A stretch of 64,000 nucleotides of DNA from a virus, in IMG/VR virus record IMGVR_UViG_3300042261_001152, positions 1 through 64,000 of that record. The stretch is one strand, 5' to 3'. Position 1 is the first letter of the stretch; every line of letters begins with the position of its first letter. Both the position numbers and the translations under genes were made by a program. The notes under the pieces were generated by a model. The model saw only the letters and a list, made by a program, of their open reading frames with translations, did no database searches and was not told where the DNA came from. Below, in pieces: positions 1-64,000 of the stretch.

Positions 1-398
1 TTAGCATTGGTTGTGTAATCTGTTAAAGCACTGCTTAGTTGAGTATTGGCGTTGTTGTTTGTAATAACAACACTGGTGCCTATGACTAATCCACTGCTAG
101 TAACACTCAGAGTTGTGCCACCTAGATAAATGGTACTGCCACTGACATAGAGACTACGCCAGGCGCGAGTTGGGCTACCTAAATCATAGGTTACATCAGC
201 AGCTGGTAAGATGTGCTGACTTACTGACGATAGATAGGCTTTTAGAGCATAGGAGCTCATATCGATCTGTGCCGATACGCTGCTTACTAAACTACTAAAA
301 CTTATCTTCTTGCTTGTTGCACCCTGCACCACATAGAGCAAGTCACTGGAACTTGCTCCTGTAGCATAGGTTAATTCGCTGAGCTTTTGATCAGCCAT
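1..398 (-). CDS. Tail-fibre-like structural protein, 3' end beyond window
   Basis: An open frame starts at the ATG at 398 and runs off the left edge without a stop, so only about 132 N-terminal residues are visible. It begins MADQKLSELTYATGASSSDL and contains YDLGSPTRAWRSLYVSG followed by STIYLGG, a beta-repeat signature common in fibres and appendage proteins of aquatic phages. Ser and Thr are abundant, as in beta-rich trimeric fibres. It lies 12 bases downstream of another virion-type gene. The exact role (fibre, neck or baseplate appendage) cannot be settled from this fragment. Confidence 0.7.
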   Translation of the reverse strand, partial: MADQKLSELTYATGASSSDLLYVVQGATSKKISFSSLVSSVSAQIDMSSYALKAYLSSVSQHILPAADVTYDLGSPTRAWRSLYVSGSTIYLGGTTLSVTSSGLVIGTSVVITNNNANTQLSSALTDYTTNA

Positions 399-410
399 GA
401 TTTATCCTCG

Positions 411-974
411 TTAACTTGCTGTTACAGTTACACCCGTACTACCTGATGCTGCTGCTGTAGCTCTAACAACTGCACTGGTTACAATTACTGTTTGTGATGT
501 AATACCGGTTTGACCATAGTCATTTACACCTAAGGTAATTGTCTGTGCTGGAATTGTATATGTTAAAGCAGTTGAACTACCAACGCTGAATGTAAAGTCA
601 ACGAAGTTGCTGGTTGTATTACCAACTCTGGTTGCTGTAATGTTAGCATAGCTGGTTGTATTGTACTGTTTAACTACCAATGTACCAGTTGTTGTTGGTG
701 TAATTTTTTCGTTCCAAACAACACGTACTTTACCAGTTGTACCAGTAACATAGCTGGTGCTCATGAAGTATACTGCACTAATTGTTGCAGTTGCTAGTTT
801 GCTGCTACCATCATCGCCACCGCTTAGGTTACGAATAGCTACTAGAACTTCGGTGGTTCCATCAGCACGGGTAATTTCCCAGCCTTTGGTTGTCGCGAAT
901 ACACGACTCTTTTCTTCTTCGGTCAAATTTTTTGGTTTTGACTCATCTGCTGTTGTGGCGCCCCATTGTGGCAT
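411..974 (-). CDS. Putative virion structural protein
   Basis: 187 residues beginning MPQWGATTADESKPKNLTEE. A short charged N-terminus with an ATTKGWEI segment (about 27-34) precedes a Ser/Thr/Val-rich beta-strand region to the end, which suggests an immunoglobulin-like or jelly-roll structural protein. A late-promoter-like GATAAATA box at 1008-1015 and an AAGGAG ribosome site precede the ATG. Similar N-termini occur in structural proteins of aquatic T4-like phages (recollection, not searched). Precise virion location unknown. Confidence 0.65.
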   Translation of the reverse strand: MPQWGATTADESKPKNLTEEEKSRVFATTKGWEITRADGTTEVLVAIRNLSGGDDGSSKLATATISAVYFMSTSYVTGTTGKVRVVWNEKITPTTTGTLVVKQYNTTSYANITATRVGNTTSNFVDFTFSVGSSTALTYTIPAQTITLGVNDYGQTGITSQTVIVTSAVVRATAAASGSTGVTVTAS

Positions 975-1006
975 GATTGTTTCTCCTTGATTAAAACTAC
1001 TTAAAT

Positions 1007-1306
1007 TTATTTATCGTCTTCGTCGTCACCAACTTCAGAAGCTTCTCGGCTTTTAGGAGCTGGACTCATGGTTTCGTGACGTGTTTTACTACCATGGTAT
1101 ATGTGACGACTACGTTTTCCGCTTGGTTGTGTAACAACAAAGCTATATTCCATTTCGCCGTTCTTCATTCTGCTAGCTGGTTCGCTAACTTTATGACCAG
1201 CCTTTTCGTGTGCGGTCATGCGAGCTCTGACTTCAGCACTCATGAGAGCCTCAAATACTAGTTCGTGTTCTACGATTTCTTCGTTTAAGTAGTCTCTGAC
1301 TTTCAT
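1007..1306 (-). CDS. Hypothetical protein, acidic tail
   Basis: 99 residues, unrecognised. Starts MKVRDYLNEEIVEHELVFEA, ends with an acidic stretch rich in Asp and Glu. The MKVRDYLNEE start loosely resembles the capsid-targeting N-termini of the genes at 5418-9129, but the match is weak. It sits four bases from its upstream neighbour in the cluster of probable head-internal proteins, so a virion role is plausible but unproven. Confidence 0.5.
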   Translation of the reverse strand: MKVRDYLNEEIVEHELVFEALMSAEVRARMTAHEKAGHKVSEPASRMKNGEMEYSFVVTQPSGKRSRHIYHGSKTRHETMSPAPKSREASEVGDDEDDK

Positions 1307-1309
1307 GTT

Positions 1310-1933
1310 TTATCCTAGTTTTTTACCAGCTGCTGCAGCTGCTTGAAATTTTTCTTTACCATATTTTTTACGACCAATCCAAGCAGCCAGTGCTTTAGGA
1401 TTCTTAGCACCCTTGGCAGCTAAAGATTTAGTAGTTTTTTCAAAGCCCATGTAGGCTTCGGCTATGGCATCTAATTCTTCTGCGGTAAATTCTAAATCTA
1501 AATCTGACTCTTCAACAATTTCTTCGGCTTCTTCTTTGCGTAAAAGCTTAAAGTCTTCTTTGTCAATTTTACCGTTTTTATTCTTATCAATCTTGTGTTG
1601 ATTACCTTTGAGCTCTTCTTTGACAGCTTTTTTCTTTACTGGATGACCGTGGCTTTCGCTAACAGTAATGTTTAGATCAGCTGTTGGAACACCTCGTTCT
1701 AGACCGTGATCAAACAATACGTCATACCATTCAATGTTACCATTGGCATCTGGTGCAGCATGCTCTTCGGTCATGGTAACACCTTTGCCCCAGGTTGCGT
1801 GTTCAACGTGTTTGGCGCAGTTATGAACAACTTCACCAGTGTCTTTCATCATGGTTGCTTCATCCTGTTGCTTAGGAGCATACATGCCCTTGACAGCTTC
1901 AACAACACTTAAAAATTTCTTACTTTCCAACAT
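1310..1933 (-). CDS. EF-hand-containing putative head protein
   Basis: The ATG at 1933 (MLESKKFLSVVEAVKGM) is chosen over an upstream start that would overlap the previous gene. About 207 residues. A central domain (about 45-105) carries HATWGKGVTMTEEH and WYDVLFDHGLERGV, a small beta-domain pattern. Near 120-132 is DKNKNGKIDKEDF, a canonical EF-hand loop with Asp, Asn and Asp at ligand positions and Glu at position 12, so calcium binding is likely. The C-terminus is Ala/Lys-rich and ends AAAAAGKKLG. Clustered with structural genes. Confidence 0.6.
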   Translation of the reverse strand: MLESKKFLSVVEAVKGMYAPKQQDEATMMKDTGEVVHNCAKHVEHATWGKGVTMTEEHAAPDANGNIEWYDVLFDHGLERGVPTADLNITVSESHGHPVKKKAVKEELKGNQHKIDKNKNGKIDKEDFKLLRKEEAEEIVEESDLDLEFTAEELDAIAEAYMGFEKTTKSLAAKGAKNPKALAAWIGRKKYGKEKFQAAAAAGKKLG

Positions 1934-1934
1934 G

Positions 1935-2138
1935 TTACTCTCCTCTTCCTTTGTGCATATTAATAAACCAATGTGCCAGCTGTTTGGCTCTGGGACTGGC
2001 ATTTTTGCTGCCTCGAACCTTTTTTAACTGACTGATACTTTTACCTTTTAGACCATGGCGAGCCATGTCTCCTTTGTCCTGCGGATTACGTCCATCCTGA
2101 AAATTTTCCAGAAATAATCTAAATCCTAGCAATTCCAT
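1935..2138 (-). CDS. Small basic conserved phage protein
   Basis: 67 residues, Lys/Arg-rich, with MARHGLKGKSISQLKKV and a C-terminal AKQLAHWFINMHKGR. This GDMARHG...KQLAHW pattern recurs in small proteins of aquatic T4-like phages, function unknown. An AAGGAA sequence lies just before the ATG, and the start overlaps the end of the upstream gene by 13 bases, which suggests coupling. DNA or nucleoid association in the capsid is possible from the charge, but this is inference. Confidence 0.5.
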   Translation of the reverse strand: MELLGFRLFLENFQDGRNPQDKGDMARHGLKGKSISQLKKVRGSKNASPRAKQLAHWFINMHKGRGE

Positions 2139-2509
2139 TTCCTTAAGGCCAGCGCCTTGCGTGTTGGTTTACCATCTTTTTCCATGGGCCCTTCAACACC
2201 AGACATTCTAGCACAGAAACTTTTACGTCTGCCCGCAGCCTTGCCTCCGGGTTTTAACTTACTGGGTGGCGTAGTTACTGCCATGCTCAGTTTGCTACCT
2301 GGATTCTCTCTGCGATAGCTCATGATACCTTTGCGATTTAATCCACCACTGGGGCTTTTACCTTCTTTGCGTTGCCAGGCGGCTACTTCATCTAGCTCTG
2401 TTTCTTCAGGTACACAGTTGGGCACCATGCGATCGCCTTTTTTCTTCAGTCCAACTGCTTTATAACCTTTCCAGCAGGCCTTGCGTAGATCTGCAAATTT
2501 CTTAGCCAT
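2126..2509 (-). CDS. Conserved basic phage protein, putative virion-associated
   Basis: 127 residues with CWKGYKAVGLKKKGDRMVPN near the start, AWQRKEGKSPSGGLNRKG in the middle, then KSFCARMSG and a terminal LRKWNC. This three-block pattern recurs in marine T4-like phages in structural neighbourhoods; function unknown. Four Cys sit in conserved-looking contexts (CWKGY, NCVPE, FCARM, WNC terminus), possibly metal-binding. Overlaps the next gene start by one base. Confidence 0.55.
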   Translation of the reverse strand: MAKKFADLRKACWKGYKAVGLKKKGDRMVPNCVPEETELDEVAAWQRKEGKSPSGGLNRKGIMSYRRENPGSKLSMAVTTPPSKLKPGGKAAGRRKSFCARMSGVEGPMEKDGKPTRKALALRKWNC

Positions 2510-2709
2510 TAAACTCCATCTCCTCCGTCACCGCCAGCTCCGCCATCGCCTGCGTCTGCACCAGCATCAGATGCTGGGCCGCCCTTGGAGCTGCTGCTTT
2601 TACCTTTTTGACCCTTGCATAAATGTAGGTGTCTGTAGGACTTGTAGTAGCTTTTTTCTACCGGTGTACGGCATTCAGCTTCGGCTAAATGTTCTAAAAA
2701 TGTTAACAT
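2509..2709 (-). CDS. Small protein with capsid-targeting-like N-terminus
   Basis: 66 residues. The start MLTFLEHLAEAE matches the pattern short-hydrophobic-then-Glu seen in T4 internal-protein capsid-targeting peptides, with a possible gp21-type cleavage after the Glu at residue 10. After a basic HLHLCKGQKGK segment, the C-terminal third is Gly/Asp/Ala repeats (DAGADAGDGGAGGDGG), low complexity. Unrecognised otherwise. Sits directly downstream of the large putative head-internal protein. Confidence 0.5.
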   Translation of the reverse strand: MLTFLEHLAEAECRTPVEKSYYKSYRHLHLCKGQKGKSSSSKGGPASDAGADAGDGGAGGDGGDGV

Positions 2710-4400
2710 TATTTCTTACCACGCAGACCGCTCATGGTCTTTTTAACTCTTGGCGCCAGCTGATGCTCTCTAGGAGCATAATACACGCCCTGTGCACCAC
2801 CAAATAGGCTCAGACCCTTGGGTGCACGAACATGCATCAGATGAGCTGGTATAGGCTCTTCTTTGTTGTGTCTGACTACCTTGGTGGTACGAATATGATA
2901 ACTATGTGGATCTTCGTCGGTTACATGACCTTCGATATAGTGGCTATCATGCAGACCTGGGAAGTCATAGCTGCGAACCTTTTTACCAACTATGCCGTGA
3001 CCAGCTGGTTTAAGATGTCTGACATTCCAACCACGAGGTTGTTCTACAACACGACCTTCGCTAATGGTATCAGTGCCGGTCCACCAATCAGCAGGTCCAG
3101 TTTCGGTACTGCCGTCAGCATAGACAACTGTATACTGATCATTTTCTACAGCCTGCACACTGGCCAGTCTGCCAGTCTTTTTGCAGGTAACTACATCACC
3201 AGCGTGATGAGCAAATGTCATGGGTTTTTGATCTTCTAGCTCTTCTTTCATTTTGTCCAGCTTGGTCTGAGCTCTTTGTACACCACCGGCTCTTTTAGCT
3301 GCTATGCGTTTAGCATTGGCCTTGAGCTGTTCTTCGCCAGAACGATTTAAGTGAGCTGCATCATAGGTAGCATCCAGGGCCTGCTGATGAGCTTTGTCTG
3401 CATAGCTTTGTAGTGTACTGGCTTTTAATTCATTAAGTTCGGCTTCTTCCTGCATCTGAGCTTTAATTTTAGCTACCTGAGCCTGATGATATTTAACTTT
3501 AGCATCGTCACCGGCTTTATTTGCAGCCAGAGCCATTTCAGTATGTCGGTCGGCCTTGGCCTTTAATGACTGTTTGCCAGCTACTTTGGCCATGGCCATG
3601 ATGGACGGATGTACCTCAGCTAACTGATCCAGAACAGCATTGCTCCAGCTTTCACCAATCTTAGGATTGAGTTTGGTCATCTGACTTAAACCCAGACGAG
3701 CCAGATGTCTGGCAGCACTTGGACCATAGCCTGACTTGCCAGCTACAGCAACCTTCTTGGGATTTTTATCTGGATCAAATGGTGGAGCTACATTTTTGCC
3801 TGTGTAACCTGAAATTGTTTTAGCTCTTACTGCTGGTGTTGGAACTTCTTTGGTAGCTTTAAGAGCATTTTTACCAACATAGCTATTTACAACTGCTTCG
3901 TTGCGAATACCTAAATCAGCCATGAGCTTCTGTATGTTTCGAGAACTATCATTCTGACGAATTGTGTCTGCAGCACCAGAGGTTGTGCGTTTTGGATTGT
4001 GTTCAGTACCTGAACCATCCAAAGTATTGTTGGTAGCTGCTTTTACTGCATCTAATGCCAGGCTATCTTTGCGTTGTTCGGCTGGTACATTTGGAGCATA
4101 GTTTTTTGCCTTGAGTGTTTTGCTGGTTTCTTCTTTGGTCACAGTCTTTTTATCTTTTTTGATCATGCCACTGAGATCAACCAGACCAGCTGCTCTGGCT
4201 ACACCAGGTTCAGCTTCTTTATTCATAATGGTTTCCTGCGGCACAGGATTATAGCCTGGCTGTTTGATTTTCACATTGGCTTCTTTGATCTTCTTTGGCT
4301 CCATTTCTTTTTCCTTTGGTTTAGCGTCCTTGAATGGATTGTTATCCCAGGCACCACGTTTCTTTAAAAAATTCTGTATGATTTTATGACCGCGACTCAT
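2709..4400 (-). CDS. Large putative head-internal or structural protein
   Basis: 563 residues, strongly basic and Lys/Ala-rich. Residues about 1-200 look disordered. A helical Ala/Lys-rich region (about 250-395) contains ELNELKASTLQSYADKA and RIAAKRAGGVQRA, a motif type seen repeatedly in head proteins of T4-like aquatic phages. The C-terminal part (about 400-563) has beta-like modules, AGDVVTCKKTGRLASV and YTVVYADGSTETG. Several hydrophobic-x-x-Glu sites (for example LNE, ISE) could be cut by the prohead protease encoded at 58398-59057. Packaging in the head is inference from composition and neighbours. Confidence 0.55.
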   Translation of the reverse strand: MSRGHKIIQNFLKKRGAWDNNPFKDAKPKEKEMEPKKIKEANVKIKQPGYNPVPQETIMNKEAEPGVARAAGLVDLSGMIKKDKKTVTKEETSKTLKAKNYAPNVPAEQRKDSLALDAVKAATNNTLDGSGTEHNPKRTTSGAADTIRQNDSSRNIQKLMADLGIRNEAVVNSYVGKNALKATKEVPTPAVRAKTISGYTGKNVAPPFDPDKNPKKVAVAGKSGYGPSAARHLARLGLSQMTKLNPKIGESWSNAVLDQLAEVHPSIMAMAKVAGKQSLKAKADRHTEMALAANKAGDDAKVKYHQAQVAKIKAQMQEEAELNELKASTLQSYADKAHQQALDATYDAAHLNRSGEEQLKANAKRIAAKRAGGVQRAQTKLDKMKEELEDQKPMTFAHHAGDVVTCKKTGRLASVQAVENDQYTVVYADGSTETGPADWWTGTDTISEGRVVEQPRGWNVRHLKPAGHGIVGKKVRSYDFPGLHDSHYIEGHVTDEDPHSYHIRTTKVVRHNKEEPIPAHLMHVRAPKGLSLFGGAQGVYYAPREHQLAPRVKKTMSGLRGKK

Positions 4401-4624
4401 ACCACACTCAGCAATTGTTGTGTTACTTTGATGGCCCAGCGGCTAATTAATTCTTTATCGGCACTGTCATGCGCAGCATAGATTTTAATGACTTCGTCTA
4501 CAAGTTCATTTTTCTCTTCCAGGCTAATGTTGCCTAGCTTATAGTCATTCATGATGACCAAGAGTTCACGAGCCAGGTCGCCTATGGCTCCAGCTTCGTC
4601 CTTGTGTTTTAGTAATTCATCCAT
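4397..4624 (-). CDS. Hypothetical small helical protein
   Basis: 75 residues, predicted all-alpha, unrecognised. Starts MDELLKHKDEAGAIGD and ends KVTQQLLSVV. Overlaps the lipoprotein stop upstream by one base and the next gene by four bases, so it is probably translationally coupled within one operon. No domain, signal peptide or metal motif visible. Confidence 0.5.
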   Translation of the reverse strand: MDELLKHKDEAGAIGDLARELLVIMNDYKLGNISLEEKNELVDEVIKIYAAHDSADKELISRWAIKVTQQLLSVV

Positions 4625-4992
4625 TATCTGCCACTCCAGGCTTTGTTAAGTACTACTAATCGTTGTTTTACCAGATCTAACCAGATTTCACAGGCTCGTT
4701 CTGATTGGGTTGTTCGACCCTTGTTTAGATTTTCCACTATGCTGGCTGTTGATTCCTGCTGCGGATCTTCTCTAAACTTTGCATATTCGTTTAGCCATTC
4801 TGCCTTGTAGATTACCGGGGCCCAGTTGGTTTTATCAGCACAACTAAGACGTTCGGTGTCTAATTTCGCAGTAACATAGGCGCTGGCCAGTGCTGGATCA
4901 TGATCCCTGGGCCAGTATTTCTTTACTGTATTTACAGCAGCACAGCCACTTAGCAGCGTGGCTATTAATACGCTATTTATCAGATTCTTCAT
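4624..4992 (-). CDS. Putative lipoprotein
   Basis: Start set at 4992 (MKNLINSVLIATLLSGCAAV), where the ATG overlaps the TGA of the upstream Dps-like gene as ATGA. The first 16 residues form a lipoprotein signal with lipobox LLSGC, so export and lipid attachment at the Cys are expected. The mature part (about 105 residues) is charged and contains two further Cys (LSCAD and RACEIW). No family recognised. A role at the envelope (lysis or exclusion) is possible but unsupported beyond the signal. Confidence 0.6.
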   Translation of the reverse strand: MKNLINSVLIATLLSGCAAVNTVKKYWPRDHDPALASAYVTAKLDTERLSCADKTNWAPVIYKAEWLNEYAKFREDPQQESTASIVENLNKGRTTQSERACEIWLDLVKQRLVVLNKAWSGR

Positions 4993-5417
4993 TTTGTAAT
5001 GCTTTTTAACATCCAACGATGCTTTTTATGAACATCTAATCGATCCTGCAGGAAGTTAGCCAGACCTAATTCACCAGCTGCTTCAGCACTCATATAGGCT
5101 GTAATAATGCCTTCCATGACTGTATCATTGTCGGAATCCAGACGTTTAAACATTTCCAGTGCTTCTGGTATGCCATCATCCAACTTAACATGAGCTAATT
5201 CACTGATCATACGATCTACACCAGGTGCATAGGCATCTAATTGGCGAACATGTTCTGCCAGAGGATCCACGGCTGCAAATAATTCTTCATACAGATCGCC
5301 TAGGAATTCGTGATACTGCACGAAATCAGCACCTTCTACGTTCCAGTGATAAAAATGCGCTTTGGCATAAAGGGCAAATGTGTCCGCCTGCACTCGTTTT
5401 AAATCATCAACTAACAT
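4989..5417 (-). CDS. Dps-like ferritin-family protein
   Basis: 142 residues, all-alpha, with HFYHWNVEG near the N-terminus. The ferroxidase residues of the Dps family are in register: His24, His36, Asp51 and Glu55, the same spacing (12, 15, 4) as His51, His63, Asp78 and Glu82 of E. coli Dps. It is therefore likely a dodecameric iron-oxidising mini-ferritin that consumes peroxide. It lies next to head-internal genes and could protect DNA in the cell or capsid. Slightly short compared with about 160 residues in bacteria. The basic DNA-binding tail is absent. Confidence 0.8.
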   Translation of the reverse strand: MLVDDLKRVQADTFALYAKAHFYHWNVEGADFVQYHEFLGDLYEELFAAVDPLAEHVRQLDAYAPGVDRMISELAHVKLDDGIPEALEMFKRLDSDNDTVMEGIITAYMSAEAAGELGLANFLQDRLDVHKKHRWMLKSITK

Positions 5418-7295
5418 TTAAACCTCCATTTTTCTAAATTGTTTCATGCGCTTAACATGTTGCGCAGGGTCAGGTAACTGTGTTGGGTCCGTGGTTTTAG
5501 GTAACCCTGCCAGATGCGCTATGGTATGAGCCAGTGTGGCGTTACTGCTAGCAACATTTTGTTCATGCATGCTTTTTAATCTACGACTTTCTAGCTCGCG
5601 AATCTTAGGCACCAGACGATTGCTGATTCTAACCACAGCCTGAGAAGCTTTCTTAAGTATGGCTTCGATGCGATTTTTCTCAGCTGCACTGAGTTTACTA
5701 TAATCACGGCCTCGTAGTAGTTTGGCTTTGATTAACTTACGAGCATGCACTATGGCTTTACTTTTGAGTTTCTTCTGACCGCTGGGTCGTTTAAGCGCAA
5801 TCTTACGAGCAATTTCTCGTTTGGCCTTGGTCTTCATGAAGGCAAATTTCTTATTCATGCGTTGCAGTGCTGTCAGATCCTCATCCAGCAGATCACCGCT
5901 GGCTTCAAATTCTTCTTCGGCTTCCTGTTCCTTTTGTTTGCCCTGACTTAATATATGACGTACATCTTCCCATTCCATCTGATCTATGTGTTTTTCTATG
6001 TCTCTGAGATCTTTATCTGTCAGATGTGGGTCCATGTCAATGCTTTGTTTTTCTGCAGCATTCATCTTTTCTGCAATATAATTCTTAAATCTGTCCATGT
6101 CAACGCTCTCCTCTTTGGGACTGGTATCCTTTCCGTGCATTAAATTCATTAGGTTATGTGTATGTTTTTCCATGTAGCTTTCGTGAGCTGGTAAATCACC
6201 TATGGCTCTAAGCATGGAAGCTGCATGACGTATATGATCTACAAATTGTGTAACAGCATGATCGTCCAGACGATCTGGATCTTGTTCGCCCAATCTTTCT
6301 ATGTCCAGGTAATGAGCTGTGGCATCCAGAGCTTCCAGAACCACACTTTGATCTTTGGTAACATCGTCTAACAGACGACCAAATTCTTTCTGAGCCAGAG
6401 GACAATATGACAGGCTGTCCAGCAGATACTTTCTTATGTCAGCTGGATAACCTTCGGCTACATAGGTTTTGAATGTACGAGTTGGCTGAGCTGGTAGTTC
6501 TGGCAGATGCTGTGCTTCTACGTCACTGATCCAGCGTTTAAAACTTAGATCTTCGTCTATCTGTACAGTGACATAGGTTGGACCTCTATAGACAATCTGT
6601 CCACTTAGACCTGTCTGAGTATCTTCTACCACAGTGCCCAGAGGTAATTCCAGTCCCTGTATGTAATTTTCACGACTGAGTTCTTCGTTTTTACTTAGAC
6701 CACCCTGTACGTGTTTGAATAGTTCCTGTGCATGAGCTGCATTTTGTTTGATCTTGCTGGGTAAATTATGATGGAATCGTTCGTAGTCATTCATCTGAGC
6801 ATGACGACGCATTTCAGTTCCACTGATGCCTTCTCTGCGGGCGCCAGTATTGGCTACGCTGATCTTATCAAACTTATAATAACCATGAGGCTTGCCTGAG
6901 ACACCATTGTATTGTTTTAATAGCTTGTGATAGCTGCTGGCTCGATCGCCACCGCCGGCCATGATAAAATGTTTAATGCCAGCCTTGTGTGCTGCCACAG
7001 CCTGATGTAATATGCTGGGAGCTTCGGTAGAGCTAGTACCTATGGTGGTACGGCTCAGATGACCAAAGGCTCGTTTTAGGTGTTTGACTTTTTGTACTGT
7101 ACTTAGAGGATTCTTTTTGTCATCGTGACTATGGCTAGCAATGATGCTTAGGTCGGCATTGTGCTTTTCGGCAACCTTGTGAGCGTTCAGTACATTTTCT
7201 TCATGTCCCGCCGTAGGTGGGTTCATGCGCCCAAATAAGACTACACGAGTCTTGGGTGCGTTGGCTTCTTGAACTAACTGACTAAACGATTTCAT
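5418..7295 (-). CDS. Nucleotidyltransferase (NMNAT-like) with capsid-targeting-like N-terminus and long C-terminal region
   Basis: 625 residues. Residues about 17-175 are a cytidylyl/adenylyltransferase domain: GRMNPPTAGHEENV carries the nucleotide-binding TxGH motif and ISGTEMRRHAQ (about 160-170) the ISxTxxR motif of NMN adenylyltransferase-type enzymes. The rest is unassigned, with a very basic segment at about 490-590. The N-terminus MKSFSQLVQEAN resembles T4 internal-protein targeting peptides. The start overlaps the upstream gene by four bases (ATGA). Substrate unknown; NAD-type or phospho-sugar substrates are both possible. Confidence 0.7.
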   Translation of the reverse strand: MKSFSQLVQEANAPKTRVVLFGRMNPPTAGHEENVLNAHKVAEKHNADLSIIASHSHDDKKNPLSTVQKVKHLKRAFGHLSRTTIGTSSTEAPSILHQAVAAHKAGIKHFIMAGGGDRASSYHKLLKQYNGVSGKPHGYYKFDKISVANTGARREGISGTEMRRHAQMNDYERFHHNLPSKIKQNAAHAQELFKHVQGGLSKNEELSRENYIQGLELPLGTVVEDTQTGLSGQIVYRGPTYVTVQIDEDLSFKRWISDVEAQHLPELPAQPTRTFKTYVAEGYPADIRKYLLDSLSYCPLAQKEFGRLLDDVTKDQSVVLEALDATAHYLDIERLGEQDPDRLDDHAVTQFVDHIRHAASMLRAIGDLPAHESYMEKHTHNLMNLMHGKDTSPKEESVDMDRFKNYIAEKMNAAEKQSIDMDPHLTDKDLRDIEKHIDQMEWEDVRHILSQGKQKEQEAEEEFEASGDLLDEDLTALQRMNKKFAFMKTKAKREIARKIALKRPSGQKKLKSKAIVHARKLIKAKLLRGRDYSKLSAAEKNRIEAILKKASQAVVRISNRLVPKIRELESRRLKSMHEQNVASSNATLAHTIAHLAGLPKTTDPTQLPDPAQHVKRMKQFRKMEV

Positions 7296-7930
7296 TTTTC
7301 GTAATCCTTGGGATGCATTCTCTGTATGCTTCCATCTGGTTTTGCATGGTAGGCATGAAATTCCGTATGAGGATATTCATGTCTGAGTTTTAAAAAATGT
7401 TTAAGATTGCTATGACTATCATCATACATGGCCACTCGGGCATAGGGATGATCATTTAAATGACGACGCAGCACCATGTTTTTAGCTTCACCTGGGCTGG
7501 TAGCACCTGGTTCATTACCGGCTCTGTGCACATGTATGTGCTTGATGGGTATGCCGTGCTTATGAAACGTCATTAAAAACTTGCTCTTTTTATCAAAGTC
7601 CGTACGAGCAGTATTCATAATTATCTTACTATTAGGATATTTATGTATGATATTCTGATGTATGGCTTTTACTTTTTTAATCATGCGAGGTATGGGTTTG
7701 CTCTCATGATGGAATTTATGCGCACTGCGAAACTCGCTAAAATCATAATGATGATGAGCTGGTAATTTATGATCGTTAAATTCTGAATTACTCAGAGTTC
7801 TAACTGTTTTACCTGCGGCATTTTTAACATGTATCTTGGCTGTGGTATGGAACAGAGTGTCGTCGATGTCAAACACATGTAGACTACCGCGTCGTTCGTT
7901 TTCGGTTAAAAAGTCGTTGAAGTTTTTCAT
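7292..7930 (-). CDS. HAD-superfamily phosphatase with capsid-targeting-like N-terminus
   Basis: 212 residues. Motif I is FDIDDTLFHT (Asp nucleophile about residue 21), motif II the Thr in MNTARTD (about 107), and motif IV MYDDSHSN (about 170), so the full HAD set is present. The protein is unusually His-rich. The N-terminus MKNFNDFLTEN fits a head-targeting peptide with cleavage after Glu10. Four-base overlaps at both ends couple it to the ligase-like and nucleotidyltransferase genes. By analogy with T4 polynucleotide kinase-phosphatase it may act on nucleic-acid 3' ends, but the substrate is not shown. Confidence 0.75.
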   Translation of the reverse strand: MKNFNDFLTENERRGSLHVFDIDDTLFHTTAKIHVKNAAGKTVRTLSNSEFNDHKLPAHHHYDFSEFRSAHKFHHESKPIPRMIKKVKAIHQNIIHKYPNSKIIMNTARTDFDKKSKFLMTFHKHGIPIKHIHVHRAGNEPGATSPGEAKNMVLRRHLNDHPYARVAMYDDSHSNLKHFLKLRHEYPHTEFHAYHAKPDGSIQRMHPKDYEK

Positions 7931-9129
7931 TTACCAAAACCACCTTTTTTAAGATTCTGCTGAGCAAAGCCACCTTCGCCTCGGTGTATGAGTTTGGTGG
8001 GTCTGTTATCGCCAGTCACTGTGACAAAGCCTTCGGGTCCGCTTTCTTCACCGTGTATGAAATGTTTATAACCATCGCTGTTGCCTCGATGCAGAGCTGG
8101 CATCAGTGCCTGTTTGGCCTGCTGTATGTGATCATGCATTTTTAACAGAGCCTCCAGAGGTTCTGCCTGAGCCTTGATGTTCTTTAATTCAGACTTCATG
8201 GCTTCGGTCTTGGCCAGTTTGGTCTTTTCCATTTTAACAGCATCTATGCCCTTCTGATGACGTTCCTGTACATGAGACACGAGTCCCTGAACACTTGGAC
8301 GCTGATTGTGTCGTACCATGCGATTAATATAGGTGCTTAGATGTTCCTGCATTTCTGGTGACTGATGAAACACTGCGGCTCGATCTGAGTTCTTGAATAT
8401 GTCGCCAGCGGCATTCATTTCAGTTTTAAATTTATTGTGTTCTTCGGGTGTCAATGCTGCTTTTTTAGCACTAAAGCTCTTGTCCCAGGTATGCAGATGT
8501 ACATCTGGATGTTCGGCAAATCCACTTAGATCAGGTGTATAGTTAGCGTGCATGTCAGCCAGGCTTCGACCTTCATAGCCTGTGTGTACGGCAAAACCAA
8601 TCTTGGCATCGGCTATCTGACGACCCAGTTTGCCATTGACTGGCGCCTGGTATTCTATGAGCTGAGGTTTAAAACTAAAAGTATTGTCGGTGCGACGAAC
8701 GTCACCATCGGCCTTGTTGTATAAAAAGTCACCCTGGAATACTCCGGCCTTGGGTGAGACCTTGGGCAGGTATTTTAAAGCTGCGGTTAGTTTACTTACC
8801 AGACCAGGCGCATGAGCATGATTGGCTTTGATATCAGCTGCGGTATAGTTAATCTTGGGGGTTTTGTTCCAGGCACTTTTGCTGGCTACGAAAAATTTAC
8901 CGTTTTCGGGATTATGACCAAACACAACGCTGGGCGCACCATCGAATTTCGTCATGATTTTGGTGCCGCTGTCTAACCCCTGCAGGGCCTGTTCGGTGGT
9001 TTTGAGAGTGTTAAAGGCGTGATGGAATCCAGGCTCACCACTCTTGATTAAGTGGTCTTCTGGATGTTCTAGATGTTTTAATTTTTCTTCAGTAGGTTCT
9101 TCTACTAGAAAATTGGTAAATGCCTTCAT
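7927..9129 (-). CDS. RNA/DNA-ligase-like nucleotidyltransferase with capsid-targeting-like N-terminus
   Basis: About 400 residues from the ATG at 9129 (MKAFTNFLVEEP); an ATG at 9138 would add three residues. Ligase-type motifs are visible: motif I TKFDGAPSVVFG with the candidate AMP-accepting Lys (KxDG), a GVFQGDFLYN block like motif III, and EGFVTV followed by a basic TKLIHRG, like motifs IV and V. Known in aquatic T4-like phages as an uncharacterised ligase-like family (recollection). The start choice is supported by the MKxFxxFLxE pattern shared with the two downstream genes. A TATAAATA box lies at 9160-9167. Confidence 0.6.
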   Translation of the reverse strand: MKAFTNFLVEEPTEEKLKHLEHPEDHLIKSGEPGFHHAFNTLKTTEQALQGLDSGTKIMTKFDGAPSVVFGHNPENGKFFVASKSAWNKTPKINYTAADIKANHAHAPGLVSKLTAALKYLPKVSPKAGVFQGDFLYNKADGDVRRTDNTFSFKPQLIEYQAPVNGKLGRQIADAKIGFAVHTGYEGRSLADMHANYTPDLSGFAEHPDVHLHTWDKSFSAKKAALTPEEHNKFKTEMNAAGDIFKNSDRAAVFHQSPEMQEHLSTYINRMVRHNQRPSVQGLVSHVQERHQKGIDAVKMEKTKLAKTEAMKSELKNIKAQAEPLEALLKMHDHIQQAKQALMPALHRGNSDGYKHFIHGEESGPEGFVTVTGDNRPTKLIHRGEGGFAQQNLKKGGFGK

Positions 9130-9159
9130 ATGACCCATTGAAATATAATGTTAACCGTA

Positions 9160-9167
9160 TATTTATA
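9160..9167 (-). promoter_or_regulatory. Putative T4-type late promoter
   Basis: Exact TATAAATA on the minus strand, in a short gap 30 bases before the ligase-like gene start. It matches the T4 late-promoter box read by the gp55 sigma factor encoded at 52077-52622. Confidence 0.6.
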
Positions 9168-9170
9168 TAA

Positions 9171-10595
9171 CTATACATCTAGTCCTATGGGAGCATTGAA
9201 TACATTGGTAGAACTCTGATTTCTAAGAGCTATCCAGTTGTGATATTCCTGAGCCCAGTTAATCTGAGTATAGAAGTTATAGCTTAATATGCCATTCTTA
9301 AAGCTGCTGACAGCATAGGCTACATGCTGACGTTTTAGAACTTCGTCATAGAACATCTGATAGAAGTTATATTTGCTGGTTGATGTTTCACGACTGCTTT
9401 CTACCAGAGCTTTATCACAGATATAGCAAAATGTAATGAGATTGATGCCAGCGTTATCGGTATTGGTTAAATTGGCCTTGATAAACTCAGTGAGTTGTTT
9501 TTGCTGGGCAGCTGTTGTTTTAAGATCAGTGCCAAATTCCGGGTTGGGTTTTCGGGTCACAGTCATGGCCTCGTTAACATAGATCAGCAGATCCTTGAAT
9601 TTATTTAGATCTCGAACACCAAACTTCTGTAGTATGGGTTCAATTTTTGTGCGATCGCCTTCTATGAGTTTGATTAAACTAAGAACAGGAGCTCTGGGCC
9701 CTATGCGTCCCTGACCTATGACATAACTCTGCACCACGCTTTCACCTATGATTTTCTGTCCCTTTTGATTGCGTTTTTCAGCAGCTGTTAGATCGTTGTA
9801 CCACTTGGTAACATCTGCGACCTTGTCATACATGTCCTTGAATTTAACTGTATTGGTTTTAGCACTGGACACTTTGCTTTTAACGCTGATCTTCATGGCA
9901 GTACTTTCGCTTTCTTTGCCCGTGGGGCTGATGCTGATAAAGTAGTCTACCAGGGGGAAGTTGCTCTGTTTAGGTATGTAGATTTTAGCCTTGACCTGAC
10001 TCATGTTGGTGCGGGCCGGTATGCCCAGAACCTTTTTGATCTTGGCATCATTGCCCTTGAGTAAAATGCTAAGCTTAATGGCACTAAGCACTTCAAAGAA
10101 TTCGCTGGGGACTAGATCACGAGGGAACTTGGGCAGTGTGTATTGAGTAGCCGTTCCCTGAGCTGTAGTGTCTAATAAATGTATGATGCTGGATCTTTCT
10201 TCTGAACCTAGATCCACACTCTGTATGTATTTTTTAACATTGGCCACCATGCGATCAGGTTCAAGCCAGGTATTGACTATGCTGGGAACTATGTCACTGG
10301 GCTTAAACATGGGCTTGCCAGCCTTGGCTGCTTCCTTGGCCTTGACATAGAACTCACCACGATTGATGCTGACTTCACCACTTTTACCCGCAGGTGGATT
10401 ATACGTAGCGTTAAAAGGCACATCAGCCAACAGATTGGCCACGGCCCTGAGCAGTGTTTTTCTAACCTGCTGATCGGCGCCAGACACCTGTAAGGTAAAG
10501 GTCTTCTTGTTGTCAAACACAACGGTCGCCTGTGGTTTGAACCCCTTGGTCAGTGTGTTCTGCAGGGTTTTGATTTGCTGTGCTGATAGGGCCAT
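9171..10595 (-). CDS. Hypothetical protein, 474 residues
   Basis: Unrecognised large protein. Starts MALSAQQIKTLQNTLTKGF after a strong AAGGAG site. No clear nucleotide-binding or metal motif, signal or membrane segment. The middle (about 215-260) has KISVKSKVSSAKT, resembling the core of some restriction-type nuclease folds, but I cannot establish a catalytic Asp/Glu-Lys set. It ends NVFNAPIGLDV. It has its own GATAAATA late-type box at 10619-10626 and heads a series of virion-type genes, so late expression is likely. Confidence 0.55.
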   Translation of the reverse strand: MALSAQQIKTLQNTLTKGFKPQATVVFDNKKTFTLQVSGADQQVRKTLLRAVANLLADVPFNATYNPPAGKSGEVSINRGEFYVKAKEAAKAGKPMFKPSDIVPSIVNTWLEPDRMVANVKKYIQSVDLGSEERSSIIHLLDTTAQGTATQYTLPKFPRDLVPSEFFEVLSAIKLSILLKGNDAKIKKVLGIPARTNMSQVKAKIYIPKQSNFPLVDYFISISPTGKESESTAMKISVKSKVSSAKTNTVKFKDMYDKVADVTKWYNDLTAAEKRNQKGQKIIGESVVQSYVIGQGRIGPRAPVLSLIKLIEGDRTKIEPILQKFGVRDLNKFKDLLIYVNEAMTVTRKPNPEFGTDLKTTAAQQKQLTEFIKANLTNTDNAGINLITFCYICDKALVESSRETSTSKYNFYQMFYDEVLKRQHVAYAVSSFKNGILSYNFYTQINWAQEYHNWIALRNQSSTNVFNAPIGLDV

Positions 10596-10618
10596 GCTAA
10601 CTCCTTGATTCGATTGAA

Positions 10619-10626
10619 TATTTATC
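10619..10626 (-). promoter_or_regulatory. Putative late promoter (GATAAATA variant)
   Basis: GATAAATA on the minus strand, 24 bases before the start at 10595. The same variant precedes the genes starting at 974, 14987, 32354 and 55613. Confidence 0.45.
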
Positions 10627-10727
10627 TAGCACGTATTTGTTTGTATCAGGGAATATCAGTATAAAGCCTAGGACAAACAAATGTGTTCTAGGCTGTTTCT
10701 GGAGGTTGTGTCTAAATTATAGACAGA

Positions 10728-10754
10728 AAAAGTACTTGTAAATCAATGGGTTAG
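10728..10754 (+). repeat. Copy of a dispersed 27-base element
   Basis: One copy of the AAAAGTACTTGNAAATCAATGGGTTAG-type element that is tandemly repeated at 41624-41677 and 14044-14096. It spans the stop codon of the gene ending at 10743. A TATAAT box on the minus strand at 10716-10721 lies just downstream, with a poor -35 match (15-base spacing). The gap 10596-10742 also holds a 7-bp inverted repeat (AGCCTAG and CTAGGCT). Confidence 0.45.
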
Positions 10755-11237
10755 TTTATGCCAGGTTTTAACCTGATATTTGGCCCATTTGCCAAAGTTT
10801 GGAGTACCATCTACCTTGAATCTAATGTTAATGGTGCCCTGATCTTTATAAGCAGAACGAGGGAATTTAAAATAGTAAATACATTCTAATACAGGGCAGG
10901 CTACAATACATCTTAATATGCCAATCTTAGTTTGTATGTTTGAAATTTTAGCTTTTCTATGATTTAGGTTAGTGACATCAAAACTAACAGCGGTTTTGGC
11001 ATCACTATTATCACTAAAATCTTTATAAAATTCTGGTGTGCGTTTTAAATGGCTTCGTTTAGCTATGGCATATTCAAACAAATCATGTGCTTTTAATACA
11101 CCTAGTTTAGCCTTATAAAGATCATGAGCTATAACCGCTTTGGGCGCCCCTGGGAACGCTTTAGGGTGCAGATGCTCAACTAAAAGTAGCTGACCCTTAA
11201 GGTGATTGTTCTTATGTTTCGTCTTCGTCGCCGTCAT
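10743..11237 (-). CDS. Hypothetical protein
   Basis: About 164 residues from the ATG at 11237, which overlaps the upstream gene end by 26 bases. Unrecognised. Basic N-terminus (MTATKTKHKNNHLKGQ), a histidine-bearing LLLVEHLHPKAFPG segment and three Cys in ILRCIVACPVLECIYYF (about 107-123), a possible metal or disulfide site. Predicted soluble. Confidence 0.5.
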   Translation of the reverse strand: MTATKTKHKNNHLKGQLLLVEHLHPKAFPGAPKAVIAHDLYKAKLGVLKAHDLFEYAIAKRSHLKRTPEFYKDFSDNSDAKTAVSFDVTNLNHRKAKISNIQTKIGILRCIVACPVLECIYYFKFPRSAYKDQGTINIRFKVDGTPNFGKWAKYQVKTWHKLTH

Positions 11238-11451
11238 AAGCAATCACCTTTAAAGCTGCACCAATCATATCGCTGATAATTCTATCAGCAGCTGTATCAC
11301 GTATGACTATGCCCAGACCCTCGAGCTTATCACAATACGCATCCATGGCATCGCAAGCAGCCATGACTATGCTGGCCTCAGTCTCCTTGGCCTTCTGTTC
11401 TTCTGCGGCCCAATCCAGGGGCAGATAACCTGGTTTATTTACTCCCATCAT
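11212..11451 (-). CDS. Hypothetical small acidic protein
   Basis: About 79 residues, starting at the tandem ATG-ATG at 11451/11448 that follows AAGGAG. The second ATG has the better spacing (6 bases). Sequence MGVNKPGYLPLDWAAEEQKA, then an all-alpha acidic chain ending DGDEDET. Function not recognised. Its leader (11469-11555) contains competing hairpins and a T-run, so expression may be controlled by attenuation. Confidence 0.55.
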   Translation of the reverse strand: MMGVNKPGYLPLDWAAEEQKAKETEASIVMAACDAMDAYCDKLEGLGIVIRDTAADRIISDMIGAALKVIAYDGDEDET

Positions 11452-11468
11452 GTACTCCTTCATCATGT

Positions 11469-11555
11469 AAAAAACCTACTTGGGTTAATACAGTTACTAA
11501 ACTACACTAACCCAAGCAGGCTGCTTGGGGGTCCGAAAAAGGAATTAAACGGACC
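11469..11555 (-). promoter_or_regulatory. Attenuator-like leader with mutually exclusive hairpins
   Basis: Reading the minus strand from 11555: a hairpin GGTCCG/CGGACC (11530-11555), then CCCAAGCA/TGCTTGGG (11511-11529), then CTTGGGTTA (11516-11508) that can instead pair with TAACCCAAG (11487-11479), a 9-bp stem followed at once by TAGG and six T residues (11474-11469). The second and third stems share the same bases and cannot form together, as in a terminator/antiterminator switch. The coding start at 11451 lies about 18 bases downstream of the T-run. Confidence 0.5.
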
Positions 11556-11563
11556 AGTTGGTG

Positions 11564-11923
11564 TTACTTGTTAAATGCTTGCGCGCCAAATACTGCATAG
11601 GCCTGAGCAACCATTTCACGGCTAGGTTTACCGAGACGGTAGAATGTTTTATTGTCTCGAGCGCGTGTATTTGCATACACACTATAACCTGAGCGACGCA
11701 ACTCACTGATTCTTGCTCGTACTGAAGCAACAGTTGTACCAACTAAACCAGCTAACTGACCTGCAGTATAGCCAGAGTTACTTGGACCATTGTTTTCCAA
11801 TACAGCTAAGATTCTCTCATGCTTTGTCATAACGACTCCTTCAGATTTTGACCGCCCTTTTGAAACCCAGATTGTAGGCGCGGTCTTGCCCACAGCTGGT
11901 TTTGAAAATAAAAATTCAAACAT
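11564..11923 (-). CDS. Putative winged-helix DNA-binding protein
   Basis: 119 residues. From MTKHERILAVLENN (residue 32) on there is a helix-turn-helix: YTAGQLAGLVGTTVASVRARISELRRSGY fits a wHTH recognition-helix pattern (about 52-80), followed by a basic wing ending FYRLGKPS. The start at 11923 overlaps the upstream stop (TAATG). An internal ATG at 11830 has a strong AAGGAG site, so a shorter product is also possible. Likely an early transcriptional regulator; target unknown. Confidence 0.65.
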   Translation of the reverse strand: MFEFLFSKPAVGKTAPTIWVSKGRSKSEGVVMTKHERILAVLENNGPSNSGYTAGQLAGLVGTTVASVRARISELRRSGYSVYANTRARDNKTFYRLGKPSREMVAQAYAVFGAQAFNK

Positions 11924-12237
11924 TATGCCACCGCCAATTCTGCGATGTTAGCATCAACCTTAACTGCTGCTGGTTTAGCTGGCATCTTAACTGCCACAGG
12001 TTGCTTAACAAACTTGTTAAGAGCTGTAACATAGGCTGGGTTTGAAGCAAAGTCCTTCAAGCCTAGTAAATAAGCCGGAATGTCTTCACGCTTCATGGCC
12101 TTGGGTAATTCAACATACTTGATGTCAGTATTACCTGCTGCAACCTGACGGTTGATAGTGTCGGTCAAAGACAAAGTTGAATAACGAACTCGCATCTGAC
12201 CTTTGTTATTTTTTGCTACTCCTGCTACTTTAAACAT
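11923..12237 (-). CDS. Hypothetical protein
   Basis: About 104 residues from the ATG at 12237 (MFKVAGVAKNNKGQMRVRYS), chosen for its GAGGAG site. Unrecognised. The first half looks like a small alpha/beta fold; the C-terminal 35 residues are Ala/Pro/Val/Lys-rich and probably flexible. Directly coupled to the downstream wHTH gene. Confidence 0.55.
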   Translation of the reverse strand: MFKVAGVAKNNKGQMRVRYSTLSLTDTINRQVAAGNTDIKYVELPKAMKREDIPAYLLGLKDFASNPAYVTALNKFVKQPVAVKMPAKPAAVKVDANIAELAVA

Positions 12238-12253
12238 ATAATTACTCCTCAGT

Positions 12254-12412
12254 TTAATAATAAAACGCGATGATAATCGCACCCAAAACAGCGGTCAGCA
12301 ATACCAAAGCATCACCAACATCACTGCTATTCCAACCACTGGAATTCTTGCGAACGATCTGATAGCGACCGTTCAATAATTCTATTTCAAAATTCTTTCT
12401 ATAATCATGCAT
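12254..12412 (-). CDS. Small protein with C-terminal membrane segment
   Basis: 52 residues from ATG 12412 (MHDYRKNFEIELLNGRYQ), or 56 from ATG 12424. The last 20 residues (ALVLLTAVLGAIIIAFYY) form one transmembrane helix, giving a tail-anchored topology. A consensus promoter lies at 12423-12451, with its -10 box reaching the ATG at 12424, so the transcript starts almost at the codon and may be nearly leaderless. Function unknown. Confidence 0.5.
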   Translation of the reverse strand: MHDYRKNFEIELLNGRYQIVRKNSSGWNSSDVGDALVLLTAVLGAIIIAFYY

Positions 12413-12422
12413 AACAAACTCC

Positions 12423-12451
12423 ATTATATGATAAGTTTATCAAAATGTCAA
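12423..12451 (-). promoter_or_regulatory. Sigma70-like early promoter
   Basis: TTGACA, 17-base spacer, TATAAT on the minus strand, a perfect consensus. It directs transcription into the small membrane-protein gene ending at 12254. Confidence 0.7.
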
Positions 12452-12703
12452 TAGTTCTGCACTGGCATATCGTTCGTTGATCTGGTTGGGTTCAAAACTA
12501 CCTGAATCCCAGATATCATATCTGTCACCAAACTTGTCTTCGCGAATCTCTTTTTCTTTGACTCGCATGGCCATTCTAAAGCTATTTGAACTAAAATATA
12601 ACTCCCAGGACTTTTCGGGATTTCTTAGCTCATCATTCATGCAACGCATGACTCTGTAGCGATAGACTGGTTCTTGTTCAAACTCTAAATCATCAACTAT
12701 CAT
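12440..12703 (-). CDS. Hypothetical early protein
   Basis: 87 residues from the ATG at 12703 (MIVDDLEFEQEPVYRYRVMR). An ATG nine codons upstream is less likely because the AAAGGAAAT site lies between the two. Charged, soluble, aromatic-rich; no family recognised. It has its own early promoter at 12737-12764. Confidence 0.5.
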   Translation of the reverse strand: MIVDDLEFEQEPVYRYRVMRCMNDELRNPEKSWELYFSSNSFRMAMRVKEKEIREDKFGDRYDIWDSGSFEPNQINERYASAELLTF

Positions 12704-12736
12704 AATATCATTTCCTTTTTCATTTAACATACTACG

Positions 12737-12764
12737 ATTATATAGGAACGATTCAAAGAGTCAA
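12737..12764 (-). promoter_or_regulatory. Early promoter, conserved phage family
   Basis: TTGACT, 16-base spacer ending TCGTTCCTA, TATAAT. The spacer half next to the -10 is nearly identical to those at 38959 and 41182, so this is a phage-specific promoter class. Confidence 0.7.
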
Positions 12765-12779
12765 GCATTTTTGGTGATT

Positions 12780-13076
12780 TTAAAGCTCAAAATCTGCCTC
12801 ATTTTTAGGCACTAATCTGCCTGTTTTTAAGGCAATTTTCTCGGCGTATTCCTGGCAGTCCACACACAACTGAACCCCCGGAACTGCTTGCCTTCGAGCT
12901 CGGGGAATTTTTACATCACATTCCGCGCAGTGCGTGAGTCCAGGACCTACGCCTATCTTGGCTCTGACAGCGGCTATGGCATTCATGTTATTATGAATAG
13001 CATGAAGCTGGCCCATTTCGGCCTCTTCCAGATTTTCGTTCTGGATGCCTTCGACTTCTAATTCTTTATTATACAA
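12780..13076 (-). CDS. DksA/TraR-like zinc-finger protein
   Basis: 98 residues. The C-terminal half has CAECDVKIPRARRQAVPG followed by LCVDCQ, a four-Cys zinc finger of the DksA/TraR type (C-x2-C-x17-C-x2-C). TraR-family proteins bind the RNA polymerase secondary channel and change promoter output. The N-terminal half is a short predicted helix (EGIQNENLEEAEMGQL), as in TraR. It overlaps the upstream gene by eight bases. Predicted to alter host transcription early in infection; whether it binds polymerase is inference. Confidence 0.7.
   Translation of the reverse strand: MYNKELEVEGIQNENLEEAEMGQLHAIHNNMNAIAAVRAKIGVGPGLTHCAECDVKIPRARRQAVPGVQLCVDCQEYAEKIALKTGRLVPKNEADFEL
12795..12811. repeat. 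Short hairpin TGCCTCATTTTTAGGCA
   Basis: Inverted repeat with GCCT/AGGC arms around an AT loop. An identical copy is at 38997-39013 and a one-base variant at 37799-37815. It lies at the 3' end of the DksA-like gene. Confidence 0.4.
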
Positions 13077-13227
13077 GTTTCATCCCCTTGAATTTTGCTC
13101 GGACGCCGGTGTGACGGCTACGGCTATTGATCATGGCTACCCATTCTTTGGCAATTGATCCCTTATTAAAGTAATCAGCAAATACACGACCTTCTTTAAT
13201 GACTTCAATTTTATATACCTTTTTCAT
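13069..13227 (-). CDS. Small basic hypothetical protein
   Basis: 52 residues, MKKVYKIEVIKEGRVFADYF..., ending FKGMKLV. It overlaps the neighbours on both sides by 1-8 bases, typical of a coupled early operon. A DYFNKGSIAKEWVAMIN segment suggests an alpha/beta mini-domain. Not recognised. Confidence 0.5.
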   Translation of the reverse strand: MKKVYKIEVIKEGRVFADYFNKGSIAKEWVAMINSRSRHTGVRAKFKGMKLV

Positions 13228-13412
13228 TATTCAATCTCCGTTTCTACTTCTTCAATGGTTATGGTATCACCACATTCAAAATTACAGCGAGCTTCTAGTT
13301 CACGCATAGCTGCTCCAATGCTGGAACTTTCGGTGCTGTCAGCTAAAATGCTGTCTAGTTCACCACCAATGTTGCTAAGAACAATTCTTGCTACTCGTCT
13401 AAATTCACTCAT
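13227..13412 (-). CDS. Hypothetical small protein
   Basis: 61 residues starting MSEFRRVARIVLSNIGGELD, acidic C-terminus ending EEVETEIE. Overlaps the upstream stop by one base. Two Cys (ARCNFECGD) may be structural. No family recognised. Confidence 0.45.
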   Translation of the reverse strand: MSEFRRVARIVLSNIGGELDSILADSTESSSIGAAMRELEARCNFECGDTITIEEVETEIE

Positions 13413-13591
13413 TATTCAGCCTCCGCAAAAAATTGTTGACCAATACCAAATACAATATCAAAAGCTTCGACAACCTTGGGTTCATAGGCCATTCTGCGAA
13501 ACTTTTTAATTGATATGCAGATTTCTAAAAAGCCCATACCTTTGTCATCGGCCTGCTTTTGTACTATTTCAAATGCTTCTTTTGTTGTCAT
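13412..13591 (-). CDS. Hypothetical early protein
   Basis: 59 residues from the ATG at 13591 (MTTKEAFEIVQKQADDKGMG) behind AAAGGAAACC. All-alpha, unrecognised. First gene of a four-gene early operon (to 12780) driven by the promoter at 13625-13652. The leader between promoter and ATG closely resembles that of the gene starting at 12703. Confidence 0.5.
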   Translation of the reverse strand: MTTKEAFEIVQKQADDKGMGFLEICISIKKFRRMAYEPKVVEAFDIVFGIGQQFFAEAE

Positions 13592-13624
13592 TTTTTGGTT
13601 TCCTTTTTTATTTAACATACTGCT

Positions 13625-13652
13625 ATTATATAGAAACGAACCATTTTGTCAA
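13625..13652 (-). promoter_or_regulatory. Early promoter, conserved phage family
   Basis: TTGACA, 16-base spacer, TATAAT on the minus strand, with GCTTGACA and a TTCGTTTCTA spacer end related to the other early promoters. Confidence 0.7.
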
Positions 13653-13686
13653 GCCTGCTAAGTCTTTGATTTTTAAGGGTATTTTG

Positions 13687-13806
13687 CTAACCCATTGATT
13701 TTAAAGTACTAGTATTTTCTGCCTGTTTTTTAAGCAGTTCTTGCTGTTGTTGTTCTAGCTCCTGCTGATGGTGTTCAGCGGCCATTCTGTCGTCGTCTGT
13801 GATCAT
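13687..13806 (-). CDS. Small Gln-rich hypothetical protein
   Basis: 39 residues, MITDDDRMAAEHHQQELEQQ then QQELLKKQAENTS, a short charged coiled coil. ATG overlaps the TGA of the upstream gene (ATGA), so translation is probably coupled. The stop lies inside a copy of the dispersed 27-base element (13687-13710, reversed). Confidence 0.45.
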   Translation of the reverse strand: MITDDDRMAAEHHQQELEQQQQELLKKQAENTSTLKSMG

Positions 13807-13985
13807 TTAGGTTTCCTCAAGAGATCAAACACGGTCTGAACATTGTTATAGGCCCAGTCATTGATTTCGTTCAGTGGTATGTCAGTAATGAACATGGCAT
13901 CTGCTCGTCCCATTATGTACTCTTCTACGACAGCTGGTATGCTCTCATAATCTGACCAACCAAAATTTTCTTTTACTTTACCCAT
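13803..13985 (-). CDS. Hypothetical early protein
   Basis: 60 residues, MGKVKENFGWSDYESIPAVV..., acidic and soluble, ending DLLRKPK. Has its own early promoter at 14011-14038 and an AAGGAG site. Not recognised. Confidence 0.5.
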   Translation of the reverse strand: MGKVKENFGWSDYESIPAVVEEYIMGRADAMFITDIPLNEINDWAYNNVQTVFDLLRKPK

Positions 13986-14010
13986 TTAATCTCCTTAATT
14001 TACAAACAAT

Positions 14011-14038
14011 AGTATATAGGAATGACTCTAAGAGTCAA
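14011..14038 (-). promoter_or_regulatory. Early promoter, conserved phage family
   Basis: TTGACT, 16-base spacer ending TCATTCCTA, TATACT. Preceded directly upstream by two copies of the 27-base element at 14044-14096. Confidence 0.65.
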
Positions 14039-14043
14039 GCCCT

Positions 14044-14096
14044 AAAAATGCTTAAGAATCAATGGGTTAGAAAGTGCTTGAAAATCAAGTAGTTAG
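14044..14096 (+). repeat. Two tandem copies of the 27-base upstream element
   Basis: AAAAATGCTTAAGAATCAAT... (14044-14070) and AAAGTGCTTGAAAATCAAGT... (14071-14096), both ending GTTAG. They lie immediately upstream of the -35 box of the promoter at 14011-14038, the same arrangement as at 41624-41677. Confidence 0.55.
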
Positions 14097-14097
14097 A

Positions 14098-14319
14098 TTA
14101 CTTGATTCTATTGATGACCTGGCCCATGGTACTGGGGCTGGCAGATCCAGGTGAAATAGCTTCGGTTTTTTCGTCTATGTGTATGATATGTTGTTTGCGG
14201 AGTGCATCCAAGGTAAACCAGGTGCCGTCACCTACGCCTTTGGCATAGCCTTCGTTGCGTCCTACATAATACATGATGGCTACTAGTATGACCCAAAGGG
14301 CCGTCATGATTAAACTCAT
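14098..14319 (-). CDS. Small single-TM membrane protein
   Basis: 73 residues. Residues 3-19 (LIMTALWVILVAIMYYV) are a membrane helix, followed by a Gly-rich GRNEGYAKGVGDGTW and a soluble C-terminus. Overlaps the upstream gene stop by four bases. Function unknown. Confidence 0.5.
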   Translation of the reverse strand: MSLIMTALWVILVAIMYYVGRNEGYAKGVGDGTWFTLDALRKQHIIHIDEKTEAISPGSASPSTMGQVINRIK

Positions 14320-14987
14320 CGATGTTTCTCCTGTACAGTTACATAGGGTAACCAGTTGTTGATCTTTTTAATTAGCCTGTCGTGGACGTCCTTCCATTTG
14401 GTGCCACGGAAGGTTCTTAGATAGTAACGATAGCTGTATAACAATCTATAATGTTTGATGTTTTTGAGAACGTCATAGGGGTCAAGCTTAGGATAGTGAT
14501 AGCGAATCTCCATGGCAATGTCATGACCAAAGCTATCAATTTCATCAAACATGCTTAGATATTCTATCTGTGATTTTTGTGCGCCGGTCTTGCGGTGGTT
14601 TATGGGCATGTATAAATCGTGGGTGTAATTTTCGGGATTGCGTCGTTGATTCTGAGCCTTGTGTATGAGCTCATGCTGTACAGTCTGACTCAGTATGAAC
14701 AGGGTGCGTTTTTTGCGAGCCCGGGCATCAGCCCAATCAAAGTATTTGCTTTCGGTACTGAATTCTAGGACGATTTCTATGGGCTGGTTACGTCTTTGCC
14801 AGCAATAAAATCCCTTGACCCATTTACGATTGGGTTTGAGTCGGGAGTTTTGTTCATGCAGAACCATGATGCCAAAAGGTTTTAGGACTTCCTGTAGCTG
14901 GCGCACAATGGTAGATTTCAGCATCTTGCCAGTCCACTTGGACTCAAGCTTGAGCAACTGACGATCTATCTTTTTGGCCAGGTACAT
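14316..14987 (-). CDS. Putative zincin-type metalloprotease
   Basis: 223 residues, basic. Contains QHELIHKAQ (about 105-113), an HExxH zinc-protease motif, followed about 40 residues later by EYLSMFDEIDSFGHDIAMEI, which offers downstream Glu/His ligands as in SprT-like or anti-restriction zincins. Starts MYLAKKIDRQLLKLESK after AAAGGAGGG. Proteins of this kind are found in T4-like phage replication regions without known role. Catalytic activity is inference from the motif. Confidence 0.55.
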   Translation of the reverse strand: MYLAKKIDRQLLKLESKWTGKMLKSTIVRQLQEVLKPFGIMVLHEQNSRLKPNRKWVKGFYCWQRRNQPIEIVLEFSTESKYFDWADARARKKRTLFILSQTVQHELIHKAQNQRRNPENYTHDLYMPINHRKTGAQKSQIEYLSMFDEIDSFGHDIAMEIRYHYPKLDPYDVLKNIKHYRLLYSYRYYLRTFRGTKWKDVHDRLIKKINNWLPYVTVQEKHR

Positions 14988-15003
14988 GAACCCTCCTTTG
15001 TTT

Positions 15004-15011
15004 TATTTATC
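15004..15011 (-). promoter_or_regulatory. Possible late promoter (GATAAATA variant)
   Basis: GATAAATA on the minus strand 17 bases before the zincin-like gene start, overlapping the gp41 stop codon. Weak evidence on its own. Confidence 0.3.
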
Positions 15012-16389
15012 AGAATTTTATGTTGCTATAGTCTCTATTGGTTCTAATACCTGCTCCAAATTTAACATCTAACTCGGGCTCCTGGCCACTCTGAACCAGC
15101 CCCTTCTGAGCACTGGCTTCTACATCATAGAGTTTCATTTTGGCTCGGTCTACACCTATCATGAATTTACGATTTACTGTTGGATCGTTGTAGCGATTCT
15201 TCAACTGCTTGACCATGAGCTGATTAAGCTGTTCCAGCTCCTCGGTGCTGATCAGTGCAAACATAAAGTCTACGGTTGCTGGGAGGCCAAACGATTCACT
15301 GGTATCAGTAAGATCAACATCGGTATTGCCATAACCACCTCGGGTAGTCTGCGTGGCACTTAGTATGGGAACATTATGCTCAACTGCTAGCCCTCGCATC
15401 TCTTCGGCTATGGCTTTGATATAGGTATAGCTATTTACACCAGCTCCCTGTTTAATTCTGGCACTGGTACAGATATTCAAATAGTCTACAATGATGATGT
15501 CTGGATGAAAACTCTGCTTGAGACTGAGCTCATTTAACAGGGCCTTGAAATGGCCACAATGAGCACCTGCAGTTGGATATTCTTTAATGATTAATCGGCC
15601 CTGTGTCTTGTCCTTGATTTTGTCAATGCGATTGTCATACATGGTTTTAGGTAAGTCATGCAGCTGATCCATGTCTAGGTTCATTAGGTTGGCATCAATA
15701 CGTTCAGCAATGCGTTCCTCGGCCATTTCCATGGTAATGTATAAGACATTGCGATTCTGAGCCAGGGTACTGGCCGCTACATGACACATGAATAAACTTT
15801 TACCCACCCCAGTTCCGGCCAAGACTACATTTAAAGTCTTGTTGGGCATACCACCATTGGTTATTCTGTTGAAATAATCCAGGTCAAAAGGGATTCGTGT
15901 TTCCACTCTATGATAAAAATCAAAACGATTACTAGCATCAAGTATATAATCGTGCCCCACGCTGTTGTCAAATCCAACGGCCAGAGCTTCTTGCAGGATG
16001 CTGGGTAAAGCTTCTGTGGTATGTTTTTTATCGCGTCCATCAATGATTTCAATACTTTTAAGTATGGCATTATACACCGCCTTGTCTTTGCAAAATTTTT
16101 CTGTCTCGGCCAATAACCAATCAGCATTTACTTCAGTGGGCTGTAGTTCACGAATTAGTTCTGCTGCAGTTTTAAAATCCGTCTCATTGAGATTCTTTTT
16201 CTGCAGAGCTATGTCCAGAGCCTCAGTGGTAGGACAGTTATTATAGCTACCAATAAAATCTGCAATGAGTCTATAGACTATGAGATCGGTCTGATTAAAA
16301 TATTCGGGTCGTAAAAATGGCAGAACCTGACGCATGTAGGTCTCATCATGCACCAGGTTTCTTAGTATGGTCTTTTCAATTCTGTCCAT
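15010..16389 (-). CDS. gp41: Replicative DNA helicase, T4 gp41-like
   Basis: 459 residues (T4 gp41 is 475). N-terminal DnaB-like helical domain (1-150), then a RecA-type ATPase core: Walker A AGTGVGKSLFM (about 190), Walker B IIIVDYLNIC (about 295) and an ATQTTR sensor. Hexameric 5'-3' helicase that unwinds DNA ahead of gp43 and carries the primase. It follows uvsX and a small gene, a common T4-like order. No gp61 primase gene is seen nearby, so it lies elsewhere. Confidence 0.95.
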   Translation of the reverse strand: MDRIEKTILRNLVHDETYMRQVLPFLRPEYFNQTDLIVYRLIADFIGSYNNCPTTEALDIALQKKNLNETDFKTAAELIRELQPTEVNADWLLAETEKFCKDKAVYNAILKSIEIIDGRDKKHTTEALPSILQEALAVGFDNSVGHDYILDASNRFDFYHRVETRIPFDLDYFNRITNGGMPNKTLNVVLAGTGVGKSLFMCHVAASTLAQNRNVLYITMEMAEERIAERIDANLMNLDMDQLHDLPKTMYDNRIDKIKDKTQGRLIIKEYPTAGAHCGHFKALLNELSLKQSFHPDIIIVDYLNICTSARIKQGAGVNSYTYIKAIAEEMRGLAVEHNVPILSATQTTRGGYGNTDVDLTDTSESFGLPATVDFMFALISTEELEQLNQLMVKQLKNRYNDPTVNRKFMIGVDRAKMKLYDVEASAQKGLVQSGQEPELDVKFGAGIRTNRDYSNIKF

Positions 16390-16666
16390 GTGTATTTTCT
16401 TTGATTAGTATGTCATCCAGGATGCTTATAATTATAGGCTTTACTGTGTCGTCTGTCAATAGCTCAGGATTACGAACTAGTTCATAACCAAACTTGATGT
16501 TCAGGTGTCCGGCTACTTCTTCAAACCGTACACGCCCGTATCTGAACACTATGCCCTGGGCCTGACCCGAGGTAATGTGTATGTGTGTGGTGTCGTTGAT
16601 AGGGTCGTCTATGAACTCATAGGTCGGTATCTGCGGCTTCGTCGTAGGCAGCAGAGATGTCTTCAT
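16376..16666 (-). CDS. Hypothetical protein between uvsX and gp41
   Basis: About 96 residues from the ATG at 16666, which sits inside the end of uvsX (50-base overlap in another frame). No later in-frame ATG exists before the conserved-looking body YEFIDDPINDTTHIHITSGQ. It overlaps gp41 by 14 bases. Alpha/beta, no known family, likely helicase-associated by position only. Confidence 0.5.
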   Translation of the reverse strand: MKTSLLPTTKPQIPTYEFIDDPINDTTHIHITSGQAQGIVFRYGRVRFEEVAGHLNIKFGYELVRNPELLTDDTVKPIIISILDDILIKENTHGQN

Positions 16667-17681
16667 CGCCCAGATCCTGCCCCAGATTTGTTGAGCTGAC
16701 TTTGTAATTGTCTTCAACATAGTCTCTAAACTCCTGCTTGGTTAATATAGGCATCCAGAATTCTTTACTATAGGTTTCTTTGATGCGATATTTCTTTTCT
16801 TCGCCCTTGTGACTGTACCAACCATTGCTAGGTTTGATTACAAAACCACCTTCTAGAGCTACATCCAATAATCCACTCCATTTGCTGATACCACCTTCAT
16901 AGGTCACTTCAACTGGAATCTTGCTCTTCTCTCGGACATATCTGGACTTCTCAACGTTGATGATAAAGTTATATCCAATGACATCTGTTCCGTCTTTTTC
17001 CTGCTGACGACCAATGATAAAGATATTATCCGCACTGTAATAGATACCTGTTCCACCTGACAGTACGTCTTTGGGGAACATGCCAATCTCTTTGTAGGTA
17101 TGGTTGACAACTACCATGGGAATGTCTTTGATGGTTAAGTGTGGTGTAACCATTCTAAACAATGACTTGAGCTGTTTGGCTCGGCTCATGTCTGCTACAC
17201 TTTTACCTTCCATGGCATCTTCTACTTCTTTCTTTGAAGCCAGATTACCTACTGAGTCAATGATGATCATGACTCTATCACCACGCTCAATGTTGCTTAA
17301 CTGAGCCATGCTGTCATGCTTTAATTGCTCAATATCAGTTATGGGAGTATGCAGTACACGCTTGGTGTCTATGCCAAAGCTTTCAAAATAGCTTTGCGGA
17401 CTGCCGAACTCTGAGTCATAGAATAGTACAACACCGTCAGCATACTTGTCCAGATAACTCTTGGCCAACATGAGTGCAAAGGCTGTTTTAAAATGCTTTG
17501 ACGGACCAGCAAATACAGTTAATCCAGGTGTCAATCCACCATCTAACTTACCTGACAGGGCTACATTGATCATGGGAACCGGACTCTGAATCATGTCCTT
17601 GGCTCCGAAGAATTTACTATCCTTAAGGACATCAGTATCCTTGATGGTAGTATTCTTCTGCAGTTTATCTAGTAATCCCAT
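16617..17681 (-). CDS. uvsX: RecA-like recombinase UvsX
   Basis: 354 residues. RecA fold with Walker A FAGPSKHFKTAFA (about 55-67), Walker B RVMIIIDSVGN (about 135) and a DNA-binding loop region around GGTGIYYSADN. Forms filaments on ssDNA for strand exchange and recombination-dependent replication, with UvsY (54538) as loader. Lies two genes downstream of gp43, in T4 order. Confidence 0.95.
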   Translation of the reverse strand: MGLLDKLQKNTTIKDTDVLKDSKFFGAKDMIQSPVPMINVALSGKLDGGLTPGLTVFAGPSKHFKTAFALMLAKSYLDKYADGVVLFYDSEFGSPQSYFESFGIDTKRVLHTPITDIEQLKHDSMAQLSNIERGDRVMIIIDSVGNLASKKEVEDAMEGKSVADMSRAKQLKSLFRMVTPHLTIKDIPMVVVNHTYKEIGMFPKDVLSGGTGIYYSADNIFIIGRQQEKDGTDVIGYNFIINVEKSRYVREKSKIPVEVTYEGGISKWSGLLDVALEGGFVIKPSNGWYSHKGEEKKYRIKETYSKEFWMPILTKQEFRDYVEDNYKVSSTNLGQDLGDEDISAAYDEAADTDL

Positions 17682-17824
17682 TATACTAGCTCCTCGGCAA
17701 TGCCTAAAAATTCTGCTGTAATTAATAGCAGAGCTGCTGCATGAAAGTTCAGATCAAATAATGCAATACCTGCACCAATACGAACTATGCTCTTGATTAG
17801 ACTAACATTTAAATGATTAAACAT
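17681..17824 (-). CDS. Small membrane protein
   Basis: 47 residues from the ATG at 17824 (MFNHLNVSLIKSIVRIGAGI), behind AAAGGAG. Two hydrophobic stretches (IVRIGAGIALFDL and AAALLLITAEFLGI) suggest a hairpin or single membrane helix. Overlaps uvsX by one base and the upstream gene by eight. Function unknown. Confidence 0.5.
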   Translation of the reverse strand: MFNHLNVSLIKSIVRIGAGIALFDLNFHAAALLLITAEFLGIAEELV

Positions 17825-18053
17825 CTTGTTTTTCTCCTTTAACATATGGAACACCTTTTTCAATTTCTGAACCAGGCGCCTTGGTATATTTCATTTCATG
17901 ATGATAGCTATGACCGCTTCGCAATCTAAGCTTTAAAATTTTATTGGCTGCGTTTCTGCGCGCTCGATAATCTTCATAGGATTCACCAGCAGCTCTGGCC
18001 GGATTTAATCCTTCCTGTAATTCTGTCATTTTATCAACTGCTTCTTCTGCCAT
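17817..18053 (-). CDS. Conserved hypothetical between gp43 and uvsX
   Basis: 78 residues, MAEEAVDKMTELQEGLNPAR, charged, with YEDYRARRNAANKILKLRLR, a helix typical of small T4-like phage proteins in this position. No known function. AAGGAG precedes the ATG. Confidence 0.5.
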   Translation of the reverse strand: MAEEAVDKMTELQEGLNPARAAGESYEDYRARRNAANKILKLRLRSGHSYHHEMKYTKAPGSEIEKGVPYVKGEKQDV

Positions 18054-18063
18054 GTCTTTCTCC

Positions 18064-20574
18064 TTAACTAAATAATCCTGCCAGTGTGGCCTGCGGACTG
18101 GTACTCCAGCCCAGACCTTCTATGATGCCATTCAGAGGTTCAATAAATGCCTTATCCCACATTGTATCATAATCTACATAGTTTGTCAATTGAAATTCTG
18201 CAGGAAGTTTACCTATGAAGGCCACGCAATTTTCTTTGAATGGATTGGGTGTCTTTAAATATAAAAATTTAATCTTATCACCTTCGCCTATGAGTTCATA
18301 CTTGTTGGTTAATTTTAATTTCTGCAAATGATGATTATACAGTAAACTTCCTCGCACATGCATGGGGCAACCTGAGGCATAGATGTTGCTGCTGCTCTGA
18401 TATTTCTTCATGCCATTGACTCCGCGTGGGAATGCTATGTCTTCGGGACTAAACTGATCGAATTGTTCTCGGGCTGTATTAATGAATTTTTGCAAAGCAG
18501 CTTCATCTGCAGTAATGGCTACACGAACGGCCTCTTTGAGAGTATTGCGAATAACCTCAGGTGTACTGGATCGAACAATCTCCAGACCCATGACCTTTAA
18601 TTTAGGCTCAGCATAGCGAACCTCTTCGTTGTCATAGACATTAAGAGCATATCGCTTCTTGGCTACCCAGATACCACTATCGGCTATGGCCTCTCGCTTA
18701 AAGAATACCTTGGGCTCAAAGGCATTGGTATAGTCTGCTAGATTCATGCAGGCCTGGTTGATTACATCTGTGAGCTTTTCCTTGCAGATTTTATCCAAGA
18801 TGTCTACAATCTCTGATTTGCTCTTATTAGCATAGAACTTCTTGACCAGAGGATCCAAAGTAATATAACAGCTATCAGTATCTGAATAGAAGCTATACAC
18901 AAAATCTTTAGTACCCACTACTCGATTCAAATATTCATTGATAGCTCGGCCAACCTGCTGAATGATCAACTGACCAGTTATGGTTATGCCCTCGGCAATG
19001 CGGTCGTCAAAGTATCTGAAGTAATAGTTGGCCCAGGCTCCAAATAAGCTATTAAGCTGAATTTTTCGAGCCATCTGGAAGTTATAATATCTGCTGATGT
19101 CATTTAACAAGCTGGCCTTATGAGTCTGCTCATATTCCTGCTTGGCAGCTTTTTCTTTATTCTTATACAGGACTCGGTCATTGAATAACTTCTGAACAAT
19201 CTCTGGGAATAAGCCTTTCTTATTGCGATTAAAATAATAACCATTGGCTGTCATACAATGATTATCTGTTTTAAGTTCTGACAAATTTTCCTTCTTATCT
19301 AATAGAGCACTTACTGTGGTTGTTAGATGTGTATCTAGTTCAGGTTCAACCAGAGTCTCTGGACTCATGTTATACTGCATGATAATACTTGGATATAGAC
19401 TTGTAGCATCTAGACTTACAACCCAATCATATTTGCCTGGAACAGGATCCTGTACAAAGGCACCTTCGATGCTTCGATCTGGGCGTGTACTATTGCGTGG
19501 ATGAACCACGATGTTCTGATCCCAAAGATGATTATACAGCACACAATCCCAGGTGCGAACTGCACTATATACATCGCCAAATAAGCATTTAGCGTCAAAG
19601 GCCATGGTGACTGCCAGCTCTATGAGCTTCATTTTATCTTCTAGCTGAAGCACTCGCTCCGTATCGACAATGTTATATTGTGTAAATCGATTCCAATCAT
19701 TGGTATAGAACTCTTTGAAGGTATCAAAAGGATTTTCTAGTTTACCAACTCCTAGCTCAACCTTACAGATATAATCTAGTTTATAGCTCTCCTGAGCGCC
19801 ATAGGTAAACTTCTTGTATAGATCTAAATAGTCTAAATGAGCTACACCAACAATGTCAAAAGTTGTCAGAGTCTTTTCACCATAGGTGATGTCTCGACGT
19901 TTAATCTGTCTCCAGGGGCTAAGCAGTTTGGATGAATCAGGACCTAGTACGCGCTCGGTCCTGTTGATGATATAAGGTAAGTCAAACAGGTTACTGTTCC
20001 AGCCAGTTACTACATCTGGACAATTCTGATTCCAGTAATTTAAGAATTCTTTAAGTAATGTGCTCTCACTGGCGCAGTGATGATATATGGTTTTATCCTC
20101 ACCTTCAACTGCATGATAAGGTTTACGTCCCCAGGTATGCATGGTTCTGGTTGCCAGGTCCTGTATGGTAATAAGCAGAATTTCTTCTTGAGGATCGTCT
20201 ACATTGGGGAAGCCCTGCTCACTAGTAGTCTCTATGTCTATGCCCCAGATGGCAATCTGAGCCATGTCAAATTCAATCTGACCAGAATAGTTTTCAGTTA
20301 TGTACTGATAGGTCCAGTTGGTATTGCCATGGATCTTCATGTTGCTGACACCCTCGTAGTTCTTTATGAACTCTCGGGCATCATTTAGATCACCAAATTC
20401 CATGACATCCAAGGGCTCGCCATACATGTTATGATACGTGGCTTCGCCTGGCTTCTTTTTAGGTACAAATAGCTTGGGTTTGAAGTTTTCTTTGGTTTGG
20501 AATCGCTGACCGTTATGAACGCCTCGAACTAAGGCATTATTTCCATAGATTGTTATGTTTGTATAGAATTTCAT
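18064..20574 (-). CDS. gp43: DNA polymerase, family B, T4 gp43-like
   Basis: 836 residues. 3'-5' exonuclease motif Exo I WGIDIETT (about 111), polymerase motif A SLDATSLYPSII (about 390), motif B with IQLNSLFGAWANYY (about 500) and motif C YSDTDSCY (about 565) are all present. Replicates the phage genome with clamp gp45 and loader gp44/62, all in this window. The early-type promoter at 20584-20612 drives it. Confidence 0.97.
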   Translation of the reverse strand: MKFYTNITIYGNNALVRGVHNGQRFQTKENFKPKLFVPKKKPGEATYHNMYGEPLDVMEFGDLNDAREFIKNYEGVSNMKIHGNTNWTYQYITENYSGQIEFDMAQIAIWGIDIETTSEQGFPNVDDPQEEILLITIQDLATRTMHTWGRKPYHAVEGEDKTIYHHCASESTLLKEFLNYWNQNCPDVVTGWNSNLFDLPYIINRTERVLGPDSSKLLSPWRQIKRRDITYGEKTLTTFDIVGVAHLDYLDLYKKFTYGAQESYKLDYICKVELGVGKLENPFDTFKEFYTNDWNRFTQYNIVDTERVLQLEDKMKLIELAVTMAFDAKCLFGDVYSAVRTWDCVLYNHLWDQNIVVHPRNSTRPDRSIEGAFVQDPVPGKYDWVVSLDATSLYPSIIMQYNMSPETLVEPELDTHLTTTVSALLDKKENLSELKTDNHCMTANGYYFNRNKKGLFPEIVQKLFNDRVLYKNKEKAAKQEYEQTHKASLLNDISRYYNFQMARKIQLNSLFGAWANYYFRYFDDRIAEGITITGQLIIQQVGRAINEYLNRVVGTKDFVYSFYSDTDSCYITLDPLVKKFYANKSKSEIVDILDKICKEKLTDVINQACMNLADYTNAFEPKVFFKREAIADSGIWVAKKRYALNVYDNEEVRYAEPKLKVMGLEIVRSSTPEVIRNTLKEAVRVAITADEAALQKFINTAREQFDQFSPEDIAFPRGVNGMKKYQSSSNIYASGCPMHVRGSLLYNHHLQKLKLTNKYELIGEGDKIKFLYLKTPNPFKENCVAFIGKLPAEFQLTNYVDYDTMWDKAFIEPLNGIIEGLGWSTSPQATLAGLFS

Positions 20575-20583
20575 ATCTTAGTT

Positions 20584-20612
20584 ATTATAAATACTATGGT
20601 ACATTCTGTCAA
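20584..20612 (-). promoter_or_regulatory. Early-type promoter of DNA polymerase gene
   Basis: TTGACA (20612-20607), 17-base spacer, TATAAT (20589-20584) reading left toward gp43. Its -10 box overlaps the plus-strand late box at 20586-20593. Confidence 0.7.
20586..20593 (+). promoter_or_regulatory. T4-type late promoter of the curli island
   Basis: Exact TATAAATA on the plus strand. A start about six bases beyond it would give a transcript beginning near 20599, with the first usable ATG at 20623. It is the only recognisable promoter found for the plus-strand operon and overlaps the opposite -10 box. Confidence 0.65.
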
Positions 20613-20622
20613 TAGGTCTATC

Positions 20623-20901
20623 ATGGATATTTTTAAACTCATAGCCGAAGTAGGATTTCCCATAGCAGCTGCCTGTGCTGGTGGGTATTTTGTGTTTCTT
20701 ACACTTAAATTTATCTTAGCTGGCGTCATGGGTTCTATCAAAGGTCTTACAGGTATTATAACGGCCCTGGACAACAGAGTCAAGACCATGAACCATGACA
20801 TTATCAGAATCGATACTTTAGTTAGTAATGCTCTAGGCGTCAAACCCGATGTGGATCGTATCGCACGTGCGGATGGTAAAAATGACGCTCGCAAAGATTA
20901 A
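20623..20901 (+). CDS. Single-TM protein with coiled-coil tail, paralogue A
   Basis: About 92 residues from ATG 20623 (MDIFKLIAEVGFPIAAACAG). The ATG at 20596 would lie before the predicted late transcript start. One membrane helix (about 12-33) then a heptad-like segment with ALDNRVKTMNHDIIRID and a charged end. It is paralogous to the protein at 22087-22362 (shared MDI...GFPI...GGY and RV..(M/L)..D.IR..). Topology would suit a small holin or spanin-type inner-membrane protein; this is inference. Confidence 0.6.
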   Translation: MDIFKLIAEVGFPIAAACAGGYFVFLTLKFILAGVMGSIKGLTGIITALDNRVKTMNHDIIRIDTLVSNALGVKPDVDRIARADGKNDARKD

Positions 20902-21190
20902 CTTTATTATATTAGGTTTCATAAGCTGTGTCAATCTTTTTGCCGCAGAAAACGTTAAAAAACTACACTATAATTTTAATCCAAACGTAACCATTTGGAT
21001 AACCAATCAACCCTGTACAGATGTTAAATTTCGTCGTACATATCCTTGGGCCGCTGAAGCGGTTCGAAGTGATGGTGAAGTTTTACAGGGCTGTTTCAAT
21101 GGTGAACAAAATACAGTAACCATACAATGGTTGGGTGGTGATACCAGTAAATTTCCCGCTGATTATTTTTTAGGGAACAAGGATAATTAA
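20882..21190 (+). CDS. Small secreted protein with signal peptide
   Basis: About 102 residues from ATG 20882 (MTLAKINFIILGFISCVNLF), with a Sec signal cleaved after about LFA-A. Mature part about 82 residues, with two Cys (NQPCTD and LQGCFN) that could form a disulfide, and beta-strand character. Overlaps paralogue A by 20 bases. Periplasmic location expected. No family recognised; position suggests a partner of the lipase or of curli export. Confidence 0.55.
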   Translation: MTLAKINFIILGFISCVNLFAAENVKKLHYNFNPNVTIWITNQPCTDVKFRRTYPWAAEAVRSDGEVLQGCFNGEQNTVTIQWLGGDTSKFPADYFLGNKDN

Positions 21191-21973
21191 ATGACTCCTA
21201 TCAAACAGACAAAATTTACCGAACAGGCCTATCTGTTCGCTCGCCTGGCTAAACTGGCATATTCCAACCCAGACCAGGCCGAAGAGCCATTTGCTCAGCT
21301 GGGCTTTAATGCTCACTTTTTTGATGTCAATGGCAGTCAGGCCTATTTGCTGACCAATGCTCATGATCTCATAGTTGTATGTCGTGGCACACAGCCCACG
21401 GAATTCAAGGACATAGCAGCCGATCTGGATGCCATCATGGTGCCTAGCTCAACTGGCATAGGTCATGTACATAGAGGATTTAAAACATCAGTGGATAACA
21501 TCTGGCCTGGCCTGGTGGACAAACTTAGGGAATACGGTAAGACTCGCACCGTCTGGTGTACAGGTCATAGTCTGGGAGCAGCCATGGCAACATTATTGGC
21601 TTATAGACTGCAAAGATCCGAGGATTGTCCTAACCCACAGGCTTTGTTTACCTTTGGTAGTCCACGCGTAGGTAATAAAAAATACGTGACTCAGATTGAA
21701 AGCATTGGACTATTGCATTTTAGATTTGTCAACAACGCTGACATAGTTGCCCGTGTACCTGTATGGCCCTATCGTCATTTTGGTGGCATGTACTACATGA
21801 ACCACTTTGGTAATCTCAGAGCACCAACTGCCTGGCAGGTAACCAAGGACGTCTGGAGAGGTTTCCTGGTAGGACTAAAACGCAGGGAAATTAACTTCTT
21901 TAGCAATCATAGCATTGATCGCTATGAAAACAACCTATTAAAATGGAATCTGGGCGTAGAAAATCCCCAGTAA
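21191..21973 (+). CDS. Class 3 lipase-like alpha/beta hydrolase
   Basis: 260 residues. Nucleophile elbow TGHSLGAA with Ser127, then Asp184 in VNNADIVARVP and His240 in SNHSIDRY: a complete Ser-Asp-His triad in Lipase_3 (triacylglycerol lipase/phospholipase) order. VVCRGTQP supplies the oxyanion-hole region. No signal peptide, so probably cytoplasmic or dependent on a membrane partner. Follows the secreted protein directly and precedes the second TM paralogue. Membrane phospholipid attack during lysis or remodelling for amyloid export are possible roles. Confidence 0.8.
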   Translation: MTPIKQTKFTEQAYLFARLAKLAYSNPDQAEEPFAQLGFNAHFFDVNGSQAYLLTNAHDLIVVCRGTQPTEFKDIAADLDAIMVPSSTGIGHVHRGFKTSVDNIWPGLVDKLREYGKTRTVWCTGHSLGAAMATLLAYRLQRSEDCPNPQALFTFGSPRVGNKKYVTQIESIGLLHFRFVNNADIVARVPVWPYRHFGGMYYMNHFGNLRAPTAWQVTKDVWRGFLVGLKRREINFFSNHSIDRYENNLLKWNLGVENPQ

Positions 21974-21974
21974 T

Positions 21975-22109
21975 ATGTCATTTAAAGAATACTTTTTAGC
22001 CGTTGTGGGCACCATACTCATAGCTCTTTATTGCAGCTGGGTTGATGAACATGACGTAACTTTAACAACACCCGAGATCGCAGTTCATGGACATAGTAGC
22101 ACTAATTAA
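21975..22109 (+). CDS. Small single-TM protein
   Basis: 44 residues, MSFKEYFLAVVGTILIALYC then SWVDEHDVTLTTPEIAVHGH. One membrane helix (about 6-21), short outside tail. Starts two bases after the lipase stop and overlaps the next gene by 23 bases. Function unknown; holin- or regulator-like by size. Confidence 0.5.
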   Translation: MSFKEYFLAVVGTILIALYCSWVDEHDVTLTTPEIAVHGHSSTN

Positions 22110-22362
22110 CAAGTATGGATTTCCCATAGTAGCCGCAGTTGGTGGTGGCTACATGGTTTATTATGTCTGGGTTTGGGCCACCAAAGAAGTAAAGCCAGTT
22201 CTTAGTGAAGCAAATACAGTATTAATTGCTTTGATTGATCGTGTTAGAATGTTAGACAATGATTTAATTCGTTTAAACCAAAAGATTAACATAGTAACCA
22301 TGCTCAAGGATCTGGAAAATGAAAAAGTTCGTAAACCTACTAATCGCCCTGACCGGGATTAG
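22087..22362 (+). CDS. Single-TM protein with coiled-coil tail, paralogue B
   Basis: 91 residues. MDIVALINKYGFPIVAAVGG and a membrane helix (about 10-32) followed by a heptad segment (LIALIDRVRMLDNDLIRLNQ). Clearly related to the protein at 20623-20901, so the pair arose by duplication and now flanks the lipase. Overlaps csgF by 44 bases. Role unknown. Confidence 0.6.
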   Translation: MDIVALINKYGFPIVAAVGGGYMVYYVWVWATKEVKPVLSEANTVLIALIDRVRMLDNDLIRLNQKINIVTMLKDLENEKVRKPTNRPDRD

Positions 22363-22765
22363 TACGGCTCTAGCAGCACCGCTTCCTGATTATACATTTA
22401 AGAGTCCTGCCTTCAATGGCAATGGATATAGTAGTCACGTACTGACCATTGAAAACCAGGAACATGCTCGCAAAGAAAGCATCAAAAAAGAAATACAGGC
22501 CGCACTGGACAAAGCCAAAAATGATGCCAACAACACCAACATAGCCAAATTTCTAAACAATCTAGAGAGTCGTATCTATGCTCAGATATCACAGAATGTA
22601 GCCACGGCCATGTTTGCCGAGGGCGGTAGTAATTCTGGTACATTGAACTTCGAAGGCAACATCATATACTGGACCAAGAGTTCAACAGAGATTACACTTA
22701 ATGTAACCGATTACCTGGGCAGTACAACCTCTATTAACATACCACTGGGAAGTTTTCAATTCTAA
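22319..22765 (+). CDS. csgF: Curli assembly protein CsgF-like
   Basis: 148 residues. Sec signal (MKKFVNLLIALTGISTALAA), then the CsgF signature YTFKSPAFNGNGYSSHVL, a helix FLNNLESRIYAQISQNVATA and a C-terminal beta domain ending LNVTDYLGSTTSINIPLGSF. In curli systems CsgF binds the CsgG pore from the cell surface and couples nucleation to the outer membrane. Immediately precedes csgG, as in bacterial curli operons. Ribosome site AAGGA lies before the ATG. Confidence 0.85.
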   Translation: MKKFVNLLIALTGISTALAAPLPDYTFKSPAFNGNGYSSHVLTIENQEHARKESIKKEIQAALDKAKNDANNTNIAKFLNNLESRIYAQISQNVATAMFAEGGSNSGTLNFEGNIIYWTKSSTEITLNVTDYLGSTTSINIPLGSFQF

Positions 22766-22766
22766 A

Positions 22767-23567
22767 ATGCGTACACTAATTTTATTGGTTATGCTACTGG
22801 GGTTAACTGGCTGTGCAACTACTCGCATGGTCACAGGACCTGATAAACCTCAAGAAGTAAAAAGTATCCTTCAGAAAGAATTTGATACTTTACCACCACC
22901 AACCGGTAAGCCTATAACAGTGGCTGTTTATACTTTTGCAGACAAAACCGGTCAGCGACGACCAGCTGCTAACTATGCTAATCTTAGTTCAGCAGTCACA
23001 CAGGGTGCGGATGCATTTTTAATCAAGGCCCTGCAAGATGTAGGTAAGGGTCGCTGGTTTGAAGTAGTTGAACGCGTAGGCATAGATAGCCTGACCAAAG
23101 AGCGTCAATTAATACGTCAGATGCGCGAAGCCTATGAAGGCGACAAAGCTAAACAGCTCGGTCCTATGGCATTTGCAGGCATTATACTTGAAGGTGGTAT
23201 CACAGGTTATGATAGCAGTATCAAGAGTGGTGGCAGTGCTTATAGAATGTTGGGCATAGGACCACAGACTCAGTACAGCGAAGACATAGTCACTGTAAGT
23301 TTACGAGCAGTAAGTGTTAATTCTGGCAAGGTGCTGGCTGCAGTAAACATACAGAAAACCATTTATAGCGCCAGTGATTCATTGGCCATATTAAAGTTTG
23401 TGAAAGATGGAACTCAGGCATTTGAGCTGGAGTCTGGACTAACCATCAATGAGCCAGGCACATTGGCAGTTAAAGCTGCCGTTGAGTCAGCAGTCGTGGA
23501 ATTAATCAAAGAGGGTAGCAAGAAAGGTATCTGGGAATTCGCCTATGAACCCTTGCAACCACAATAA
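22767..23567 (+). CDS. csgG: Curli secretion channel lipoprotein CsgG
   Basis: 266 residues (E. coli 277). Lipobox LGLTGC gives an acylated Cys16. Core motifs include VAVYTFADKTGQRRP, the membrane-hairpin and constriction region ANYANLSSAVTQGADAFLI, WFEVVERVGIDSLTKERQLI, and ILEGGITGYDSSIKSGG. CsgG forms a nonameric outer-membrane pore that exports unfolded curlin subunits. No CsgE gate is seen here. It is the component that most firmly identifies the island as type VIII secretion. Confidence 0.93.
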   Translation: MRTLILLVMLLGLTGCATTRMVTGPDKPQEVKSILQKEFDTLPPPTGKPITVAVYTFADKTGQRRPAANYANLSSAVTQGADAFLIKALQDVGKGRWFEVVERVGIDSLTKERQLIRQMREAYEGDKAKQLGPMAFAGIILEGGITGYDSSIKSGGSAYRMLGIGPQTQYSEDIVTVSLRAVSVNSGKVLAAVNIQKTIYSASDSLAILKFVKDGTQAFELESGLTINEPGTLAVKAAVESAVVELIKEGSKKGIWEFAYEPLQPQ

Positions 23568-23576
23568 GGAGTAAAA

Positions 23577-24362
23577 ATGATAAAATCATTTAAACTTTTT
23601 GTTATGGTTTTATTATTAAGCATCAGTGCATATGCTGCAGATAACAGCATCTACGTTGATCAAAGCGGTGATGACAGTACCATTGACATAACACAAACTG
23701 GTGCCGGCAACGTTGTACGAGGCATACAGGGCGTGGGCACTGGTAATACAACACCTGCCAAGATCTATGGTAACAGCAATGGCATTGATATCAGACAAAT
23801 AGGTAGTACCAATACCTTAAATCTGGGCATCAATACAACTGTTTCAACTGGTAGAGCCTATGGTATAGATCTAACCTATTATGTTACAGGTAATAGTGGT
23901 ACTGCTACCATCAATAGTAACAACGCTGGTACTGGAACCTCAGGCAGTAATTTCATAGATGTTCGTCAGACCGGCAACAGTGCTAACCTAAACCTAAACA
24001 TACTGGGTAGTAAAAATGACTTTACAGCTGTTACTTCAGGTGGTGCCAGCAATAGCATAACTGCTACCATCAATGCCGATGAAACTGTGACCAATCTCAG
24101 TCTCACTGGTGGTGCCAACAATAGCTTTACTGGTACATTGAGCAGCAACAAAGGTCACGTTGATATTACCACAGTAGGTGCCAGCAACAGCATCAACCTA
24201 ACACAAACCGGTACTGCTGGAACCAATGGTCATGCATTTACCTATAGTGCCACAGGTTCTAACAATTCCATGACAGCTACACAATCTGGAACTATTGATA
24301 CAACTGTCAATGTAACCAGTACTGGTAGTGGCAATACATGGAACATAACTACTGGAAATTAA
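23577..24362 (+). CDS. Curlin-repeat amyloid subunit (CsgA/CsgB-like)
   Basis: 261 residues. Sec signal ending ISAYA-A, then about ten imperfect curlin-type repeats of the form hydrophobic-x-hydrophobic-x-Gln-x-Gly-x-x-Asn, for example IYVDQSGDDSTIDITQTGAG, IDIRQIGSTNTLNL and HVDITTVGASNSINLTQTG. Gly, Asn, Ser and Thr dominate and no Cys is seen in the mature chain. It has the strongest ribosome site of the island (AATAAGGAG), fitting a subunit needed in bulk. Longer than E. coli CsgA (151). Predicted to be exported by CsgG and to form amyloid fibres. Confidence 0.88.
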   Translation: MIKSFKLFVMVLLLSISAYAADNSIYVDQSGDDSTIDITQTGAGNVVRGIQGVGTGNTTPAKIYGNSNGIDIRQIGSTNTLNLGINTTVSTGRAYGIDLTYYVTGNSGTATINSNNAGTGTSGSNFIDVRQTGNSANLNLNILGSKNDFTAVTSGGASNSITATINADETVTNLSLTGGANNSFTGTLSSNKGHVDITTVGASNSINLTQTGTAGTNGHAFTYSATGSNNSMTATQSGTIDTTVNVTSTGSGNTWNITTGN

Positions 24363-25453
24363 TCTTATTACTGCTATGGTCGCAAATAGCCTTTGCGGCC
24401 GTGGGCAGTATTACTGAACTAAGCAACGCACCGCCCAGCATAACACGCAAAGGCAGCAATGTAGCCGGGGCCAAGGGAACAGGTGTAGAAATGTCTGACG
24501 TAGTTAAAACTACTGCAGGCAAGGCCGGCATAACCTTTGCAGATGATACCCGAGTTCAGGTCAATGAAAACAGTAAGTTAGTCATAGATGATTTTGTCTA
24601 TGACCCCAACAGCAAAAAAGGTGGCAAACTTGCCATGAATGTTGCTCTGGGTACGGTTCGCTATGCCTCTGGAGCAGTCGCTCACAACAATCCCGATAGT
24701 GTAAAAATTAATACTCCCACGGCAACCATAGCAGTACGCGGAACAGACTTTACAGCTACAGTAGACGAACTGGGTCGCAGCACCATAATCTTATTGCCCA
24801 GCTGTCCCCATGATTACAAAGATGTCATATTAGATTGCAAGACCGGTAAGATCGAAGTCATAACTGACGAGGGCAAGGTCATCATGGATAAACCTTTTCA
24901 GGCTACCAGAGTGGATAGCAGAGAAACCAAACCATTTAAACCTGTTATATTAAATCTCGATGCTGATCAGATCAGCAATATATTAATACTAAGTCCGCCC
25001 AAAGAACTCAGGGACAGTGACGAGGACAAACACAAAAAGAAGTTTGAAGCCAAGGGTGCATTAGATGTAGACTTTCTGGCCGAGAATAAACTCATTAATG
25101 TTCTGGAAAAAGAAAATGCTGAAACCTATAAGAATAAACTGGATCGTAATTTCCTGGACAATGACTTTTTAGCCAACATACTGGACATCATAAATGCTCA
25201 ATTACAGGCACAGTTAGATCTGCTGGGTAAAACTAAAACTGGATTGTTGCCCGATTACATACCAACCTCGGGTGTCATAGTCGAAGTAGACGATCTACAG
25301 GTTACACTGTGTCGTGAAGGTGGGGGTGACATACAGTGCATAACAACTCCAAAAAATCAAAACTCAACCATAACACAGATACAGGGACCTGTAGAAATTA
25401 AAAATAGGATCAACAATGGTGGCAACACGATTATTAACGCTACTCAGAATTAG
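24338..25453 (+). CDS. Secreted FecR-domain protein
   Basis: 371 residues. Signal peptide (WKLILLLLWSQIAFA). Residues about 20-180 carry the FecR domain: KGTGVEMSDVVKTTAGKAGI, FADDTRVQVNENSKLVID and INTPTATIAVRGTDFTATVD. FecR domains of this stand-alone periplasmic kind often neighbour CHASE2 cyclase genes in bacteria. The rest is helical and charged, ending in a short beta segment. Three or more Cys (SCPHDY, DCKTGK, LCREG, QCITT) may pair. Overlaps its neighbours by 25 and 38 bases. A sensor or assembly-scaffold role is inference. Confidence 0.82.
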   Translation: MEHNYWKLILLLLWSQIAFAAVGSITELSNAPPSITRKGSNVAGAKGTGVEMSDVVKTTAGKAGITFADDTRVQVNENSKLVIDDFVYDPNSKKGGKLAMNVALGTVRYASGAVAHNNPDSVKINTPTATIAVRGTDFTATVDELGRSTIILLPSCPHDYKDVILDCKTGKIEVITDEGKVIMDKPFQATRVDSRETKPFKPVILNLDADQISNILILSPPKELRDSDEDKHKKKFEAKGALDVDFLAENKLINVLEKENAETYKNKLDRNFLDNDFLANILDIINAQLQAQLDLLGKTKTGLLPDYIPTSGVIVEVDDLQVTLCREGGGDIQCITTPKNQNSTITQIQGPVEIKNRINNGGNTIINATQN

Positions 25454-26936
25454 TTTATTGTTGCTTTGTTTAAATGCTAGGGCTGATACTCTAGGCACGG
25501 GTTTTGAAAGCAACAGCATAGACGGTTGGACTGTATCTGGAACCCTGGCTGCTACTAAGAATACCTGGAGTCCCAATGGTGCTGGTGTGGCATTAACAAC
25601 TGGTGTTACCAATTATAGCCCCGGTGGTGGTAAAACCTGGACCATAGCTCCCTATGGCAGCTACATGGCATCTATTCAACCAGGATCAAACTCTGTAACT
25701 TTTGATAGTGCCATAGGTAGTCTAGGACTGACAACCACTGAGGGAACAGCCATAAAAAACTTTTTAACCTATCAGGCCAACAATGGCGGTGGTGGTAATC
25801 CTAATCCTACTAATGCTGCCTGGATGAAAAAATCATTTGCTCTTACGGCTGGAACTACCTATACCATGGCCTGGCAATATCTCAGCACTGACTATACACC
25901 CTGGAATGATGGTAGCATGGTGTCTCTGGTCAATGACAGCAATGCCAACATTACACCAACACTCAATGGATCCAATCAACGCTATGGCCTATTGGGCTTT
26001 ACCAATCCGGGAACTGGTAACTATGCCACAGGTAGTTATGGCGCCACAGGCTGGCAAAGCATACAGTTTACTGTGCCGCAGTCTGGTAATTATACTTTAG
26101 GATTTACAAGCTTTAATTTAGGTGACCAATCTTTAAGCCCTATTTTATTTGTAGATGTGATTATTGGTTCAACAAGTCTTAACGGTGCAACATTTACACC
26201 CATACAGCCCAATGCAGGTTCAACTGCACCACCGCCACCGGCTCCGGGTCCTACCTATAGCTCTGGCATAACTGGTGCTCAGACTACATCTAAAAATGCC
26301 AAGACTGCTGTACGTCAGGCTCAACATGGCAATGAAATCTATGTCGAACAGGCCGGCAGTAACAATACATTTACTCTGCGTCAGGGTGGTTATAGCACGG
26401 GCAAGGCTCGCATAGAATTATATTCAACTGGTGATAGTAATACCTTAAATTTAAATCAGGCTAAAAACACCGATGGGTCTTCACCTGGAGCTGATAGCAA
26501 CAATCACTATTTGTATCTGTATCTAAATGGTAATAGCAACAACATTACCACCAAGCAGGTAGATGGAACTACTGCAGGCGTTGGTCATTTCATGGAAAGC
26601 ACCATATCTGGTAATAGCAACAATGTCACTAACATACAGCAAGGGTCAGGTGCCAAGATACTATTTCAGAGCATTTCTGGCAATAACAATACAGTATCAA
26701 CCACACAGAGTGATACAGGACAGGATTATTTGGATTTAAAATTGACCGGATCTGGTCATAATGTAACTACTGTGCAGTCGGGAGCTGGCAATCATGCTGC
26801 CACCATAGACCTAACCAACTCAGGTGGAAGCAGCACCCTAAACATGACGCAGAGCGGCAGTACCGCTCAGACGTATTCCATACAGCAGAGCTGCACAACG
26901 GCAGCTGGCTGCTCTACTACCATAACCCAACCCTAG
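25416..26936 (+). CDS. Two-domain curlin-repeat protein (nucleator/adhesin-like)
   Basis: 506 residues. Signal peptide (RISLLLLCLNARA). Residues about 25-255 are a beta-sandwich-like region (TGFESNSIDGWTVSG, GNYTLGFTSFNLGDQSLSPI) resembling carbohydrate-binding or surface-display modules. A Pro-rich linker (APPPPAPGPT, about 270) leads to about eight curlin repeats (IYVEQAGSNNTFTLRQGG, ISGNSNNVTNIQQGSG) to the end, with a final Cys pair CTTAAGC. The arrangement suggests a minor fibre subunit that nucleates curlin and presents a binding head. Ends exactly against the convergent gene. Confidence 0.83.
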   Translation: MVATRLLTLLRISLLLLCLNARADTLGTGFESNSIDGWTVSGTLAATKNTWSPNGAGVALTTGVTNYSPGGGKTWTIAPYGSYMASIQPGSNSVTFDSAIGSLGLTTTEGTAIKNFLTYQANNGGGGNPNPTNAAWMKKSFALTAGTTYTMAWQYLSTDYTPWNDGSMVSLVNDSNANITPTLNGSNQRYGLLGFTNPGTGNYATGSYGATGWQSIQFTVPQSGNYTLGFTSFNLGDQSLSPILFVDVIIGSTSLNGATFTPIQPNAGSTAPPPPAPGPTYSSGITGAQTTSKNAKTAVRQAQHGNEIYVEQAGSNNTFTLRQGGYSTGKARIELYSTGDSNTLNLNQAKNTDGSSPGADSNNHYLYLYLNGNSNNITTKQVDGTTAGVGHFMESTISGNSNNVTNIQQGSGAKILFQSISGNNNTVSTTQSDTGQDYLDLKLTGSGHNVTTVQSGAGNHAATIDLTNSGGSSTLNMTQSGSTAQTYSIQQSCTTAAGCSTTITQP

Positions 26937-27005
26937 TTACTTGTATTCCTGATCGCCTCGATCAGATGGTTGTGGTGTTAAAGGCTGTTTGTTTTCGTTA
27001 GGCAT
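26937..27005 (-). CDS. 22-residue peptide with strong ribosome site
   Basis: MPNENKQPLTPQPSDRGDQE plus YK. A perfect AAGGAG lies six bases before the ATG, and the frame begins ten bases after the cyclase stop. It ends at 26937, abutting the stop of the opposite-strand curlin gene. Contains the inverted repeat at 26949-26965. May be a translated small peptide or only a terminator region. Confidence 0.35.
   Translation of the reverse strand: MPNENKQPLTPQPSDRGDQEYK
26949..26965. terminator. Hairpin between convergent operons
   Basis: Perfect 7-bp stem CTGATCG/CGATCAG with a 3-base loop, where the plus curli operon and minus cyclase operon meet. No T-run on either strand, so a bidirectional stop is only a possibility. 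Confidence 0.3.
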
Positions 27006-27014
27006 AATGGCTCC

Positions 27015-29039
27015 TTATTTGCTTGTTGCACGATATACACCATCCCAGTTAGCTGGTAGGCCTTCATCAAAACGTTCCATCATGTTCTTGTAGTAATCCT
27101 TAATGGTTACTTCATCATTATTTATCATTTTCTCAGCCCAAGTACGAGCCTTGGTCCAGTTACCACGATAATATTCTTTTAGATATTCATTATGCATATA
27201 GGCTATGGTATGACCAACAGTAAATATCTTGACGCCTTCGGTTTTACCTTTGACTGCTATGGTATCTAATTCTACAACTGAGATTTCATCCTTGACCAGC
27301 TCTGCGGTTCTGGCGCCCAGTACTACTTTGACACCATAGGGTTTGCTCTGACCTTCGAGTCTTGATGCCAAGTTAACCCCATCGCCGAGGCAAGTATAGT
27401 CGAAACGCTGTGTAGAGCCCATATTACCCACAACAACGTCAGCAGTGTTGATGCCCAGCCCCATGCCGAACGCCGGGATACCTTCCTGAGCAATTTCCGC
27501 ATTAAAGCCTTCCAGATCATTTAACATCTCCAGGGCGCATTGAACTGCGTGTAGTGCATGTGCTTTATCATCCAAGGGTGCATTCCAGAATGCCATCTGA
27601 GCATCACCTATGTACTTGTCCAATGTGCCCTCGTATTCTAGTATGCGTTTGGTCATGGCCGTCATGTAGCGGTTCATGATTTTTGTCAGTCCCTGTACGT
27701 CTTTGCCATAGTGTTCAGAGATTGTGGTGAATCCACGAACATCAGTAAACATGATACTCAACTCTCGGGTCTCGCCACCCAGCTTTAATAACTCTGGATT
27801 CTTTTGCAGCTCTTCTACCATCTTGGGGCTTAGGTAGGTGCCAAACTGTTTCTTTATCTGAAGCTTGGCATTGAGCTCAGTAAGGAATTTAACTGTATAA
27901 CTGTGGATATAAACGAGGGCAAGAGCAACAATAGGAAAACTAACATCGATAAGCCAAAGCTCTTTTGCATAACTAAACTGAGAATATGCATAGATACCAT
28001 ACAAAATACCAATGAAAGGAATAAAGCCATAGGTCCACCTTGTTAAGAAAATAGCAATAATGCCCAATAATAATACACCCAGTATCTCGGCACCATCGGC
28101 CCAGTCAGGGCGCTGAATATTTATATTGTTGCTTAATGTGCCTATGACAGCGGCCTGCAGGTCCTGAGGATATACAGCACCCAGAGCCGTTGGTACTGGA
28201 TTGCTTAGTCCAGCTGCGGTTAGTCCCACAATGACTATGCCTTTGTTAAAATCCTTGGGCAACTTTACTGCACTGACTGCAGTTGATCGTTGTGAGAGAT
28301 CAACCCATACACGACCCAGACTATCGGTGTTGATGACATTGAATGACGGAACACGCATTTTCTCTACGCCATTGGCATTTAACTTGACCTGAAAGGTGCT
28401 GTCGCCAGCTAATAGTCTAAGTACTTCTAGGCTCACACTGGGATAAAGATTGCCATTTGAACCAACAAATAGCGGAAGACGACGATTGACACCATCAATC
28501 TCTGGCAGTGTATTGGCTATGCCTACACCAGCAGCGGCATTTTCTAATTCGGGAATGTTGGCAATCAGACCAGGATAGTTAATGATGCGATCTAGATTTT
28601 CTGAACCAATGACAGCTGAACCTGGACGACGTGCCTGATTCTTGTTGGTCTGGGCTGGCATGTTGGTCAGCACCACGGGCTTGTCTTTTAGAGTTGAAGC
28701 CAGAGCAGCATCGCCACCCAGCCTATCCTTTTCGGGCATCATGACGTTCCAGACTACCAGCCCGGCATTGTGAGCATATAACTCACCTATGAGGTTGGCA
28801 TACTGATCGCGTTTAAATGGCCATTGACCATAGCGATCTAAAGTAGCCTCATCAATGTTTACCGTATAGATGTTGTTCTGAGTAGCAGCCTTATTGGTAA
28901 TTAATGTGTCAAAGTATCTGAGCCTAACAGACTCCACGAATGCAGGATCAGTGACTCTGATGCCTATGATCAGACTCAGGGTTAGTAAAGCCAACCAAGG
29001 GCTTAGTAGTATTTTAATGAGTGTCTTTTTCAATTGCAT
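27015..29039 (-). CDS. CHASE2-domain membrane adenylate cyclase
   Basis: 674 residues. TM1 (about 10-28), extracytoplasmic CHASE2 domain (about 30-310, with RYFDTLITNK and YGQWPFKRDQYANLI), three closing TM helices (about 316-382), a linker with KKQFGTYLSPKMVEEL and a class III cyclase domain (about 425-610). Catalytic set complete: metal Asp433 (FTDVRGF) and Asp479 (YIGDAQM), adenine-specifying Lys475 with Asp547, and Asn556/Arg560 (GDGVNLASR). Predicted to make cAMP at the inner membrane in response to a periplasmic signal. Convergent with the FecR/curli island. Confidence 0.92.
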   Translation of the reverse strand: MQLKKTLIKILLSPWLALLTLSLIIGIRVTDPAFVESVRLRYFDTLITNKAATQNNIYTVNIDEATLDRYGQWPFKRDQYANLIGELYAHNAGLVVWNVMMPEKDRLGGDAALASTLKDKPVVLTNMPAQTNKNQARRPGSAVIGSENLDRIINYPGLIANIPELENAAAGVGIANTLPEIDGVNRRLPLFVGSNGNLYPSVSLEVLRLLAGDSTFQVKLNANGVEKMRVPSFNVINTDSLGRVWVDLSQRSTAVSAVKLPKDFNKGIVIVGLTAAGLSNPVPTALGAVYPQDLQAAVIGTLSNNINIQRPDWADGAEILGVLLLGIIAIFLTRWTYGFIPFIGILYGIYAYSQFSYAKELWLIDVSFPIVALALVYIHSYTVKFLTELNAKLQIKKQFGTYLSPKMVEELQKNPELLKLGGETRELSIMFTDVRGFTTISEHYGKDVQGLTKIMNRYMTAMTKRILEYEGTLDKYIGDAQMAFWNAPLDDKAHALHAVQCALEMLNDLEGFNAEIAQEGIPAFGMGLGINTADVVVGNMGSTQRFDYTCLGDGVNLASRLEGQSKPYGVKVVLGARTAELVKDEISVVELDTIAVKGKTEGVKIFTVGHTIAYMHNEYLKEYYRGNWTKARTWAEKMINNDEVTIKDYYKNMMERFDEGLPANWDGVYRATSK

Positions 29040-29184
29040 GTCCGCGTGTGGCTCCGTTTTGTTGATCGGGTTGAGGTATGATCATGGGTGCAGGACTAGG
29101 TGGTGGCAGTGGTGCGCAAGCGGTTAGAACCACCAGCGATAGATACCCCACAAGTCGATAAAACTGAATATGATGTTGTGCCAT
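29014..29184 (-). CDS. Proline-rich lipoprotein, o-spanin-like
   Basis: 56 residues. Signal with lipobox VLTAC, lipid-modified Cys23, then CAPLPPPSPAPMIIPQPDQQ, a short proline-rich mature chain. Size, lipobox and Pro-richness resemble Rz1-type outer-membrane spanins. It overlaps the cyclase start by 26 bases and the upstream membrane-protein gene by 61 bases. The overlapping partner has the wrong topology for a classic Rz, so the pairing is uncertain. Confidence 0.6.
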   Translation of the reverse strand: MAQHHIQFYRLVGYLSLVVLTACAPLPPPSPAPMIIPQPDQQNGATRGHAIEKDTH

Positions 29185-29345
29185 AGTAGTGCTGGATCCC
29201 TTCTAAATATATATAAGCCCATTAAATGGCCTGCAAAGAAAGTAATAAAGCCTATTTTACTATAGGCAAAATTGGAACTTAGTAATAGAGCACTACCTAA
29301 AAAGGTAATGCTCATGATCCATTTATACTGCTGATCTCTAGTCAA
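29124..29345 (-). CDS. Small polytopic membrane protein
   Basis: 73 residues with two or three hydrophobic segments (WIMSITFLGSALLLSSNFAY, IGFITFFAGHLMGLYIF, LLWHNIIFSFIDLWGIYRWW). Overlaps the MazG-like gene by eight bases. The closing FSFIDLWGIYRWW resembles ends of small bacterial transporter-like proteins. Function unknown. Confidence 0.5.
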   Translation of the reverse strand: MTRDQQYKWIMSITFLGSALLLSSNFAYSKIGFITFFAGHLMGLYIFRRDPALLWHNIIFSFIDLWGIYRWWF

Positions 29346-29592
29346 TGAGACTGCTCCATTTACGTAATTTTTCTCGTTTGGCCATCTGGGCCTGTGTAAT
29401 GTGTACGTTGTCTATGATATTCATCTGTTGCAGTAGTTCTATCATGCAGCGTAGATCACCAATTTCTTTTTCTAACTGCTCACGATTAGTAGTCCCATCA
29501 CCTGCGGTAACATAGGGTAGGTCTATGCCAAAGCGTATGATCTTACTGATCTGCTGTATAACCTCAGCACATTCTTCAGCAGTTATGATCAG
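29338..29592 (-). CDS. MazG-like NTP pyrophosphohydrolase, start uncertain
   Basis: About 85 residues. LIITAEECAEVIQQISKIIR gives the helix with the metal-binding EExxE-type Glu residues of MazG/all-alpha NTP-PPases, followed by LEKEIGDLRCMIELL with the second Glu/Asp set. Likely hydrolyses non-canonical or regulatory nucleotides. No ATG or GTG lies between the tRNA-Leu gene and this conserved start; candidates are CTG at 29592 or codons inside the tRNA. Start therefore uncertain. Confidence 0.6.
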   Translation of the reverse strand: MIITAEECAEVIQQISKIIRFGIDLPYVTAGDGTTNREQLEKEIGDLRCMIELLQQMNIIDNVHITQAQMAKREKLRKWSSLID

Positions 29593-29606
29593 AGCTTCTA
29601 GTGTTT

Positions 29607-29691
29607 TGGTGCCCAAGAGAGGACTCGAACCTCCATGACTTGCGTCGCCAGTACCTGAAACTGGTGCGTCTACCAATTTCGCCACCTGGGC
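29607..29691 (-). tRNA. tRNA-Leu (CAG)
   Basis: 85 bases with a seven-pair acceptor GCCCAGG/CTTGGGC (one G-T), anticodon loop TTCAGGT reading CAG, a long variable arm, T-loop TTCGAGT and encoded CCA. Confidence 0.93.
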
Positions 29692-29699
29692 CTGTTTCA

Positions 29700-29882
29700 T
29701 TACGCCTTGCCTGCAGCTGTTTTGGCTTCTTGAATTTCTTTGCGACGAGCGCGAACCAATTTACCAATCTCACCTAGTGCTTTACGAGCACGAGCTGCAG
29801 ACGCCTTAACGCCTTTGGTTTCAAACTTTTCATTCTCAGCTGTATAGATAGCTACCTGTTCTAAAATCTGTTCATGTGTCAT
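29700..29882 (-). CDS. Histone H1-like (Hc1-type) basic protein
   Basis: 60 residues. Central KGVKASAARARKALGEIGKL matches the Lys/Ala-rich helix of bacterial Hc1-type histone-like proteins (KGNKAA.TRARKAL.EI pattern), followed by VRARRKEIQEAKTAAGKA. Probably binds DNA without sequence preference and may help compact phage or host DNA. Lies just upstream of tRNA-Leu on the transcript, with an AGGAG site. Confidence 0.65.
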   Translation of the reverse strand: MTHEQILEQVAIYTAENEKFETKGVKASAARARKALGEIGKLVRARRKEIQEAKTAAGKA

Positions 29883-29891
29883 GTCTTTCTC

Positions 29892-30119
29892 CTAAAGATT
29901 ATTTTCTTGATTAAATTGTGCAAGTTTGTCTAATGCCTGATTTTGTTTGCGTCGTAATTCACGCTCAATCTTACATTTGTCTTTCTTTACCTGCGTCTTT
30001 TCTAACAGAGCAGATAATTGCTTTGTATTCAAACCTCTGAGGCGAGGTTTACCACTTTTGTACAACTGTGGATTGTTGTGTCTTTTACTTGGATGAACTC
30101 GGTTACTTGGCGTTGCCAT
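29892..30119 (-). CDS. Small basic hypothetical protein
   Basis: 75 residues, highly basic (HPSKRHNNPQLYKSGKPRLR), with a coiled-coil-like C-terminus (KCKIERELRRKQNQALDKLA). Overlaps the omega-like gene by 17 bases. RNA or DNA binding is likely from charge; no family recognised. Confidence 0.5.
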   Translation of the reverse strand: MATPSNRVHPSKRHNNPQLYKSGKPRLRGLNTKQLSALLEKTQVKKDKCKIERELRRKQNQALDKLAQFNQENNL

Positions 30120-30372
30120 GGTCTAGTCCTTCTGGTGTTAGTTTACCTTCGATGATTTCATTTAGAGCTGCATTAATAGGCTTATAACCTGTTTTGATTA
30201 ATCGACCCTGCTGCTTTTCCTGAAAGTTTTTCTTATGATGGATTTCACGAGCTCGAGCCGCTGCCACCAGAATCATTTTATACTGTTCCTGGCCAAACAT
30301 ACGAACTGCTCGTTGCACATCAATGCGGGGATTTTCTTTTGGTTCCCCTAACATTACGTGATTGTAGCTCAT
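30103..30372 (-). CDS. RNA polymerase omega subunit (RpoZ)-like protein
   Basis: 89 residues. RIDVQRAVRMFG, then ILVAAARAREIHHKK and PINAALNEIIEGKLTPE line up with bacterial omega (VTVQDAVEKIG, LVLVAARRARQM, VIALREIEEGLI) in order and spacing, including the ARxAR helix that clamps the beta' C-terminus. A phage copy could replace or compete with host omega. One-base overlap with the peroxiredoxin gene. Assigned from conserved pattern only. Confidence 0.75.
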   Translation of the reverse strand: MSYNHVMLGEPKENPRIDVQRAVRMFGQEQYKMILVAAARAREIHHKKNFQEKQQGRLIKTGYKPINAALNEIIEGKLTPEGLDHGNAK

Positions 30373-30935
30373 TAAATCTTACCTACTAGATCTAAAGTAG
30401 GAGCCAGAGTAGCTGCACCTTCTTTCCATTTAGCCGGACAAACCTGACCTGGATTATTGGCTACATAGATGGCTGCTTGAATTTTACGAACTAATTCAGC
30501 TGCATCACGACCAATACCTTCGGCAGTAGTCTCAACAATCTGTGCTCGACCTTCGGGATTGAATACAATGGTTAAACGATGTGGTAGGCCAGTATCCTGG
30601 TCAACATTGTTTAAATATGAACTTAGAATCCTGTTTGGATCGCCAATGAGTGCATATTCAACTTTACCCACAGTGTCTGAAGTATCATGCCAGGCTTTAT
30701 GAACAAAATGTGTATCATGACTTACGCCATAGACATTTACACCCATTTCCTGTAACTTGGCATAGTGATCCTGTAGGTCACCAAGCTCGGTAGGACAAAC
30801 AAAGGTAAAATCTGCTGGATAAAAGAATAAAACTGACCATTTATTTAAAAGGTCGTCTGTGGTGATTTCTTTAAACTGACCTGCCTGATAGGCATTGAGT
30901 TTGAATTGAGGTATGGCTGCATTGATATAACTCAT
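30372..30935 (-). CDS. ahpC: AhpC-type 2-Cys peroxiredoxin
   Basis: 187 residues from the second of two tandem ATGs, better spaced from AAGGAG. Peroxidatic Cys in DFTFVCPTELGDL (about residue 47), resolving Cys in NPGQVCPAKW (about 166), plus the conserved Arg in LPHRLTIVF. Matches typical AhpC length. Reduces hydrogen peroxide and organic peroxides in the cytoplasm; needs a reductase that is not in this window. Driven by its own consensus promoter at 30961-30989. Confidence 0.92.
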   Translation of the reverse strand: MSYINAAIPQFKLNAYQAGQFKEITTDDLLNKWSVLFFYPADFTFVCPTELGDLQDHYAKLQEMGVNVYGVSHDTHFVHKAWHDTSDTVGKVEYALIGDPNRILSSYLNNVDQDTGLPHRLTIVFNPEGRAQIVETTAEGIGRDAAELVRKIQAAIYVANNPGQVCPAKWKEGAATLAPTLDLVGKI

Positions 30936-30960
30936 CATTTCTCCTTCATGTTAAAATACT

Positions 30961-30989
30961 ATTATATAATACTACTGTGTTGCTGTCAA
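30961..30989 (-). promoter_or_regulatory. Sigma70-like promoter of the ahpC operon
   Basis: TTGACA, 17-base spacer, TATAAT on the minus strand, upstream of ahpC. The -35 box lies in the end of the preceding gene. Confidence 0.7.
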
Positions 30990-31168
30990 TCCTTTAGCTT
31001 TTTATAAAGTTCATCATTGTCTTTGATGCTATATTCAAGGGCTGATTCAATTTTTGGTTCTAGCTTTACACTCCAGTCAATCTGATCGAAGTTTTTATCA
31101 AAGCTATCTGTACCAGTTTTTGATTTAATCAAATCATTGGTAATGGGGTTACGAGCAGTTTTACTCAT
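30986..31168 (-). CDS. Small conserved hypothetical protein
   Basis: 60 residues, MSKTARNPITNDLIKSKTGT, a short N-terminal pattern recurrent in T4-like phages, then an acidic/basic helix ending LYKKLKD. Function unknown. It lies between bS21 and ahpC. Confidence 0.5.
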   Translation of the reverse strand: MSKTARNPITNDLIKSKTGTDSFDKNFDQIDWSVKLEPKIESALEYSIKDNDELYKKLKD

Positions 31169-31179
31169 GTTGTAACTTT

Positions 31180-31434
31180 CTAAAAGAGTTTAGGGGGTAG
31201 TTTGTTCTTTTGCTGTTCGCGTTGCCAGCGTTTGACTGCTGCTGCATGTTTTTGCTTGCGAACCGTAGTGGGTTTGGTATAAGTTTCTCGATCTCGCAGA
31301 TCACGTAATAAACCTGAGTCTTCGATCTTTTTACGAAATTTACGAAACGCTGATTCGAAAGAAGCATCACCTACCTGGACCGTACTACCGTCTAGGTTAT
31401 TTCTGCTGGGTTTTCTGATATTTTTTTGTGCCAT
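31180..31434 (-). CDS. rpsU: Ribosomal protein bS21-like
   Basis: 84 residues. ASFESAFRKFRKKIEDSGLL, then DRETYTKPTTVRKQKHAAAVKRW: this is the bS21 core (helix, then R-x-x-x-Y-x-KP[ST]-x-x-R...A..R/K). bS21 is the last small-subunit protein to join the 30S and contacts the anti-Shine-Dalgarno region, so a phage copy may bias translation. About 12 residues of extra N-terminus. A TATAAATA box at 31442-31449 lies only seven bases before the ATG. Confidence 0.85.
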   Translation of the reverse strand: MAQKNIRKPSRNNLDGSTVQVGDASFESAFRKFRKKIEDSGLLRDLRDRETYTKPTTVRKQKHAAAVKRWQREQQKNKLPPKLF

Positions 31435-31441
31435 AGAAGTA

Positions 31442-31449
31442 TATTTATA
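31442..31449 (-). promoter_or_regulatory. Late promoter box abutting bS21 start
   Basis: Exact TATAAATA on the minus strand, seven bases before the ATG at 31434; the mRNA would be leaderless or nearly so. No ribosome site is seen. Confidence 0.5.
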
Positions 31450-31462
31450 TAATTAAAAATTT

Positions 31463-31542
31463 TGGAACGACTCCCTGGTTACGATCCAGGCCCTCTGCTT
31501 TATCGATGCAGCGCTCACCATGAGCCAGAGCCGCTTTGTTCC
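31463..31542 (-). tRNA. Degenerate tRNA-like element
   Basis: About 80 bases with terminal GGAAC/GTTCC pairing, a D-like hairpin GCTCA/TGAGC, an anticodon-like arm CTGCA-TCGATAA-AGCAG and a T-like arm CCTGG-ATCGTAA-CCAGG. The T-loop lacks the usual TTC and position 33 would be C, so it is not a normal tRNA. Separated by one base from tRNA-Arg, so they share a transcript. Decayed tRNA or a tRNA mimic. Confidence 0.4.
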
Positions 31543-31543
31543 T

Positions 31544-31619
31544 TGGCCTGCCCAGAGCGATTCGAACGCCCGACCCTGGAGGTAGAAGCTCCATGCTCTA
31601 TCCACTGAGCTATGAGCAG
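31544..31619 (-). tRNA. tRNA-Arg (TCT)
   Basis: 76 bases. Acceptor CTGCTCA/TGGGCAG, D-arm GCTC/GAGC, anticodon stem TGGAG/CTCCA with loop CTTCTAC (anticodon TCT), T-loop TTCGAAT, discriminator G and encoded CCA. Confidence 0.92.
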
Positions 31620-31622
31620 GTA

Positions 31623-31699
31623 TGGTGGGCCCGCCTGGGCTCGAACCAGGGACCAATGGATTATGAGTCCACTGCTCTGACCAACTGAGCTACAGGCCC
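31623..31699 (-). tRNA. tRNA-Met or tRNA-Ile2 (CAT)
   Basis: 77 bases with a complete cloverleaf: acceptor GGGCCTG/CGGGCCC, anticodon loop CTCATAA, T-loop TTCGAGC and encoded CCA. The anticodon is CAT. The TTGGTC variable region resembles the lysidine-modified Ile2 type, so elongator Met and Ile2 cannot be separated by eye. Not the initiator, as its 5' end is paired. Confidence 0.88.
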
Positions 31700-31704
31700 T
31701 TAAT

Positions 31705-31796
31705 TGGCGGAAGTTATAGGATTCGAACCTATGCTCCGGATCGCTCCAGAGGACGGCTTAGCAAGCCGCTGCCTTCGACCACTCGGCCAAACTTCC
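31705..31796 (-). tRNA. tRNA-Ser (GCT)
   Basis: 92 bases with acceptor GGAAGTT/AACTTCC, anticodon loop TTGCTAA (GCT), a long variable arm as in class II tRNAs, discriminator G and encoded CCA. Confidence 0.93.
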
Positions 31797-31804
31797 ATTA
31801 TGCT

Positions 31805-31833
31805 ATTATATGATAATCTGGGATTGTTGTCAA
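31805..31833 (-). promoter_or_regulatory. Promoter of the tRNA cluster
   Basis: TTGACA, 17-base spacer, TATAAT just before tRNA-Ser; transcription would read through Ser, CAT, Arg and the tRNA-like element. Confidence 0.7.
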
Positions 31834-32354
31834 GTATTTTGTAGACTTGGGCCTGAATACTCTGTAAATGTAATGCGACTAGCGTTTCTACCACCCATTT
31901 GATACCAATTTAGTACTACAGTGTTTGCAGCTGGTACAAATCTTAAACTATATCTCACAGGACCTAGAGTAACTGGCTGAAAAAAGTGCTTTAAAATATG
32001 AGTATGAGTTGTACCGTTGTTCATGATGCCAGCTGGAAGTACCGCTAAAGCATCAGGACTATAATCAGCAAAAAAGGCTACAAAAAAAGTAAAGCCAGAT
32101 GATGCACTTGTAAAGTTCATATTAGCTTCTACTTCAATCAAACTTTGCAAACTAGATGCAGTAAATACACCGTTCCAAAGTTCGTTGCCTTGTGTGATCT
32201 GAGGTAAGGTAGTTGGAACCGCTAATGTAGCCGAACTTGTAACAGTTTGTGGAAATTGAAACGTCTGTAACTGTCTAATGGTCCGGATACCAGGATCAGT
32301 ATAAACCGGTGCATTGATGGTTGGTGTTATAATTGGTTTTGATGCGTTACCCAT
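31830..32354 (-). CDS. Putative virion protein, unrecognised
   Basis: 174 residues, starts MGNASKPIITPTINAPVYTD, rich in Thr, Ser and Phe with alternating strands (YSLRFVPAANTVVLNWYQMG near the C-terminus), suggesting a beta-sandwich such as a decoration or fibre-tip domain. Preceded by AGGAG and a GATAAATA late-type box. No homology recognised. Confidence 0.5.
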   Translation of the reverse strand: MGNASKPIITPTINAPVYTDPGIRTIRQLQTFQFPQTVTSSATLAVPTTLPQITQGNELWNGVFTASSLQSLIEVEANMNFTSASSGFTFFVAFFADYSPDALAVLPAGIMNNGTTHTHILKHFFQPVTLGPVRYSLRFVPAANTVVLNWYQMGGRNASRITFTEYSGPSLQNT

Positions 32355-32377
32355 GTTAGACTCCTAGTAGAATCTAG

Positions 32378-32385
32378 TATTTATC
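32378..32385 (-). promoter_or_regulatory. Putative late promoter (GATAAATA variant)
   Basis: GATAAATA on the minus strand 24 bases before the gene start at 32354. Confidence 0.4.
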
Positions 32386-32687
32386 TAGTTTACTTTTAAA
32401 CTTGCAGGGGCAACTACTATGCCTGAACCAAAGGCCTTGTTGTATTCGTTTTTAAGATCGGCTTCGGCATCAGTCAGTATGACCACCCATCGACTATCAA
32501 TGGTAAAGATTTTACCTTCGGCATAGGGCATCCAACGTGTCAGCCCAATGCTGGCACCTGTTCCGGTTGAGTTTGGTCTGACATAGACCATGCAGGGGTT
32601 TTCTATGACCAGCTGATTGTTCTCATTGGTTAGTACATCGCCTATGAGATCTTCTCCGGTCTGTAATCGAATCAATTTTACGTTCAT
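32385..32687 (-). CDS. LSM-like small phage protein
   Basis: 100 residues. MNVKLIRLQTGEDLIGDVLT matches the Sm1-type strand pattern (L..G...I..V) and FTIDSRWVVILTDAEADLKN follows. A related architecture is seen at 52657-53061. Such proteins are common in aquatic T4-like phages; no defined role. Confidence 0.5.
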   Translation of the reverse strand: MNVKLIRLQTGEDLIGDVLTNENNQLVIENPCMVYVRPNSTGTGASIGLTRWMPYAEGKIFTIDSRWVVILTDAEADLKNEYNKAFGSGIVVAPASLKVN

Positions 32688-32691
32688 GATA

Positions 32692-32732
32692 TCTCCAAAA
32701 AAAAAGGTGGGGAGAATTGCTCCTCCCCTAAC
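32692..32732 (-). terminator. Rho-independent terminator after the OMP gene
   Basis: Minus-strand hairpin GGGGAG/CTCCCC followed by ACC and nine or more T residues; ends the hsp20-OMP transcript. Confidence 0.8.
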
Positions 32733-32804
32733 AACCCACCAGAGTGCGCATAACAGAATCCCATATGATCAAGGTCTGTGAGAGGCGAGATGGGTTATGT
32801 TTAA

Positions 32805-33359
32805 TTAAAACTTCACGCCATATCCAACGCCAATGGCGTCGTATTTGCTGTCACCTAAACTGCGATCATAACCTAATGATAACGATTGATTTTTGGTCAC
32901 GGCATATTCTGCACCCAGACGATAAGTACGAGTGCTATCAACATTGGCATCATTAAAGGCATCGCGGAAGCGAAGACCAGCTTTGAGGCTCAGATCAGAT
33001 GTTGCTGCTACCTTGACACCTGGTTCCAGACTCCAGTAACCGTCGTTGCTGTCGCCATCGAATTTCTCACCTACAGCACCGCGTGTGTATAATGTAATAC
33101 CTGATAATACAGGATATTTGCCAATAGCGGCAAATTCAGTGCGGGTGTTGTTGGTGCTGTCATCATTGCTCTTGACACGAGCATAGACTTCGGCATCAAA
33201 ATACTGATTGAGGTTCTTACCAACTGTTAGGCTGTAGGCATTGGCATCCTGTGTTGAGTCACGACCTTGGCGGTTCTCAAACTTGATACCTGCATAGTTA
33301 CCTTCGGCTGCTGCTGCAGTTGATAGGGCTAATAGTACTGCTAGAGTTAATTTTTTCAT
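32805..33359 (-). CDS. Outer-membrane beta-barrel protein
   Basis: 184 residues. Sec signal MKKLTLAVLLALSTAAAA, then a mature chain of about 165 residues with alternating amphipathic strands (AYSLTVGKNLNQYFDAEVYA, LSLKAGLRFRDAF, YRLGAEYAVTKNQSLSLGYD) and a terminal GVGYGVKF, the Phe-ended BAM-recognition signal of outer-membrane barrels. Size suits an eight-stranded OmpA/OmpX-type barrel. Overlaps the hsp20 stop by four bases. A role in receptor masking, permeability or superinfection exclusion is inference. Confidence 0.8.
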   Translation of the reverse strand: MKKLTLAVLLALSTAAAAEGNYAGIKFENRQGRDSTQDANAYSLTVGKNLNQYFDAEVYARVKSNDDSTNNTRTEFAAIGKYPVLSGITLYTRGAVGEKFDGDSNDGYWSLEPGVKVAATSDLSLKAGLRFRDAFNDANVDSTRTYRLGAEYAVTKNQSLSLGYDRSLGDSKYDAIGVGYGVKF

Positions 33360-33853
33360 GCTGCTTCCTTCTCGGTTAAAAGCTCTTTTTTAGGAGCTTT
33401 GATTGTTGGAATTGTTCCAATGCTAATTTTTTTAGGTTTCTTATGCTCTGGAATAATTCTCACCAACTCAATTGTTAACAAACCATTACGTAGTTCTGCA
33501 CCTTTGACTTCTACATCTTCGTTAAGAGCAAAAGTTCGGGTAAAATCTCTATTGGCAATGCCACGGTGAACATATTCAATGTCTTCGGGGCAGGTTAATG
33601 ATCCCTTGACTGTAAGTTTGTTTTCTGCATACTCAATATCAATATCTTTTTCACAAAAACCAGCCACGGCCAGATCTATGGCATAGCGTGTATCATCTAA
33701 TTTGGTGATATTGTATGGAGGATATCCAGTGGAATTGCGTGTTACTGCATTGGCTAATTCGTTTAGGTGATGAATATGATCATCAAAACCAACGAAAAAT
33801 TTTTCAAAGTCCTTGAAACCTGGACCAAAGGCTAAATGTGACAAAGCTGTCAT
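33356..33853 (-). CDS. Small heat-shock protein Hsp20/IbpA-like
   Basis: 165 residues with an alpha-crystallin domain (about 45-140): DDTRYAIDLAVAGFCEKDIDI, NKLTVKGS and the C-terminal GLLTIEL motif. ATP-independent chaperone that holds unfolding proteins; found in many T4-like aquatic phages. Transcribed from a TATAAATA box 87 bases upstream through a structured leader. Confidence 0.9.
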   Translation of the reverse strand: MTALSHLAFGPGFKDFEKFFVGFDDHIHHLNELANAVTRNSTGYPPYNITKLDDTRYAIDLAVAGFCEKDIDIEYAENKLTVKGSLTCPEDIEYVHRGIANRDFTRTFALNEDVEVKGAELRNGLLTIELVRIIPEHKKPKKISIGTIPTIKAPKKELLTEKEAA

Positions 33854-33862
33854 GGTACTTCT

Positions 33863-33947
33863 CCTTAGTTAAGCGAGTTAATAAAATTGACTACCCCTAA
33901 GGCGTAGCCAGGCAATTTAAGGTCTTGCCCAGGACCTAGTATTTATA
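33863..33947 (-). promoter_or_regulatory. Late promoter and structured leader of hsp20
   Basis: TATAAATA (33940-33947) followed by a GC-rich leader with GGTC/GACC and GGCAA/TTGCC pairings. CCTTAG (33902-33897) can pair with CTAAGG (33868-33863), which includes most of the AAGGAG ribosome site, a possible thermosensor arrangement. Confidence 0.45.
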
Positions 33948-34160
33948 TTATTCTGGTACTACTGTTTCAGCGTCATTGACCGCTTTTAGTAGATCTTCCT
34001 GTAGCTTCTCACGCTTGTCGTTGCGTTGATCTTCTGGAACCTGAGGCAGGCTCTGTTCGCGAACTTTATCAATCAAAGGAGCCACAGTCTCATAGGGCAA
34101 TTTAGCCAGAGCCAATAAAATAGCATTTACTTCGTTGATGCTCAAATCAAGTTTAATCAT
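33948..34160 (-). CDS. Small conserved protein downstream of regA
   Basis: 70 residues from ATG 34160 (MIKLDLSINEVNAILLALAK), overlapping the regA end by eight bases. Helical with LPYETVAPLIDKVREQ, a pattern recurrent after regA in T4-like aquatic phages. No known function. Confidence 0.6.
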   Translation of the reverse strand: MIKLDLSINEVNAILLALAKLPYETVAPLIDKVREQSLPQVPEDQRNDKREKLQEDLLKAVNDAETVVPE

Positions 34161-34596
34161 AAGTATTTTCCTTGTAGGTACGTTTTTTGCCAATGTTGTA
34201 CTTGGTCTGTAGATTCCAAGCATTCTTTTCATCAAAGTTGAGTATTTTGATCTGACTCAGAGGAGCCTGATCAGTATATTTATCTGGGTTCATGATGGCC
34301 AACAGACCCCAATCAGCCAGCAGTTTAGCTATGCTGTTGCGTCGTTGAATATCATTTTTGCTTAAATCTGTAGTTTTACCATCAAGGGCAAATAGCTCCT
34401 TGAAATGTACTATGAAGTAATGACCCTGTTTGTGCAGGATATGGCAGCTCTGATATAAGGTATTATCTCTGCGGCTGGCTACACCAATGCGAGTCAGTGT
34501 TTCACGAATCTTTAAAAAGTCGTCAGGCTGAGCCAGTTTGACTTCTAAAGGATAGTATTCGAATGGTAGGTCCAGATTAAAAAAATCTTGGATCAT
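34153..34596 (-). CDS. regA: Translational repressor RegA
   Basis: 147 residues (T4 RegA 122). Starts with FEYYPLEVKLAQPDDFLKIR and has IGVASRRDNTLYQSCHILHK and KNDIQRRNSIAKLLADWGLL, the typical RegA order. Binds early phage mRNAs at ribosome sites to block translation. In the conserved 45-44-62-regA order. Confidence 0.9.
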   Translation of the reverse strand: MIQDFFNLDLPFEYYPLEVKLAQPDDFLKIRETLTRIGVASRRDNTLYQSCHILHKQGHYFIVHFKELFALDGKTTDLSKNDIQRRNSIAKLLADWGLLAIMNPDKYTDQAPLSQIKILNFDEKNAWNLQTKYNIGKKRTYKENTYD

Positions 34597-35042
34597 GCTT
34601 GTCCACCTTTGTTCAATCGTTTCTTAATGGTCAACAATTGATCTAGTGTTAAAAGAGGCAATACCTGGCGGGCCTTGGCCATGCTATAACCATAGTATTT
34701 ACATATATCTTCTAGCACATCAATCGTCTCGGGCTTTAACCACTTGTTATATCTTTTGCGTGGTCTTATAGTATTTATAAGAAAATCGAATTGTAGACGA
34801 AAGTCCAAATGGTAACGGCTATTCATTTCATTGGCGCAGATTACAGTATCTGCACCCATGCTCAAAGCTCTGAGAACAAAATAAATTTCTTTGCTGGCCT
34901 GAGCTTCATTATCCTCATTGATCAGTTCGGTGTCATGAGCATTAATGGCATTGATTATGTCCCAGGGGCTGACTCTGGGCTTTTTGGTATCAATTTCATC
35001 AGGGACCTTAGGTGCTTGTAGACCTAGGAGATCGCCCAGCAT
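34593..35042 (-). CDS. gp62: Clamp loader small subunit, T4 gp62-like
   Basis: 149 residues (T4 187). SPWDIINAINAH at the N-terminus and LDFRLQFDFLINTIRPRKRY; fits gp62 by position between gp44 and regA and by sequence feel. Partner of gp44 in loading gp45. Overlaps regA by four bases. Confidence 0.85.
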   Translation of the reverse strand: MLGDLLGLQAPKVPDEIDTKKPRVSPWDIINAINAHDTELINEDNEAQASKEIYFVLRALSMGADTVICANEMNSRYHLDFRLQFDFLINTIRPRKRYNKWLKPETIDVLEDICKYYGYSMAKARQVLPLLTLDQLLTIKKRLNKGGQA

Positions 35043-35986
35043 TATTTAAACTTTACTGAGGCCATGATTTCAGTTAAACAGGCAACCAGATTGATTTCTG
35101 CGTCAGCCACGAAAGCTGCCTTGTACTGATAATCAGCCAATAATAGAATTAGATTAGGAATGTTTTCTACATGCTCTACCAGAGAGTCATAGAGTTTACG
35201 AAATATGCTGCTGGGGTCAGCATCAATGTTATTTACCACCCACTGACGCATTTTCTTCCAGTCCTTGTCTTTTAGAGCGTCAACCAATTCCTTGGTATTG
35301 ACATCGGCCAGATTGGCCAGGATACCTTCGTCAATGCTTCCACTTACACTGTAGCGCTGAAGTTCATTTAGGCATCTGCGATAGTCCGGAAAGTAGCGTT
35401 CAACAAGCTTGACCAGAACCTTGGGATCTGGTGCCAGTATGGATTCCTGATCTAAAATCTCCTGAACTCGTTTAAAGAATTGAGCTGCTAGTCCAGGTTT
35501 TTCTGACTTGGCTAACTTAAATTCTATGACCGTGGTTCGGCTATGCAGGGCCGGAATGATTTTATTTTTATAATTACAGGTAAAGATGAATCTGCAGTTA
35601 CTGCTAAACTCTTCTATGAAACCACGCAATGCGGGCTGAGTACTAGTAGGATTTAAATAATCTGCTTCATCTAGTATGACTACCTTGGGTCGGCCATTAA
35701 AACTCATGGCAGCTGCAAAGCCCTTGATGTCATTTCTCAAAGTGTCAATGTTACGTTCCATACTGGCATTGATTACCAGATAGTCAGCACCTAGCTCTTC
35801 GCATAGTGCTCTGGCTACAGTAGTCTTGCCCATGCCGGCTCCACCACATAGCAACATGTTGGATATTTCACCTTTGGCAACAAACTGCTTAAAGGTTGTC
35901 TTCATAGCCTCGGGTAAAATACAATCGTCAATGCGTCTAGGACGATATTTCTCTACCCAGAGAAACTGATTCTGATTTACTTCCAT
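35042..35986 (-). CDS. gp44: Clamp loader ATPase, T4 gp44-like
   Basis: 314 residues (T4 319). AAA+ ATPase: Walker A GGAGMGKTTVA (about 48), Walker B VVILDEADYL (about 105), and an arginine-finger region SSNCRFIFTCNY. ATP-driven opening of the gp45 ring at primer-template junctions. Confidence 0.95.
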   Translation of the reverse strand: MEVNQNQFLWVEKYRPRRIDDCILPEAMKTTFKQFVAKGEISNMLLCGGAGMGKTTVARALCEELGADYLVINASMERNIDTLRNDIKGFAAAMSFNGRPKVVILDEADYLNPTSTQPALRGFIEEFSSNCRFIFTCNYKNKIIPALHSRTTVIEFKLAKSEKPGLAAQFFKRVQEILDQESILAPDPKVLVKLVERYFPDYRRCLNELQRYSVSGSIDEGILANLADVNTKELVDALKDKDWKKMRQWVVNNIDADPSSIFRKLYDSLVEHVENIPNLILLLADYQYKAAFVADAEINLVACLTEIMASVKFK

Positions 35987-36001
35987 GATATAAACTCCAG
36001 A

Positions 36002-36658
36002 TTAGATTGTAGATTTTGGATCTAATGCTAACCAATACTCAGGCTGAGCTGCTGTAGTTGGTTTGAAGTGTAAAAACTTCTTCTGACTCAGTGTCACGGT
36101 ATAGTTATCTGGTAATATCTTAAAGTTATTTACATCTAAAATAGCATTGAATGTAAGATCTGTCTGACCAATGACCTTGCTCTGAGTAAGCGTCTTGGCT
36201 TTATTGCTTACATATACTGAGGCTTTACCACCCTCAGCCTTGAATATAACATGCTCTGCTGCACTGATATTGATGGCCTTGCCAATTAGGGCAACATCAG
36301 CTGCTGATAGATTAAACTCATAGTGAGTATCTAATTCAATACTCTTGCCCTGAGGTGGTGCCATGATAACATCTGGGCTGGCATATTGATATTCAAATGT
36401 ACTGCCTGCATTGGTAATTTTAAGACTTCTTTCACCAAACTCAATGTCCTGATTCTCCATGTAGCTGATAATCTCCAAGAGACTATTGAGCTCATAGATG
36501 CAGGCTTCGGTTGGGAATGTATCAGCTACAGTTGCCTTGGCAAAAATGCTCTGTTGCGGACTAATGGTAGCCAATTCATTGCCTGGATAAATTCTAAGGT
36601 TGTTGCTGATAGTGGCAAAATTCTTCAGCACATTCATGGTTTCTTTACTAATTTTCAT
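36002..36658 (-). CDS. gp45: Sliding clamp, T4 gp45-like
   Basis: 218 residues (T4 228). MKISKETMNVLKNFATISNN start and typical clamp pattern; trimeric ring that tethers gp43 and activates late transcription with gp55. Own consensus-like promoter upstream. Confidence 0.92.
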   Translation of the reverse strand: MKISKETMNVLKNFATISNNLRIYPGNELATISPQQSIFAKATVADTFPTEACIYELNSLLEIISYMENQDIEFGERSLKITNAGSTFEYQYASPDVIMAPPQGKSIELDTHYEFNLSAADVALIGKAINISAAEHVIFKAEGGKASVYVSNKAKTLTQSKVIGQTDLTFNAILDVNNFKILPDNYTVTLSQKKFLHFKPTTAAQPEYWLALDPKSTI

Positions 36659-37314
36659 TACAAAACTCCTTCTGGTTTATCAATACTACTATTATAATTA
36701 ATTTTGTCTTTATGGTCAATAACTATCTGATTTATTTTCATTAAAAATTCTGGTATGGTTCCATCATTACTTACAACATGGTCTTCACCGCAGGCAATCC
36801 AGGCCCATTCACTGGCATGAACATCTGGGAATAACTTATCCATGCTCAGAGGATTATTACGAGCTGTTGACCACCAAATGGGTCTTTCACCACGCTCTAC
36901 TCTGATGATAATACCACCTGCTGCTTTAATGGCATCAATCTCATTGGGGAAACGCACATCACTGATGACTACATCATCATCACTCATCATGAGCTTGCGT
37001 TCTAGGCTGGCTACCCAGATGTCATTATGCAGGGTATCTCGGCATACGTCTGTACCGAAAAACTGGAGGACCCAACGCGGAGTAAGGTGAGGGATACTCA
37101 GGCGTTCGGCCCACCAGTCATCGACTCGTTCTCTCCAGGCGCGAGACTCTGCAGTCTGGCCCTGAAGTAATTCTCTGTCCCAATGGAATATGTTGGCTAC
37201 GGCATCTTTAAGGGTGTTGGCAAAACTATCGCGTCTAAAGCCCCAGGCTAATTCCAGTTGCTCTGCTGCGGTATCTTTACCACTACCAATTAATCCTACT
37301 AATCCTATGATCAT
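36658..37314 (-). CDS. gp1: Deoxynucleoside monophosphate kinase, T4 gp1-like
   Basis: 218 residues. P-loop GLIGSGKDTAAEQL at the N-terminus, then FANTLKDAVANIFHWDR and DVVISDVRFPNEIDAIKAAG typical of gp1 kinases. Phosphorylates dNMPs for DNA synthesis and accepts modified nucleotides in T4, of interest given the base-modification genes here. Confidence 0.9.
   Translation of the reverse strand: MIIGLVGLIGSGKDTAAEQLELAWGFRRDSFANTLKDAVANIFHWDRELLQGQTAESRAWRERVDDWWAERLSIPHLTPRWVLQFFGTDVCRDTLHNDIWVASLERKLMMSDDDVVISDVRFPNEIDAIKAAGGIIIRVERGERPIWWSTARNNPLSMDKLFPDVHASEWAWIACGEDHVVSNDGTIPEFLMKINQIVIDHKDKINYNSSIDKPEGVL
36691..36719 (-). promoter_or_regulatory. Promoter of the clamp operon
   Basis: TTGACC, 17-base spacer, TATAAT, in the end of the dNMP kinase gene, upstream of gp45. 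Confidence 0.65.
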
Positions 37315-37403
37315 AAATCATCCCTGTACATGTAGTATAAAATAACTGATATAACTATGAACAAAATCAACAATATCAGAACCTGAGCTTTATTTGCAAA
37401 CAT
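37311..37403 (-). CDS. Possible 30-residue membrane peptide
   Basis: MFANKAQVLILLILFIVISV... a single membrane helix. It overlaps the preceding gene end and the gp1 start. No strong ribosome site. Confidence 0.3.
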   Translation of the reverse strand: MFANKAQVLILLILFIVISVILYYMYRDDL

Positions 37404-37692
37404 CTTGTTTATATTTACGAAACCAATCCCGTTCCCACATACAGGCATAGGGATCATCTTTAATCCAATCTTCTTTGCTCCAGCGTTCAAATCTAGCTGT
37501 ACGTTCTGCATTATGAAAACTAGGCTTGGGTTTGGCTGTTACTTTATCTACTACCCATTCACCAGCAGTAAATGCTGCAGTCACTGGCGTTGGTATCAGA
37601 GTGTTATCTGCGGCCCAGATTACCAGGGGCAGAGTAAACAATAGCACTGCCAGGGTCGCTGGCAGTACTAACTCTTTGATTTGATTAGGCAT
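37390..37692 (-). CDS. Small exported or membrane-anchored protein
   Basis: 100 residues. Residues 10-27 (LPATLAVLLFTLPLVIWA) are a membrane or signal segment, followed by a basic soluble tail with two Cys (YACMW, QDVCK). Overlaps the AAA+ gene by eight bases. Not recognised. Confidence 0.5.
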   Translation of the reverse strand: MPNQIKELVLPATLAVLLFTLPLVIWAADNTLIPTPVTAAFTAGEWVVDKVTAKPKPSFHNAERTARFERWSKEDWIKDDPYACMWERDWFRKYKQDVCK

Positions 37693-38920
37693 TTACAGGA
37701 CCTGTATTTGTACCGCCTATGATAGTGTGACCTTGATTAGTTAATACCACAGTACCATCTGGTGTTAGATCGTCTGTTCTAGGCTGTTTCTGTGTGTCTG
37801 CCTCATTTTCAGGCACGCTAACTGCTTGATTTTCTTCGGGTTTATCAACCTTGTTATAAAGGTCCATGAAGGCTGATTTTGTCTCTTCATCAAATCGATT
37901 TACACAGAGCTCAATGGCTTTGACTCTGTTGCGTTTGAACATGCTAAAGGCCTTGACAATATGAATCAATCTACGAGTGCTGACAATTTCATCAACGCCA
38001 CCCTCGGCAAAGGTTTTACGAATAATATCAGCCCAGGTTACCAATAGGTCAGCAAACTGTACATCAACTACATTTAATTCTGTCATCTTGTTCATGATGA
38101 TTTCATGCTCAACCTTAGTACCAGGGAATTCCTGTTCTACAGTAATGGCAAATCGTTCTAGGAATGCCTCGTCCAGAATCTGTGCACCAATGAATCGACC
38201 ATCGTCTGTGCCACGGCCTTTGGTATTGGCTGTAGCAATGATATTAAAGCCTGCAGCTGGATGCACTACCTCGCCGGTCTTTTTATTGAAGTATGGTTTG
38301 CCTTCTAGGATGGCCTGTAAACACATGAGCTTGTTCGATCCACGGTCACATTCGTCAATGAGCAAGATAGCTCCGCGTTTCATGGCCAATAATACTGGAC
38401 CTTCGCGGTAAACAATGTTACCATCAATTAGAGTATTACCACCAATGAGATCGTCTTCGTCAGTCTCTACTGAAACGTTTACACGCACACATTCACGTTT
38501 AAGCTCTGCGCAGACCTGTTCCACCATGGTAGTCTTACCATTACCAGATAACCCAGTAACAAACACTGGATAGAAAATCTTACTGCTAATAATAGATTTC
38601 ATGTCACGGTAAAATCCAAACGGAACATAACCACTATCTTTTAAGGGGATCATATCATCCACAACTGTCTCCATTTTTTTCTGACGCACCATGGGCACAA
38701 CGGCCATGGCTGGTTCTGGTACTACGGCTTTGGGTTTAAGATCATAGGTGCCTCGGCTGATCTTGTATTCAGCTGAGTCAATGATGAATCTCGGAAACGG
38801 AAGCTTTTTGCTTTTGGCAAATTCTTCCAGCTGACGGCGAGTAACAATTTCGCCATGATTTGCGATCACCTCAGTTAAGAATTGATCTTGTTCAGATTTA
38901 CTCCACTTCCAATTGCTCAT
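37685..38920 (-). CDS. MoxR/CobS-like AAA+ ATPase
   Basis: 411 residues from ATG 38920 (MSNWKWSKSEQDQFL) behind GAGGAG. Walker A FVTGLSGNGKTTMVEQ (about 130), Walker B AILLIDECDRGS (about 185) and ATANTKGRGTDDGRF sensor. Closest pattern is CobS (cobaltochelatase subunit) as seen in T4-like aquatic phages. Acts with the VWA protein upstream, as MoxR/VWA pairs do in chelatase-type complexes. Target unknown. Early promoter at 38959-38986. Confidence 0.85.
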   Translation of the reverse strand: MSNWKWSKSEQDQFLTEVIANHGEIVTRRQLEEFAKSKKLPFPRFIIDSAEYKISRGTYDLKPKAVVPEPAMAVVPMVRQKKMETVVDDMIPLKDSGYVPFGFYRDMKSIISSKIFYPVFVTGLSGNGKTTMVEQVCAELKRECVRVNVSVETDEDDLIGGNTLIDGNIVYREGPVLLAMKRGAILLIDECDRGSNKLMCLQAILEGKPYFNKKTGEVVHPAAGFNIIATANTKGRGTDDGRFIGAQILDEAFLERFAITVEQEFPGTKVEHEIIMNKMTELNVVDVQFADLLVTWADIIRKTFAEGGVDEIVSTRRLIHIVKAFSMFKRNRVKAIELCVNRFDEETKSAFMDLYNKVDKPEENQAVSVPENEADTQKQPRTDDLTPDGTVVLTNQGHTIIGGTNTGPVNA

Positions 38921-38958
38921 AATACAACTCCTCACCAGTTATTAACATTACAAATACT

Positions 38959-38986
38959 ATTATATAGGAACGATGCTCAGAGTCAA
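38959..38986 (-). promoter_or_regulatory. Early promoter, conserved phage family
   Basis: TTGACT, 16-base spacer ending ATCGTTCCTA, TATAAT; preceded by the 17-base hairpin at 38997-39013. Confidence 0.72.
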
Positions 38987-38996
38987 GCATTTTCCG

Positions 38997-39013
38997 TGCC
39001 TCATTTTTAGGCA
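38997..39013. repeat. Short hairpin TGCCTCATTTTTAGGCA
   Basis: Second exact copy of the inverted repeat at 12795-12811. It covers the stop codon of the VWA-protein gene and precedes the promoter of the AAA+ gene. Confidence 0.4.
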
Positions 39014-41154
39014 ATCATTTTAATGAATCGGTTCAATAATACTCGGTTCAATCCCTTGCTTTTCTGCATTTTTCTAAAGGCTCTACCTATGTCTCTTACA
39101 TTGGCATTGGCTTCTACATCAAATTCGTCATTGACCACCATGTCACTTTTAACTATGTAATACTCATTGTAGCCGGCCTGCCTAAGTATGGCTACGCGAT
39201 CCTGACGAAATTGTTCCATGATTTTATTTTCGTCCAGAGTATTGTTCATGTCCTGCTGTGATCTAAGCTCCTGATTAACTGTGTTTCTAACAGAATTGGT
39301 TAGATAAAAACCAACAATGTTACAACCAGTGTTTAGGCGAACCAATTCTAACAGAGCCTTGTTTAAAGATTTTTGGCTGTGTCTGGCTCTGAGTCGTATG
39401 GTGTGTTTGGTTCTGTTATCAGTAATGAAAGTATTACTATACCAGCCTGAATCAACATATTGGAATCTAGGGCTAGTTAGATCTGGTTTGCCGTCGATGT
39501 CGTAATAGCCCTGAGACACCTTAACGGTCTGATCACTCTCACCATCGGTTAAGAACACCATGTTAACAATTTCTGCACCAGTGCGCGCACGGAATCTATC
39601 AAAAATATTCTGGCTCAGCAATAATGCACAATTCAATGGTGTGCTGTGCATGTGTTCGCAGGCTGGTTGAAAGTTCATCCAACCATAATCATAACCACCA
39701 TCACGGCTATATCTGCCACTGTTATTCATCCAAGTCTTCATGATCATGCAAAGGTTACCCACCATGCGTTTATAATCTACAGCACTCATGTTAGAGCTAA
39801 AATACTGCTGAAGCCTAAAGTCTGGATCTGTGATGGCTAACTGATTATCAATATGCGCGCCTCGTCTTAGAGACCATTGATCCTGATATATTTTTGTTGC
39901 ATCTTTGTCCTCCCAGAACACTCGATTGTCATTGGTAAAACCATACACCTCAAATGGAATGTTTACCTTGCGACAAAATTCCACCAGGATTAAAATCTGC
40001 TCTATGACACCAGCAATGCTAGAGTGCATGCTACCACTCATGTCATAGAACATGACCAAACCGTGATTCTTGCCCTTGGGTATGCTGGTAACCTTAAGGA
40101 ATAGATCCTCGCTAAATTTATACTTGAATAATTTTTTAACATCAATTTCGCCTGTTTTGCTGATCTGAGCTCTGGCCAATTGCTGAGCATTACGACGCAA
40201 TTCAAATTCTTTAACCAGGTAATTGATGAATTTTAAATTCTTTAATCTAAATGCAGCATAGATTTCTGCACGACGCTCTTCCTGCTCGGGCTTAAAGTTA
40301 TGCAACTGGAGCATGGTTTTATAGCTCCAGACATAAGGGTTAGCATCATAGGTGCCAACCGTATAATAGTTATAGGGTTGTGATTTTTCGTCTAAGAGTT
40401 CATGTTCACGTTTTCTAAAAGCTTCATCAGTTAAACTGCGAGGCGCTTGCATGTCTAAAATTTTCTGAGCCAATGCCTCGGCTTCTTCGTCAGTTAGATC
40501 TAACTCCTGACTCTGACCATCGTCATCACCAGTACCTTCACCAAATTCTATTTTCATTAGATCGGCCTGAGCTTTAAGTTTTTTATCTTTTAATTCTTCC
40601 TCGGCCATTTTATATAGACGCTTGGCAATATCAACTACTTCATCCCAGGTTTCGCAGGCTTCTACTTCCTGTATGAGCTCTTGCTCAGCTGGACTAAAAT
40701 CAATGTTAAGTAGTGCGCCTACCTTAAAGTATAGATTAAGGCGGTCAATAAAAAGTAAATCATCAACATCTTCTTGGGCAATACCAAAAAAGTCTCGATC
40801 AAATAATTCTCTATAGGCTACATGGAAGTTTTTCTTGATGCCAGGATACTGACGTTTGATCAATTTTTCAATGCGGGCATCTTCTAATACATTCAAGAAG
40901 CCTTTGAAATGGTCACCGAAATCTTTATCCATGACCTGATCATGCCAGCCTTCGTGCGGAGTATATAGAGCATGACCTACTTCATGGCCTGTTAACAGGT
41001 CATATAGATCAGAACTCATGTCCTTCCAGCTGGGTAGTGCAAGAAGCCTATTTTTAGTATCAAAGTAGGCTGTGGGAATGTTTTTATGTTGAACCGTTAG
41101 ATTTTCTTTGGCCAACAATCTTGCTAAAATACTTTTACTTTGCTTAATATCCAT
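39007..41154 (-). CDS. VWA-domain metalloprotease-like protein, CobT-type
   Basis: 715 residues from ATG 41154 (MDIKQSKSILARLLAKEN) behind AAGGTGAG. Early HEVGHALYTPHEGWH, an HExxH zinc motif. The C-terminal half is a von Willebrand A domain with MIDAS LVMFYDMSGSMHSS and LTDGES. An acidic linker (LDLTDEEAEAL, about 220) separates the parts. Pairs with the downstream MoxR-like ATPase, as in CobS/CobT chelatases and MoxR-VWA systems. Known in T4-like aquatic phages without proven function. Confidence 0.82.
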   Translation of the reverse strand: MDIKQSKSILARLLAKENLTVQHKNIPTAYFDTKNRLLALPSWKDMSSDLYDLLTGHEVGHALYTPHEGWHDQVMDKDFGDHFKGFLNVLEDARIEKLIKRQYPGIKKNFHVAYRELFDRDFFGIAQEDVDDLLFIDRLNLYFKVGALLNIDFSPAEQELIQEVEACETWDEVVDIAKRLYKMAEEELKDKKLKAQADLMKIEFGEGTGDDDGQSQELDLTDEEAEALAQKILDMQAPRSLTDEAFRKREHELLDEKSQPYNYYTVGTYDANPYVWSYKTMLQLHNFKPEQEERRAEIYAAFRLKNLKFINYLVKEFELRRNAQQLARAQISKTGEIDVKKLFKYKFSEDLFLKVTSIPKGKNHGLVMFYDMSGSMHSSIAGVIEQILILVEFCRKVNIPFEVYGFTNDNRVFWEDKDATKIYQDQWSLRRGAHIDNQLAITDPDFRLQQYFSSNMSAVDYKRMVGNLCMIMKTWMNNSGRYSRDGGYDYGWMNFQPACEHMHSTPLNCALLLSQNIFDRFRARTGAEIVNMVFLTDGESDQTVKVSQGYYDIDGKPDLTSPRFQYVDSGWYSNTFITDNRTKHTIRLRARHSQKSLNKALLELVRLNTGCNIVGFYLTNSVRNTVNQELRSQQDMNNTLDENKIMEQFRQDRVAILRQAGYNEYYIVKSDMVVNDEFDVEANANVRDIGRAFRKMQKSKGLNRVLLNRFIKMIA

Positions 41155-41181
41155 AAGTCTCACCTTATTAAGTATACAACC

Positions 41182-41209
41182 ATTATATAGGAACGATGCT
41201 AGATGTCAA
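41182..41209 (-). promoter_or_regulatory. Early promoter, conserved phage family
   Basis: TTGACA, 16-base spacer ending ATCGTTCCTA, TATAAT, before the VWA protein gene. Confidence 0.72.
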
Positions 41210-41558
41210 GCATTTTATCCAAATAACCATAAGGAACACCCAAATAGTATTCCAAAAAGCCTGTATCACCACGAGTGTCATAGGCTTCATGTAACCAGCG
41301 AATGGCCATGCTTCGGTCTTTAGCGCCTGACATCATAAGATCCTGGATGCGAATCTCTAGGTCATGCACAGCTGCTGCTTCTTCGCGAGCCTCATTAGCC
41401 GTGCGCTCGTCTAGCTCAACTAAAAGACCATCCCAGATAGCTTGCTTTTGATCCGGTGTTGCTTCATCCCAGGATGCATAGCCACCTATGCTAGGTCTAT
41501 GACCACGAGCGTCTTTATGGAGATCGCTATATGTAACATCATCATAAGTATAAGCCAT
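41199..41558 (-). CDS. Conserved hypothetical early protein
   Basis: 119 residues from ATG 41558 (MAYTYDDVTYSDLHKDARGH) with GGTGAGGA upstream. DLHKDARGHRPSI and an acidic helical middle recur in phage proteins of unknown role. Own promoter at 41590-41618. Confidence 0.55.
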   Translation of the reverse strand: MAYTYDDVTYSDLHKDARGHRPSIGGYASWDEATPDQKQAIWDGLLVELDERTANEAREEAAAVHDLEIRIQDLMMSGAKDRSMAIRWLHEAYDTRGDTGFLEYYLGVPYGYLDKMLDI

Positions 41559-41589
41559 ATTCCTCACCTTTCTTAATTATTATACAAGT

Positions 41590-41618
41590 ATTATATAGTA
41601 AAAAGGGCTCTGTGTCAA
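41590..41618 (-). promoter_or_regulatory. Early promoter with tandem upstream repeats
   Basis: TTGACA, 17-base spacer, TATAAT; immediately upstream are two 27-base repeats at 41624-41677. Confidence 0.7.
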
Positions 41619-41623
41619 GCCCT

Positions 41624-41677
41624 AAAAGTACTTAGAAATCAATGAGTTACAAAAGTACTTGAAAATCAATGAGTTAG
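41624..41677 (+). repeat. Tandem 27-base repeat upstream of an early promoter
   Basis: AAAAGTACTTAGAAATCAAT... (41624-41650) and AAAAGTACTTGAAAATCAAT... (41651-41677), differing at three positions. Related copies are at 14044-14096, 10728-10754 and, reversed, 13687-13710. Confidence 0.65.
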
Positions 41678-41683
41678 CGAATC

Positions 41684-41758
<75 letters not shown>

Positions 41759-41763
41759 TCTGT

Positions 41764-42261
41764 TTAAGATTTATTCAACCACCAGTCCTCCCAGGGGAAT
41801 ACAATCCAATCATCACACTGAGTATCCATGAGCATTTCGCCATAGAAGTCGCAGTCAAACTTACTGGTGGATTTTTCTAATAGGGTAGCATAGATGATGT
41901 TGTTATCAGAAAAGAATTCATCATGAAATAATCCCTTGAGGCCTTTTAGGGTTTCGCCTGAATCATTGATATCGTCTACTACAACAATCTGACCAGTCTC
42001 AATGAGCTCACCCATGCGGTCTATGACATGGTTTGTAGCTGCATCATTAAGACTTGCCTCATCTCGATCTCTGAGACTATAATCTAAGACTAATAAAGGA
42101 CAATTAAAATAATGACTCATCATTACAGCTGGTGTTAATCCACCACGAGTAATGCCTACTATGGCCGCTGGTTTAATGCCATTCTTTTGTAAATGGCGTA
42201 TGATATTATTTACCTGACCCTGGACTTCATCATGACTTAAAAATCTTTTCTTCACTAACAT
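41764..42261 (-). CDS. Phosphoribosyltransferase
   Basis: 165 residues. PRPP-binding loop IVVVDDINDSGETLKGL (about 93-109) and an early GITRGGLTPAVM loop place it in the type I PRTase family (xanthine/hypoxanthine-guanine type). Transfers phosphoribose to a base; likely purine salvage. It could recycle guanine released by the DpdA-like enzyme, an inference from context. Confidence 0.8.
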   Translation of the reverse strand: MLVKKRFLSHDEVQGQVNNIIRHLQKNGIKPAAIVGITRGGLTPAVMMSHYFNCPLLVLDYSLRDRDEASLNDAATNHVIDRMGELIETGQIVVVDDINDSGETLKGLKGLFHDEFFSDNNIIYATLLEKSTSKFDCDFYGEMLMDTQCDDWIVFPWEDWWLNKS

Positions 42262-42265
42262 AATT

Positions 42266-42529
42266 TTAACTTTCTATAATTTTTCTCAAAATATCTTCGA
42301 ATTGTTCTATCTTGGCTGTGCGATTAGGCCAATAGATATGAGACTTTTCTGGATTCTTTTTTAGGTTTGATAATAATGGTACTATGGCATTGTATAAACG
42401 ATCAAGTTTATCTTCGAGCTGGTTTACGGTCTTAGCAGCAGTTTCAGTTTTAGTAGTTAGGTTCTGTACTGCTTCTAATTCATCTTCGTCTACGGCGGTA
42501 AAGCCAAAGTCAAAATCCTGGTCTGACAT
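42266..42529 (-). CDS. Conserved T4-like small protein
   Basis: 87 residues from ATG 42529 (MSDQDFDFGFTAVDEDELEA), behind AAGGGGATAAA. A short acidic start and a coiled-coil LEDKLDRLYNAIVPLLSNL. The DFGFTAVDEDELE pattern recurs beside gp46/47 in T4-like aquatic phages. Role unknown. Confidence 0.6.
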   Translation of the reverse strand: MSDQDFDFGFTAVDEDELEAVQNLTTKTETAAKTVNQLEDKLDRLYNAIVPLLSNLKKNPEKSHIYWPNRTAKIEQFEDILRKIIES

Positions 42530-42530
42530 T

Positions 42531-44249
42531 TTATCCCCTTGCAATTCTGCTAAAGTTTTGGAACTTTTCAAATTTAATAACACTGCGAAACTTATCAAAA
42601 AGTACATCGCCCTTGTGACTGATAACAAATACATTGGTTTCATCACCCAGAGTATTTAATAGGTTCATGAGGTAGTCTGTTCCATTGTTGTCTAAGCTGC
42701 TGTCAAATACTTCATCTAACAGCAATAGGTTTGTGCTGGCACTATTCTTCATCTTGGCTATGGTACGCCAGGTAAATAATAGAGCTAGGTCAATTCTCTG
42801 TTTCTCTCCCTCACTAAAACTAGCATAGCTAAAGTCATCACGATGACGACTCTTGATGGTTTCATTAAAGGCTTCGTCTAGTTCAAAGCTAACAAAGAAG
42901 TCCATGGCAGCAAGATATTTATTGACCAGCTTGTTTATAACTGGCAAGTATTGACGAATAATTTTTGTCTTGATACCTGTGTCTTTTAACAGACTGGACG
43001 CTATGTCCTGATAGTATTTTTCTTCATTAAGTGTGGTCTTTTCACCTACCAGTGTCATGACTTCTTTGGCCATGGCCTTGAGTTTTTGCTTTTCATCATC
43101 CATGTCGCTGGTATCATCTTCGTCAGCATTGCGGTCTGCCTGCAACTTCTGTATGTATTTTTGACCAGCTATGATCTGATTGTTAAAGGTCAGTATTTCA
43201 TTATTGGTTTCTATGATGTCTTCTTGTATGCCATCAATCTCAATGATGCGAGCATTGACAGCCTGTAGTTGTTCATCTAGTTTGGCCAGGCCAGCTTCAA
43301 TTTCCAGTGCCTTGCTGGTATGTTCGTGTATGGCCTGAGTCTTTAGGTCAGCATTTAAATTCTGCTGACAGGTAGGACAGTTATCATTGTCATGATAGAA
43401 CTCAATGTCTTTTTGAATCTTAAGGGCTCGATCCTGCAGCTTGTGCTGAAAGTCATAGAGCTGATGCTTGTCACCCATGATCTTTTCGCTATCAGTAATC
43501 ATGGCCTTGAGTTTGTCGATGCGTTCACTCAGTGATTGTACATTGCCCTCATAGAGTTTAATTTCATCTTCGGTGTTGGCAATTCTTAATTCAACATCGG
43601 CATGACGCTTGTCTGCACTTTCTTTCAGTGACTTGATAAACTCATCCTGTAGTCGAACCTTTTCTTTATGCACTTCGATGTCAGCATCCATCTGACGCAA
43701 TCTGTCTGCTAGCTCTCGGCTCTTTTCTTTTAGTATGACATTCATGGTGCTAAAGATGCGAATGTCTAATAAGTCTTCAATGATTTCTCTGCGATGACTT
43801 GGAGGCAACTGCATGAATGGTGTAAAGCTTGCACTACCCAGTATGACAATCTGAGTAAATGATTTGTAATTTAATTTTAAGATATGCTCTTCCAGATACT
43901 TCTGAAAGTCTCGGCTATCTGCTTCCTGATTTAACTGCTCATCATTGCAGTAGATTTCAAAGCGAGCCGGCTTATGCCCCCGAATAATGGTATAGTCTTT
44001 GCTACCAATCTGGAAGTCAAGCGTGACTTCTAGGTTTTTCTGATTGATACTATTCAATAACTGAGGTTTACTTACATCTCTAAACCCACGATTGAATAGT
44101 GCAAAGCATATGGCATCCAGTATAGTACTCTTGCCTGCACCATTTTCGCCAACAATTAAAGTTGTAGGACTGCGGCGTAAATCAATCTCAATACCGGCAT
44201 TACCAGTACTAAGCATATTCTTCCAGGTTACCTGTTTAAATAAAATCAT
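42531..44249 (-). CDS. gp46: Recombination endonuclease subunit, T4 gp46 (SbcC/Rad50-like)
   Basis: 572 residues. Walker A IVGENGAGKSTILDA (about 32-46), coiled-coil arms with a CPTCQQN zinc hook (about 290), signature FSEGEKQRIDLALLF and Walker B LLLLDEVFDSSLD. Works with gp47 to resect DNA ends and break down host DNA. Overlaps gp47 by four bases. Confidence 0.95.
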   Translation of the reverse strand: MILFKQVTWKNMLSTGNAGIEIDLRRSPTTLIVGENGAGKSTILDAICFALFNRGFRDVSKPQLLNSINQKNLEVTLDFQIGSKDYTIIRGHKPARFEIYCNDEQLNQEADSRDFQKYLEEHILKLNYKSFTQIVILGSASFTPFMQLPPSHRREIIEDLLDIRIFSTMNVILKEKSRELADRLRQMDADIEVHKEKVRLQDEFIKSLKESADKRHADVELRIANTEDEIKLYEGNVQSLSERIDKLKAMITDSEKIMGDKHQLYDFQHKLQDRALKIQKDIEFYHDNDNCPTCQQNLNADLKTQAIHEHTSKALEIEAGLAKLDEQLQAVNARIIEIDGIQEDIIETNNEILTFNNQIIAGQKYIQKLQADRNADEDDTSDMDDEKQKLKAMAKEVMTLVGEKTTLNEEKYYQDIASSLLKDTGIKTKIIRQYLPVINKLVNKYLAAMDFFVSFELDEAFNETIKSRHRDDFSYASFSEGEKQRIDLALLFTWRTIAKMKNSASTNLLLLDEVFDSSLDNNGTDYLMNLLNTLGDETNVFVISHKGDVLFDKFRSVIKFEKFQNFSRIARG

Positions 44250-45295
44250 TCAGCGTGTTGTGCTTCTATGTAGAGTTCTTTGAGTAGGTTTTTAATTCTG
44301 GGCTTGTCGGCATCGGTTTCAACGCCATCAACAAAACCATTTAATAGGCTAATGGTATCTTCCAGATTGATTTCTTCATCTAGAGCGTCAGTTTCAAACT
44401 CACTAAAGTCTTCGATAATTTTTAATTCTAATAGATTCTGCTTGTAGAGTCGATCCATGAAACGATCATATTTGTAAAAATCATTCTTATTAATGATGAT
44501 TAACTTGACCATTTTATCAGCAAACATGCTGACATCTATGCTGTCTGGATCTACCTTGGTGTCATCATAGAGATATTTTAAAAAGATTTCATGAGGGTTA
44601 TAGACAACTTCCATGCCCAGAGTTTCAGTATCTAGTATGGTAAAGCCACGAGGATCATCATAATCATTCCAGGTAATAGCATAAGGATTGCCTATGTAGG
44701 TAATGTTGTCCTGACTGCTGCGATGATGGAAGTGTCCAGAACAGACCAGATCAAAACGATCAAATAGTTTGCGGTCCATGCCATGGTCGTTCATCTGACC
44801 TTTGTACATGCTAAAGCCTTCGAGCTCTAGATGACTAAACATTACTGGTGCTGTAGTTGCACGAACCAGATCCATGGCCTCCTGATAGTTGTCTGCACAG
44901 ATCCAGGGCATCATAATGAATTTAAAATCTTCAATCATAACCTCAGTGGGTTTATCATAGGTATTAACATGAGCATACTGACTGGCCAATAGATCAATGC
45001 TGTTTACATCATTGGTATTCTTAAAGTAAGTATCATGGTTGCCAGCAATCATATGGCACTTGATGTCATGCTTGGTTAATTGATCAAAGAAGTATTCTCT
45101 GCAACTTTTTAATATGTTAAAGTTGATGTACTTGCGGCGATCAAATACATCACCCAGATGGATTATGGTCTTGATGCCTCGGCGCTGTAATTCAGGAAAA
45201 AATACTTCAGTATAAAATTTTCTGAAATAGTTGTCAAATTGCACACTATCACCACGAGCACCAAAGTGCGTATCAGTTATTAGAGCTACTTTCAT
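44246..45295 (-). CDS. gp47: Recombination nuclease subunit, T4 gp47 (SbcD/Mre11-like)
   Basis: 349 residues from ATG 45295 (MKVALITDTHFGARGD). Metallophosphoesterase motifs DTHFG, IHLGDVFDRR, AGNHDTY and CSGHFHHR are intact. Nuclease partner of gp46. The start lies inside the preceding DUF465-like frame (23-base overlap). Confidence 0.95.
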   Translation of the reverse strand: MKVALITDTHFGARGDSVQFDNYFRKFYTEVFFPELQRRGIKTIIHLGDVFDRRKYINFNILKSCREYFFDQLTKHDIKCHMIAGNHDTYFKNTNDVNSIDLLASQYAHVNTYDKPTEVMIEDFKFIMMPWICADNYQEAMDLVRATTAPVMFSHLELEGFSMYKGQMNDHGMDRKLFDRFDLVCSGHFHHRSSQDNITYIGNPYAITWNDYDDPRGFTILDTETLGMEVVYNPHEIFLKYLYDDTKVDPDSIDVSMFADKMVKLIIINKNDFYKYDRFMDRLYKQNLLELKIIEDFSEFETDALDEEINLEDTISLLNGFVDGVETDADKPRIKNLLKELYIEAQHAE

Positions 45296-45434
45296 ATTCA
45301 GCAATTTTTCTTTTTAGGATGAGTTTTTCGTGCTTCATCTTTTGCAGATGAGCATCATCTAGATAATGACTATAACCTTCCTGAATCTTACGATCAAGAT
45401 CAGCATGCTGCTGCTTGAGTGCTTCTAAATCCAT
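45273..45434 (-). CDS. DUF465/SlyX-like small coiled-coil protein
   Basis: 53 residues, MDLEALKQQHADLDRKIQEG then AHLQKMKHEKLILKRKIAEY. The L..(H)..LD..I and LK..KL.LK..I pattern matches small bacterial DUF465/YdcH proteins. Partial overlap with gp47 suggests translational coupling. Function unknown. Confidence 0.6.
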   Translation of the reverse strand: MDLEALKQQHADLDRKIQEGYSHYLDDAHLQKMKHEKLILKRKIAEYESSSNN

Positions 45435-45442
45435 AGAGCCTC

Positions 45443-46009
45443 CTAGTTAGATTGTCTGTATTGATTGATATAGGTTGAACGAGACTTAGGTGTCTCCCAC
45501 CAGTCGATCTGATTGACTCTAACACCAAGCTTATGCATCTTGGCATCTACAATGTCAGCCATCCAGCGACTTAGATTTTCACTTGTTGGAACAAAATCTA
45601 CTACTAAAAATCCTTCCTGGTGTTCATATTCTGGGCTAGCTGGATCTAAACCATCTAGATCTAATTTCCAACCTGCTACAAAATCTGTTCCAGGAACTAC
45701 AACATTATGAAGTCTTCTACTACCTACTACGCTGTCATACAATGGATCATTGCGATCTATGACAAACTGATGATCAATGTTGTCATTGATCCATTTCTTT
45801 AGCCATTCTAAATGGCGGAAGTCTGTTACCATGCCTGTGATGTCCAGAGTATTGTTAACACTTTCTAAATAGACCTGTACTTTACCTTCATGTCCATGCA
45901 AATGTCTGCAGGCGCACTTTAAGTCCGCAGCATACTCACCATTGAGTTGCTGAGTCCAGACTCTGTGTCCATAACAAAATTCAAACGTCTTATCAATTAT
46001 CCAAGCCAT
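45443..46009 (-). CDS. queD: 6-carboxytetrahydropterin synthase QueD
   Basis: 188 residues. Zinc His at FEFCYGHRV and RHLHGHEGKV (HxH), catalytic Cys in LKCACRHLHGH, MVTDFRHLEWLKKW, and a PTSEN substrate motif (VPTSENLSRW, Glu). Converts dihydroneopterin triphosphate to 6-carboxytetrahydropterin, the step between FolE and QueE in 7-deazaguanine synthesis. Overlaps the adjacent cytidylyltransferase gene by 17 bases. Confidence 0.9.
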   Translation of the reverse strand: MAWIIDKTFEFCYGHRVWTQQLNGEYAADLKCACRHLHGHEGKVQVYLESVNNTLDITGMVTDFRHLEWLKKWINDNIDHQFVIDRNDPLYDSVVGSRRLHNVVVPGTDFVAGWKLDLDGLDPASPEYEHQEGFLVVDFVPTSENLSRWMADIVDAKMHKLGVRVNQIDWWETPKSRSTYINQYRQSN

Positions 46010-46430
46010 ACTCTGCCCTTTCTGCTTTAAGATTTTCTGCTAAATTTACTCGTTGTCTAAGCTCACTGCTGCTAAAACTATGACGACGCTTATTATAATG
46101 AATTTCTGTATCAAAATCTTTGCCAGTAAAGTCTCGATCCTTATATTCTTCACCAACAAAACGTACATCTATTTTATATGATAACAGTAGATCTGTCAAT
46201 TCCTTTTCAGTTGCATAAGGAATAATTTCATCTATGTATTTGCAAGCCTTTAATTGTTCGAATCGTTCAAATAAACTCTGTATGGGTTTATTTTTAGTTG
46301 GGCGATCTATGGTTGGATCACTTTGCAGACCAACAATTAAATAGTCACAGTGCTCTTTGGCCTCTTTGAGCATCATAATATGGCCAGCATGAAATAAATC
46401 AAATGTACTACAGGTAAATCCTATTCGCAT
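45993..46430 (-). CDS. Glycerol-3-phosphate cytidylyltransferase-like protein
   Basis: 145 residues. GFTCSTFDLFHAGHIMMLKE carries the HxGH motif and RHSFSSSELRQRV the RTxGISTT-like end, as in TagD/CCT enzymes. Joins CTP and a phospho-alcohol. Partly overlaps queD and the glycosyltransferase gene, so the three are one unit. Confidence 0.8.
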   Translation of the reverse strand: MRIGFTCSTFDLFHAGHIMMLKEAKEHCDYLIVGLQSDPTIDRPTKNKPIQSLFERFEQLKACKYIDEIIPYATEKELTDLLLSYKIDVRFVGEEYKDRDFTGKDFDTEIHYNKRRHSFSSSELRQRVNLAENLKAERAEYGLDN

Positions 46431-47497
46431 GATTTTACATCCAATAATTGATCTAACATTAGTGTGCAGTTTAGATAGGCATTCTTAATGGTCCACTGAG
46501 CCATTTCTAAATCTTTAGCATATTTTTCTGGATGATGCATTCTGTCACGAATAAATTCAACCAGCTTAGGTTTGTATATCAAGAAATTGTCTACAGAGCT
46601 GGTCCAGTTGCTAGGATATTTAAATGCATCTGGATACATTTCAGCATAGCTGCAACGATCTGGCAATACTGGAATTACTCCAGCCAGTACAGCTTCCATG
46701 ATGCTGATGCCTAGATTTTCATGCAAGGCACAACTAAATATGATCTGACTGCTGGCCAATTCTTTATAATAGGCCTGTTTGTTCAGGGACATTTTAGCTG
46801 TAATGACTACATCAAAATCTGTTTTTAATTCTTCAGCAATCTCAGGTTGTTTGTCGGCATTATATCTATGAGGCCAGATAACTTTATGTTGTTTTTTGGT
46901 ATGTGCCAGAGCTTCTAGTTGTGGTATGATATATTCATGAGGCTGACCGCTTCTGCGGGCCTTATAACACTGATCACGATCAATTTCTAAATTGGTCAAG
47001 AACATGTTCTTATGAAAGTTAGTTGCATACCAGTTATAATCACAGGCATGGAACCAGGCTCGTTCCTGATGAGGTGGCCAGTCTTTGCGCATCTTCATGC
47101 CCAGTATGTCAGTTGGATCATAATGACCTGCATGCCAGATGCCATGAATCTCTACAGGTATGTCCAGTAAATCTGACATATAACGAATTGCAGTAACAGC
47201 AAAATTCCAGGCATCAGTTACCAGAAACTTATCACCTGCCTTGACTCGCCCGTGCATGAACAACTCACTAATAGCCTGAACCTGAGCAGCTTTATAATAA
47301 TTGGTGGTTGCAAAATCTAAAAATGCTCCCGTAGTAGTTGCATTGTTAGCACCTTCACCAGCAATGGTAACTACTTCAAATGGATCTAATTTTAATTCAG
47401 TAATTCTATCACCAATGATTCGGGGAATGTTTTCATACCACTGTTTGGTATAACGACTATCAATAGGTTCGATTGGAACTATGTAGATTGTTTTCAT
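46421..47497 (-). CDS. Putative GT-B glycosyltransferase
   Basis: 358 residues. C-terminal Rossmann half with CALHENLGISIMEAVLAGVI, the donor-site E..(G)...EA pattern of GT-B retaining enzymes, then PVLPDRCSYAEMYP. N-terminal half has WYENIPRIIG and GHYDPTDILG. Sits between two nucleotidyltransferase genes and the deazaguanine genes, so it may glycosylate DNA or surface glycans; acceptor unknown. Confidence 0.72.
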   Translation of the reverse strand: MKTIYIVPIEPIDSRYTKQWYENIPRIIGDRITELKLDPFEVVTIAGEGANNATTTGAFLDFATTNYYKAAQVQAISELFMHGRVKAGDKFLVTDAWNFAVTAIRYMSDLLDIPVEIHGIWHAGHYDPTDILGMKMRKDWPPHQERAWFHACDYNWYATNFHKNMFLTNLEIDRDQCYKARRSGQPHEYIIPQLEALAHTKKQHKVIWPHRYNADKQPEIAEELKTDFDVVITAKMSLNKQAYYKELASSQIIFSCALHENLGISIMEAVLAGVIPVLPDRCSYAEMYPDAFKYPSNWTSSVDNFLIYKPKLVEFIRDRMHHPEKYAKDLEMAQWTIKNAYLNCTLMLDQLLDVKSCE

Positions 47498-48249
47498 TTC
47501 ATCCTTTCAATATCAGTCTCTTCACATTGTGAGCCATACTGTATTTCAATAATCTTAAGTGGGTCTTTACCACCATTGATTAACTGATGCCAGGTATTTT
47601 TAGGCACATGTATGTAATCTCCAGTATGTATGATATCTGCCTCGCTGTCAATAATTACAGTGCCTGAACCTTCGCGCACCAACCAAAGCTCTTCACGATG
47701 TTCGTGTCGTTGATAGCTCAGGCAATGATTTGGTTCTACTACAATCTCTTTTAGTTTACAGCCTGGATAATTTTTTAGTATGTCAAAATGGCCCCAGTCT
47801 CGTTCTGTTCGATCATATTGCCATTTTTCCAGTATCCAACGACTTGAATTCATTTTATTTTCGCCACCAACACCAAAGGCAAATTGTAGCAGCGGATCAT
47901 CTATGTCCTGTTCGGGAACGTTGCCCTCGGTTCTATCACCGCCATTGGCAAATATGATCTTAACACCTGGATACTGTTGTCGTACTTTTCTGATTAAATC
48001 GCGACTGCTGTTATCGCTGTCGTCAAATTCCCAGACTTCATCAACACCTTCCATGGCACCTAGTATGGCCAATCTTTCTGAAATATTCATGAATGGTCGA
48101 CCTTTTTTATTGGTCAACCATGCATCTGAATTGGCACCTACAAATAATAGTTCACCCAGTTGCTTGGCCGCTTTGATATAGCTGATATGACCACTATGTA
48201 TGGGATCAAACCCACCAGTAACTATGACTATGCTCTTGGGAAATCTCAT
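47494..48249 (-). CDS. Nucleotidyltransferase-cupin fusion
   Basis: 251 residues. Residues 1-130 form an HldE/RfaE-type cytidylyltransferase domain (TGGFDPIHSGHISYIKAAKQ with HxGH). Residues about 175-250 form a cupin (HEHREELWLVREGSGTVI, HVPKNTWHQLIN), like the isomerase part of ManC. Such a fusion would make and process a nucleotide sugar. Overlaps both neighbours by four bases. Confidence 0.75.
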   Translation of the reverse strand: MRFPKSIVIVTGGFDPIHSGHISYIKAAKQLGELLFVGANSDAWLTNKKGRPFMNISERLAILGAMEGVDEVWEFDDSDNSSRDLIRKVRQQYPGVKIIFANGGDRTEGNVPEQDIDDPLLQFAFGVGGENKMNSSRWILEKWQYDRTERDWGHFDILKNYPGCKLKEIVVEPNHCLSYQRHEHREELWLVREGSGTVIIDSEADIIHTGDYIHVPKNTWHQLINGGKDPLKIIEIQYGSQCEETDIERMK

Positions 48250-48617
48250 AGACTCTCCACAATGGCACCATTTTCACCATCTTCAAATACACTGACTATG
48301 ACCTCTCGTCCAGGATATCTATTGTTGATTACTCCAATGATATCTTCTGCAATCATTTCACAACTTTTATGATCAAGTTTTAGAACGTCCCCACTGTACA
48401 GGGATTCAAGCCAGCGCTTGAGCTGGATGAATTCGATGTCCCTGTCATTGTGTTGCACACTGACGCGCACCCTGAAATGAAACACATGACGATGAGGACT
48501 AGCAAGAAACGATACATCATCCCATCCTCCTGTTTTTAAATTAGGATCAGTAGCCGCTGCTGGATAGCAATGAATACCTTCCCGTTGAAAAGTTATTTCA
48601 ATCCATCGTTTTATCAT
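48246..48617 (-). CDS. QueD-like T-fold protein, second copy
   Basis: 123 residues. GIHCYP and SPHRHVFHF supply the three zinc His of the QueD/PTPS fold; DIEFIQLKRWL and KLDHKSCEMIAEDI follow, then VSVFEDGENGA. The catalytic Cys before HxH in QueD is absent, so chemistry may differ. Lies immediately after the DpdA-like gene. A divergent QueD or pterin-handling paralogue. Confidence 0.6.
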   Translation of the reverse strand: MIKRWIEITFQREGIHCYPAAATDPNLKTGGWDDVSFLASPHRHVFHFRVRVSVQHNDRDIEFIQLKRWLESLYSGDVLKLDHKSCEMIAEDIIGVINNRYPGREVIVSVFEDGENGAIVESL

Positions 48618-49864
48618 ACAAACATATCTCCAAGTGTAACTGGTTGAACATATTCCTGCACTGGTTCACTTGCAACATATGGTCCGATCTGTTGTAACCA
48701 ATGATTGAAATCTTCCAGTGTACGTACTGAGTATAAGGCATTAAAGGCAGTTGCGTCAATACCTCTGGCCATTTTCATGATCTCATCTCGGCTGTCATGT
48801 AATTTTTCTACATGAGCTAAAAAGTTCTTGATGGCACTAGACACAAATGCACCATAGGTCTGCAAACTTGGATCAATGTTGCCGTGTTTTTCCTGATAGG
48901 TTCGGCTACTGATATTTAAAGCTTCATAAAATGTATTTAGATCATAGTTATAGCAAGGGAAATTTTTGCGAATGTCTTCCCAGACAATTCTGTAATTGTC
49001 ATCAAAGGCTCGAGTAAAGTTAAGAGCTAGATCGTCTTTGTAATATCGACCCTGAGTCACGCCAGACGTATGTGTGGTAGAGTCATAGCTCATTTCAACA
49101 TTTTCATATAATCCATTCTGCATGAATATGAACTGAGGAATCATTCTGTATACACTACCAACTCCTAGTAGATGCAGATGCTTACTTTCTAAGTTAATAG
49201 GTAACTGAGTAAAATAGAATGCTCGTTTAAAGTCTTCCAATGAACCTTTGCCCAGAGCAGCTGCTCCCATGGCGATACCACCAATGCGGCTGACATGATA
49301 GTCATCAAGTTCTTCTACAACATACTGAGTCCAGTGCATGTAACTGTCATAGTCATTGCCCTGAGTAATCAGCATGGGACGAGCTTTAGAACCTTTTTCA
49401 TCAAAAAAGTCTATCTGACGACGCAGATTACGTCCAGTTTCTCTGGCACAGCTTTCTAATTGTGTACGGTCAAAGCGTCGGTTACTGAGGTCAAGTCTCT
49501 CAGAGCGGGCGCCATCAAGTGTTCGTACAGGAATAACATCAAAACACATAGCAATGTCACTATTACGAGCCTGACTATCATATACTTCTTCCTTGAGTTC
49601 GTTGGTAATGGTCCTTCCCAGCGTAACCATCTGCAGTCCGCCTGAGTCTGCATGAATGCTATGCACCAGTGGTCTATAATGCTCACCCATCCATTCGCCT
49701 GGACGTTTTTCTGTATAGGCATTATATAATAAACTGATTTTGTGATTGTGTGTGTTGTTTAGACTACCAAATGTACGAGCGAAGAAGTCTAGGTTCTGAG
49801 GCTCTAGACTTTCTGCATACATTAATTTAAAATAACTACTACCACTGGCTACATATTCTAACAT
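48614..49864 (-). CDS. dpdA: DpdA-like DNA transglycosylase (TGT superfamily)
   Basis: 416 residues. TGT signatures: HADSGGLQM with Asp73, AMCFDVIPV, GGIAMG (about 195-200), LHLLGVGS (about 230-237) and a candidate nucleophile Asp261 in MSYDSTTHTSG. These lie in the same order as in bacterial tRNA-guanine transglycosylase. The RNA-binding zinc site of bacterial TGT is not seen. DpdA enzymes exchange guanine in DNA for a 7-deazaguanine, protecting it from restriction. FolE, QueD and QueE are close by. Confidence 0.85.
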   Translation of the reverse strand: MLEYVASGSSYFKLMYAESLEPQNLDFFARTFGSLNNTHNHKISLLYNAYTEKRPGEWMGEHYRPLVHSIHADSGGLQMVTLGRTITNELKEEVYDSQARNSDIAMCFDVIPVRTLDGARSERLDLSNRRFDRTQLESCARETGRNLRRQIDFFDEKGSKARPMLITQGNDYDSYMHWTQYVVEELDDYHVSRIGGIAMGAAALGKGSLEDFKRAFYFTQLPINLESKHLHLLGVGSVYRMIPQFIFMQNGLYENVEMSYDSTTHTSGVTQGRYYKDDLALNFTRAFDDNYRIVWEDIRKNFPCYNYDLNTFYEALNISSRTYQEKHGNIDPSLQTYGAFVSSAIKNFLAHVEKLHDSRDEIMKMARGIDATAFNALYSVRTLEDFNHWLQQIGPYVASEPVQEYVQPVTLGDMFV

Positions 49865-49866
49865 GT

Positions 49867-50373
49867 TTAACTTTCTAGTATTTTTAAAATGTGTCTGGTC
49901 TGATGCAGTGCGTCGTCCAGAGCATTATGATAAACTCCTTGACGTTCATCTGCAGGTACTTGTATGATATTCTTAATGGTTCTGTAGCAACGATCTTCCC
50001 AGGGTCTCCAGGGACGTTTCATGTTGCAGGCTACATAGGCATTTTCCATGATGACGTTGTCAAATCCAGCTCCATTGCCCCAGACTGGTAAACTGCTGGT
50101 GCCAAACCAGCTATTAAAATCATCCAGTGCCTGAACCAAACTGACATTGTCTTTGAGCAGTGCCTGACGAGCTTCTTTGCTTTGCTGATTCCACCAGTTA
50201 ACAGTATCTGGATCTACATGCAGTCCAACTGCTTTGCAGGTTCTTAAATCAACTGTACGATAGAATTGATCTACAATGCCCGTTCCTACTTCAAATTTAA
50301 CTGCACCAATGCTGGCTATGGCAGCATTGCTGCGCACGCTCATGGTTTCCAAATCCAACATGACCTGTATCAT
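49867..50373 (-). CDS. 3'-5' exonuclease, DnaQ-like
   Basis: 168 residues. DEDDh-type: VMLDLETMSVRSNAAIASIG (Asp, Glu), VWGNGAGFDNVIMENAY (Asp) and YHNALDDALHQTRHIL (His/Asp). Fits the Rv2179c-like/T4-type exonuclease family. Overlaps folE by four bases. Substrate (RNA or DNA) not predictable. Confidence 0.85.
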   Translation of the reverse strand: MIQVMLDLETMSVRSNAAIASIGAVKFEVGTGIVDQFYRTVDLRTCKAVGLHVDPDTVNWWNQQSKEARQALLKDNVSLVQALDDFNSWFGTSSLPVWGNGAGFDNVIMENAYVACNMKRPWRPWEDRCYRTIKNIIQVPADERQGVYHNALDDALHQTRHILKILES

Positions 50374-51065
50374 CGTGGAGCAAACTCCTGTTGTAGTTTA
50401 ACATTTTCAAAGAATTCATTCTTGGTGCTCTGATCTTCAATAAACCGACCTTTTAGGACAGTTGTCTGAGTCAATGAGCTATGCGCCATGATGCCACGAT
50501 TCTCACAGCAACCATGCGTTGCCTGAATATAAACTGCTACATTTTCACTACCAGTTGCCTTCTGAATTTCACGGGCAATGTCATTGGCCAGCTCTTCTTG
50601 CAGTGTTCCGCGTCGGGCACACCACTGAGCAATTCTGGTATATTTACTTAGTCCGATTAATTTCTGAGCAGCAATGATGCCAATATAAGCAACACCACTT
50701 ACTGGTTGATGATGATGACTACACATGCTTCTAAGTTCACTTCGAACTACCAGCATACCTGTATATCGATCATCACTATCATTAGGGAATGCAGTTGCAT
50801 CTGGAGCTGGCTCATAGCGGCCTGCCATGATTTCATAAATGTACATCTTGGCCAAACGACGAGCTGTTCCTTTACTATTAGGATCTGTTTCGCGATCAAT
50901 TAACAAGCTGTCTAAAACGCCTTCGAACTTTTCAGTTAATTCATCTACTAGAAGTTCTTTATCTTTATCAGTAACGTACTCACTGATATTGTCACCTGCC
51001 CAATATCGCTTATTATTTCGTTTTAGATTGACGCGAATTTCTTCGCTAACCGGAATATACTTCAT
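50370..51065 (-). CDS. folE: GTP cyclohydrolase I
   Basis: 231 residues. Zinc ligands in RSMCSHHHQP (Cys115, His118) and THGCCENRG (Cys186/187), and QEELANDIAREIQ. Makes dihydroneopterin triphosphate from GTP, the first step of pterin and 7-deazaguanine synthesis. First gene of the long operon from promoter 51090-51118. Confidence 0.95.
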   Translation of the reverse strand: MKYIPVSEEIRVNLKRNNKRYWAGDNISEYVTDKDKELLVDELTEKFEGVLDSLLIDRETDPNSKGTARRLAKMYIYEIMAGRYEPAPDATAFPNDSDDRYTGMLVVRSELRSMCSHHHQPVSGVAYIGIIAAQKLIGLSKYTRIAQWCARRGTLQEELANDIAREIQKATGSENVAVYIQATHGCCENRGIMAHSSLTQTTVLKGRFIEDQSTKNEFFENVKLQQEFAPR

Positions 51066-51089
51066 GATTGCCTTTCTAATTTATATAAC

Positions 51090-51118
51090 ATTATATAGTA
51101 TGTTTTATTTAGTGTCAA
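51090..51118 (-). promoter_or_regulatory. Promoter of the folE-dpdA operon
   Basis: TTGACA, 17-base spacer, TATAAT on the minus strand, overlapping the end of queE region. Confidence 0.72.
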
Positions 51119-51120
51119 TA

Positions 51121-52041
51121 CTATTTACCAATAACATTACCAAATACATAGCAGTGATTGCGTGTAGCAATGTTAAATCCTCGCTTCATGGCCTCCATGG
51201 CTATGGCTGCGGTTCGATCTGTTTCCTGACTATCCTTGGTTGCACCTACAGGCATGACCCACATCTCTGGTGGATATTGGCCATTGGCTTTGAATTGCTC
51301 ATAGATGTTGTACTGATGTGCAGCTAATTCATCCCAGCAGTTAGGTTCACCATTGACGACAAATTTTATGATACCAGAACAACCAGCAATCTGCATGTAA
51401 TCAAAAATTAAATCTTTATTGACTGCATTTTCTTCACCAGCCACAGTAAAGAGTTTAGGACTCATGGCCCAGTGCCAGCGATGTCCCCATTCTGCACAAT
51501 ATTCATCTTCGATGAAAGTTTTTAATTCAGCTGAAACTGGTTTAGTAGTATTGGTTTCTACTGTAATGGTTCTAGGACAATTGCCTCGGCGTTTTAATTC
51601 ACGAACAATTTCAATCATGGCCTTCTGATACATCATGGGCTCACCACCGGTAAATGCCAGTTGTGTATCCTGATTGGTTGTATGATGAATAAATTCGCCC
51701 AGAGGATTGCTTGGGTGTTTCAGATGTTCAACTAATTGATCGCAAATTTCTGCAACAGTTGCATCATGAACCAGATGTTTATATTTAGCACTCCAGCTAT
51801 AACTACTATCACAACCATGTTCCCAGACCGGAAGATCTTCTAGTTTCTTGACGCTACTGGGATCGAATTCTTTATAAGGTAATACATAGGTAGCTGGATT
51901 GGTTGGATCGGTCTGACCAAAACCATTGCATTCTAGATTACAACCAAAGAATCTAATCCAGACCGTTGGTTTACCGGCCAGTTCAGCTTCGCCCTGAAAG
52001 CTATAGAATATTTCTGAAAAACGATAGGTTTTATCTGACAT
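51121..52041 (-). CDS. queE: 7-carboxy-7-deazaguanine synthase QueE-like
   Basis: 306 residues. Radical-SAM FeS site [10 protein letters not shown] gives Cys34 and Cys38; the third Cys is Cys77 in GCDSSYSW, separated from Cys38 by a 38-residue insertion. [10 protein letters not shown] is the SAM motif. Converts carboxytetrahydropterin to CDG. Driven by its own promoter at 52071-52099. No QueC is seen. Confidence 0.9.
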
Positions 52042-52070
52042 AATTGCCTCTTTTAAATTTAGATTGTTGT

Positions 52071-52099
52071 ATTATATTATTCTTCTGACTCTGTGTCAA
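52071..52099 (-). promoter_or_regulatory. Promoter of queE
   Basis: TTGACA, 17-base spacer, TATAAT, within the 3' end of gp55. Confidence 0.72.
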
Positions 52100-52622
52100 T
52101 ATCTTTTAGTATTTTTTCGGTCTTTTTAGTAATGGTGCTGACCACTTTTTCGTACTCGTACTGATCCATCTGAGTTTTAAGGAATTCTAAGAATTGATTT
52201 TGGAACTCTCCGTTATCATGTTCCTGTGTGACCAGATCATTGATGTCTAACTGATCAATGTATCTGAATTTGGTTGCCATCTGTTTCTTTTCTTTCTGTA
52301 TGCGACGAACAAATGCAAAGAAAGTAATCTGTGTAAAATAGGCAAAGGGATTTTTACTCTTGGCTGGATCGAAATTATTAACAACTGCCAGACAATTTTC
52401 TATGGCATCTGAAATCATTTCGTCCCGATATGAGTAGTTAATGAAGTTTGATTTGTAGCTAAGGTGTCGGGCAATTTTGATAAAACAATCGCCCAGGTAA
52501 TCACTGACCGGTGGCATATCTGTATTTGCAGCGCGAGCCTCTTGAACCTTGGCGCGATGATCTAATAGAGCTGCTAGAAAGTCAGCGTTGTTGATATAAT
52601 GATTGGTGTTTGCGTTTGCCAT
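52077..52622 (-). CDS. gp55: Late transcription sigma factor, T4 gp55-like
   Basis: 181 residues (T4 185). Region-2-like YRDEMISDAIENCL then FDPAKSKNPFAYFTQITFFA and VRRIQKEKKQ. Directs RNA polymerase to TATAAATA late promoters, with gp45 as coactivator. Relevant to the many such boxes listed here. Confidence 0.93.
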   Translation of the reverse strand: MANANTNHYINNADFLAALLDHRAKVQEARAANTDMPPVSDYLGDCFIKIARHLSYKSNFINYSYRDEMISDAIENCLAVVNNFDPAKSKNPFAYFTQITFFAFVRRIQKEKKQMATKFRYIDQLDINDLVTQEHDNGEFQNQFLEFLKTQMDQYEYEKVVSTITKKTEKILKDIDTESEE

Positions 52623-52631
52623 GATATTCCA

Positions 52632-52660
52632 ATTATAAATGAATGATTAAAAAATGTCAA
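52632..52660 (-). promoter_or_regulatory. Promoter of gp55
   Basis: TTGACA, 17-base spacer, TATAAT just upstream of the sigma-factor gene. Confidence 0.72.
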
Positions 52661-53061
52661 TGCAATTTTGCCAGAGCAGCTTCTTCCATGGCGTCCCAGA
52701 TCTCTTCGGATTCGGGCATTTCCATGCGGTGAGGTTCATCGAGCTTTCCGGCCTGTTCCTTGTGTAGCATGTCCAGGTATCCGGTATAGCGATCCAGGGC
52801 TCCAGGTCTGATATTGCATATGGTTAAAATACTTTCAGATGGTAATAAAATTTCTTCATCTGAAGTAGTTGGTATAAATGGTGCCATGCCTATGGTTTCC
52901 ACTACCTGACCTACGTGATTCAAGAACTTAAATGTGCTAAAGATAACTGGATCTTTAACAGCAATGAATTCGTAGTCATGTAGATTTTGCATGGTCAGAG
53001 TATCGTCTACTCCGCAGGCTATGACATCGCCATTTTTAAATTTTATGGTTTTAAGTTGCAT
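52657..53061 (-). CDS. LSM-like conserved phage protein
   Basis: 134 residues. MQLKTIKFKNGDVIACGVDD then DPVIFSTFKFLN, a small beta-barrel pattern related to the protein at 32385. Common beside uvsW/gp55 in aquatic T4-like phages. Overlaps uvsW by 11 bases. Role unknown. Confidence 0.6.
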   Translation of the reverse strand: MQLKTIKFKNGDVIACGVDDTLTMQNLHDYEFIAVKDPVIFSTFKFLNHVGQVVETIGMAPFIPTTSDEEILLPSESILTICNIRPGALDRYTGYLDMLHKEQAGKLDEPHRMEMPESEEIWDAMEEAALAKLH

Positions 53062-54538
53062 CGTTTAATTTGACCTTGACTAATTTATAATCAAAATGTT
53101 CATCATTGTAGATTTTAATGCGTTCAGTCAAATGTAATAGTGTAAAATTTTTCTTGGTCTTCCAGCTTAGGTCGTCGCCTATGTCATAGAGCCTGCAACG
53201 ATCCTTGCTTTCAGACGTTCTAAGTCCACGTCCTATACTCTGCAGGTTACGAATACGACTCTTACTAGGGCTAGCAAAAATGATATTATGCAGGTTACGA
53301 ATATTTATACCTGTACTAAATGTACCATAGCTGGCAACTATGATGGCATCACTCTCTTGCTCGGTAATGTGTCGAACCTGTTCGCGCTGATCAGTATCGG
53401 TTCCACCATGCACAAAAAAGATGCGACGTCCATCCTTGGCTCGTTGTTCAATCATGTTGTGTAGCTGTTTACCGTGCTTTTCTACATACTGAAACAGCAC
53501 CAGAGTGTTGCCTGTCTGTGCCAGAGCCAGGTTGCGTATAAACTTATTGCGTGGTTCATACTGTGTTAGAAAATCCATTTCTTCCTGATAGGTCCAGGCT
53601 CGGGAAGCTTTGCGTTGAGCATCTGGGTATTCCAGAGTAAGTATGGTTATGTCCAGGTCTGCTAACTGTTCATTTTTAATCAGCTGGCGAGTGGTAGTTA
53701 CTTTATGCACTGCTCCAAAGATGCCTTCTAGAACCAGTTTATGTGTCTGTGTTCCATCCAGAGTGCCTGTGGTGCCTATGCGATAGCGACAATCAGGCAT
53801 TTTATTTAATATGCCAGTCAGACTCTTGGCTTTGAATAAGTGCGCTTCATCTCCGTACACCACATCAAATCCTTCAAAGAAAGATTTAGGGAGTTTGTAG
53901 AGGCTCTGCCAGGTACTTATAACAACTGGCCAGTCGTTGGATTTCTCATGACCACCGTAAATTCTGTGTACGTGTTCAGATGTCTTCCAGCCATTGGCTG
54001 AACTATAATCTTGAAAATCTGCATATAACTGCTCTACCAGACTTGTTGTTGGTACTACAATTAACTGACGACGACCCTGACTTAAATGATAGCGCACAGT
54101 GCCATAGATGATTAAACTCTTGCCAGAACCAGTTGGGCTTAGTAATAATGTACGTTCATTATATATGGCATGACGCACTGCGTCAATCTGATAATCGCGA
54201 ATCTGTATGGGTTTACCATGTCCCTGCAGTTTTAGATCTTCTAAATACTGAGCTACATCTACATAGGGCTCTGGCTGAGCTGGTATGGTATTTTCTACAG
54301 TATAGCCATTTAAACTGGCAAAGGCCTGTACATAGGGTATCAGTCCCGTATATAGTTCCTGGGTAAACATGCTGTAGAGTCTGACCTTGCCGTCCCATAA
54401 CTTGGCTCTGTACTGTGGCATAAAACGTGCGCCAGGTTGCTCAAAGGTAAAATAATCAGACAGTTCCTGCATGATGCCAACGTCAGCATCCACACGACAA
54501 TGAACCTGATTTTTGGGTTTTATGATTATGTTTGCCAC
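53051..54538 (-). CDS. uvsW: RNA-DNA and D-loop helicase UvsW
   Basis: 495 residues. Superfamily 2: LLLSPTGSGKSLIIYG (Walker A), VVYGDEAHLFKAKS (DEAH), RIGTTGTL (motif III), QSIGRGLR (motif VI). Unwinds branched recombination intermediates and R-loops, switching origin replication to recombination. One-base overlap with uvsY. Confidence 0.93.
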   Translation of the reverse strand: MANIIIKPKNQVHCRVDADVGIMQELSDYFTFEQPGARFMPQYRAKLWDGKVRLYSMFTQELYTGLIPYVQAFASLNGYTVENTIPAQPEPYVDVAQYLEDLKLQGHGKPIQIRDYQIDAVRHAIYNERTLLLSPTGSGKSLIIYGTVRYHLSQGRRQLIVVPTTSLVEQLYADFQDYSSANGWKTSEHVHRIYGGHEKSNDWPVVISTWQSLYKLPKSFFEGFDVVYGDEAHLFKAKSLTGILNKMPDCRYRIGTTGTLDGTQTHKLVLEGIFGAVHKVTTTRQLIKNEQLADLDITILTLEYPDAQRKASRAWTYQEEMDFLTQYEPRNKFIRNLALAQTGNTLVLFQYVEKHGKQLHNMIEQRAKDGRRIFFVHGGTDTDQREQVRHITEQESDAIIVASYGTFSTGINIRNLHNIIFASPSKSRIRNLQSIGRGLRTSESKDRCRLYDIGDDLSWKTKKNFTLLHLTERIKIYNDEHFDYKLVKVKLNDAT

Positions 54539-54978
54539 TAGATCATTCCGTTGGTAAATTTAGTCCACTCTATGCTATTTTTAATGTCCCAGGTGCGACT
54601 ATGAATACTTTTAAGAATACCTTCGAGCATGCTTAAAACGGTTCTGTGATATTCCAGTTTGTCCTGCAGAGTGATTAGATCCGAATCAGTTGCTATAAAT
54701 TCATCCATTTCATTCTTGAGTGGTTTGATTCCCTGATACTGAGGCCAGTTTAATTCATCCAGTTCAATCTGAGTCATTTCACCACGAAAGTATCGGTATT
54801 TGTTGCGTCGCATGCGCAAGTATTCGCTTTCGGCTCTGCGTGCATTTAACTTGGCATTGACCAAAAGGTTAAGATATTTGGCATGAAGCTTGGGGATTTT
54901 AGCACTTTCCGAACCTAAATTGGTTTCGTCTATGCTGCTGTCTCGAGCCCATTCTTCCTGTAGTTCAGCTAATTTCAT
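54538..54978 (-). CDS. uvsY: Recombination mediator UvsY
   Basis: 146 residues (T4 137). Helical, with KYLNLLVNAKLNARRAE, YRYFRGEMTQ and a final KNSIEWTKFTNGM; loads UvsX on gp32-coated ssDNA. Confidence 0.9.
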   Translation of the reverse strand: MKLAELQEEWARDSSIDETNLGSESAKIPKLHAKYLNLLVNAKLNARRAESEYLRMRRNKYRYFRGEMTQIELDELNWPQYQGIKPLKNEMDEFIATDSDLITLQDKLEYHRTVLSMLEGILKSIHSRTWDIKNSIEWTKFTNGMI

Positions 54979-55003
54979 TCAGTTTCTCCATTCAGATAGA
55001 GAC

Positions 55004-55032
55004 ATTATATAGGAAATAATCTATAGTGTCAA
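55004..55032 (-). promoter_or_regulatory. Promoter of uvsY-uvsW
   Basis: TTGACA, 17-base spacer ending TTTCCTA, TATAAT before uvsY. Confidence 0.72.
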
Positions 55033-55613
55033 TTACTTAATTTTTCTATGGTAAATACCTTGTAGCGGAAGGTAGCAGTTCCAACAAAATACTCCATGCC
55101 TGAACTGGTGATATCAAAGTTTAAACCTTCTATGGCTGTGGGCCAAAGATCCTGAAAGTTTAATTTGACCTTGGGTATGTTATTGCTGTCAATGATCAAT
55201 AAACTGGCATCGCTAAACGCATTATTATACTTGTCTGGTGTATAAGGATTGGCTCTATAAGTAAGCGAACCGTACTGATCGCCACCGCTAGGAACACCTA
55301 TGCTGGCTATCCAATCATAGAGTTCTTTATAGTTGCTCATGTCTTCGTTGATTAGAAACTGTATGATAAACTCACCAAAAAATACCTTATCACCTGGATG
55401 TGGTATGTCTACAAACGGTGTCTGCTGCATGGCCGCTCCCAGATTTAACGCAGGTAGGTTAGCACTCTGACAAGTATATGTTACATTGGGCATTTTAGCG
55501 ATCAAAAATTTAAAACTGTTGGGTCTTAGATAATTGGTGCTGGGCACAGTGGATACTATGCTACTATAATTGCTTATGCTGGTTGTTGCAGAATATTTGG
55601 TTGTTAATGTCAT
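55029..55613 (-). CDS. Tail-tube-related structural protein (gp19 paralogue)
   Basis: 194 residues. NSFKFLIAKMPNVTYTCQSA, DIPHPGDKVFFGEFIIQFLI and a terminal ATFRYKVFTIEKL resemble the gp19 tube protein at 61866-62474 (its VPYRGREVKFAGERIFQP and VTFQYQHYTT). Lies between gp23 and uvsY, where aquatic T4-like phages keep a tail protein. Tube, tube-junction or tail-terminator role not resolved. Confidence 0.65.
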   Translation of the reverse strand: MTLTTKYSATTSISNYSSIVSTVPSTNYLRPNSFKFLIAKMPNVTYTCQSANLPALNLGAAMQQTPFVDIPHPGDKVFFGEFIIQFLINEDMSNYKELYDWIASIGVPSGGDQYGSLTYRANPYTPDKYNNAFSDASLLIIDSNNIPKVKLNFQDLWPTAIEGLNFDITSSGMEYFVGTATFRYKVFTIEKLSN

Positions 55614-55695
55614 TTAAGTTCCTATTGACTTTCTATCGACACACCTATAGTATCAGCGTGTAGGGTTTGATGTTATCATAATTATATCCATACTG

Positions 55696-55703
55696 TATTT
55701 ATC
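55696..55703 (-). promoter_or_regulatory. Possible late promoter (GATAAATA variant)
   Basis: GATAAATA on the minus strand, about 83 bases before the tail-protein start, just after the gp23 terminator. Confidence 0.45.
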
Positions 55704-55708
55704 AAGTA

Positions 55709-55736
55709 AAGAAAAGGGAGTCCGAAAACTCCCTGT
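55709..55736 (-). terminator. Rho-independent terminator of gp23
   Basis: AGGGAGT-TTTCGG-ACTCCCT hairpin (minus strand) followed by TTTTC, 30 bases after the major capsid stop. Confidence 0.9.
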
Positions 55737-55765
55737 TCTTTTATTACTTCCTAACCAAACAACTA

Positions 55766-57046
55766 TTACATTAAGTTTGTTACTTTTACTCGTCTGTAGT
55801 ATGTGTTTGTACCAGCTGTTAAGCTTGTGAACGGATTTGTTACTAGACCGTAACGTGTTTTGAATCCGATCTTAGGTTGGAATGTTGCTGGATCAACAGC
55901 ACGAACCATTTGTAATGGAACGTATGGGCAATAGAACATACCAGCGTCATAAGGACTTGTGCCTTTATAACCTGCTACGTAGAATTGGCTAGCTGTGTTT
56001 AAGTTTGCTGAATATGGATCAACATAAACTTTGATCTTACCGTTTAATACACCAGCAAATGTATTGCCTGTGTCGTCAACGTTTAATGCTGTTGAAAGTG
56101 CAGGTGTGTAATCTAAGATACCAGCCATTGACAGAGCTGAAGCAACGTCTGCTGATACGATTAAGATATTACCTTTACCTCTACGTGTTGTTTGAGCAAT
56201 GCTGTTGCAATCACGTTCGATTTGGAATAGTAAGCCTTTGAAGCGTTCTACTGACCAACGACCGTTTGCATCAGTGTCTAAGTCAAATGTACCAAATGTA
56301 GTTGTCGCGCCAGTTTGTGCACCAGGTTGAGCAGCTGCATAGATAGTACGGATAACTTCACGGTTGATTTCGAATAAGATTTCTTGGCTAAGAATGTTAG
56401 CTAATTCACCTTCTGCGTCAAGACCATGAACTGCTTTTAAGTCTTGTGCTAATTCAACTGTGTATTGAGCTTTAAGGCCACGTGTTTTAGCAGCTACAGT
56501 TGTTTTTTCAATTGTAAATGCCATTTCGCCCCAAGCATAACCTGGAGAGTCGCCTAATTTTTCAGCGTCGCCAACAGCCATACCAACACCAGTTGTATAT
56601 GGTGAAACTACTGGATTTGTACCAGCGTGTGCAGTTAATGAAGAACCAGCAAAGTCTGTGTCTGCTTCGTCAAATAACGCTTCTGTACCACCTTGTGTTG
56701 AGTAGTTTGATTTCATAGCGAAAATCAAACCTGTTGGGCCAGTCATTGGTTGAACGCCGCAAACGTCGTATGCCATTAAGTTAGGCATTGCACGGCGAAC
56801 TAAACTGATAAGGATTGGATCGTAACCAGCTAGGTTTGTGTTACCTGGGCTGTTTACTTGACCAGCGATACCAGCGCCAACGCTGTTAGCTGCTACGGTT
56901 TCCCATAGTGCTTGTTTTTCTTCGATAAGCGCTTTTTCTTGGTTTTCAAGAAGAACGCCTGTTACATATTTCTTGTAACTGTCCTTGATTTCTGGAAGTG
57001 CGTCGTGATTAATCACTGCATCCCATTTTTCTTGCAAGTTTTGCAT
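55766..57046 (-). CDS. gp23: Major capsid protein, T4 gp23-like
   Basis: 426 residues (T4 521, matching shorter aquatic gp23). HK97 fold; LVRRAMPNLMAYDVCGVQPM and TGPTGLIFAMKSNY early, VERFKGLLFQIERDCNSIAQ and NPFTSLTAGTNTYYRRVKV near the end. Cleaved N-terminally by gp21 in T4. Forms the capsid hexons. Codons look more uniform, as for a highly expressed gene. Confidence 0.97.
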   Translation of the reverse strand: MQNLQEKWDAVINHDALPEIKDSYKKYVTGVLLENQEKALIEEKQALWETVAANSVGAGIAGQVNSPGNTNLAGYDPILISLVRRAMPNLMAYDVCGVQPMTGPTGLIFAMKSNYSTQGGTEALFDEADTDFAGSSLTAHAGTNPVVSPYTTGVGMAVGDAEKLGDSPGYAWGEMAFTIEKTTVAAKTRGLKAQYTVELAQDLKAVHGLDAEGELANILSQEILFEINREVIRTIYAAAQPGAQTGATTTFGTFDLDTDANGRWSVERFKGLLFQIERDCNSIAQTTRRGKGNILIVSADVASALSMAGILDYTPALSTALNVDDTGNTFAGVLNGKIKVYVDPYSANLNTASQFYVAGYKGTSPYDAGMFYCPYVPLQMVRAVDPATFQPKIGFKTRYGLVTNPFTSLTAGTNTYYRRVKVTNLM

Positions 57047-57093
57047 TTTACTTTTTCTCCTGAAGGAAATGTTGATTCTAAATTATACTTTAA

Positions 57094-58353
57094 TTAGCCT
57101 AGGTGTTTAACCTTTGCTGTTCTTGAAAGCGCTTCCACGTAATTTTTCATATGAGCTGGAACTTCTTTAGTTTGTTCGCCACTGTTATATGAAACCTGTT
57201 CCTCCAGCATTTTTTCTGGACTAGCAGGTGCATTACCTGGGAAGTAGTTTTCTTTAACAACTTTAACTTTGCTTGTGAAAAGTTCTTCGTTGCCAAATTC
57301 TACACCTTCTAACAGCTTAGACATTTTTTCAGCATCTGTTGCTGTTAAATCTCGGCAAGCTTGTTCGACGATTCTGTCGCGTTTGATGCCATCTAACTCT
57401 GCTTTGAGAGCTACATTAGCAGCAATAGTTTCATCTAACTTAGCTTTTGTCTCATCCACTTTAGTAGACATATCTTCTAATACGTCAACCTTGTCGGCTG
57501 GGACTTCAAAGTAATGCTCTTGGAAAAGATTCTTTAAACCAAGCATAAAGTCTTCGGCAACTTCTGTGCGTAGACCTTGTTCCACTTCAACTTCATTGTC
57601 TTTCATCCATTGTTCGACAACATAATTTAGATATGAATCAACCTTTTCTACAAGACCTTCTTTGAGTTCGTCAAAGTCATGAGCATTTTGTTCTGCTAGT
57701 TCAGCAGCAATGTTCTCAACTTCGTTATTAACACGGGCAATAACTGCGGCTTCGAAAATCGCGCCTGCCTGTGTTTTAAATTCTTCTGACAGATTAGTAT
57801 CAGCTGCAAACACGCTTTCGATGTCTTTGCGCAGGTCATCCAAACGCATATCAATCTTACGTGGTTCGTCAACTAAATCTTCTTCTGTGATTACATCATC
57901 ACCTGCATCAGCGTCTTCCTTGAATGGAACTTCGCCAGCGCCTGGTGTTGTTGGTTGTGCAAATGTACCAGGTGTTGAACTAGTACCAGTAGCAGCTGAG
58001 TATTCAGCTTTGCGGCTGTTACCTTGCATGTGTTGTGGTTCTTCGCGACCTTTGGTAATGCTAGAATCTGGTGTGTTGCTTGCTGCATTTTGCGCTTCGA
58101 TTTCAGCGTAGTCTGCATCTTTGCTATCGCCCTGTTTAACCTGAGCTTCAGCTGCACCTTTCTTGATGCTTGTATCTTCTGGATTTACAGCTGCGCCAGT
58201 ATGTGGATCGATCACTGTATATTCAGCTTTTTTACTATCGCCTTGCATTGGTTGAGGTTCGCTTGGAGCTGAGCTCAATCCTGCTTCGTTGATTTGCTGA
58301 GCTTTGGCTTTCTTGCTTTCCATAAGCTCGCGAATTTTTGTTTCTAATGACAT
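57094..58353 (-). CDS. gp22: Prohead scaffold protein, T4 gp22-like
   Basis: 419 residues, acidic and coiled-coil (VENIAAELAEQN, VDETKAKLDETI). Residues about 30-135 hold three imperfect repeats of a QGDSKKAEY / QGDSKDADY / QGNSRKAEY unit spaced about 40 residues. Forms the core on which the capsid assembles and is degraded by gp21. Confidence 0.92.
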   Translation of the reverse strand: MSLETKIRELMESKKAKAQQINEAGLSSAPSEPQPMQGDSKKAEYTVIDPHTGAAVNPEDTSIKKGAAEAQVKQGDSKDADYAEIEAQNAASNTPDSSITKGREEPQHMQGNSRKAEYSAATGTSSTPGTFAQPTTPGAGEVPFKEDADAGDDVITEEDLVDEPRKIDMRLDDLRKDIESVFAADTNLSEEFKTQAGAIFEAAVIARVNNEVENIAAELAEQNAHDFDELKEGLVEKVDSYLNYVVEQWMKDNEVEVEQGLRTEVAEDFMLGLKNLFQEHYFEVPADKVDVLEDMSTKVDETKAKLDETIAANVALKAELDGIKRDRIVEQACRDLTATDAEKMSKLLEGVEFGNEELFTSKVKVVKENYFPGNAPASPEKMLEEQVSYNSGEQTKEVPAHMKNYVEALSRTAKVKHLG

Positions 58354-58382
58354 TTTAAGGTCTCCTAAAACGGGGTTTCTAT

Positions 58383-58390
58383 TATTTATA
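58383..58390 (-). promoter_or_regulatory. T4-type late promoter of gp22
   Basis: Exact TATAAATA on the minus strand, 30 bases before the scaffold start. Confidence 0.7.
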
Positions 58391-58397
58391 AAAAATG

Positions 58398-59057
58398 TTA
58401 TCTTGATATTTGTTTAATGAAATTTTCAAATACCTGAATCTTTACTGCGTCAAGATCTTTTAAGCTAGCCTTTTGAATAACACTACGAGTTTCGTCATAG
58501 TGGCGTTCTACGAAACGACCTTCAACCATCATCCATTCTTTGCCTTCCATGATACCGCGCACAAACGCGTCTGGTGCACTTGGATCTGCAACTATGTCAG
58601 CTGCTGTAGCCAGATAAAAGTCATCTTGAACTTCATTAACGCCTTCTTTATTCACTTTCAAACTACCCATTCCACGAGAGCTAACACCTAACTGAGCACC
58701 TTCATCGATAAGGTTTTTAACGATGCGGCCCATGGGTGTTTCGGTCATGATCTTGGCACGACCTATGTAATTGTTGCCGTCTTCTTTGAGGCTGACAATC
58801 ATGTGACTAACGCGATCTAAATTGATGCTAGGACCATCTGGATGACCTAGTTCACCAAAAGCACGTTTAGTTTCTACATATTCTTTGATGTAGCGTTGAA
58901 CTTCTTTATCCATGGTTTCTTTGCGATAGATACGGCCATTGCGATTGGCAATTTCTGTCTGTAAAAATGGACCTTCGATAAAGTAGCTTTTGCTACCATC
59001 TTCTTTCTTTTCTTTAAGATATTGAATATCCTGTACGGTTTCTGTAATCAGCTTCAT
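58398..59057 (-). CDS. gp21: Prohead core protease, T4 gp21-like
   Basis: 219 residues (T4 212). Serine protease of family S78: RAFGELGHPDGPSINLDRVSHMI (His) and LGVSSRGMG (Ser). Cleaves scaffold, gp23 and packaged proteins at hydrophobic-x-Glu sites. Predicted to process the head-targeted trio. Confidence 0.93.
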   Translation of the reverse strand: MKLITETVQDIQYLKEKKEDGSKSYFIEGPFLQTEIANRNGRIYRKETMDKEVQRYIKEYVETKRAFGELGHPDGPSINLDRVSHMIVSLKEDGNNYIGRAKIMTETPMGRIVKNLIDEGAQLGVSSRGMGSLKVNKEGVNEVQDDFYLATAADIVADPSAPDAFVRGIMEGKEWMMVEGRFVERHYDETRSVIQKASLKDLDAVKIQVFENFIKQISR

Positions 59058-59059
59058 GT

Positions 59060-59467
59060 CTATACTCCAACGTTGGTATTTGGACCTGCATACCCAGCTA
59101 CTTTTCTAAGATCTAAAATCAACATGCCAGATGCTTCGAATAATACAAAAATGCTGCTGGTGTTATTTAGCGCAATGCTAGGTAATTGTTGATTTCCAGG
59201 ATATTCGGTAAATCCATGCAGATCTAAAATAACAGTACCAGAGCTATTGCCTCGGCGCACTGTGATGCTGCTGTCGCTAACTGTGGGTGCATTGCTATAG
59301 GCATTGCTGATGTTTATGGCTAATTCGCTGGTGGTTGAATAGGCAATTTCATCAGCTGCGCGTAAACTCAGCAAAGTAACAGTTGCACTATCGCCAGGTG
59401 CACTACCATAGAAATGCAATACTGCTCTTTGACGATCGTTTTTAATTATGTTATATTGTACGGCCAT
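59060..59467 (-). CDS. Hypothetical virion protein
   Basis: 135 residues, beta-rich, with an early ITVRRGNSSGTVILDLHGF region. Sits between core protein and protease genes; likely head or decoration related, not recognised. Confidence 0.5.
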   Translation of the reverse strand: MAVQYNIIKNDRQRAVLHFYGSAPGDSATVTLLSLRAADEIAYSTTSELAINISNAYSNAPTVSDSSITVRRGNSSGTVILDLHGFTEYPGNQQLPSIALNNTSSIFVLFEASGMLILDLRKVAGYAGPNTNVGV

Positions 59468-60036
59468 TATTGGTCTCCTGCTACTTTGTTAATAGCCTTT
59501 TTAATGCCATCTTCACGGCTCCAGGCTTTTTTCTTATATTTTTGACTTAGGCTATTAAGAGCCTGTTTAAGCCCTGGATTGCGTTTCTTTTCGGCTGCAT
59601 TTTTATACTCTGTTGAAATCTGACCATGAATGCGCGCACTGCGTGGTGCCTTGTCCAGATAGCTAAGAGCCAGATCCTTGGAAATTTCGTCTAGTTCTTC
59701 AGTATCTTCACTAACAGCACCGGCTGGCATACCCTTGGCCTTGGTTTTATCCTTGGGCATGGTGGGAAACTTTTGCTTAGGTGTCATGGTTTTTACACCT
59801 GATGCAGGAAAGGCTTTGGCTACATCGGGTTTAAAACTTTCTAACTGATCTAGATCAGTATCAAAATCTTCGTTGGCTTTGATCTTCTTGGCTATTTCAT
59901 GACCCTTGGTTATGATACTTTTAGGTAGGTCATGAGCAGGACCTGAGCCCAGGCCGGCCTTTTTCTTAGCCACCGCCATGCCTATGGCATAGGGGTTGTA
60001 TTTTGCAGCTTCTCTAATCTGCTTGAACTTCGACAT
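59467..60036 (-). CDS. Putative prohead core or head-internal protein
   Basis: 189 residues from ATG 60036 (MSKFKQIREAAKYNPYAIGM) behind GGGAG. Lys-rich, with KKKAGLGSGPAHDLPKS and many Glu-ended sites such as TEELDEISK. Overlaps the upstream small gene by 23 bases. Likely packaged basic core protein. Confidence 0.55.
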   Translation of the reverse strand: MSKFKQIREAAKYNPYAIGMAVAKKKAGLGSGPAHDLPKSIITKGHEIAKKIKANEDFDTDLDQLESFKPDVAKAFPASGVKTMTPKQKFPTMPKDKTKAKGMPAGAVSEDTEELDEISKDLALSYLDKAPRSARIHGQISTEYKNAAEKKRNPGLKQALNSLSQKYKKKAWSREDGIKKAINKVAGDQ

Positions 60037-60187
60037 CTTTAGCTCCCATTTGCTTGGCAACTTCTACTTTGCGTGCATCCAGTGCATCTGTTATCTTTGC
60101 ACTCATGGCATCTGCAAAATTTTCCTGCGCCTCAGCCTGTTTATCGTCGATGATATTATCCAACATGTTTCTAATTACTTCACTCAT
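60014..60187 (-). CDS. Small prohead core protein (gp67/gp68-like)
   Basis: 57 residues, MSEVIRNMLDNIIDDKQAEA then FADAMSAKITDALDARKVEV, ending QAD. The DALDARKVEVAKQM pattern is typical of small prohead core proteins between portal and protease in T4-like phages. Short and in the expected place. Confidence 0.7.
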   Translation of the reverse strand: MSEVIRNMLDNIIDDKQAEAQENFADAMSAKITDALDARKVEVAKQMGAKDVEVQAD

Positions 60188-60189
60188 GA

Positions 60190-61842
60190 TTAAGCTCCAG
60201 TTTTAATTTTAATAACTTTTGTATCTTCTACCACAGGATTGCTGGGATTATAGGCTGTTGCCTGCTGTCCCATCAATGGTGCTCCCAGTACTGGTGCACC
60301 TCCGGTATTGCTCTGTGGCCCACCAGCACCCTGTTGTTGCTGTTGCATGGCCATTTGCTGCTGTAGATCTGTATCTGCATCTATGTCTTTCTGCATCTTC
60401 TTAACGTCGTCTTCGCTCAGATGTAATACATCGCTGTATATGAACTCACGACTAAAGTATGTGCCAACATAGGGTGTAATAGCATTTAATAGGTCTATTC
60501 TATTACGTAAAATTTCTGAATCTTTGGCTTCGCTCAAATAGACATCTTCGGTAAATTCATAGAAGATATCTTCTTTAATGCTATCCCAGTCCTGCTCATT
60601 CATGATGCCTTTGAGCAATAACTGTGTTTTTAACAGATCGTCAAATAATTCGCCAAACTTCATTCTGAGGCGACTGATAAATTTACTAAATTTCAGTTCG
60701 TCTCGGGTTACTTCGCTCTGACGTCCAAAATTCATGCCACTTTCGGGCTTCATGCGGCTTACAGGTACATTCAGGGCTTGATAGAGTTTATTCTGGAAGT
60801 AGTTAATGTCATTGATTTCTCCCAGATTCTGACCACCATCTAATGTGGTAATTTCCGTTCCTTTACCACCTTCACGGCGTGGCATCCAGAAATCTTCCAG
60901 CATGCTCAGCGTTTTCTTTTCGTCTCGAACTTCACCAGTGGTTGCATCATAGGTAACCTTGTTGCGATACTGGTTCATGATGCCTTTTACATATTGTTCG
61001 GCCTTGGCTTTAGGCAAGTTACCAACGTCTATGTAAAAGATACGTCGTTCTGGTGCTCTGGTCATTCTATAGATAACCAGACTATCTTCTACCATTCTAA
61101 GCTGATTAACAACTTTAATGGCTTTATGCAAATGTCCCAGCACTAGATTTTTATCTAGATCCAAGATGCCACTGGTGCAGAGTGCTATGCTATCTGTGGC
61201 TATTTTTAAGCCCTGAGTAGCTCCCGGTGTATTTGGAACTGCTGTTACTAAACCTTTTTCATTGTAGATAAAGAACTCATCGATCTTTTCTATGAACTCA
61301 ACACCTGAGGTTGGGTCCTTGCGCTTATGGATCTGACGCATTTTTTTAATTTTGCGTGGATCTATGTAGCGAAGTTCTTTAATGCCCTGTTTAGGCTGTG
61401 TTAGGTCCAGTATCTTGTGATAATAGACTCTACCATCTACATACCAGCGTTTAAAGATGTCATGGCTTTTACTGTTAAAATCCAAGAGGCTTAATACGTT
61501 CTTAAACTCATCTTCTATGGCTGTTTTAATATTCTTGCTTAATTCAATTTTTTCTAGATTAAGCTTAACTACTTCTTCGTCATCCTGAGCAGCAACTGCT
61601 TCGTTGACAATGTCTTCTATGGCGCTATCGCAATCAGGATATAAGGCTATATCTCTGTAGCGATTGATTAAATCATTTTCACTTTTAGCACTGGCATCTA
61701 TGTCCAGATATGTGCCGAAGAAGCCAGAAGCATTTACGCTTGTGGCTCCGTCGTCATTCAATGGCGCAACGAAACTCTGGTTGCCCTTGGGCTCAGGTTT
61801 CTTTTTCGTCAGTGTGTAACCAAATAATGTAATATCTGCCAT
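60190..61842 (-). CDS. gp20: Portal vertex protein, T4 gp20-like
   Basis: 550 residues (T4 524). Portal signatures ASAKSENDLINRYRDIALYP, YIDPRKIKKMRQIHKR, MTRAPERRIFYIDVGNLPKA and RQSEVTRDELKFSKFISRLR. Twelve-subunit ring through which DNA enters; nucleates the prohead. C-terminus Gln-rich. Confidence 0.96.
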   Translation of the reverse strand: MADITLFGYTLTKKKPEPKGNQSFVAPLNDDGATSVNASGFFGTYLDIDASAKSENDLINRYRDIALYPDCDSAIEDIVNEAVAAQDDEEVVKLNLEKIELSKNIKTAIEDEFKNVLSLLDFNSKSHDIFKRWYVDGRVYYHKILDLTQPKQGIKELRYIDPRKIKKMRQIHKRKDPTSGVEFIEKIDEFFIYNEKGLVTAVPNTPGATQGLKIATDSIALCTSGILDLDKNLVLGHLHKAIKVVNQLRMVEDSLVIYRMTRAPERRIFYIDVGNLPKAKAEQYVKGIMNQYRNKVTYDATTGEVRDEKKTLSMLEDFWMPRREGGKGTEITTLDGGQNLGEINDINYFQNKLYQALNVPVSRMKPESGMNFGRQSEVTRDELKFSKFISRLRMKFGELFDDLLKTQLLLKGIMNEQDWDSIKEDIFYEFTEDVYLSEAKDSEILRNRIDLLNAITPYVGTYFSREFIYSDVLHLSEDDVKKMQKDIDADTDLQQQMAMQQQQQGAGGPQSNTGGAPVLGAPLMGQQATAYNPSNPVVEDTKVIKIKTGA

Positions 61843-61865
61843 GATTTAATCCTTAGGTACTAAAA

Positions 61866-62474
61866 TTAGATACCAAATATACTGCCACCAGAACCAATGG
61901 TATTATTAACTACGTTGCCAATGCTTAGAGCTGTGTCAAAGCTGGTTGTGTAGTGTTGGTACTGGAATGTTACAGTGTATTGTTCTATGGTATCGTTGTC
62001 GCCGTAGTTCAATGTAATGTCACTTAGATCCACTGGGAATGCACTATGTAGTGTATATACCTTCAATGGATTGTTATTTCTGTCCAATTGTGTTACTGTT
62101 AGGTTAGTCTGATAGTCACGAGGATTTGTACGACCTGTGTTATCTGCCAGCCCGTTGATGCCTGCCATCCATTTCTCTAGGCTGTTACGAATATTGAATG
62201 AAACATCATTCATTACTGTAATAGTCCAAGGTTGGAAAATTCTTTCGCCAGCAAATTTAACTTCACGACCACGATATGGAACAATGGTTGGTTGTACAAT
62301 GCTACCAGGCAAGGCAGCTGCGTTCACAAGGAACGCTGCCTGCGCTGATGCTGCACCACCCAGTGTTACATAGGTTGGGAAGCTTAATGCTACGAAGAAC
62401 TGATTGGCACGAGCTCCGCCACCAATCATTGCGGCTTTAAATTGATCAACGTTAAAAATCGATCTTTCTGCCAT
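61866..62474 (-). CDS. gp19: Tail tube protein, T4 gp19-like
   Basis: 202 residues (T4 163). RANQFFVALSFPTYVTLGGA and VPYRGREVKFAGERIFQPW with final VTFQYQHYTTSF follow gp19 order. Forms the inner tail tube. Between sheath and portal, as in T4. Confidence 0.93.
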   Translation of the reverse strand: MAERSIFNVDQFKAAMIGGGARANQFFVALSFPTYVTLGGAASAQAAFLVNAAALPGSIVQPTIVPYRGREVKFAGERIFQPWTITVMNDVSFNIRNSLEKWMAGINGLADNTGRTNPRDYQTNLTVTQLDRNNNPLKVYTLHSAFPVDLSDITLNYGDNDTIEQYTVTFQYQHYTTSFDTALSIGNVVNNTIGSGGSIFGI

Positions 62475-62496
62475 TTTCTATCTCCTGTTATAAACC

Positions 62497-64000
62497 TTAT
62501 GCACCAATTTCTTCAAATGCTATACCTGTGCGGGTAGCAATGAAGTTTAGTGTGATGTAATTAATGCTCTTAGCTGGTTTGATATAAATGTCAGCTACGA
62601 AATCGTTGCGATCAATAACTTCAGCAGTGTTGTTTGTTTCATCACAAACTACACGGAAGTCAATGATACCTCGGCGACCTTGAACATCTCTTAAGAATGG
62701 TTCTACCAGGCTAATGAATTGACTGCGGGTAAACGCATCATTGAATTCAAAAAGCTGGAATTTAGCAGCTGTTGCAATGGCTTTTTCAAGAACAATGAAC
62801 AATCTGCGAACATTAATACGATCAAATGCACTTGGTTTCTGTGTCAGTGTTTTATCACCAAATAACACAGTGCCTAGACCAGGTTGAGTAACTACTGGAT
62901 TGATCTGATATCTATATAGGTTATCTCGATCAGTTTTAGTTGGAACCCAGTTTAATCTAACTAGATTTTTAATCTGACCGCGGTTATAACCACCTGGGCT
63001 ATACCATGGCTCAGCAACTAGATCTGTACGAACACATAGGCCTGCTGTATCACCACAGAGTGGTAACCAGCGATATACGTCATTGTAGCGGTCGTATTGA
63101 TATTTCCAACCTGAATCCATGACAGCATAGCTACTGTCCTTGTTAAAGTTTGTATTGCGATCACCAACCACTGCGGTTGCAGTTAAAAGGTTGCTGGTTG
63201 TTGGGCTAGCAAATACCACACAGTCACGACGAACATCAGCTACGTTGTCTACAACATAGCGAGCTGTTGCATTATCGGCTGCTACACCAACTACTGGAAT
63301 AAGACTTACGTCGTATAATTCACCATTGGCTAATTTAACGTATTCTGTTTGCAATAAACCATCGGTTGGAGTTACATCTACACCGCCACTGAAGCTACGT
63401 GTAATAGCACCGCTTAGAACTGTAAAACCAGTGCTGGCTGCAGGAACTGCACTACCCCAGCTAATCTGAGCTGTATTCAATGCTGTTGTATGGCTACCCC
63501 ACCAGATATAGCGGCTGTAGTCATTGATGTAGTTTTTATAGTAATTGGTTAAACCATCTGAACTAAGAGCATCAGATGCTTTGCTTAGGCCAGTAAATTT
63601 TTCTAAAACTGTGCCAGCTACACCGGTAATACCACCATCTTCGTCGGCTACAATGACATGTAGTTCGTCATAGATAGTAGCGCTAGAACTAGCTGTATTT
63701 TTATTAAGAGCATAACGTGTATTGCTTGGACGGCTTTCAACCTGATCCCAGTATTCCCATAGCACTGTTGCACTATTGGCTGCACTGGTTGAAGCACCAG
63801 TAACGTTGCTAAACACCAGAGTGGTTGCACTTAGAGCAGCATCAGCTGTTGTTTGGAATCTATAGGTTGAACCTGAAATAGTTACTTCTAACCAAGAGCC
63901 CTTGGGAACTGCTCGGCTTAAGGCTGCAACACCAGCGCCTGTTGTTGTAACTGAGCTAACTGTTGCAGTAAATTGATAGGCATTGTAATCGCAAATACTA
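62497..64000 (-). CDS. gp18: Tail sheath protein, T4 gp18-like, 5' end beyond window
   Basis: Open reading frame enters from the right edge (in frame from 63999) and ends at 62497, about 500 residues visible; the GTG at 63816 is only an internal codon. C-terminal GVAFEEIGA, VVCDETNNTAEVIDRNDFVA and VRTDLVAEPWYSPGGYNRG are typical of contractile sheath subunits. Contracts around the tube during infection. Confidence 0.93.
   Translation of the reverse strand, partial: SICDYNAYQFTATVSSVTTTGAGVAALSRAVPKGSWLEVTISGSTYRFQTTADAALSATTLVFSNVTGASTSAANSATVLWEYWDQVESRPSNTRYALNKNTASSSATIYDELHVIVADEDGGITGVAGTVLEKFTGLSKASDALSSDGLTNYYKNYINDYSRYIWWGSHTTALNTAQISWGSAVPAASTGFTVLSGAITRSFSGGVDVTPTDGLLQTEYVKLANGELYDVSLIPVVGVAADNATARYVVDNVADVRRDCVVFASPTTSNLLTATAVVGDRNTNFNKDSSYAVMDSGWKYQYDRYNDVYRWLPLCGDTAGLCVRTDLVAEPWYSPGGYNRGQIKNLVRLNWVPTKTDRDNLYRYQINPVVTQPGLGTVLFGDKTLTQKPSAFDRINVRRLFIVLEKAIATAAKFQLFEFNDAFTRSQFISLVEPFLRDVQGRRGIIDFRVVCDETNNTAEVIDRNDFVADIYIKPAKSINYITLNFIATRTGIAFEEIGA

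Follow-up and report, generated by a model that had tools for sequence, protein, structure and literature searches.

A curli-type secretion module with a chimeric curlin protein in the genome of a T4-like phage

Genes of the plus-strand block

The window analysed here, 64,000 nucleotides in length, is part of a 68,617-base IMG/VR virus record (IMGVR_UViG_3300042261_001152) in which T4-like replication genes are present. Positions 20623-26936 form a plus-strand block within minus-strand surroundings, the coding strand changing at both ends. The gene order in this block is TMa, a small secreted protein, a class 3 lipase, TMb, CsgF, CsgG, curlin protein A (curA), FecR and curlin protein B (curB). 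A first-pass annotation had reported CsgF, CsgG, two curlin-repeat proteins and a FecR-domain protein; these are all found where it placed them, but it had overlooked the TMa/TMb pair, the lipase and a neighbouring cyclase.

The secretion genes are securely identified. The product of csgF (22319-22765, plus strand) matches the Pfam CsgF family (E=6.5e-15) and shares the motif LTIENQE with the CsgF of Hyphomonas. That of csgG (22767-23567, plus strand) is a predicted outer-membrane secretion channel lipoprotein with the lipobox LTGC, matching both Pfam CsgG (E=6.8e-46) and the E. coli CsgG structures in the PDB (phmmer, E=5e-45). The profile search that the earlier annotation had proposed for CsgG, CsgF and curlin repeats thus gave significant matches for both secretion proteins. 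Next comes curA (23577-24362, plus strand), encoding a predicted secreted curlin-repeat subunit and preceded, as had been noted, by the strongest Shine-Dalgarno sequence of the block, TAAGGAG. Its Curlin_rpt match (E=2.2e-4) only narrowly clears the curated threshold; the same family is hit by 18 of the 23 homologues aligned, the best at 2.5e-10, and a curlin-type motif occurs four times in the protein compared with 0.01 times in shuffled sequences.

No Pfam match to CsgE, CsgC or CsgD was found among the ten block proteins searched, which bears out the reported lack of CsgE and CsgD. The same three proteins are reported to be absent from the curli module of pelagiphages, as they are in Alphaproteobacteria (PMC9599517), and for this reason we do not take them as defining outside the Gammaproteobacteria. 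A CsgG-family lipoprotein channel, CsgF and a secreted curlin-repeat substrate, the hallmarks of type VIII (curli) secretion, are all recognisable at the level of sequence, and the secretion genes and curlin genes stay together throughout the loci compared (about 140 phage loci). On these grounds we identify 20623-26936 as a curli-type secretion module in a T4-like phage.

Two genes at the start of the block are specific to the lineage. The small secreted protein (20849-21190, plus strand; start uncertain) has a signal peptide predicted from its sequence and seven relatives among the compared loci, and no match in Pfam, PHROG or the named phages. The class 3 lipase (21191-21973, plus strand; Pfam Lipase_3, 5.8e-27), situated between TMa and TMb, is found in 12 loci. 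Beyond the block, and convergent with it, lies a CHASE2-adenylate/guanylate cyclase (27015-29039, minus strand; Pfam CHASE2 4.8e-36, Guanylate_cyc 7.3e-19), which keeps the class III catalytic motifs FTDVRGFT, KYIGD and GDGVNLASRL and has the opposite orientation to its counterpart in 76 of 77 related loci.

Could the block be an assembly chimera, or bacterial contamination, rather than a set of phage genes? The strand switch at each end might suggest so, and a break in the assembly had been named as one result that would overturn the earlier claim. The junction between the DNA polymerase gene and TMa is, however, seen again in independent contigs from other metagenomes (L001-L008), which answers this worry at the left boundary, and the curli module is present in complete cultured phage genomes. 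The right boundary has its support from one further locus, L126, where the cyclase is likewise convergent. We regard an artefact of this kind as scarcely credible.

FecR and the variable head of curlin protein B

The product of fecR (24338-25453, plus strand) was correctly recognised as a FecR-domain protein (Pfam FecR, E=1.5e-10). Canonical FecR iron sensors have a cytoplasmic anti-sigma domain, one transmembrane segment and a linked FecI sigma factor. The phage protein consists only of a signal peptide and a FecR domain, with no anti-sigma domain, and no FecI match was found among the block proteins; a role as an iron regulator is therefore unlikely. Its C-terminal end instead carries a strand-plus-Q motif resembling a curlin repeat, present in 58 of 83 homologues against a background of 2.7% per 16-residue window.

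The last gene of the block, curB (25416-26936, plus strand), encodes a protein with a variable N-terminal domain (residues ~22-280) and a conserved curlin-repeat C-terminal domain (~305-506). Its description as a second curlin-repeat protein stands: the Pfam curlin match is weak (E=0.017), but the homologue in phage HTVC008M matches curlin repeats at 5e-8, and AlphaFold predicts a regular strand ladder for residues 305-506, mostly at pLDDT 60-93. In the lineage of the window curB is mostly 396-507 residues long, and its last ~225 residues form one conserved curlin-repeat family. The N-terminal domains fall into at least five groups with no detectable similarity to each other, all joined to the curlin domain at the same P-x-YSSGIT-like junction. 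Close relatives can differ entirely in this domain. Loci L056 and L028 share 99% identity in csgG, 96% in fecR and 83% in the curB C-terminal domain, yet their N-terminal domains are unrelated; likewise the window and L008 share 86% in csgG and fecR and have different curB heads. By these sequence comparisons curB is a chimera, in which exchangeable N-terminal domains are joined at a single junction to a conserved curlin-repeat domain.

What might these heads bind? The heads of L008 and L024 match PA14 (6e-10 and 2e-11), with scores of 39.5 and 44.2 bits against a curated cut-off of 24, and that of L024 also matches GLEYA just below its cut-off. HTVC008M gp018, annotated as hypothetical, combines PA14 (2.7e-6) with the curlin repeats mentioned above. 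In other loci the slot between fecR and the cyclase is occupied by an F5/8C protein (L044) or by autotransporters (L015 and L093). Both PA14 and GLEYA occur in adhesins of yeasts. The curB heads are probably ligand-binding, with sugars as their probable targets. For the head in the window this reading rests on its relatives, since its N-terminal domain has no Pfam family match and its AlphaFold model is of low confidence (pLDDT ~25-50); Foldseek matches of this model to GOLD, CBM4, CBM35 and collagen-binding domains were set aside for the latter reason. Head display is not universal: many T4-like relatives of other lineages encode only a mini curB, ~90 residues long and with no head domain. 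The description of the pelagiphage module in PMC9599517 makes no mention of PA14, adhesins or lectins, and among the papers searched a PA14 domain and curlin are mentioned together in one alone, on amyloid-like adhesin bonds.

A membrane pair and a late-promoter motif

TMa (20623-20901, plus strand) and TMb (22087-22362, plus strand; phrog_18771, 9.9e-30) are paralogues, both belonging to phrog_18771, and each has one predicted membrane helix that runs into a further helical part; the model of TMa shows a single transmembrane helix plus a long helix. For TMa, 20623 is the better start, the alternative at 20596 being disfavoured as too near a promoter motif at 20586-20593.

This motif, TATAAATA, is of the T4 late-promoter type, and the copy ahead of TMa is the sole plus-strand copy in the window. 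By itself it is not enriched there (8 matches against 4.5 expected). Across relatives, 43 of 97 distinct loci have it between -120 and +40 of TMa, where 0.81 would be expected. It lies near csgF in 12 of 100 loci, and here its presence varies with the arrangement of the genes: the motif is upstream of csgF in 10 of the 28 loci in which csgF heads a unit of its own and in one of the 47 where TMa leads, the control rate over all open reading frames of at least 100 residues being 3.4%. The motif precedes whichever gene leads each transcription unit. Such a dependence on layout is hard to obtain by chance, though the loci are related and the events are not independent, and it makes expression of the module look late. 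For the pelagimyophage genomes of PMC7029224, late-promoter prediction is reported to have failed.

A search with TMa alone, which gave 80 loci none of which had been selected by csgG, shows how closely the pair is tied to the module. Over the whole set of phage loci, 97 have csg genes alongside TMa, which lies co-directionally upstream of them in 56, convergently past the 3' end of the block in 39 and divergently in 2. It occurs with the cyclase alone in 12 loci, and in each of the six loci with neither csg genes nor cyclase the sequence breaks off, on one side, no more than 0.8 kb from TMa. Among 46 whole contigs searched, csgG was found in 37; eight of the nine contigs that lack it are shorter than 25 kb, and the ninth (L123, 51.8 kb) is cut 273 bases upstream of TMa. 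In L123, TMa and TMb are followed by 10 kb with no csg genes, and the position that csgF would occupy in the divergent layout falls beyond the contig end. TMa and TMb thus accompany the module wherever the context allows, in three orientations. Among named phages, TMa, TMb and a full-length cyclase are confined to one shared set of six records, and these six are also the phage genomes there that carry csgG. A related DNA polymerase is found in 2,396 named-phage records, so that TMa cannot be regarded as a general T4-like protein.

TMa is also the most conserved protein of the module. Its median identity to the window is 87%, compared with 69% for TMb, 61% for the cyclase, 52% for csgG, 45% for csgF, 44% for fecR, 43% for the DNA polymerase and 38% for curA; its pS is 0.81 and its pN 0.11, against a pN of 0.21-0.44 for the other genes (medians over 7-18 sampled loci per gene, with the window as reference). 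Because synonymous sites are near saturation in all genes, this conservation reflects purifying selection, and recent gene exchange is ruled out as its cause.

The genes preceding csgF have been named histidine kinases (HK) in PMC9599517. By their position these are probably TMa and TMb, and the difference is probably one of naming; no kinase domain was found by Pfam in 47 aligned TMa/TMb relatives, which leaves a histidine-kinase identity without support there. A Foldseek search with TMa gave no match. TMa was not found in 385 alphaproteobacterial genomes, a set with no positive control, and in other genome bins that contain it TMa sits on phage-like contigs. From its distribution the pair appears phage-specific and looks like a phage addition to a bacterial operon.

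The membrane pair and the apparent timing make a role in lysis or egress the main rival to the function proposed below. On this explanation the CsgG pore and the holin-like TMa and TMb, joined here by the lipase that the lineage of the window carries between them, would permeabilise the envelope late in infection, with the curlins secondary. The late-promoter motif agrees with such a role, which has been suggested for phage Melnitz (PMC9004378), as does the finding that phage-specific proteins are among the most conserved parts of the module. Resemblance to a holin PHROG (phrog_4898) is seen in 23 of 25 TMb homologues, but it is weak (best 2.5e-5) and spans only ~22 residues, a short N-terminal stretch in the window copy. 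A pore would not need curA, csgF and fecR, which are kept throughout, nor the diversifying head domain of curB, and nearly all T4-like named phages lack TMa and csgG, which argues against a general lysis set. We consider lysis rather unlikely as the main function.

Superinfection exclusion, proposed in PMC9599517, would have the amyloid and the membrane pair block adsorption or DNA entry of competing phages. Surface fibres could mask receptors, and TMa and TMb are small membrane proteins, but masking does not require exchangeable heads. Exclusion is usually needed early, and the late-promoter motif counts against it; such shielding seems to us improbable. Less plausible still is that CsgG serves as a pore admitting larger molecules to a nutrient-starved host, as raised in PMC7029224 and PMC9599517. 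The absence of the CsgE gate would suit an open pore of this kind, but CsgF, the two curlins, the domain swapping in curB and the late-promoter motif would all be left unexplained, and we give the idea very little weight.

Proposed function and comparison with known systems

The variable part of the module is on an exported subunit, the module is kept whole and its expression looks late; fibre display of a binding head is therefore the best reading. We consider it somewhat more probable than the alternatives combined that the block provides a surface amyloid, expressed late, which presents exchangeable adhesins and serves to capture cells or surfaces. Surface amyloid for aggregation or capture was among the uses envisaged in the first-pass annotation, and the swappable N-terminal domains of curB favour it. 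On this reading the phage encodes a type VIII secretion module that is expressed late: CsgG and CsgF together would form the outer-membrane channel through which curlin-repeat subunits are exported to assemble into amyloid at the surface. The main fibre subunit would be curA, and curB of the window lineage would cap or decorate the fibre with its exchangeable domain (PA14 or another type), which probably binds a ligand. The sticky fibres on the infected cell would then have targets that differ from one close relative to the next. FecR, secreted or periplasmic, may dock on or nucleate the fibre through its curlin-like tail, and may report to the CHASE2-cyclase and so give rise to a cyclic-nucleotide signal. 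TMa and TMb, as a paralogous inner-membrane pair added by the phage to a bacterial operon, probably tie the module to the closing stage of infection. The phage would most likely gain through capture, with fibres tethering the dying cell, its debris or the progeny to new hosts or particles.

Some observations sit less easily with capture. Neither fibres nor secretion nor binding is demonstrated in published accounts of phage curli (PMC7029224, PMC9599517, PMC9004378), infected cells were not seen to clump in the Melnitz study (PMC9004378), CsgE is absent, and the membrane pair could point to lysis.

More tentatively, the amyloid may be a fast-evolving adhesin scaffold of T4-like phages, in which ligand-binding heads that can be exchanged are borne, away from the virion, on an unchanging curlin domain. 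Expression would be late, and a phage-specific inner-membrane pair that hardly varies would govern the system. It would be, in effect, a second, cell-mounted receptor-binding system and, if so, would extend the capture radius of the phage. What phage curli modules are for has been a question since 2020. The swappable heads, the late-promoter motifs at the head of each unit and the module-linked membrane pair make the question directly testable, in part in HTVC008M and Melnitz.

The core module is not new. Mentioned as a feature of some aquatic myoviruses in the first-pass annotation, curli genes are indeed published: csgF and csgG were first noted in pelagimyophages in 2020 (PMC7029224), the order HK-csgF-csgG-csgA/B-fecR-csgA/B-cyclase was described in 2022 for HTVC023P-type podophages and, after a renewed search, for pelagimyophages (PMC9599517), and the module was reported in the cultured phage Melnitz in the same year (PMC9004378). 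What is new here is the co-occurrence of TMa and TMb with the module, the chimeric nature of curB, the placement of the late-promoter motif, the curlin-like tail of FecR and a Hyphomonas operon.

The window resembles the pelagiphage type VIII secretion module in its families and in the order csgF-csgG-curlin-fecR-curlin-cyclase. That order is common to the window, L065 and L066, with the strand of the cyclase differing, and the annotated Melnitz and HTVC008M genomes share the gene order of the window. Its proteins are only ~31-60% identical to those of the named isolates (46-48% for csgG), and a nucleotide search of named phages with csgFG gave no match. The window differs further in the lipase and small secreted protein between TMa and TMb, in its inverted cyclase and in a large curB with an unrelated N-terminal domain.

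A bacterial relative was found in a scan of genomes, in which a single CsgG sequence gave no match and a CsgG alignment recovered the loci. In Hyphomonas sp. TMED17 (L143, 9477-15500), a csgF-csgG-curlin-fecR-CHASE2-cyclase operon lies on a 705-kb contig, surrounded by the usual genes of a chromosome. It contains the same five families in the same order as the window but, unlike the window, has only one curlin gene, before fecR, and neither TMa nor TMb was found in this genome. Although this is the only such case in the 80 csgG loci taken from genome assemblies, it shows FecR and the cyclase as part of a bacterial curli operon, which corrects the view that they are absent from such operons; the lack of TMa and TMb is what makes the membrane pair look like the phage's own addition.

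Compared with the csgBAC-csgDEFG system of E. coli, the window has homologous CsgG and CsgF and curlin-type repeats, with no CsgD, CsgE or CsgC detected, and adds FecR, the cyclase, the membrane pair and the head-curlin chimera. With the PA14/GLEYA-type adhesins of yeast (PMC8398270), we claim no homology past the PA14/GLEYA matches in relatives; the likeness is one of function, an adhesin head being combined in those proteins with amyloid-like cell-cell bonds, which are of cross-beta type and aggregate on the cell surface.

Carriers of the module

The curli-type secretion module, csgG included, is present on L096, a jumbo-size viral contig of 343,632 bases (IMGVR_UViG_3300017917_003143). It is also borne by five contigs inside bacterial genome bins of the GTDB collection (L142, L145, L148, L177 and L200, in bins of Pirellulales, Rhodobacteraceae, Pelagibacter, Flavobacteriales and Sphingobacteriales), and these contigs are probably phage. 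A further CsgG match (40.6%) lies in OR851715.1, an unannotated sequence of 1,499 bases listed among phages as Salmonella phage S.Kent 1-2-1, which may be a misfiled bacterial fragment.

Accessory and neighbouring genes

The small secreted protein follows TMa, one of the two paralogous small membrane proteins, in some lineages (20849-21190 in the window) and lies between curA and fecR in others (11562-11852 in the related locus L025); given these lineage-dependent positions, the protein may serve as an accessory of the module. A metallophosphoesterase-like gene repeatedly occupies the position that separates curB from the cyclase gene, being found at L012:14025-14810, L011:14146-14889 and L027:6414-7160, among other loci. 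In the window, the 5' end of a MazG-like ORF (29338-29700) overlaps a tRNA-Leu gene (29607-29691), implying that its first residues are tRNA-derived and that the true start lies further downstream.

Variation in csgF-csgG spacing and in CsgG

In the lineages of L055 and L125, csgF and csgG are set apart by ∼2 kb of additional sequence. CsgG itself is extended in several relatives, among them L043 and L096; in L045 (9995-11245) and L102 (17611-18855) it carries a long C-terminal extension, the end of which resembles an SH3b-type domain.
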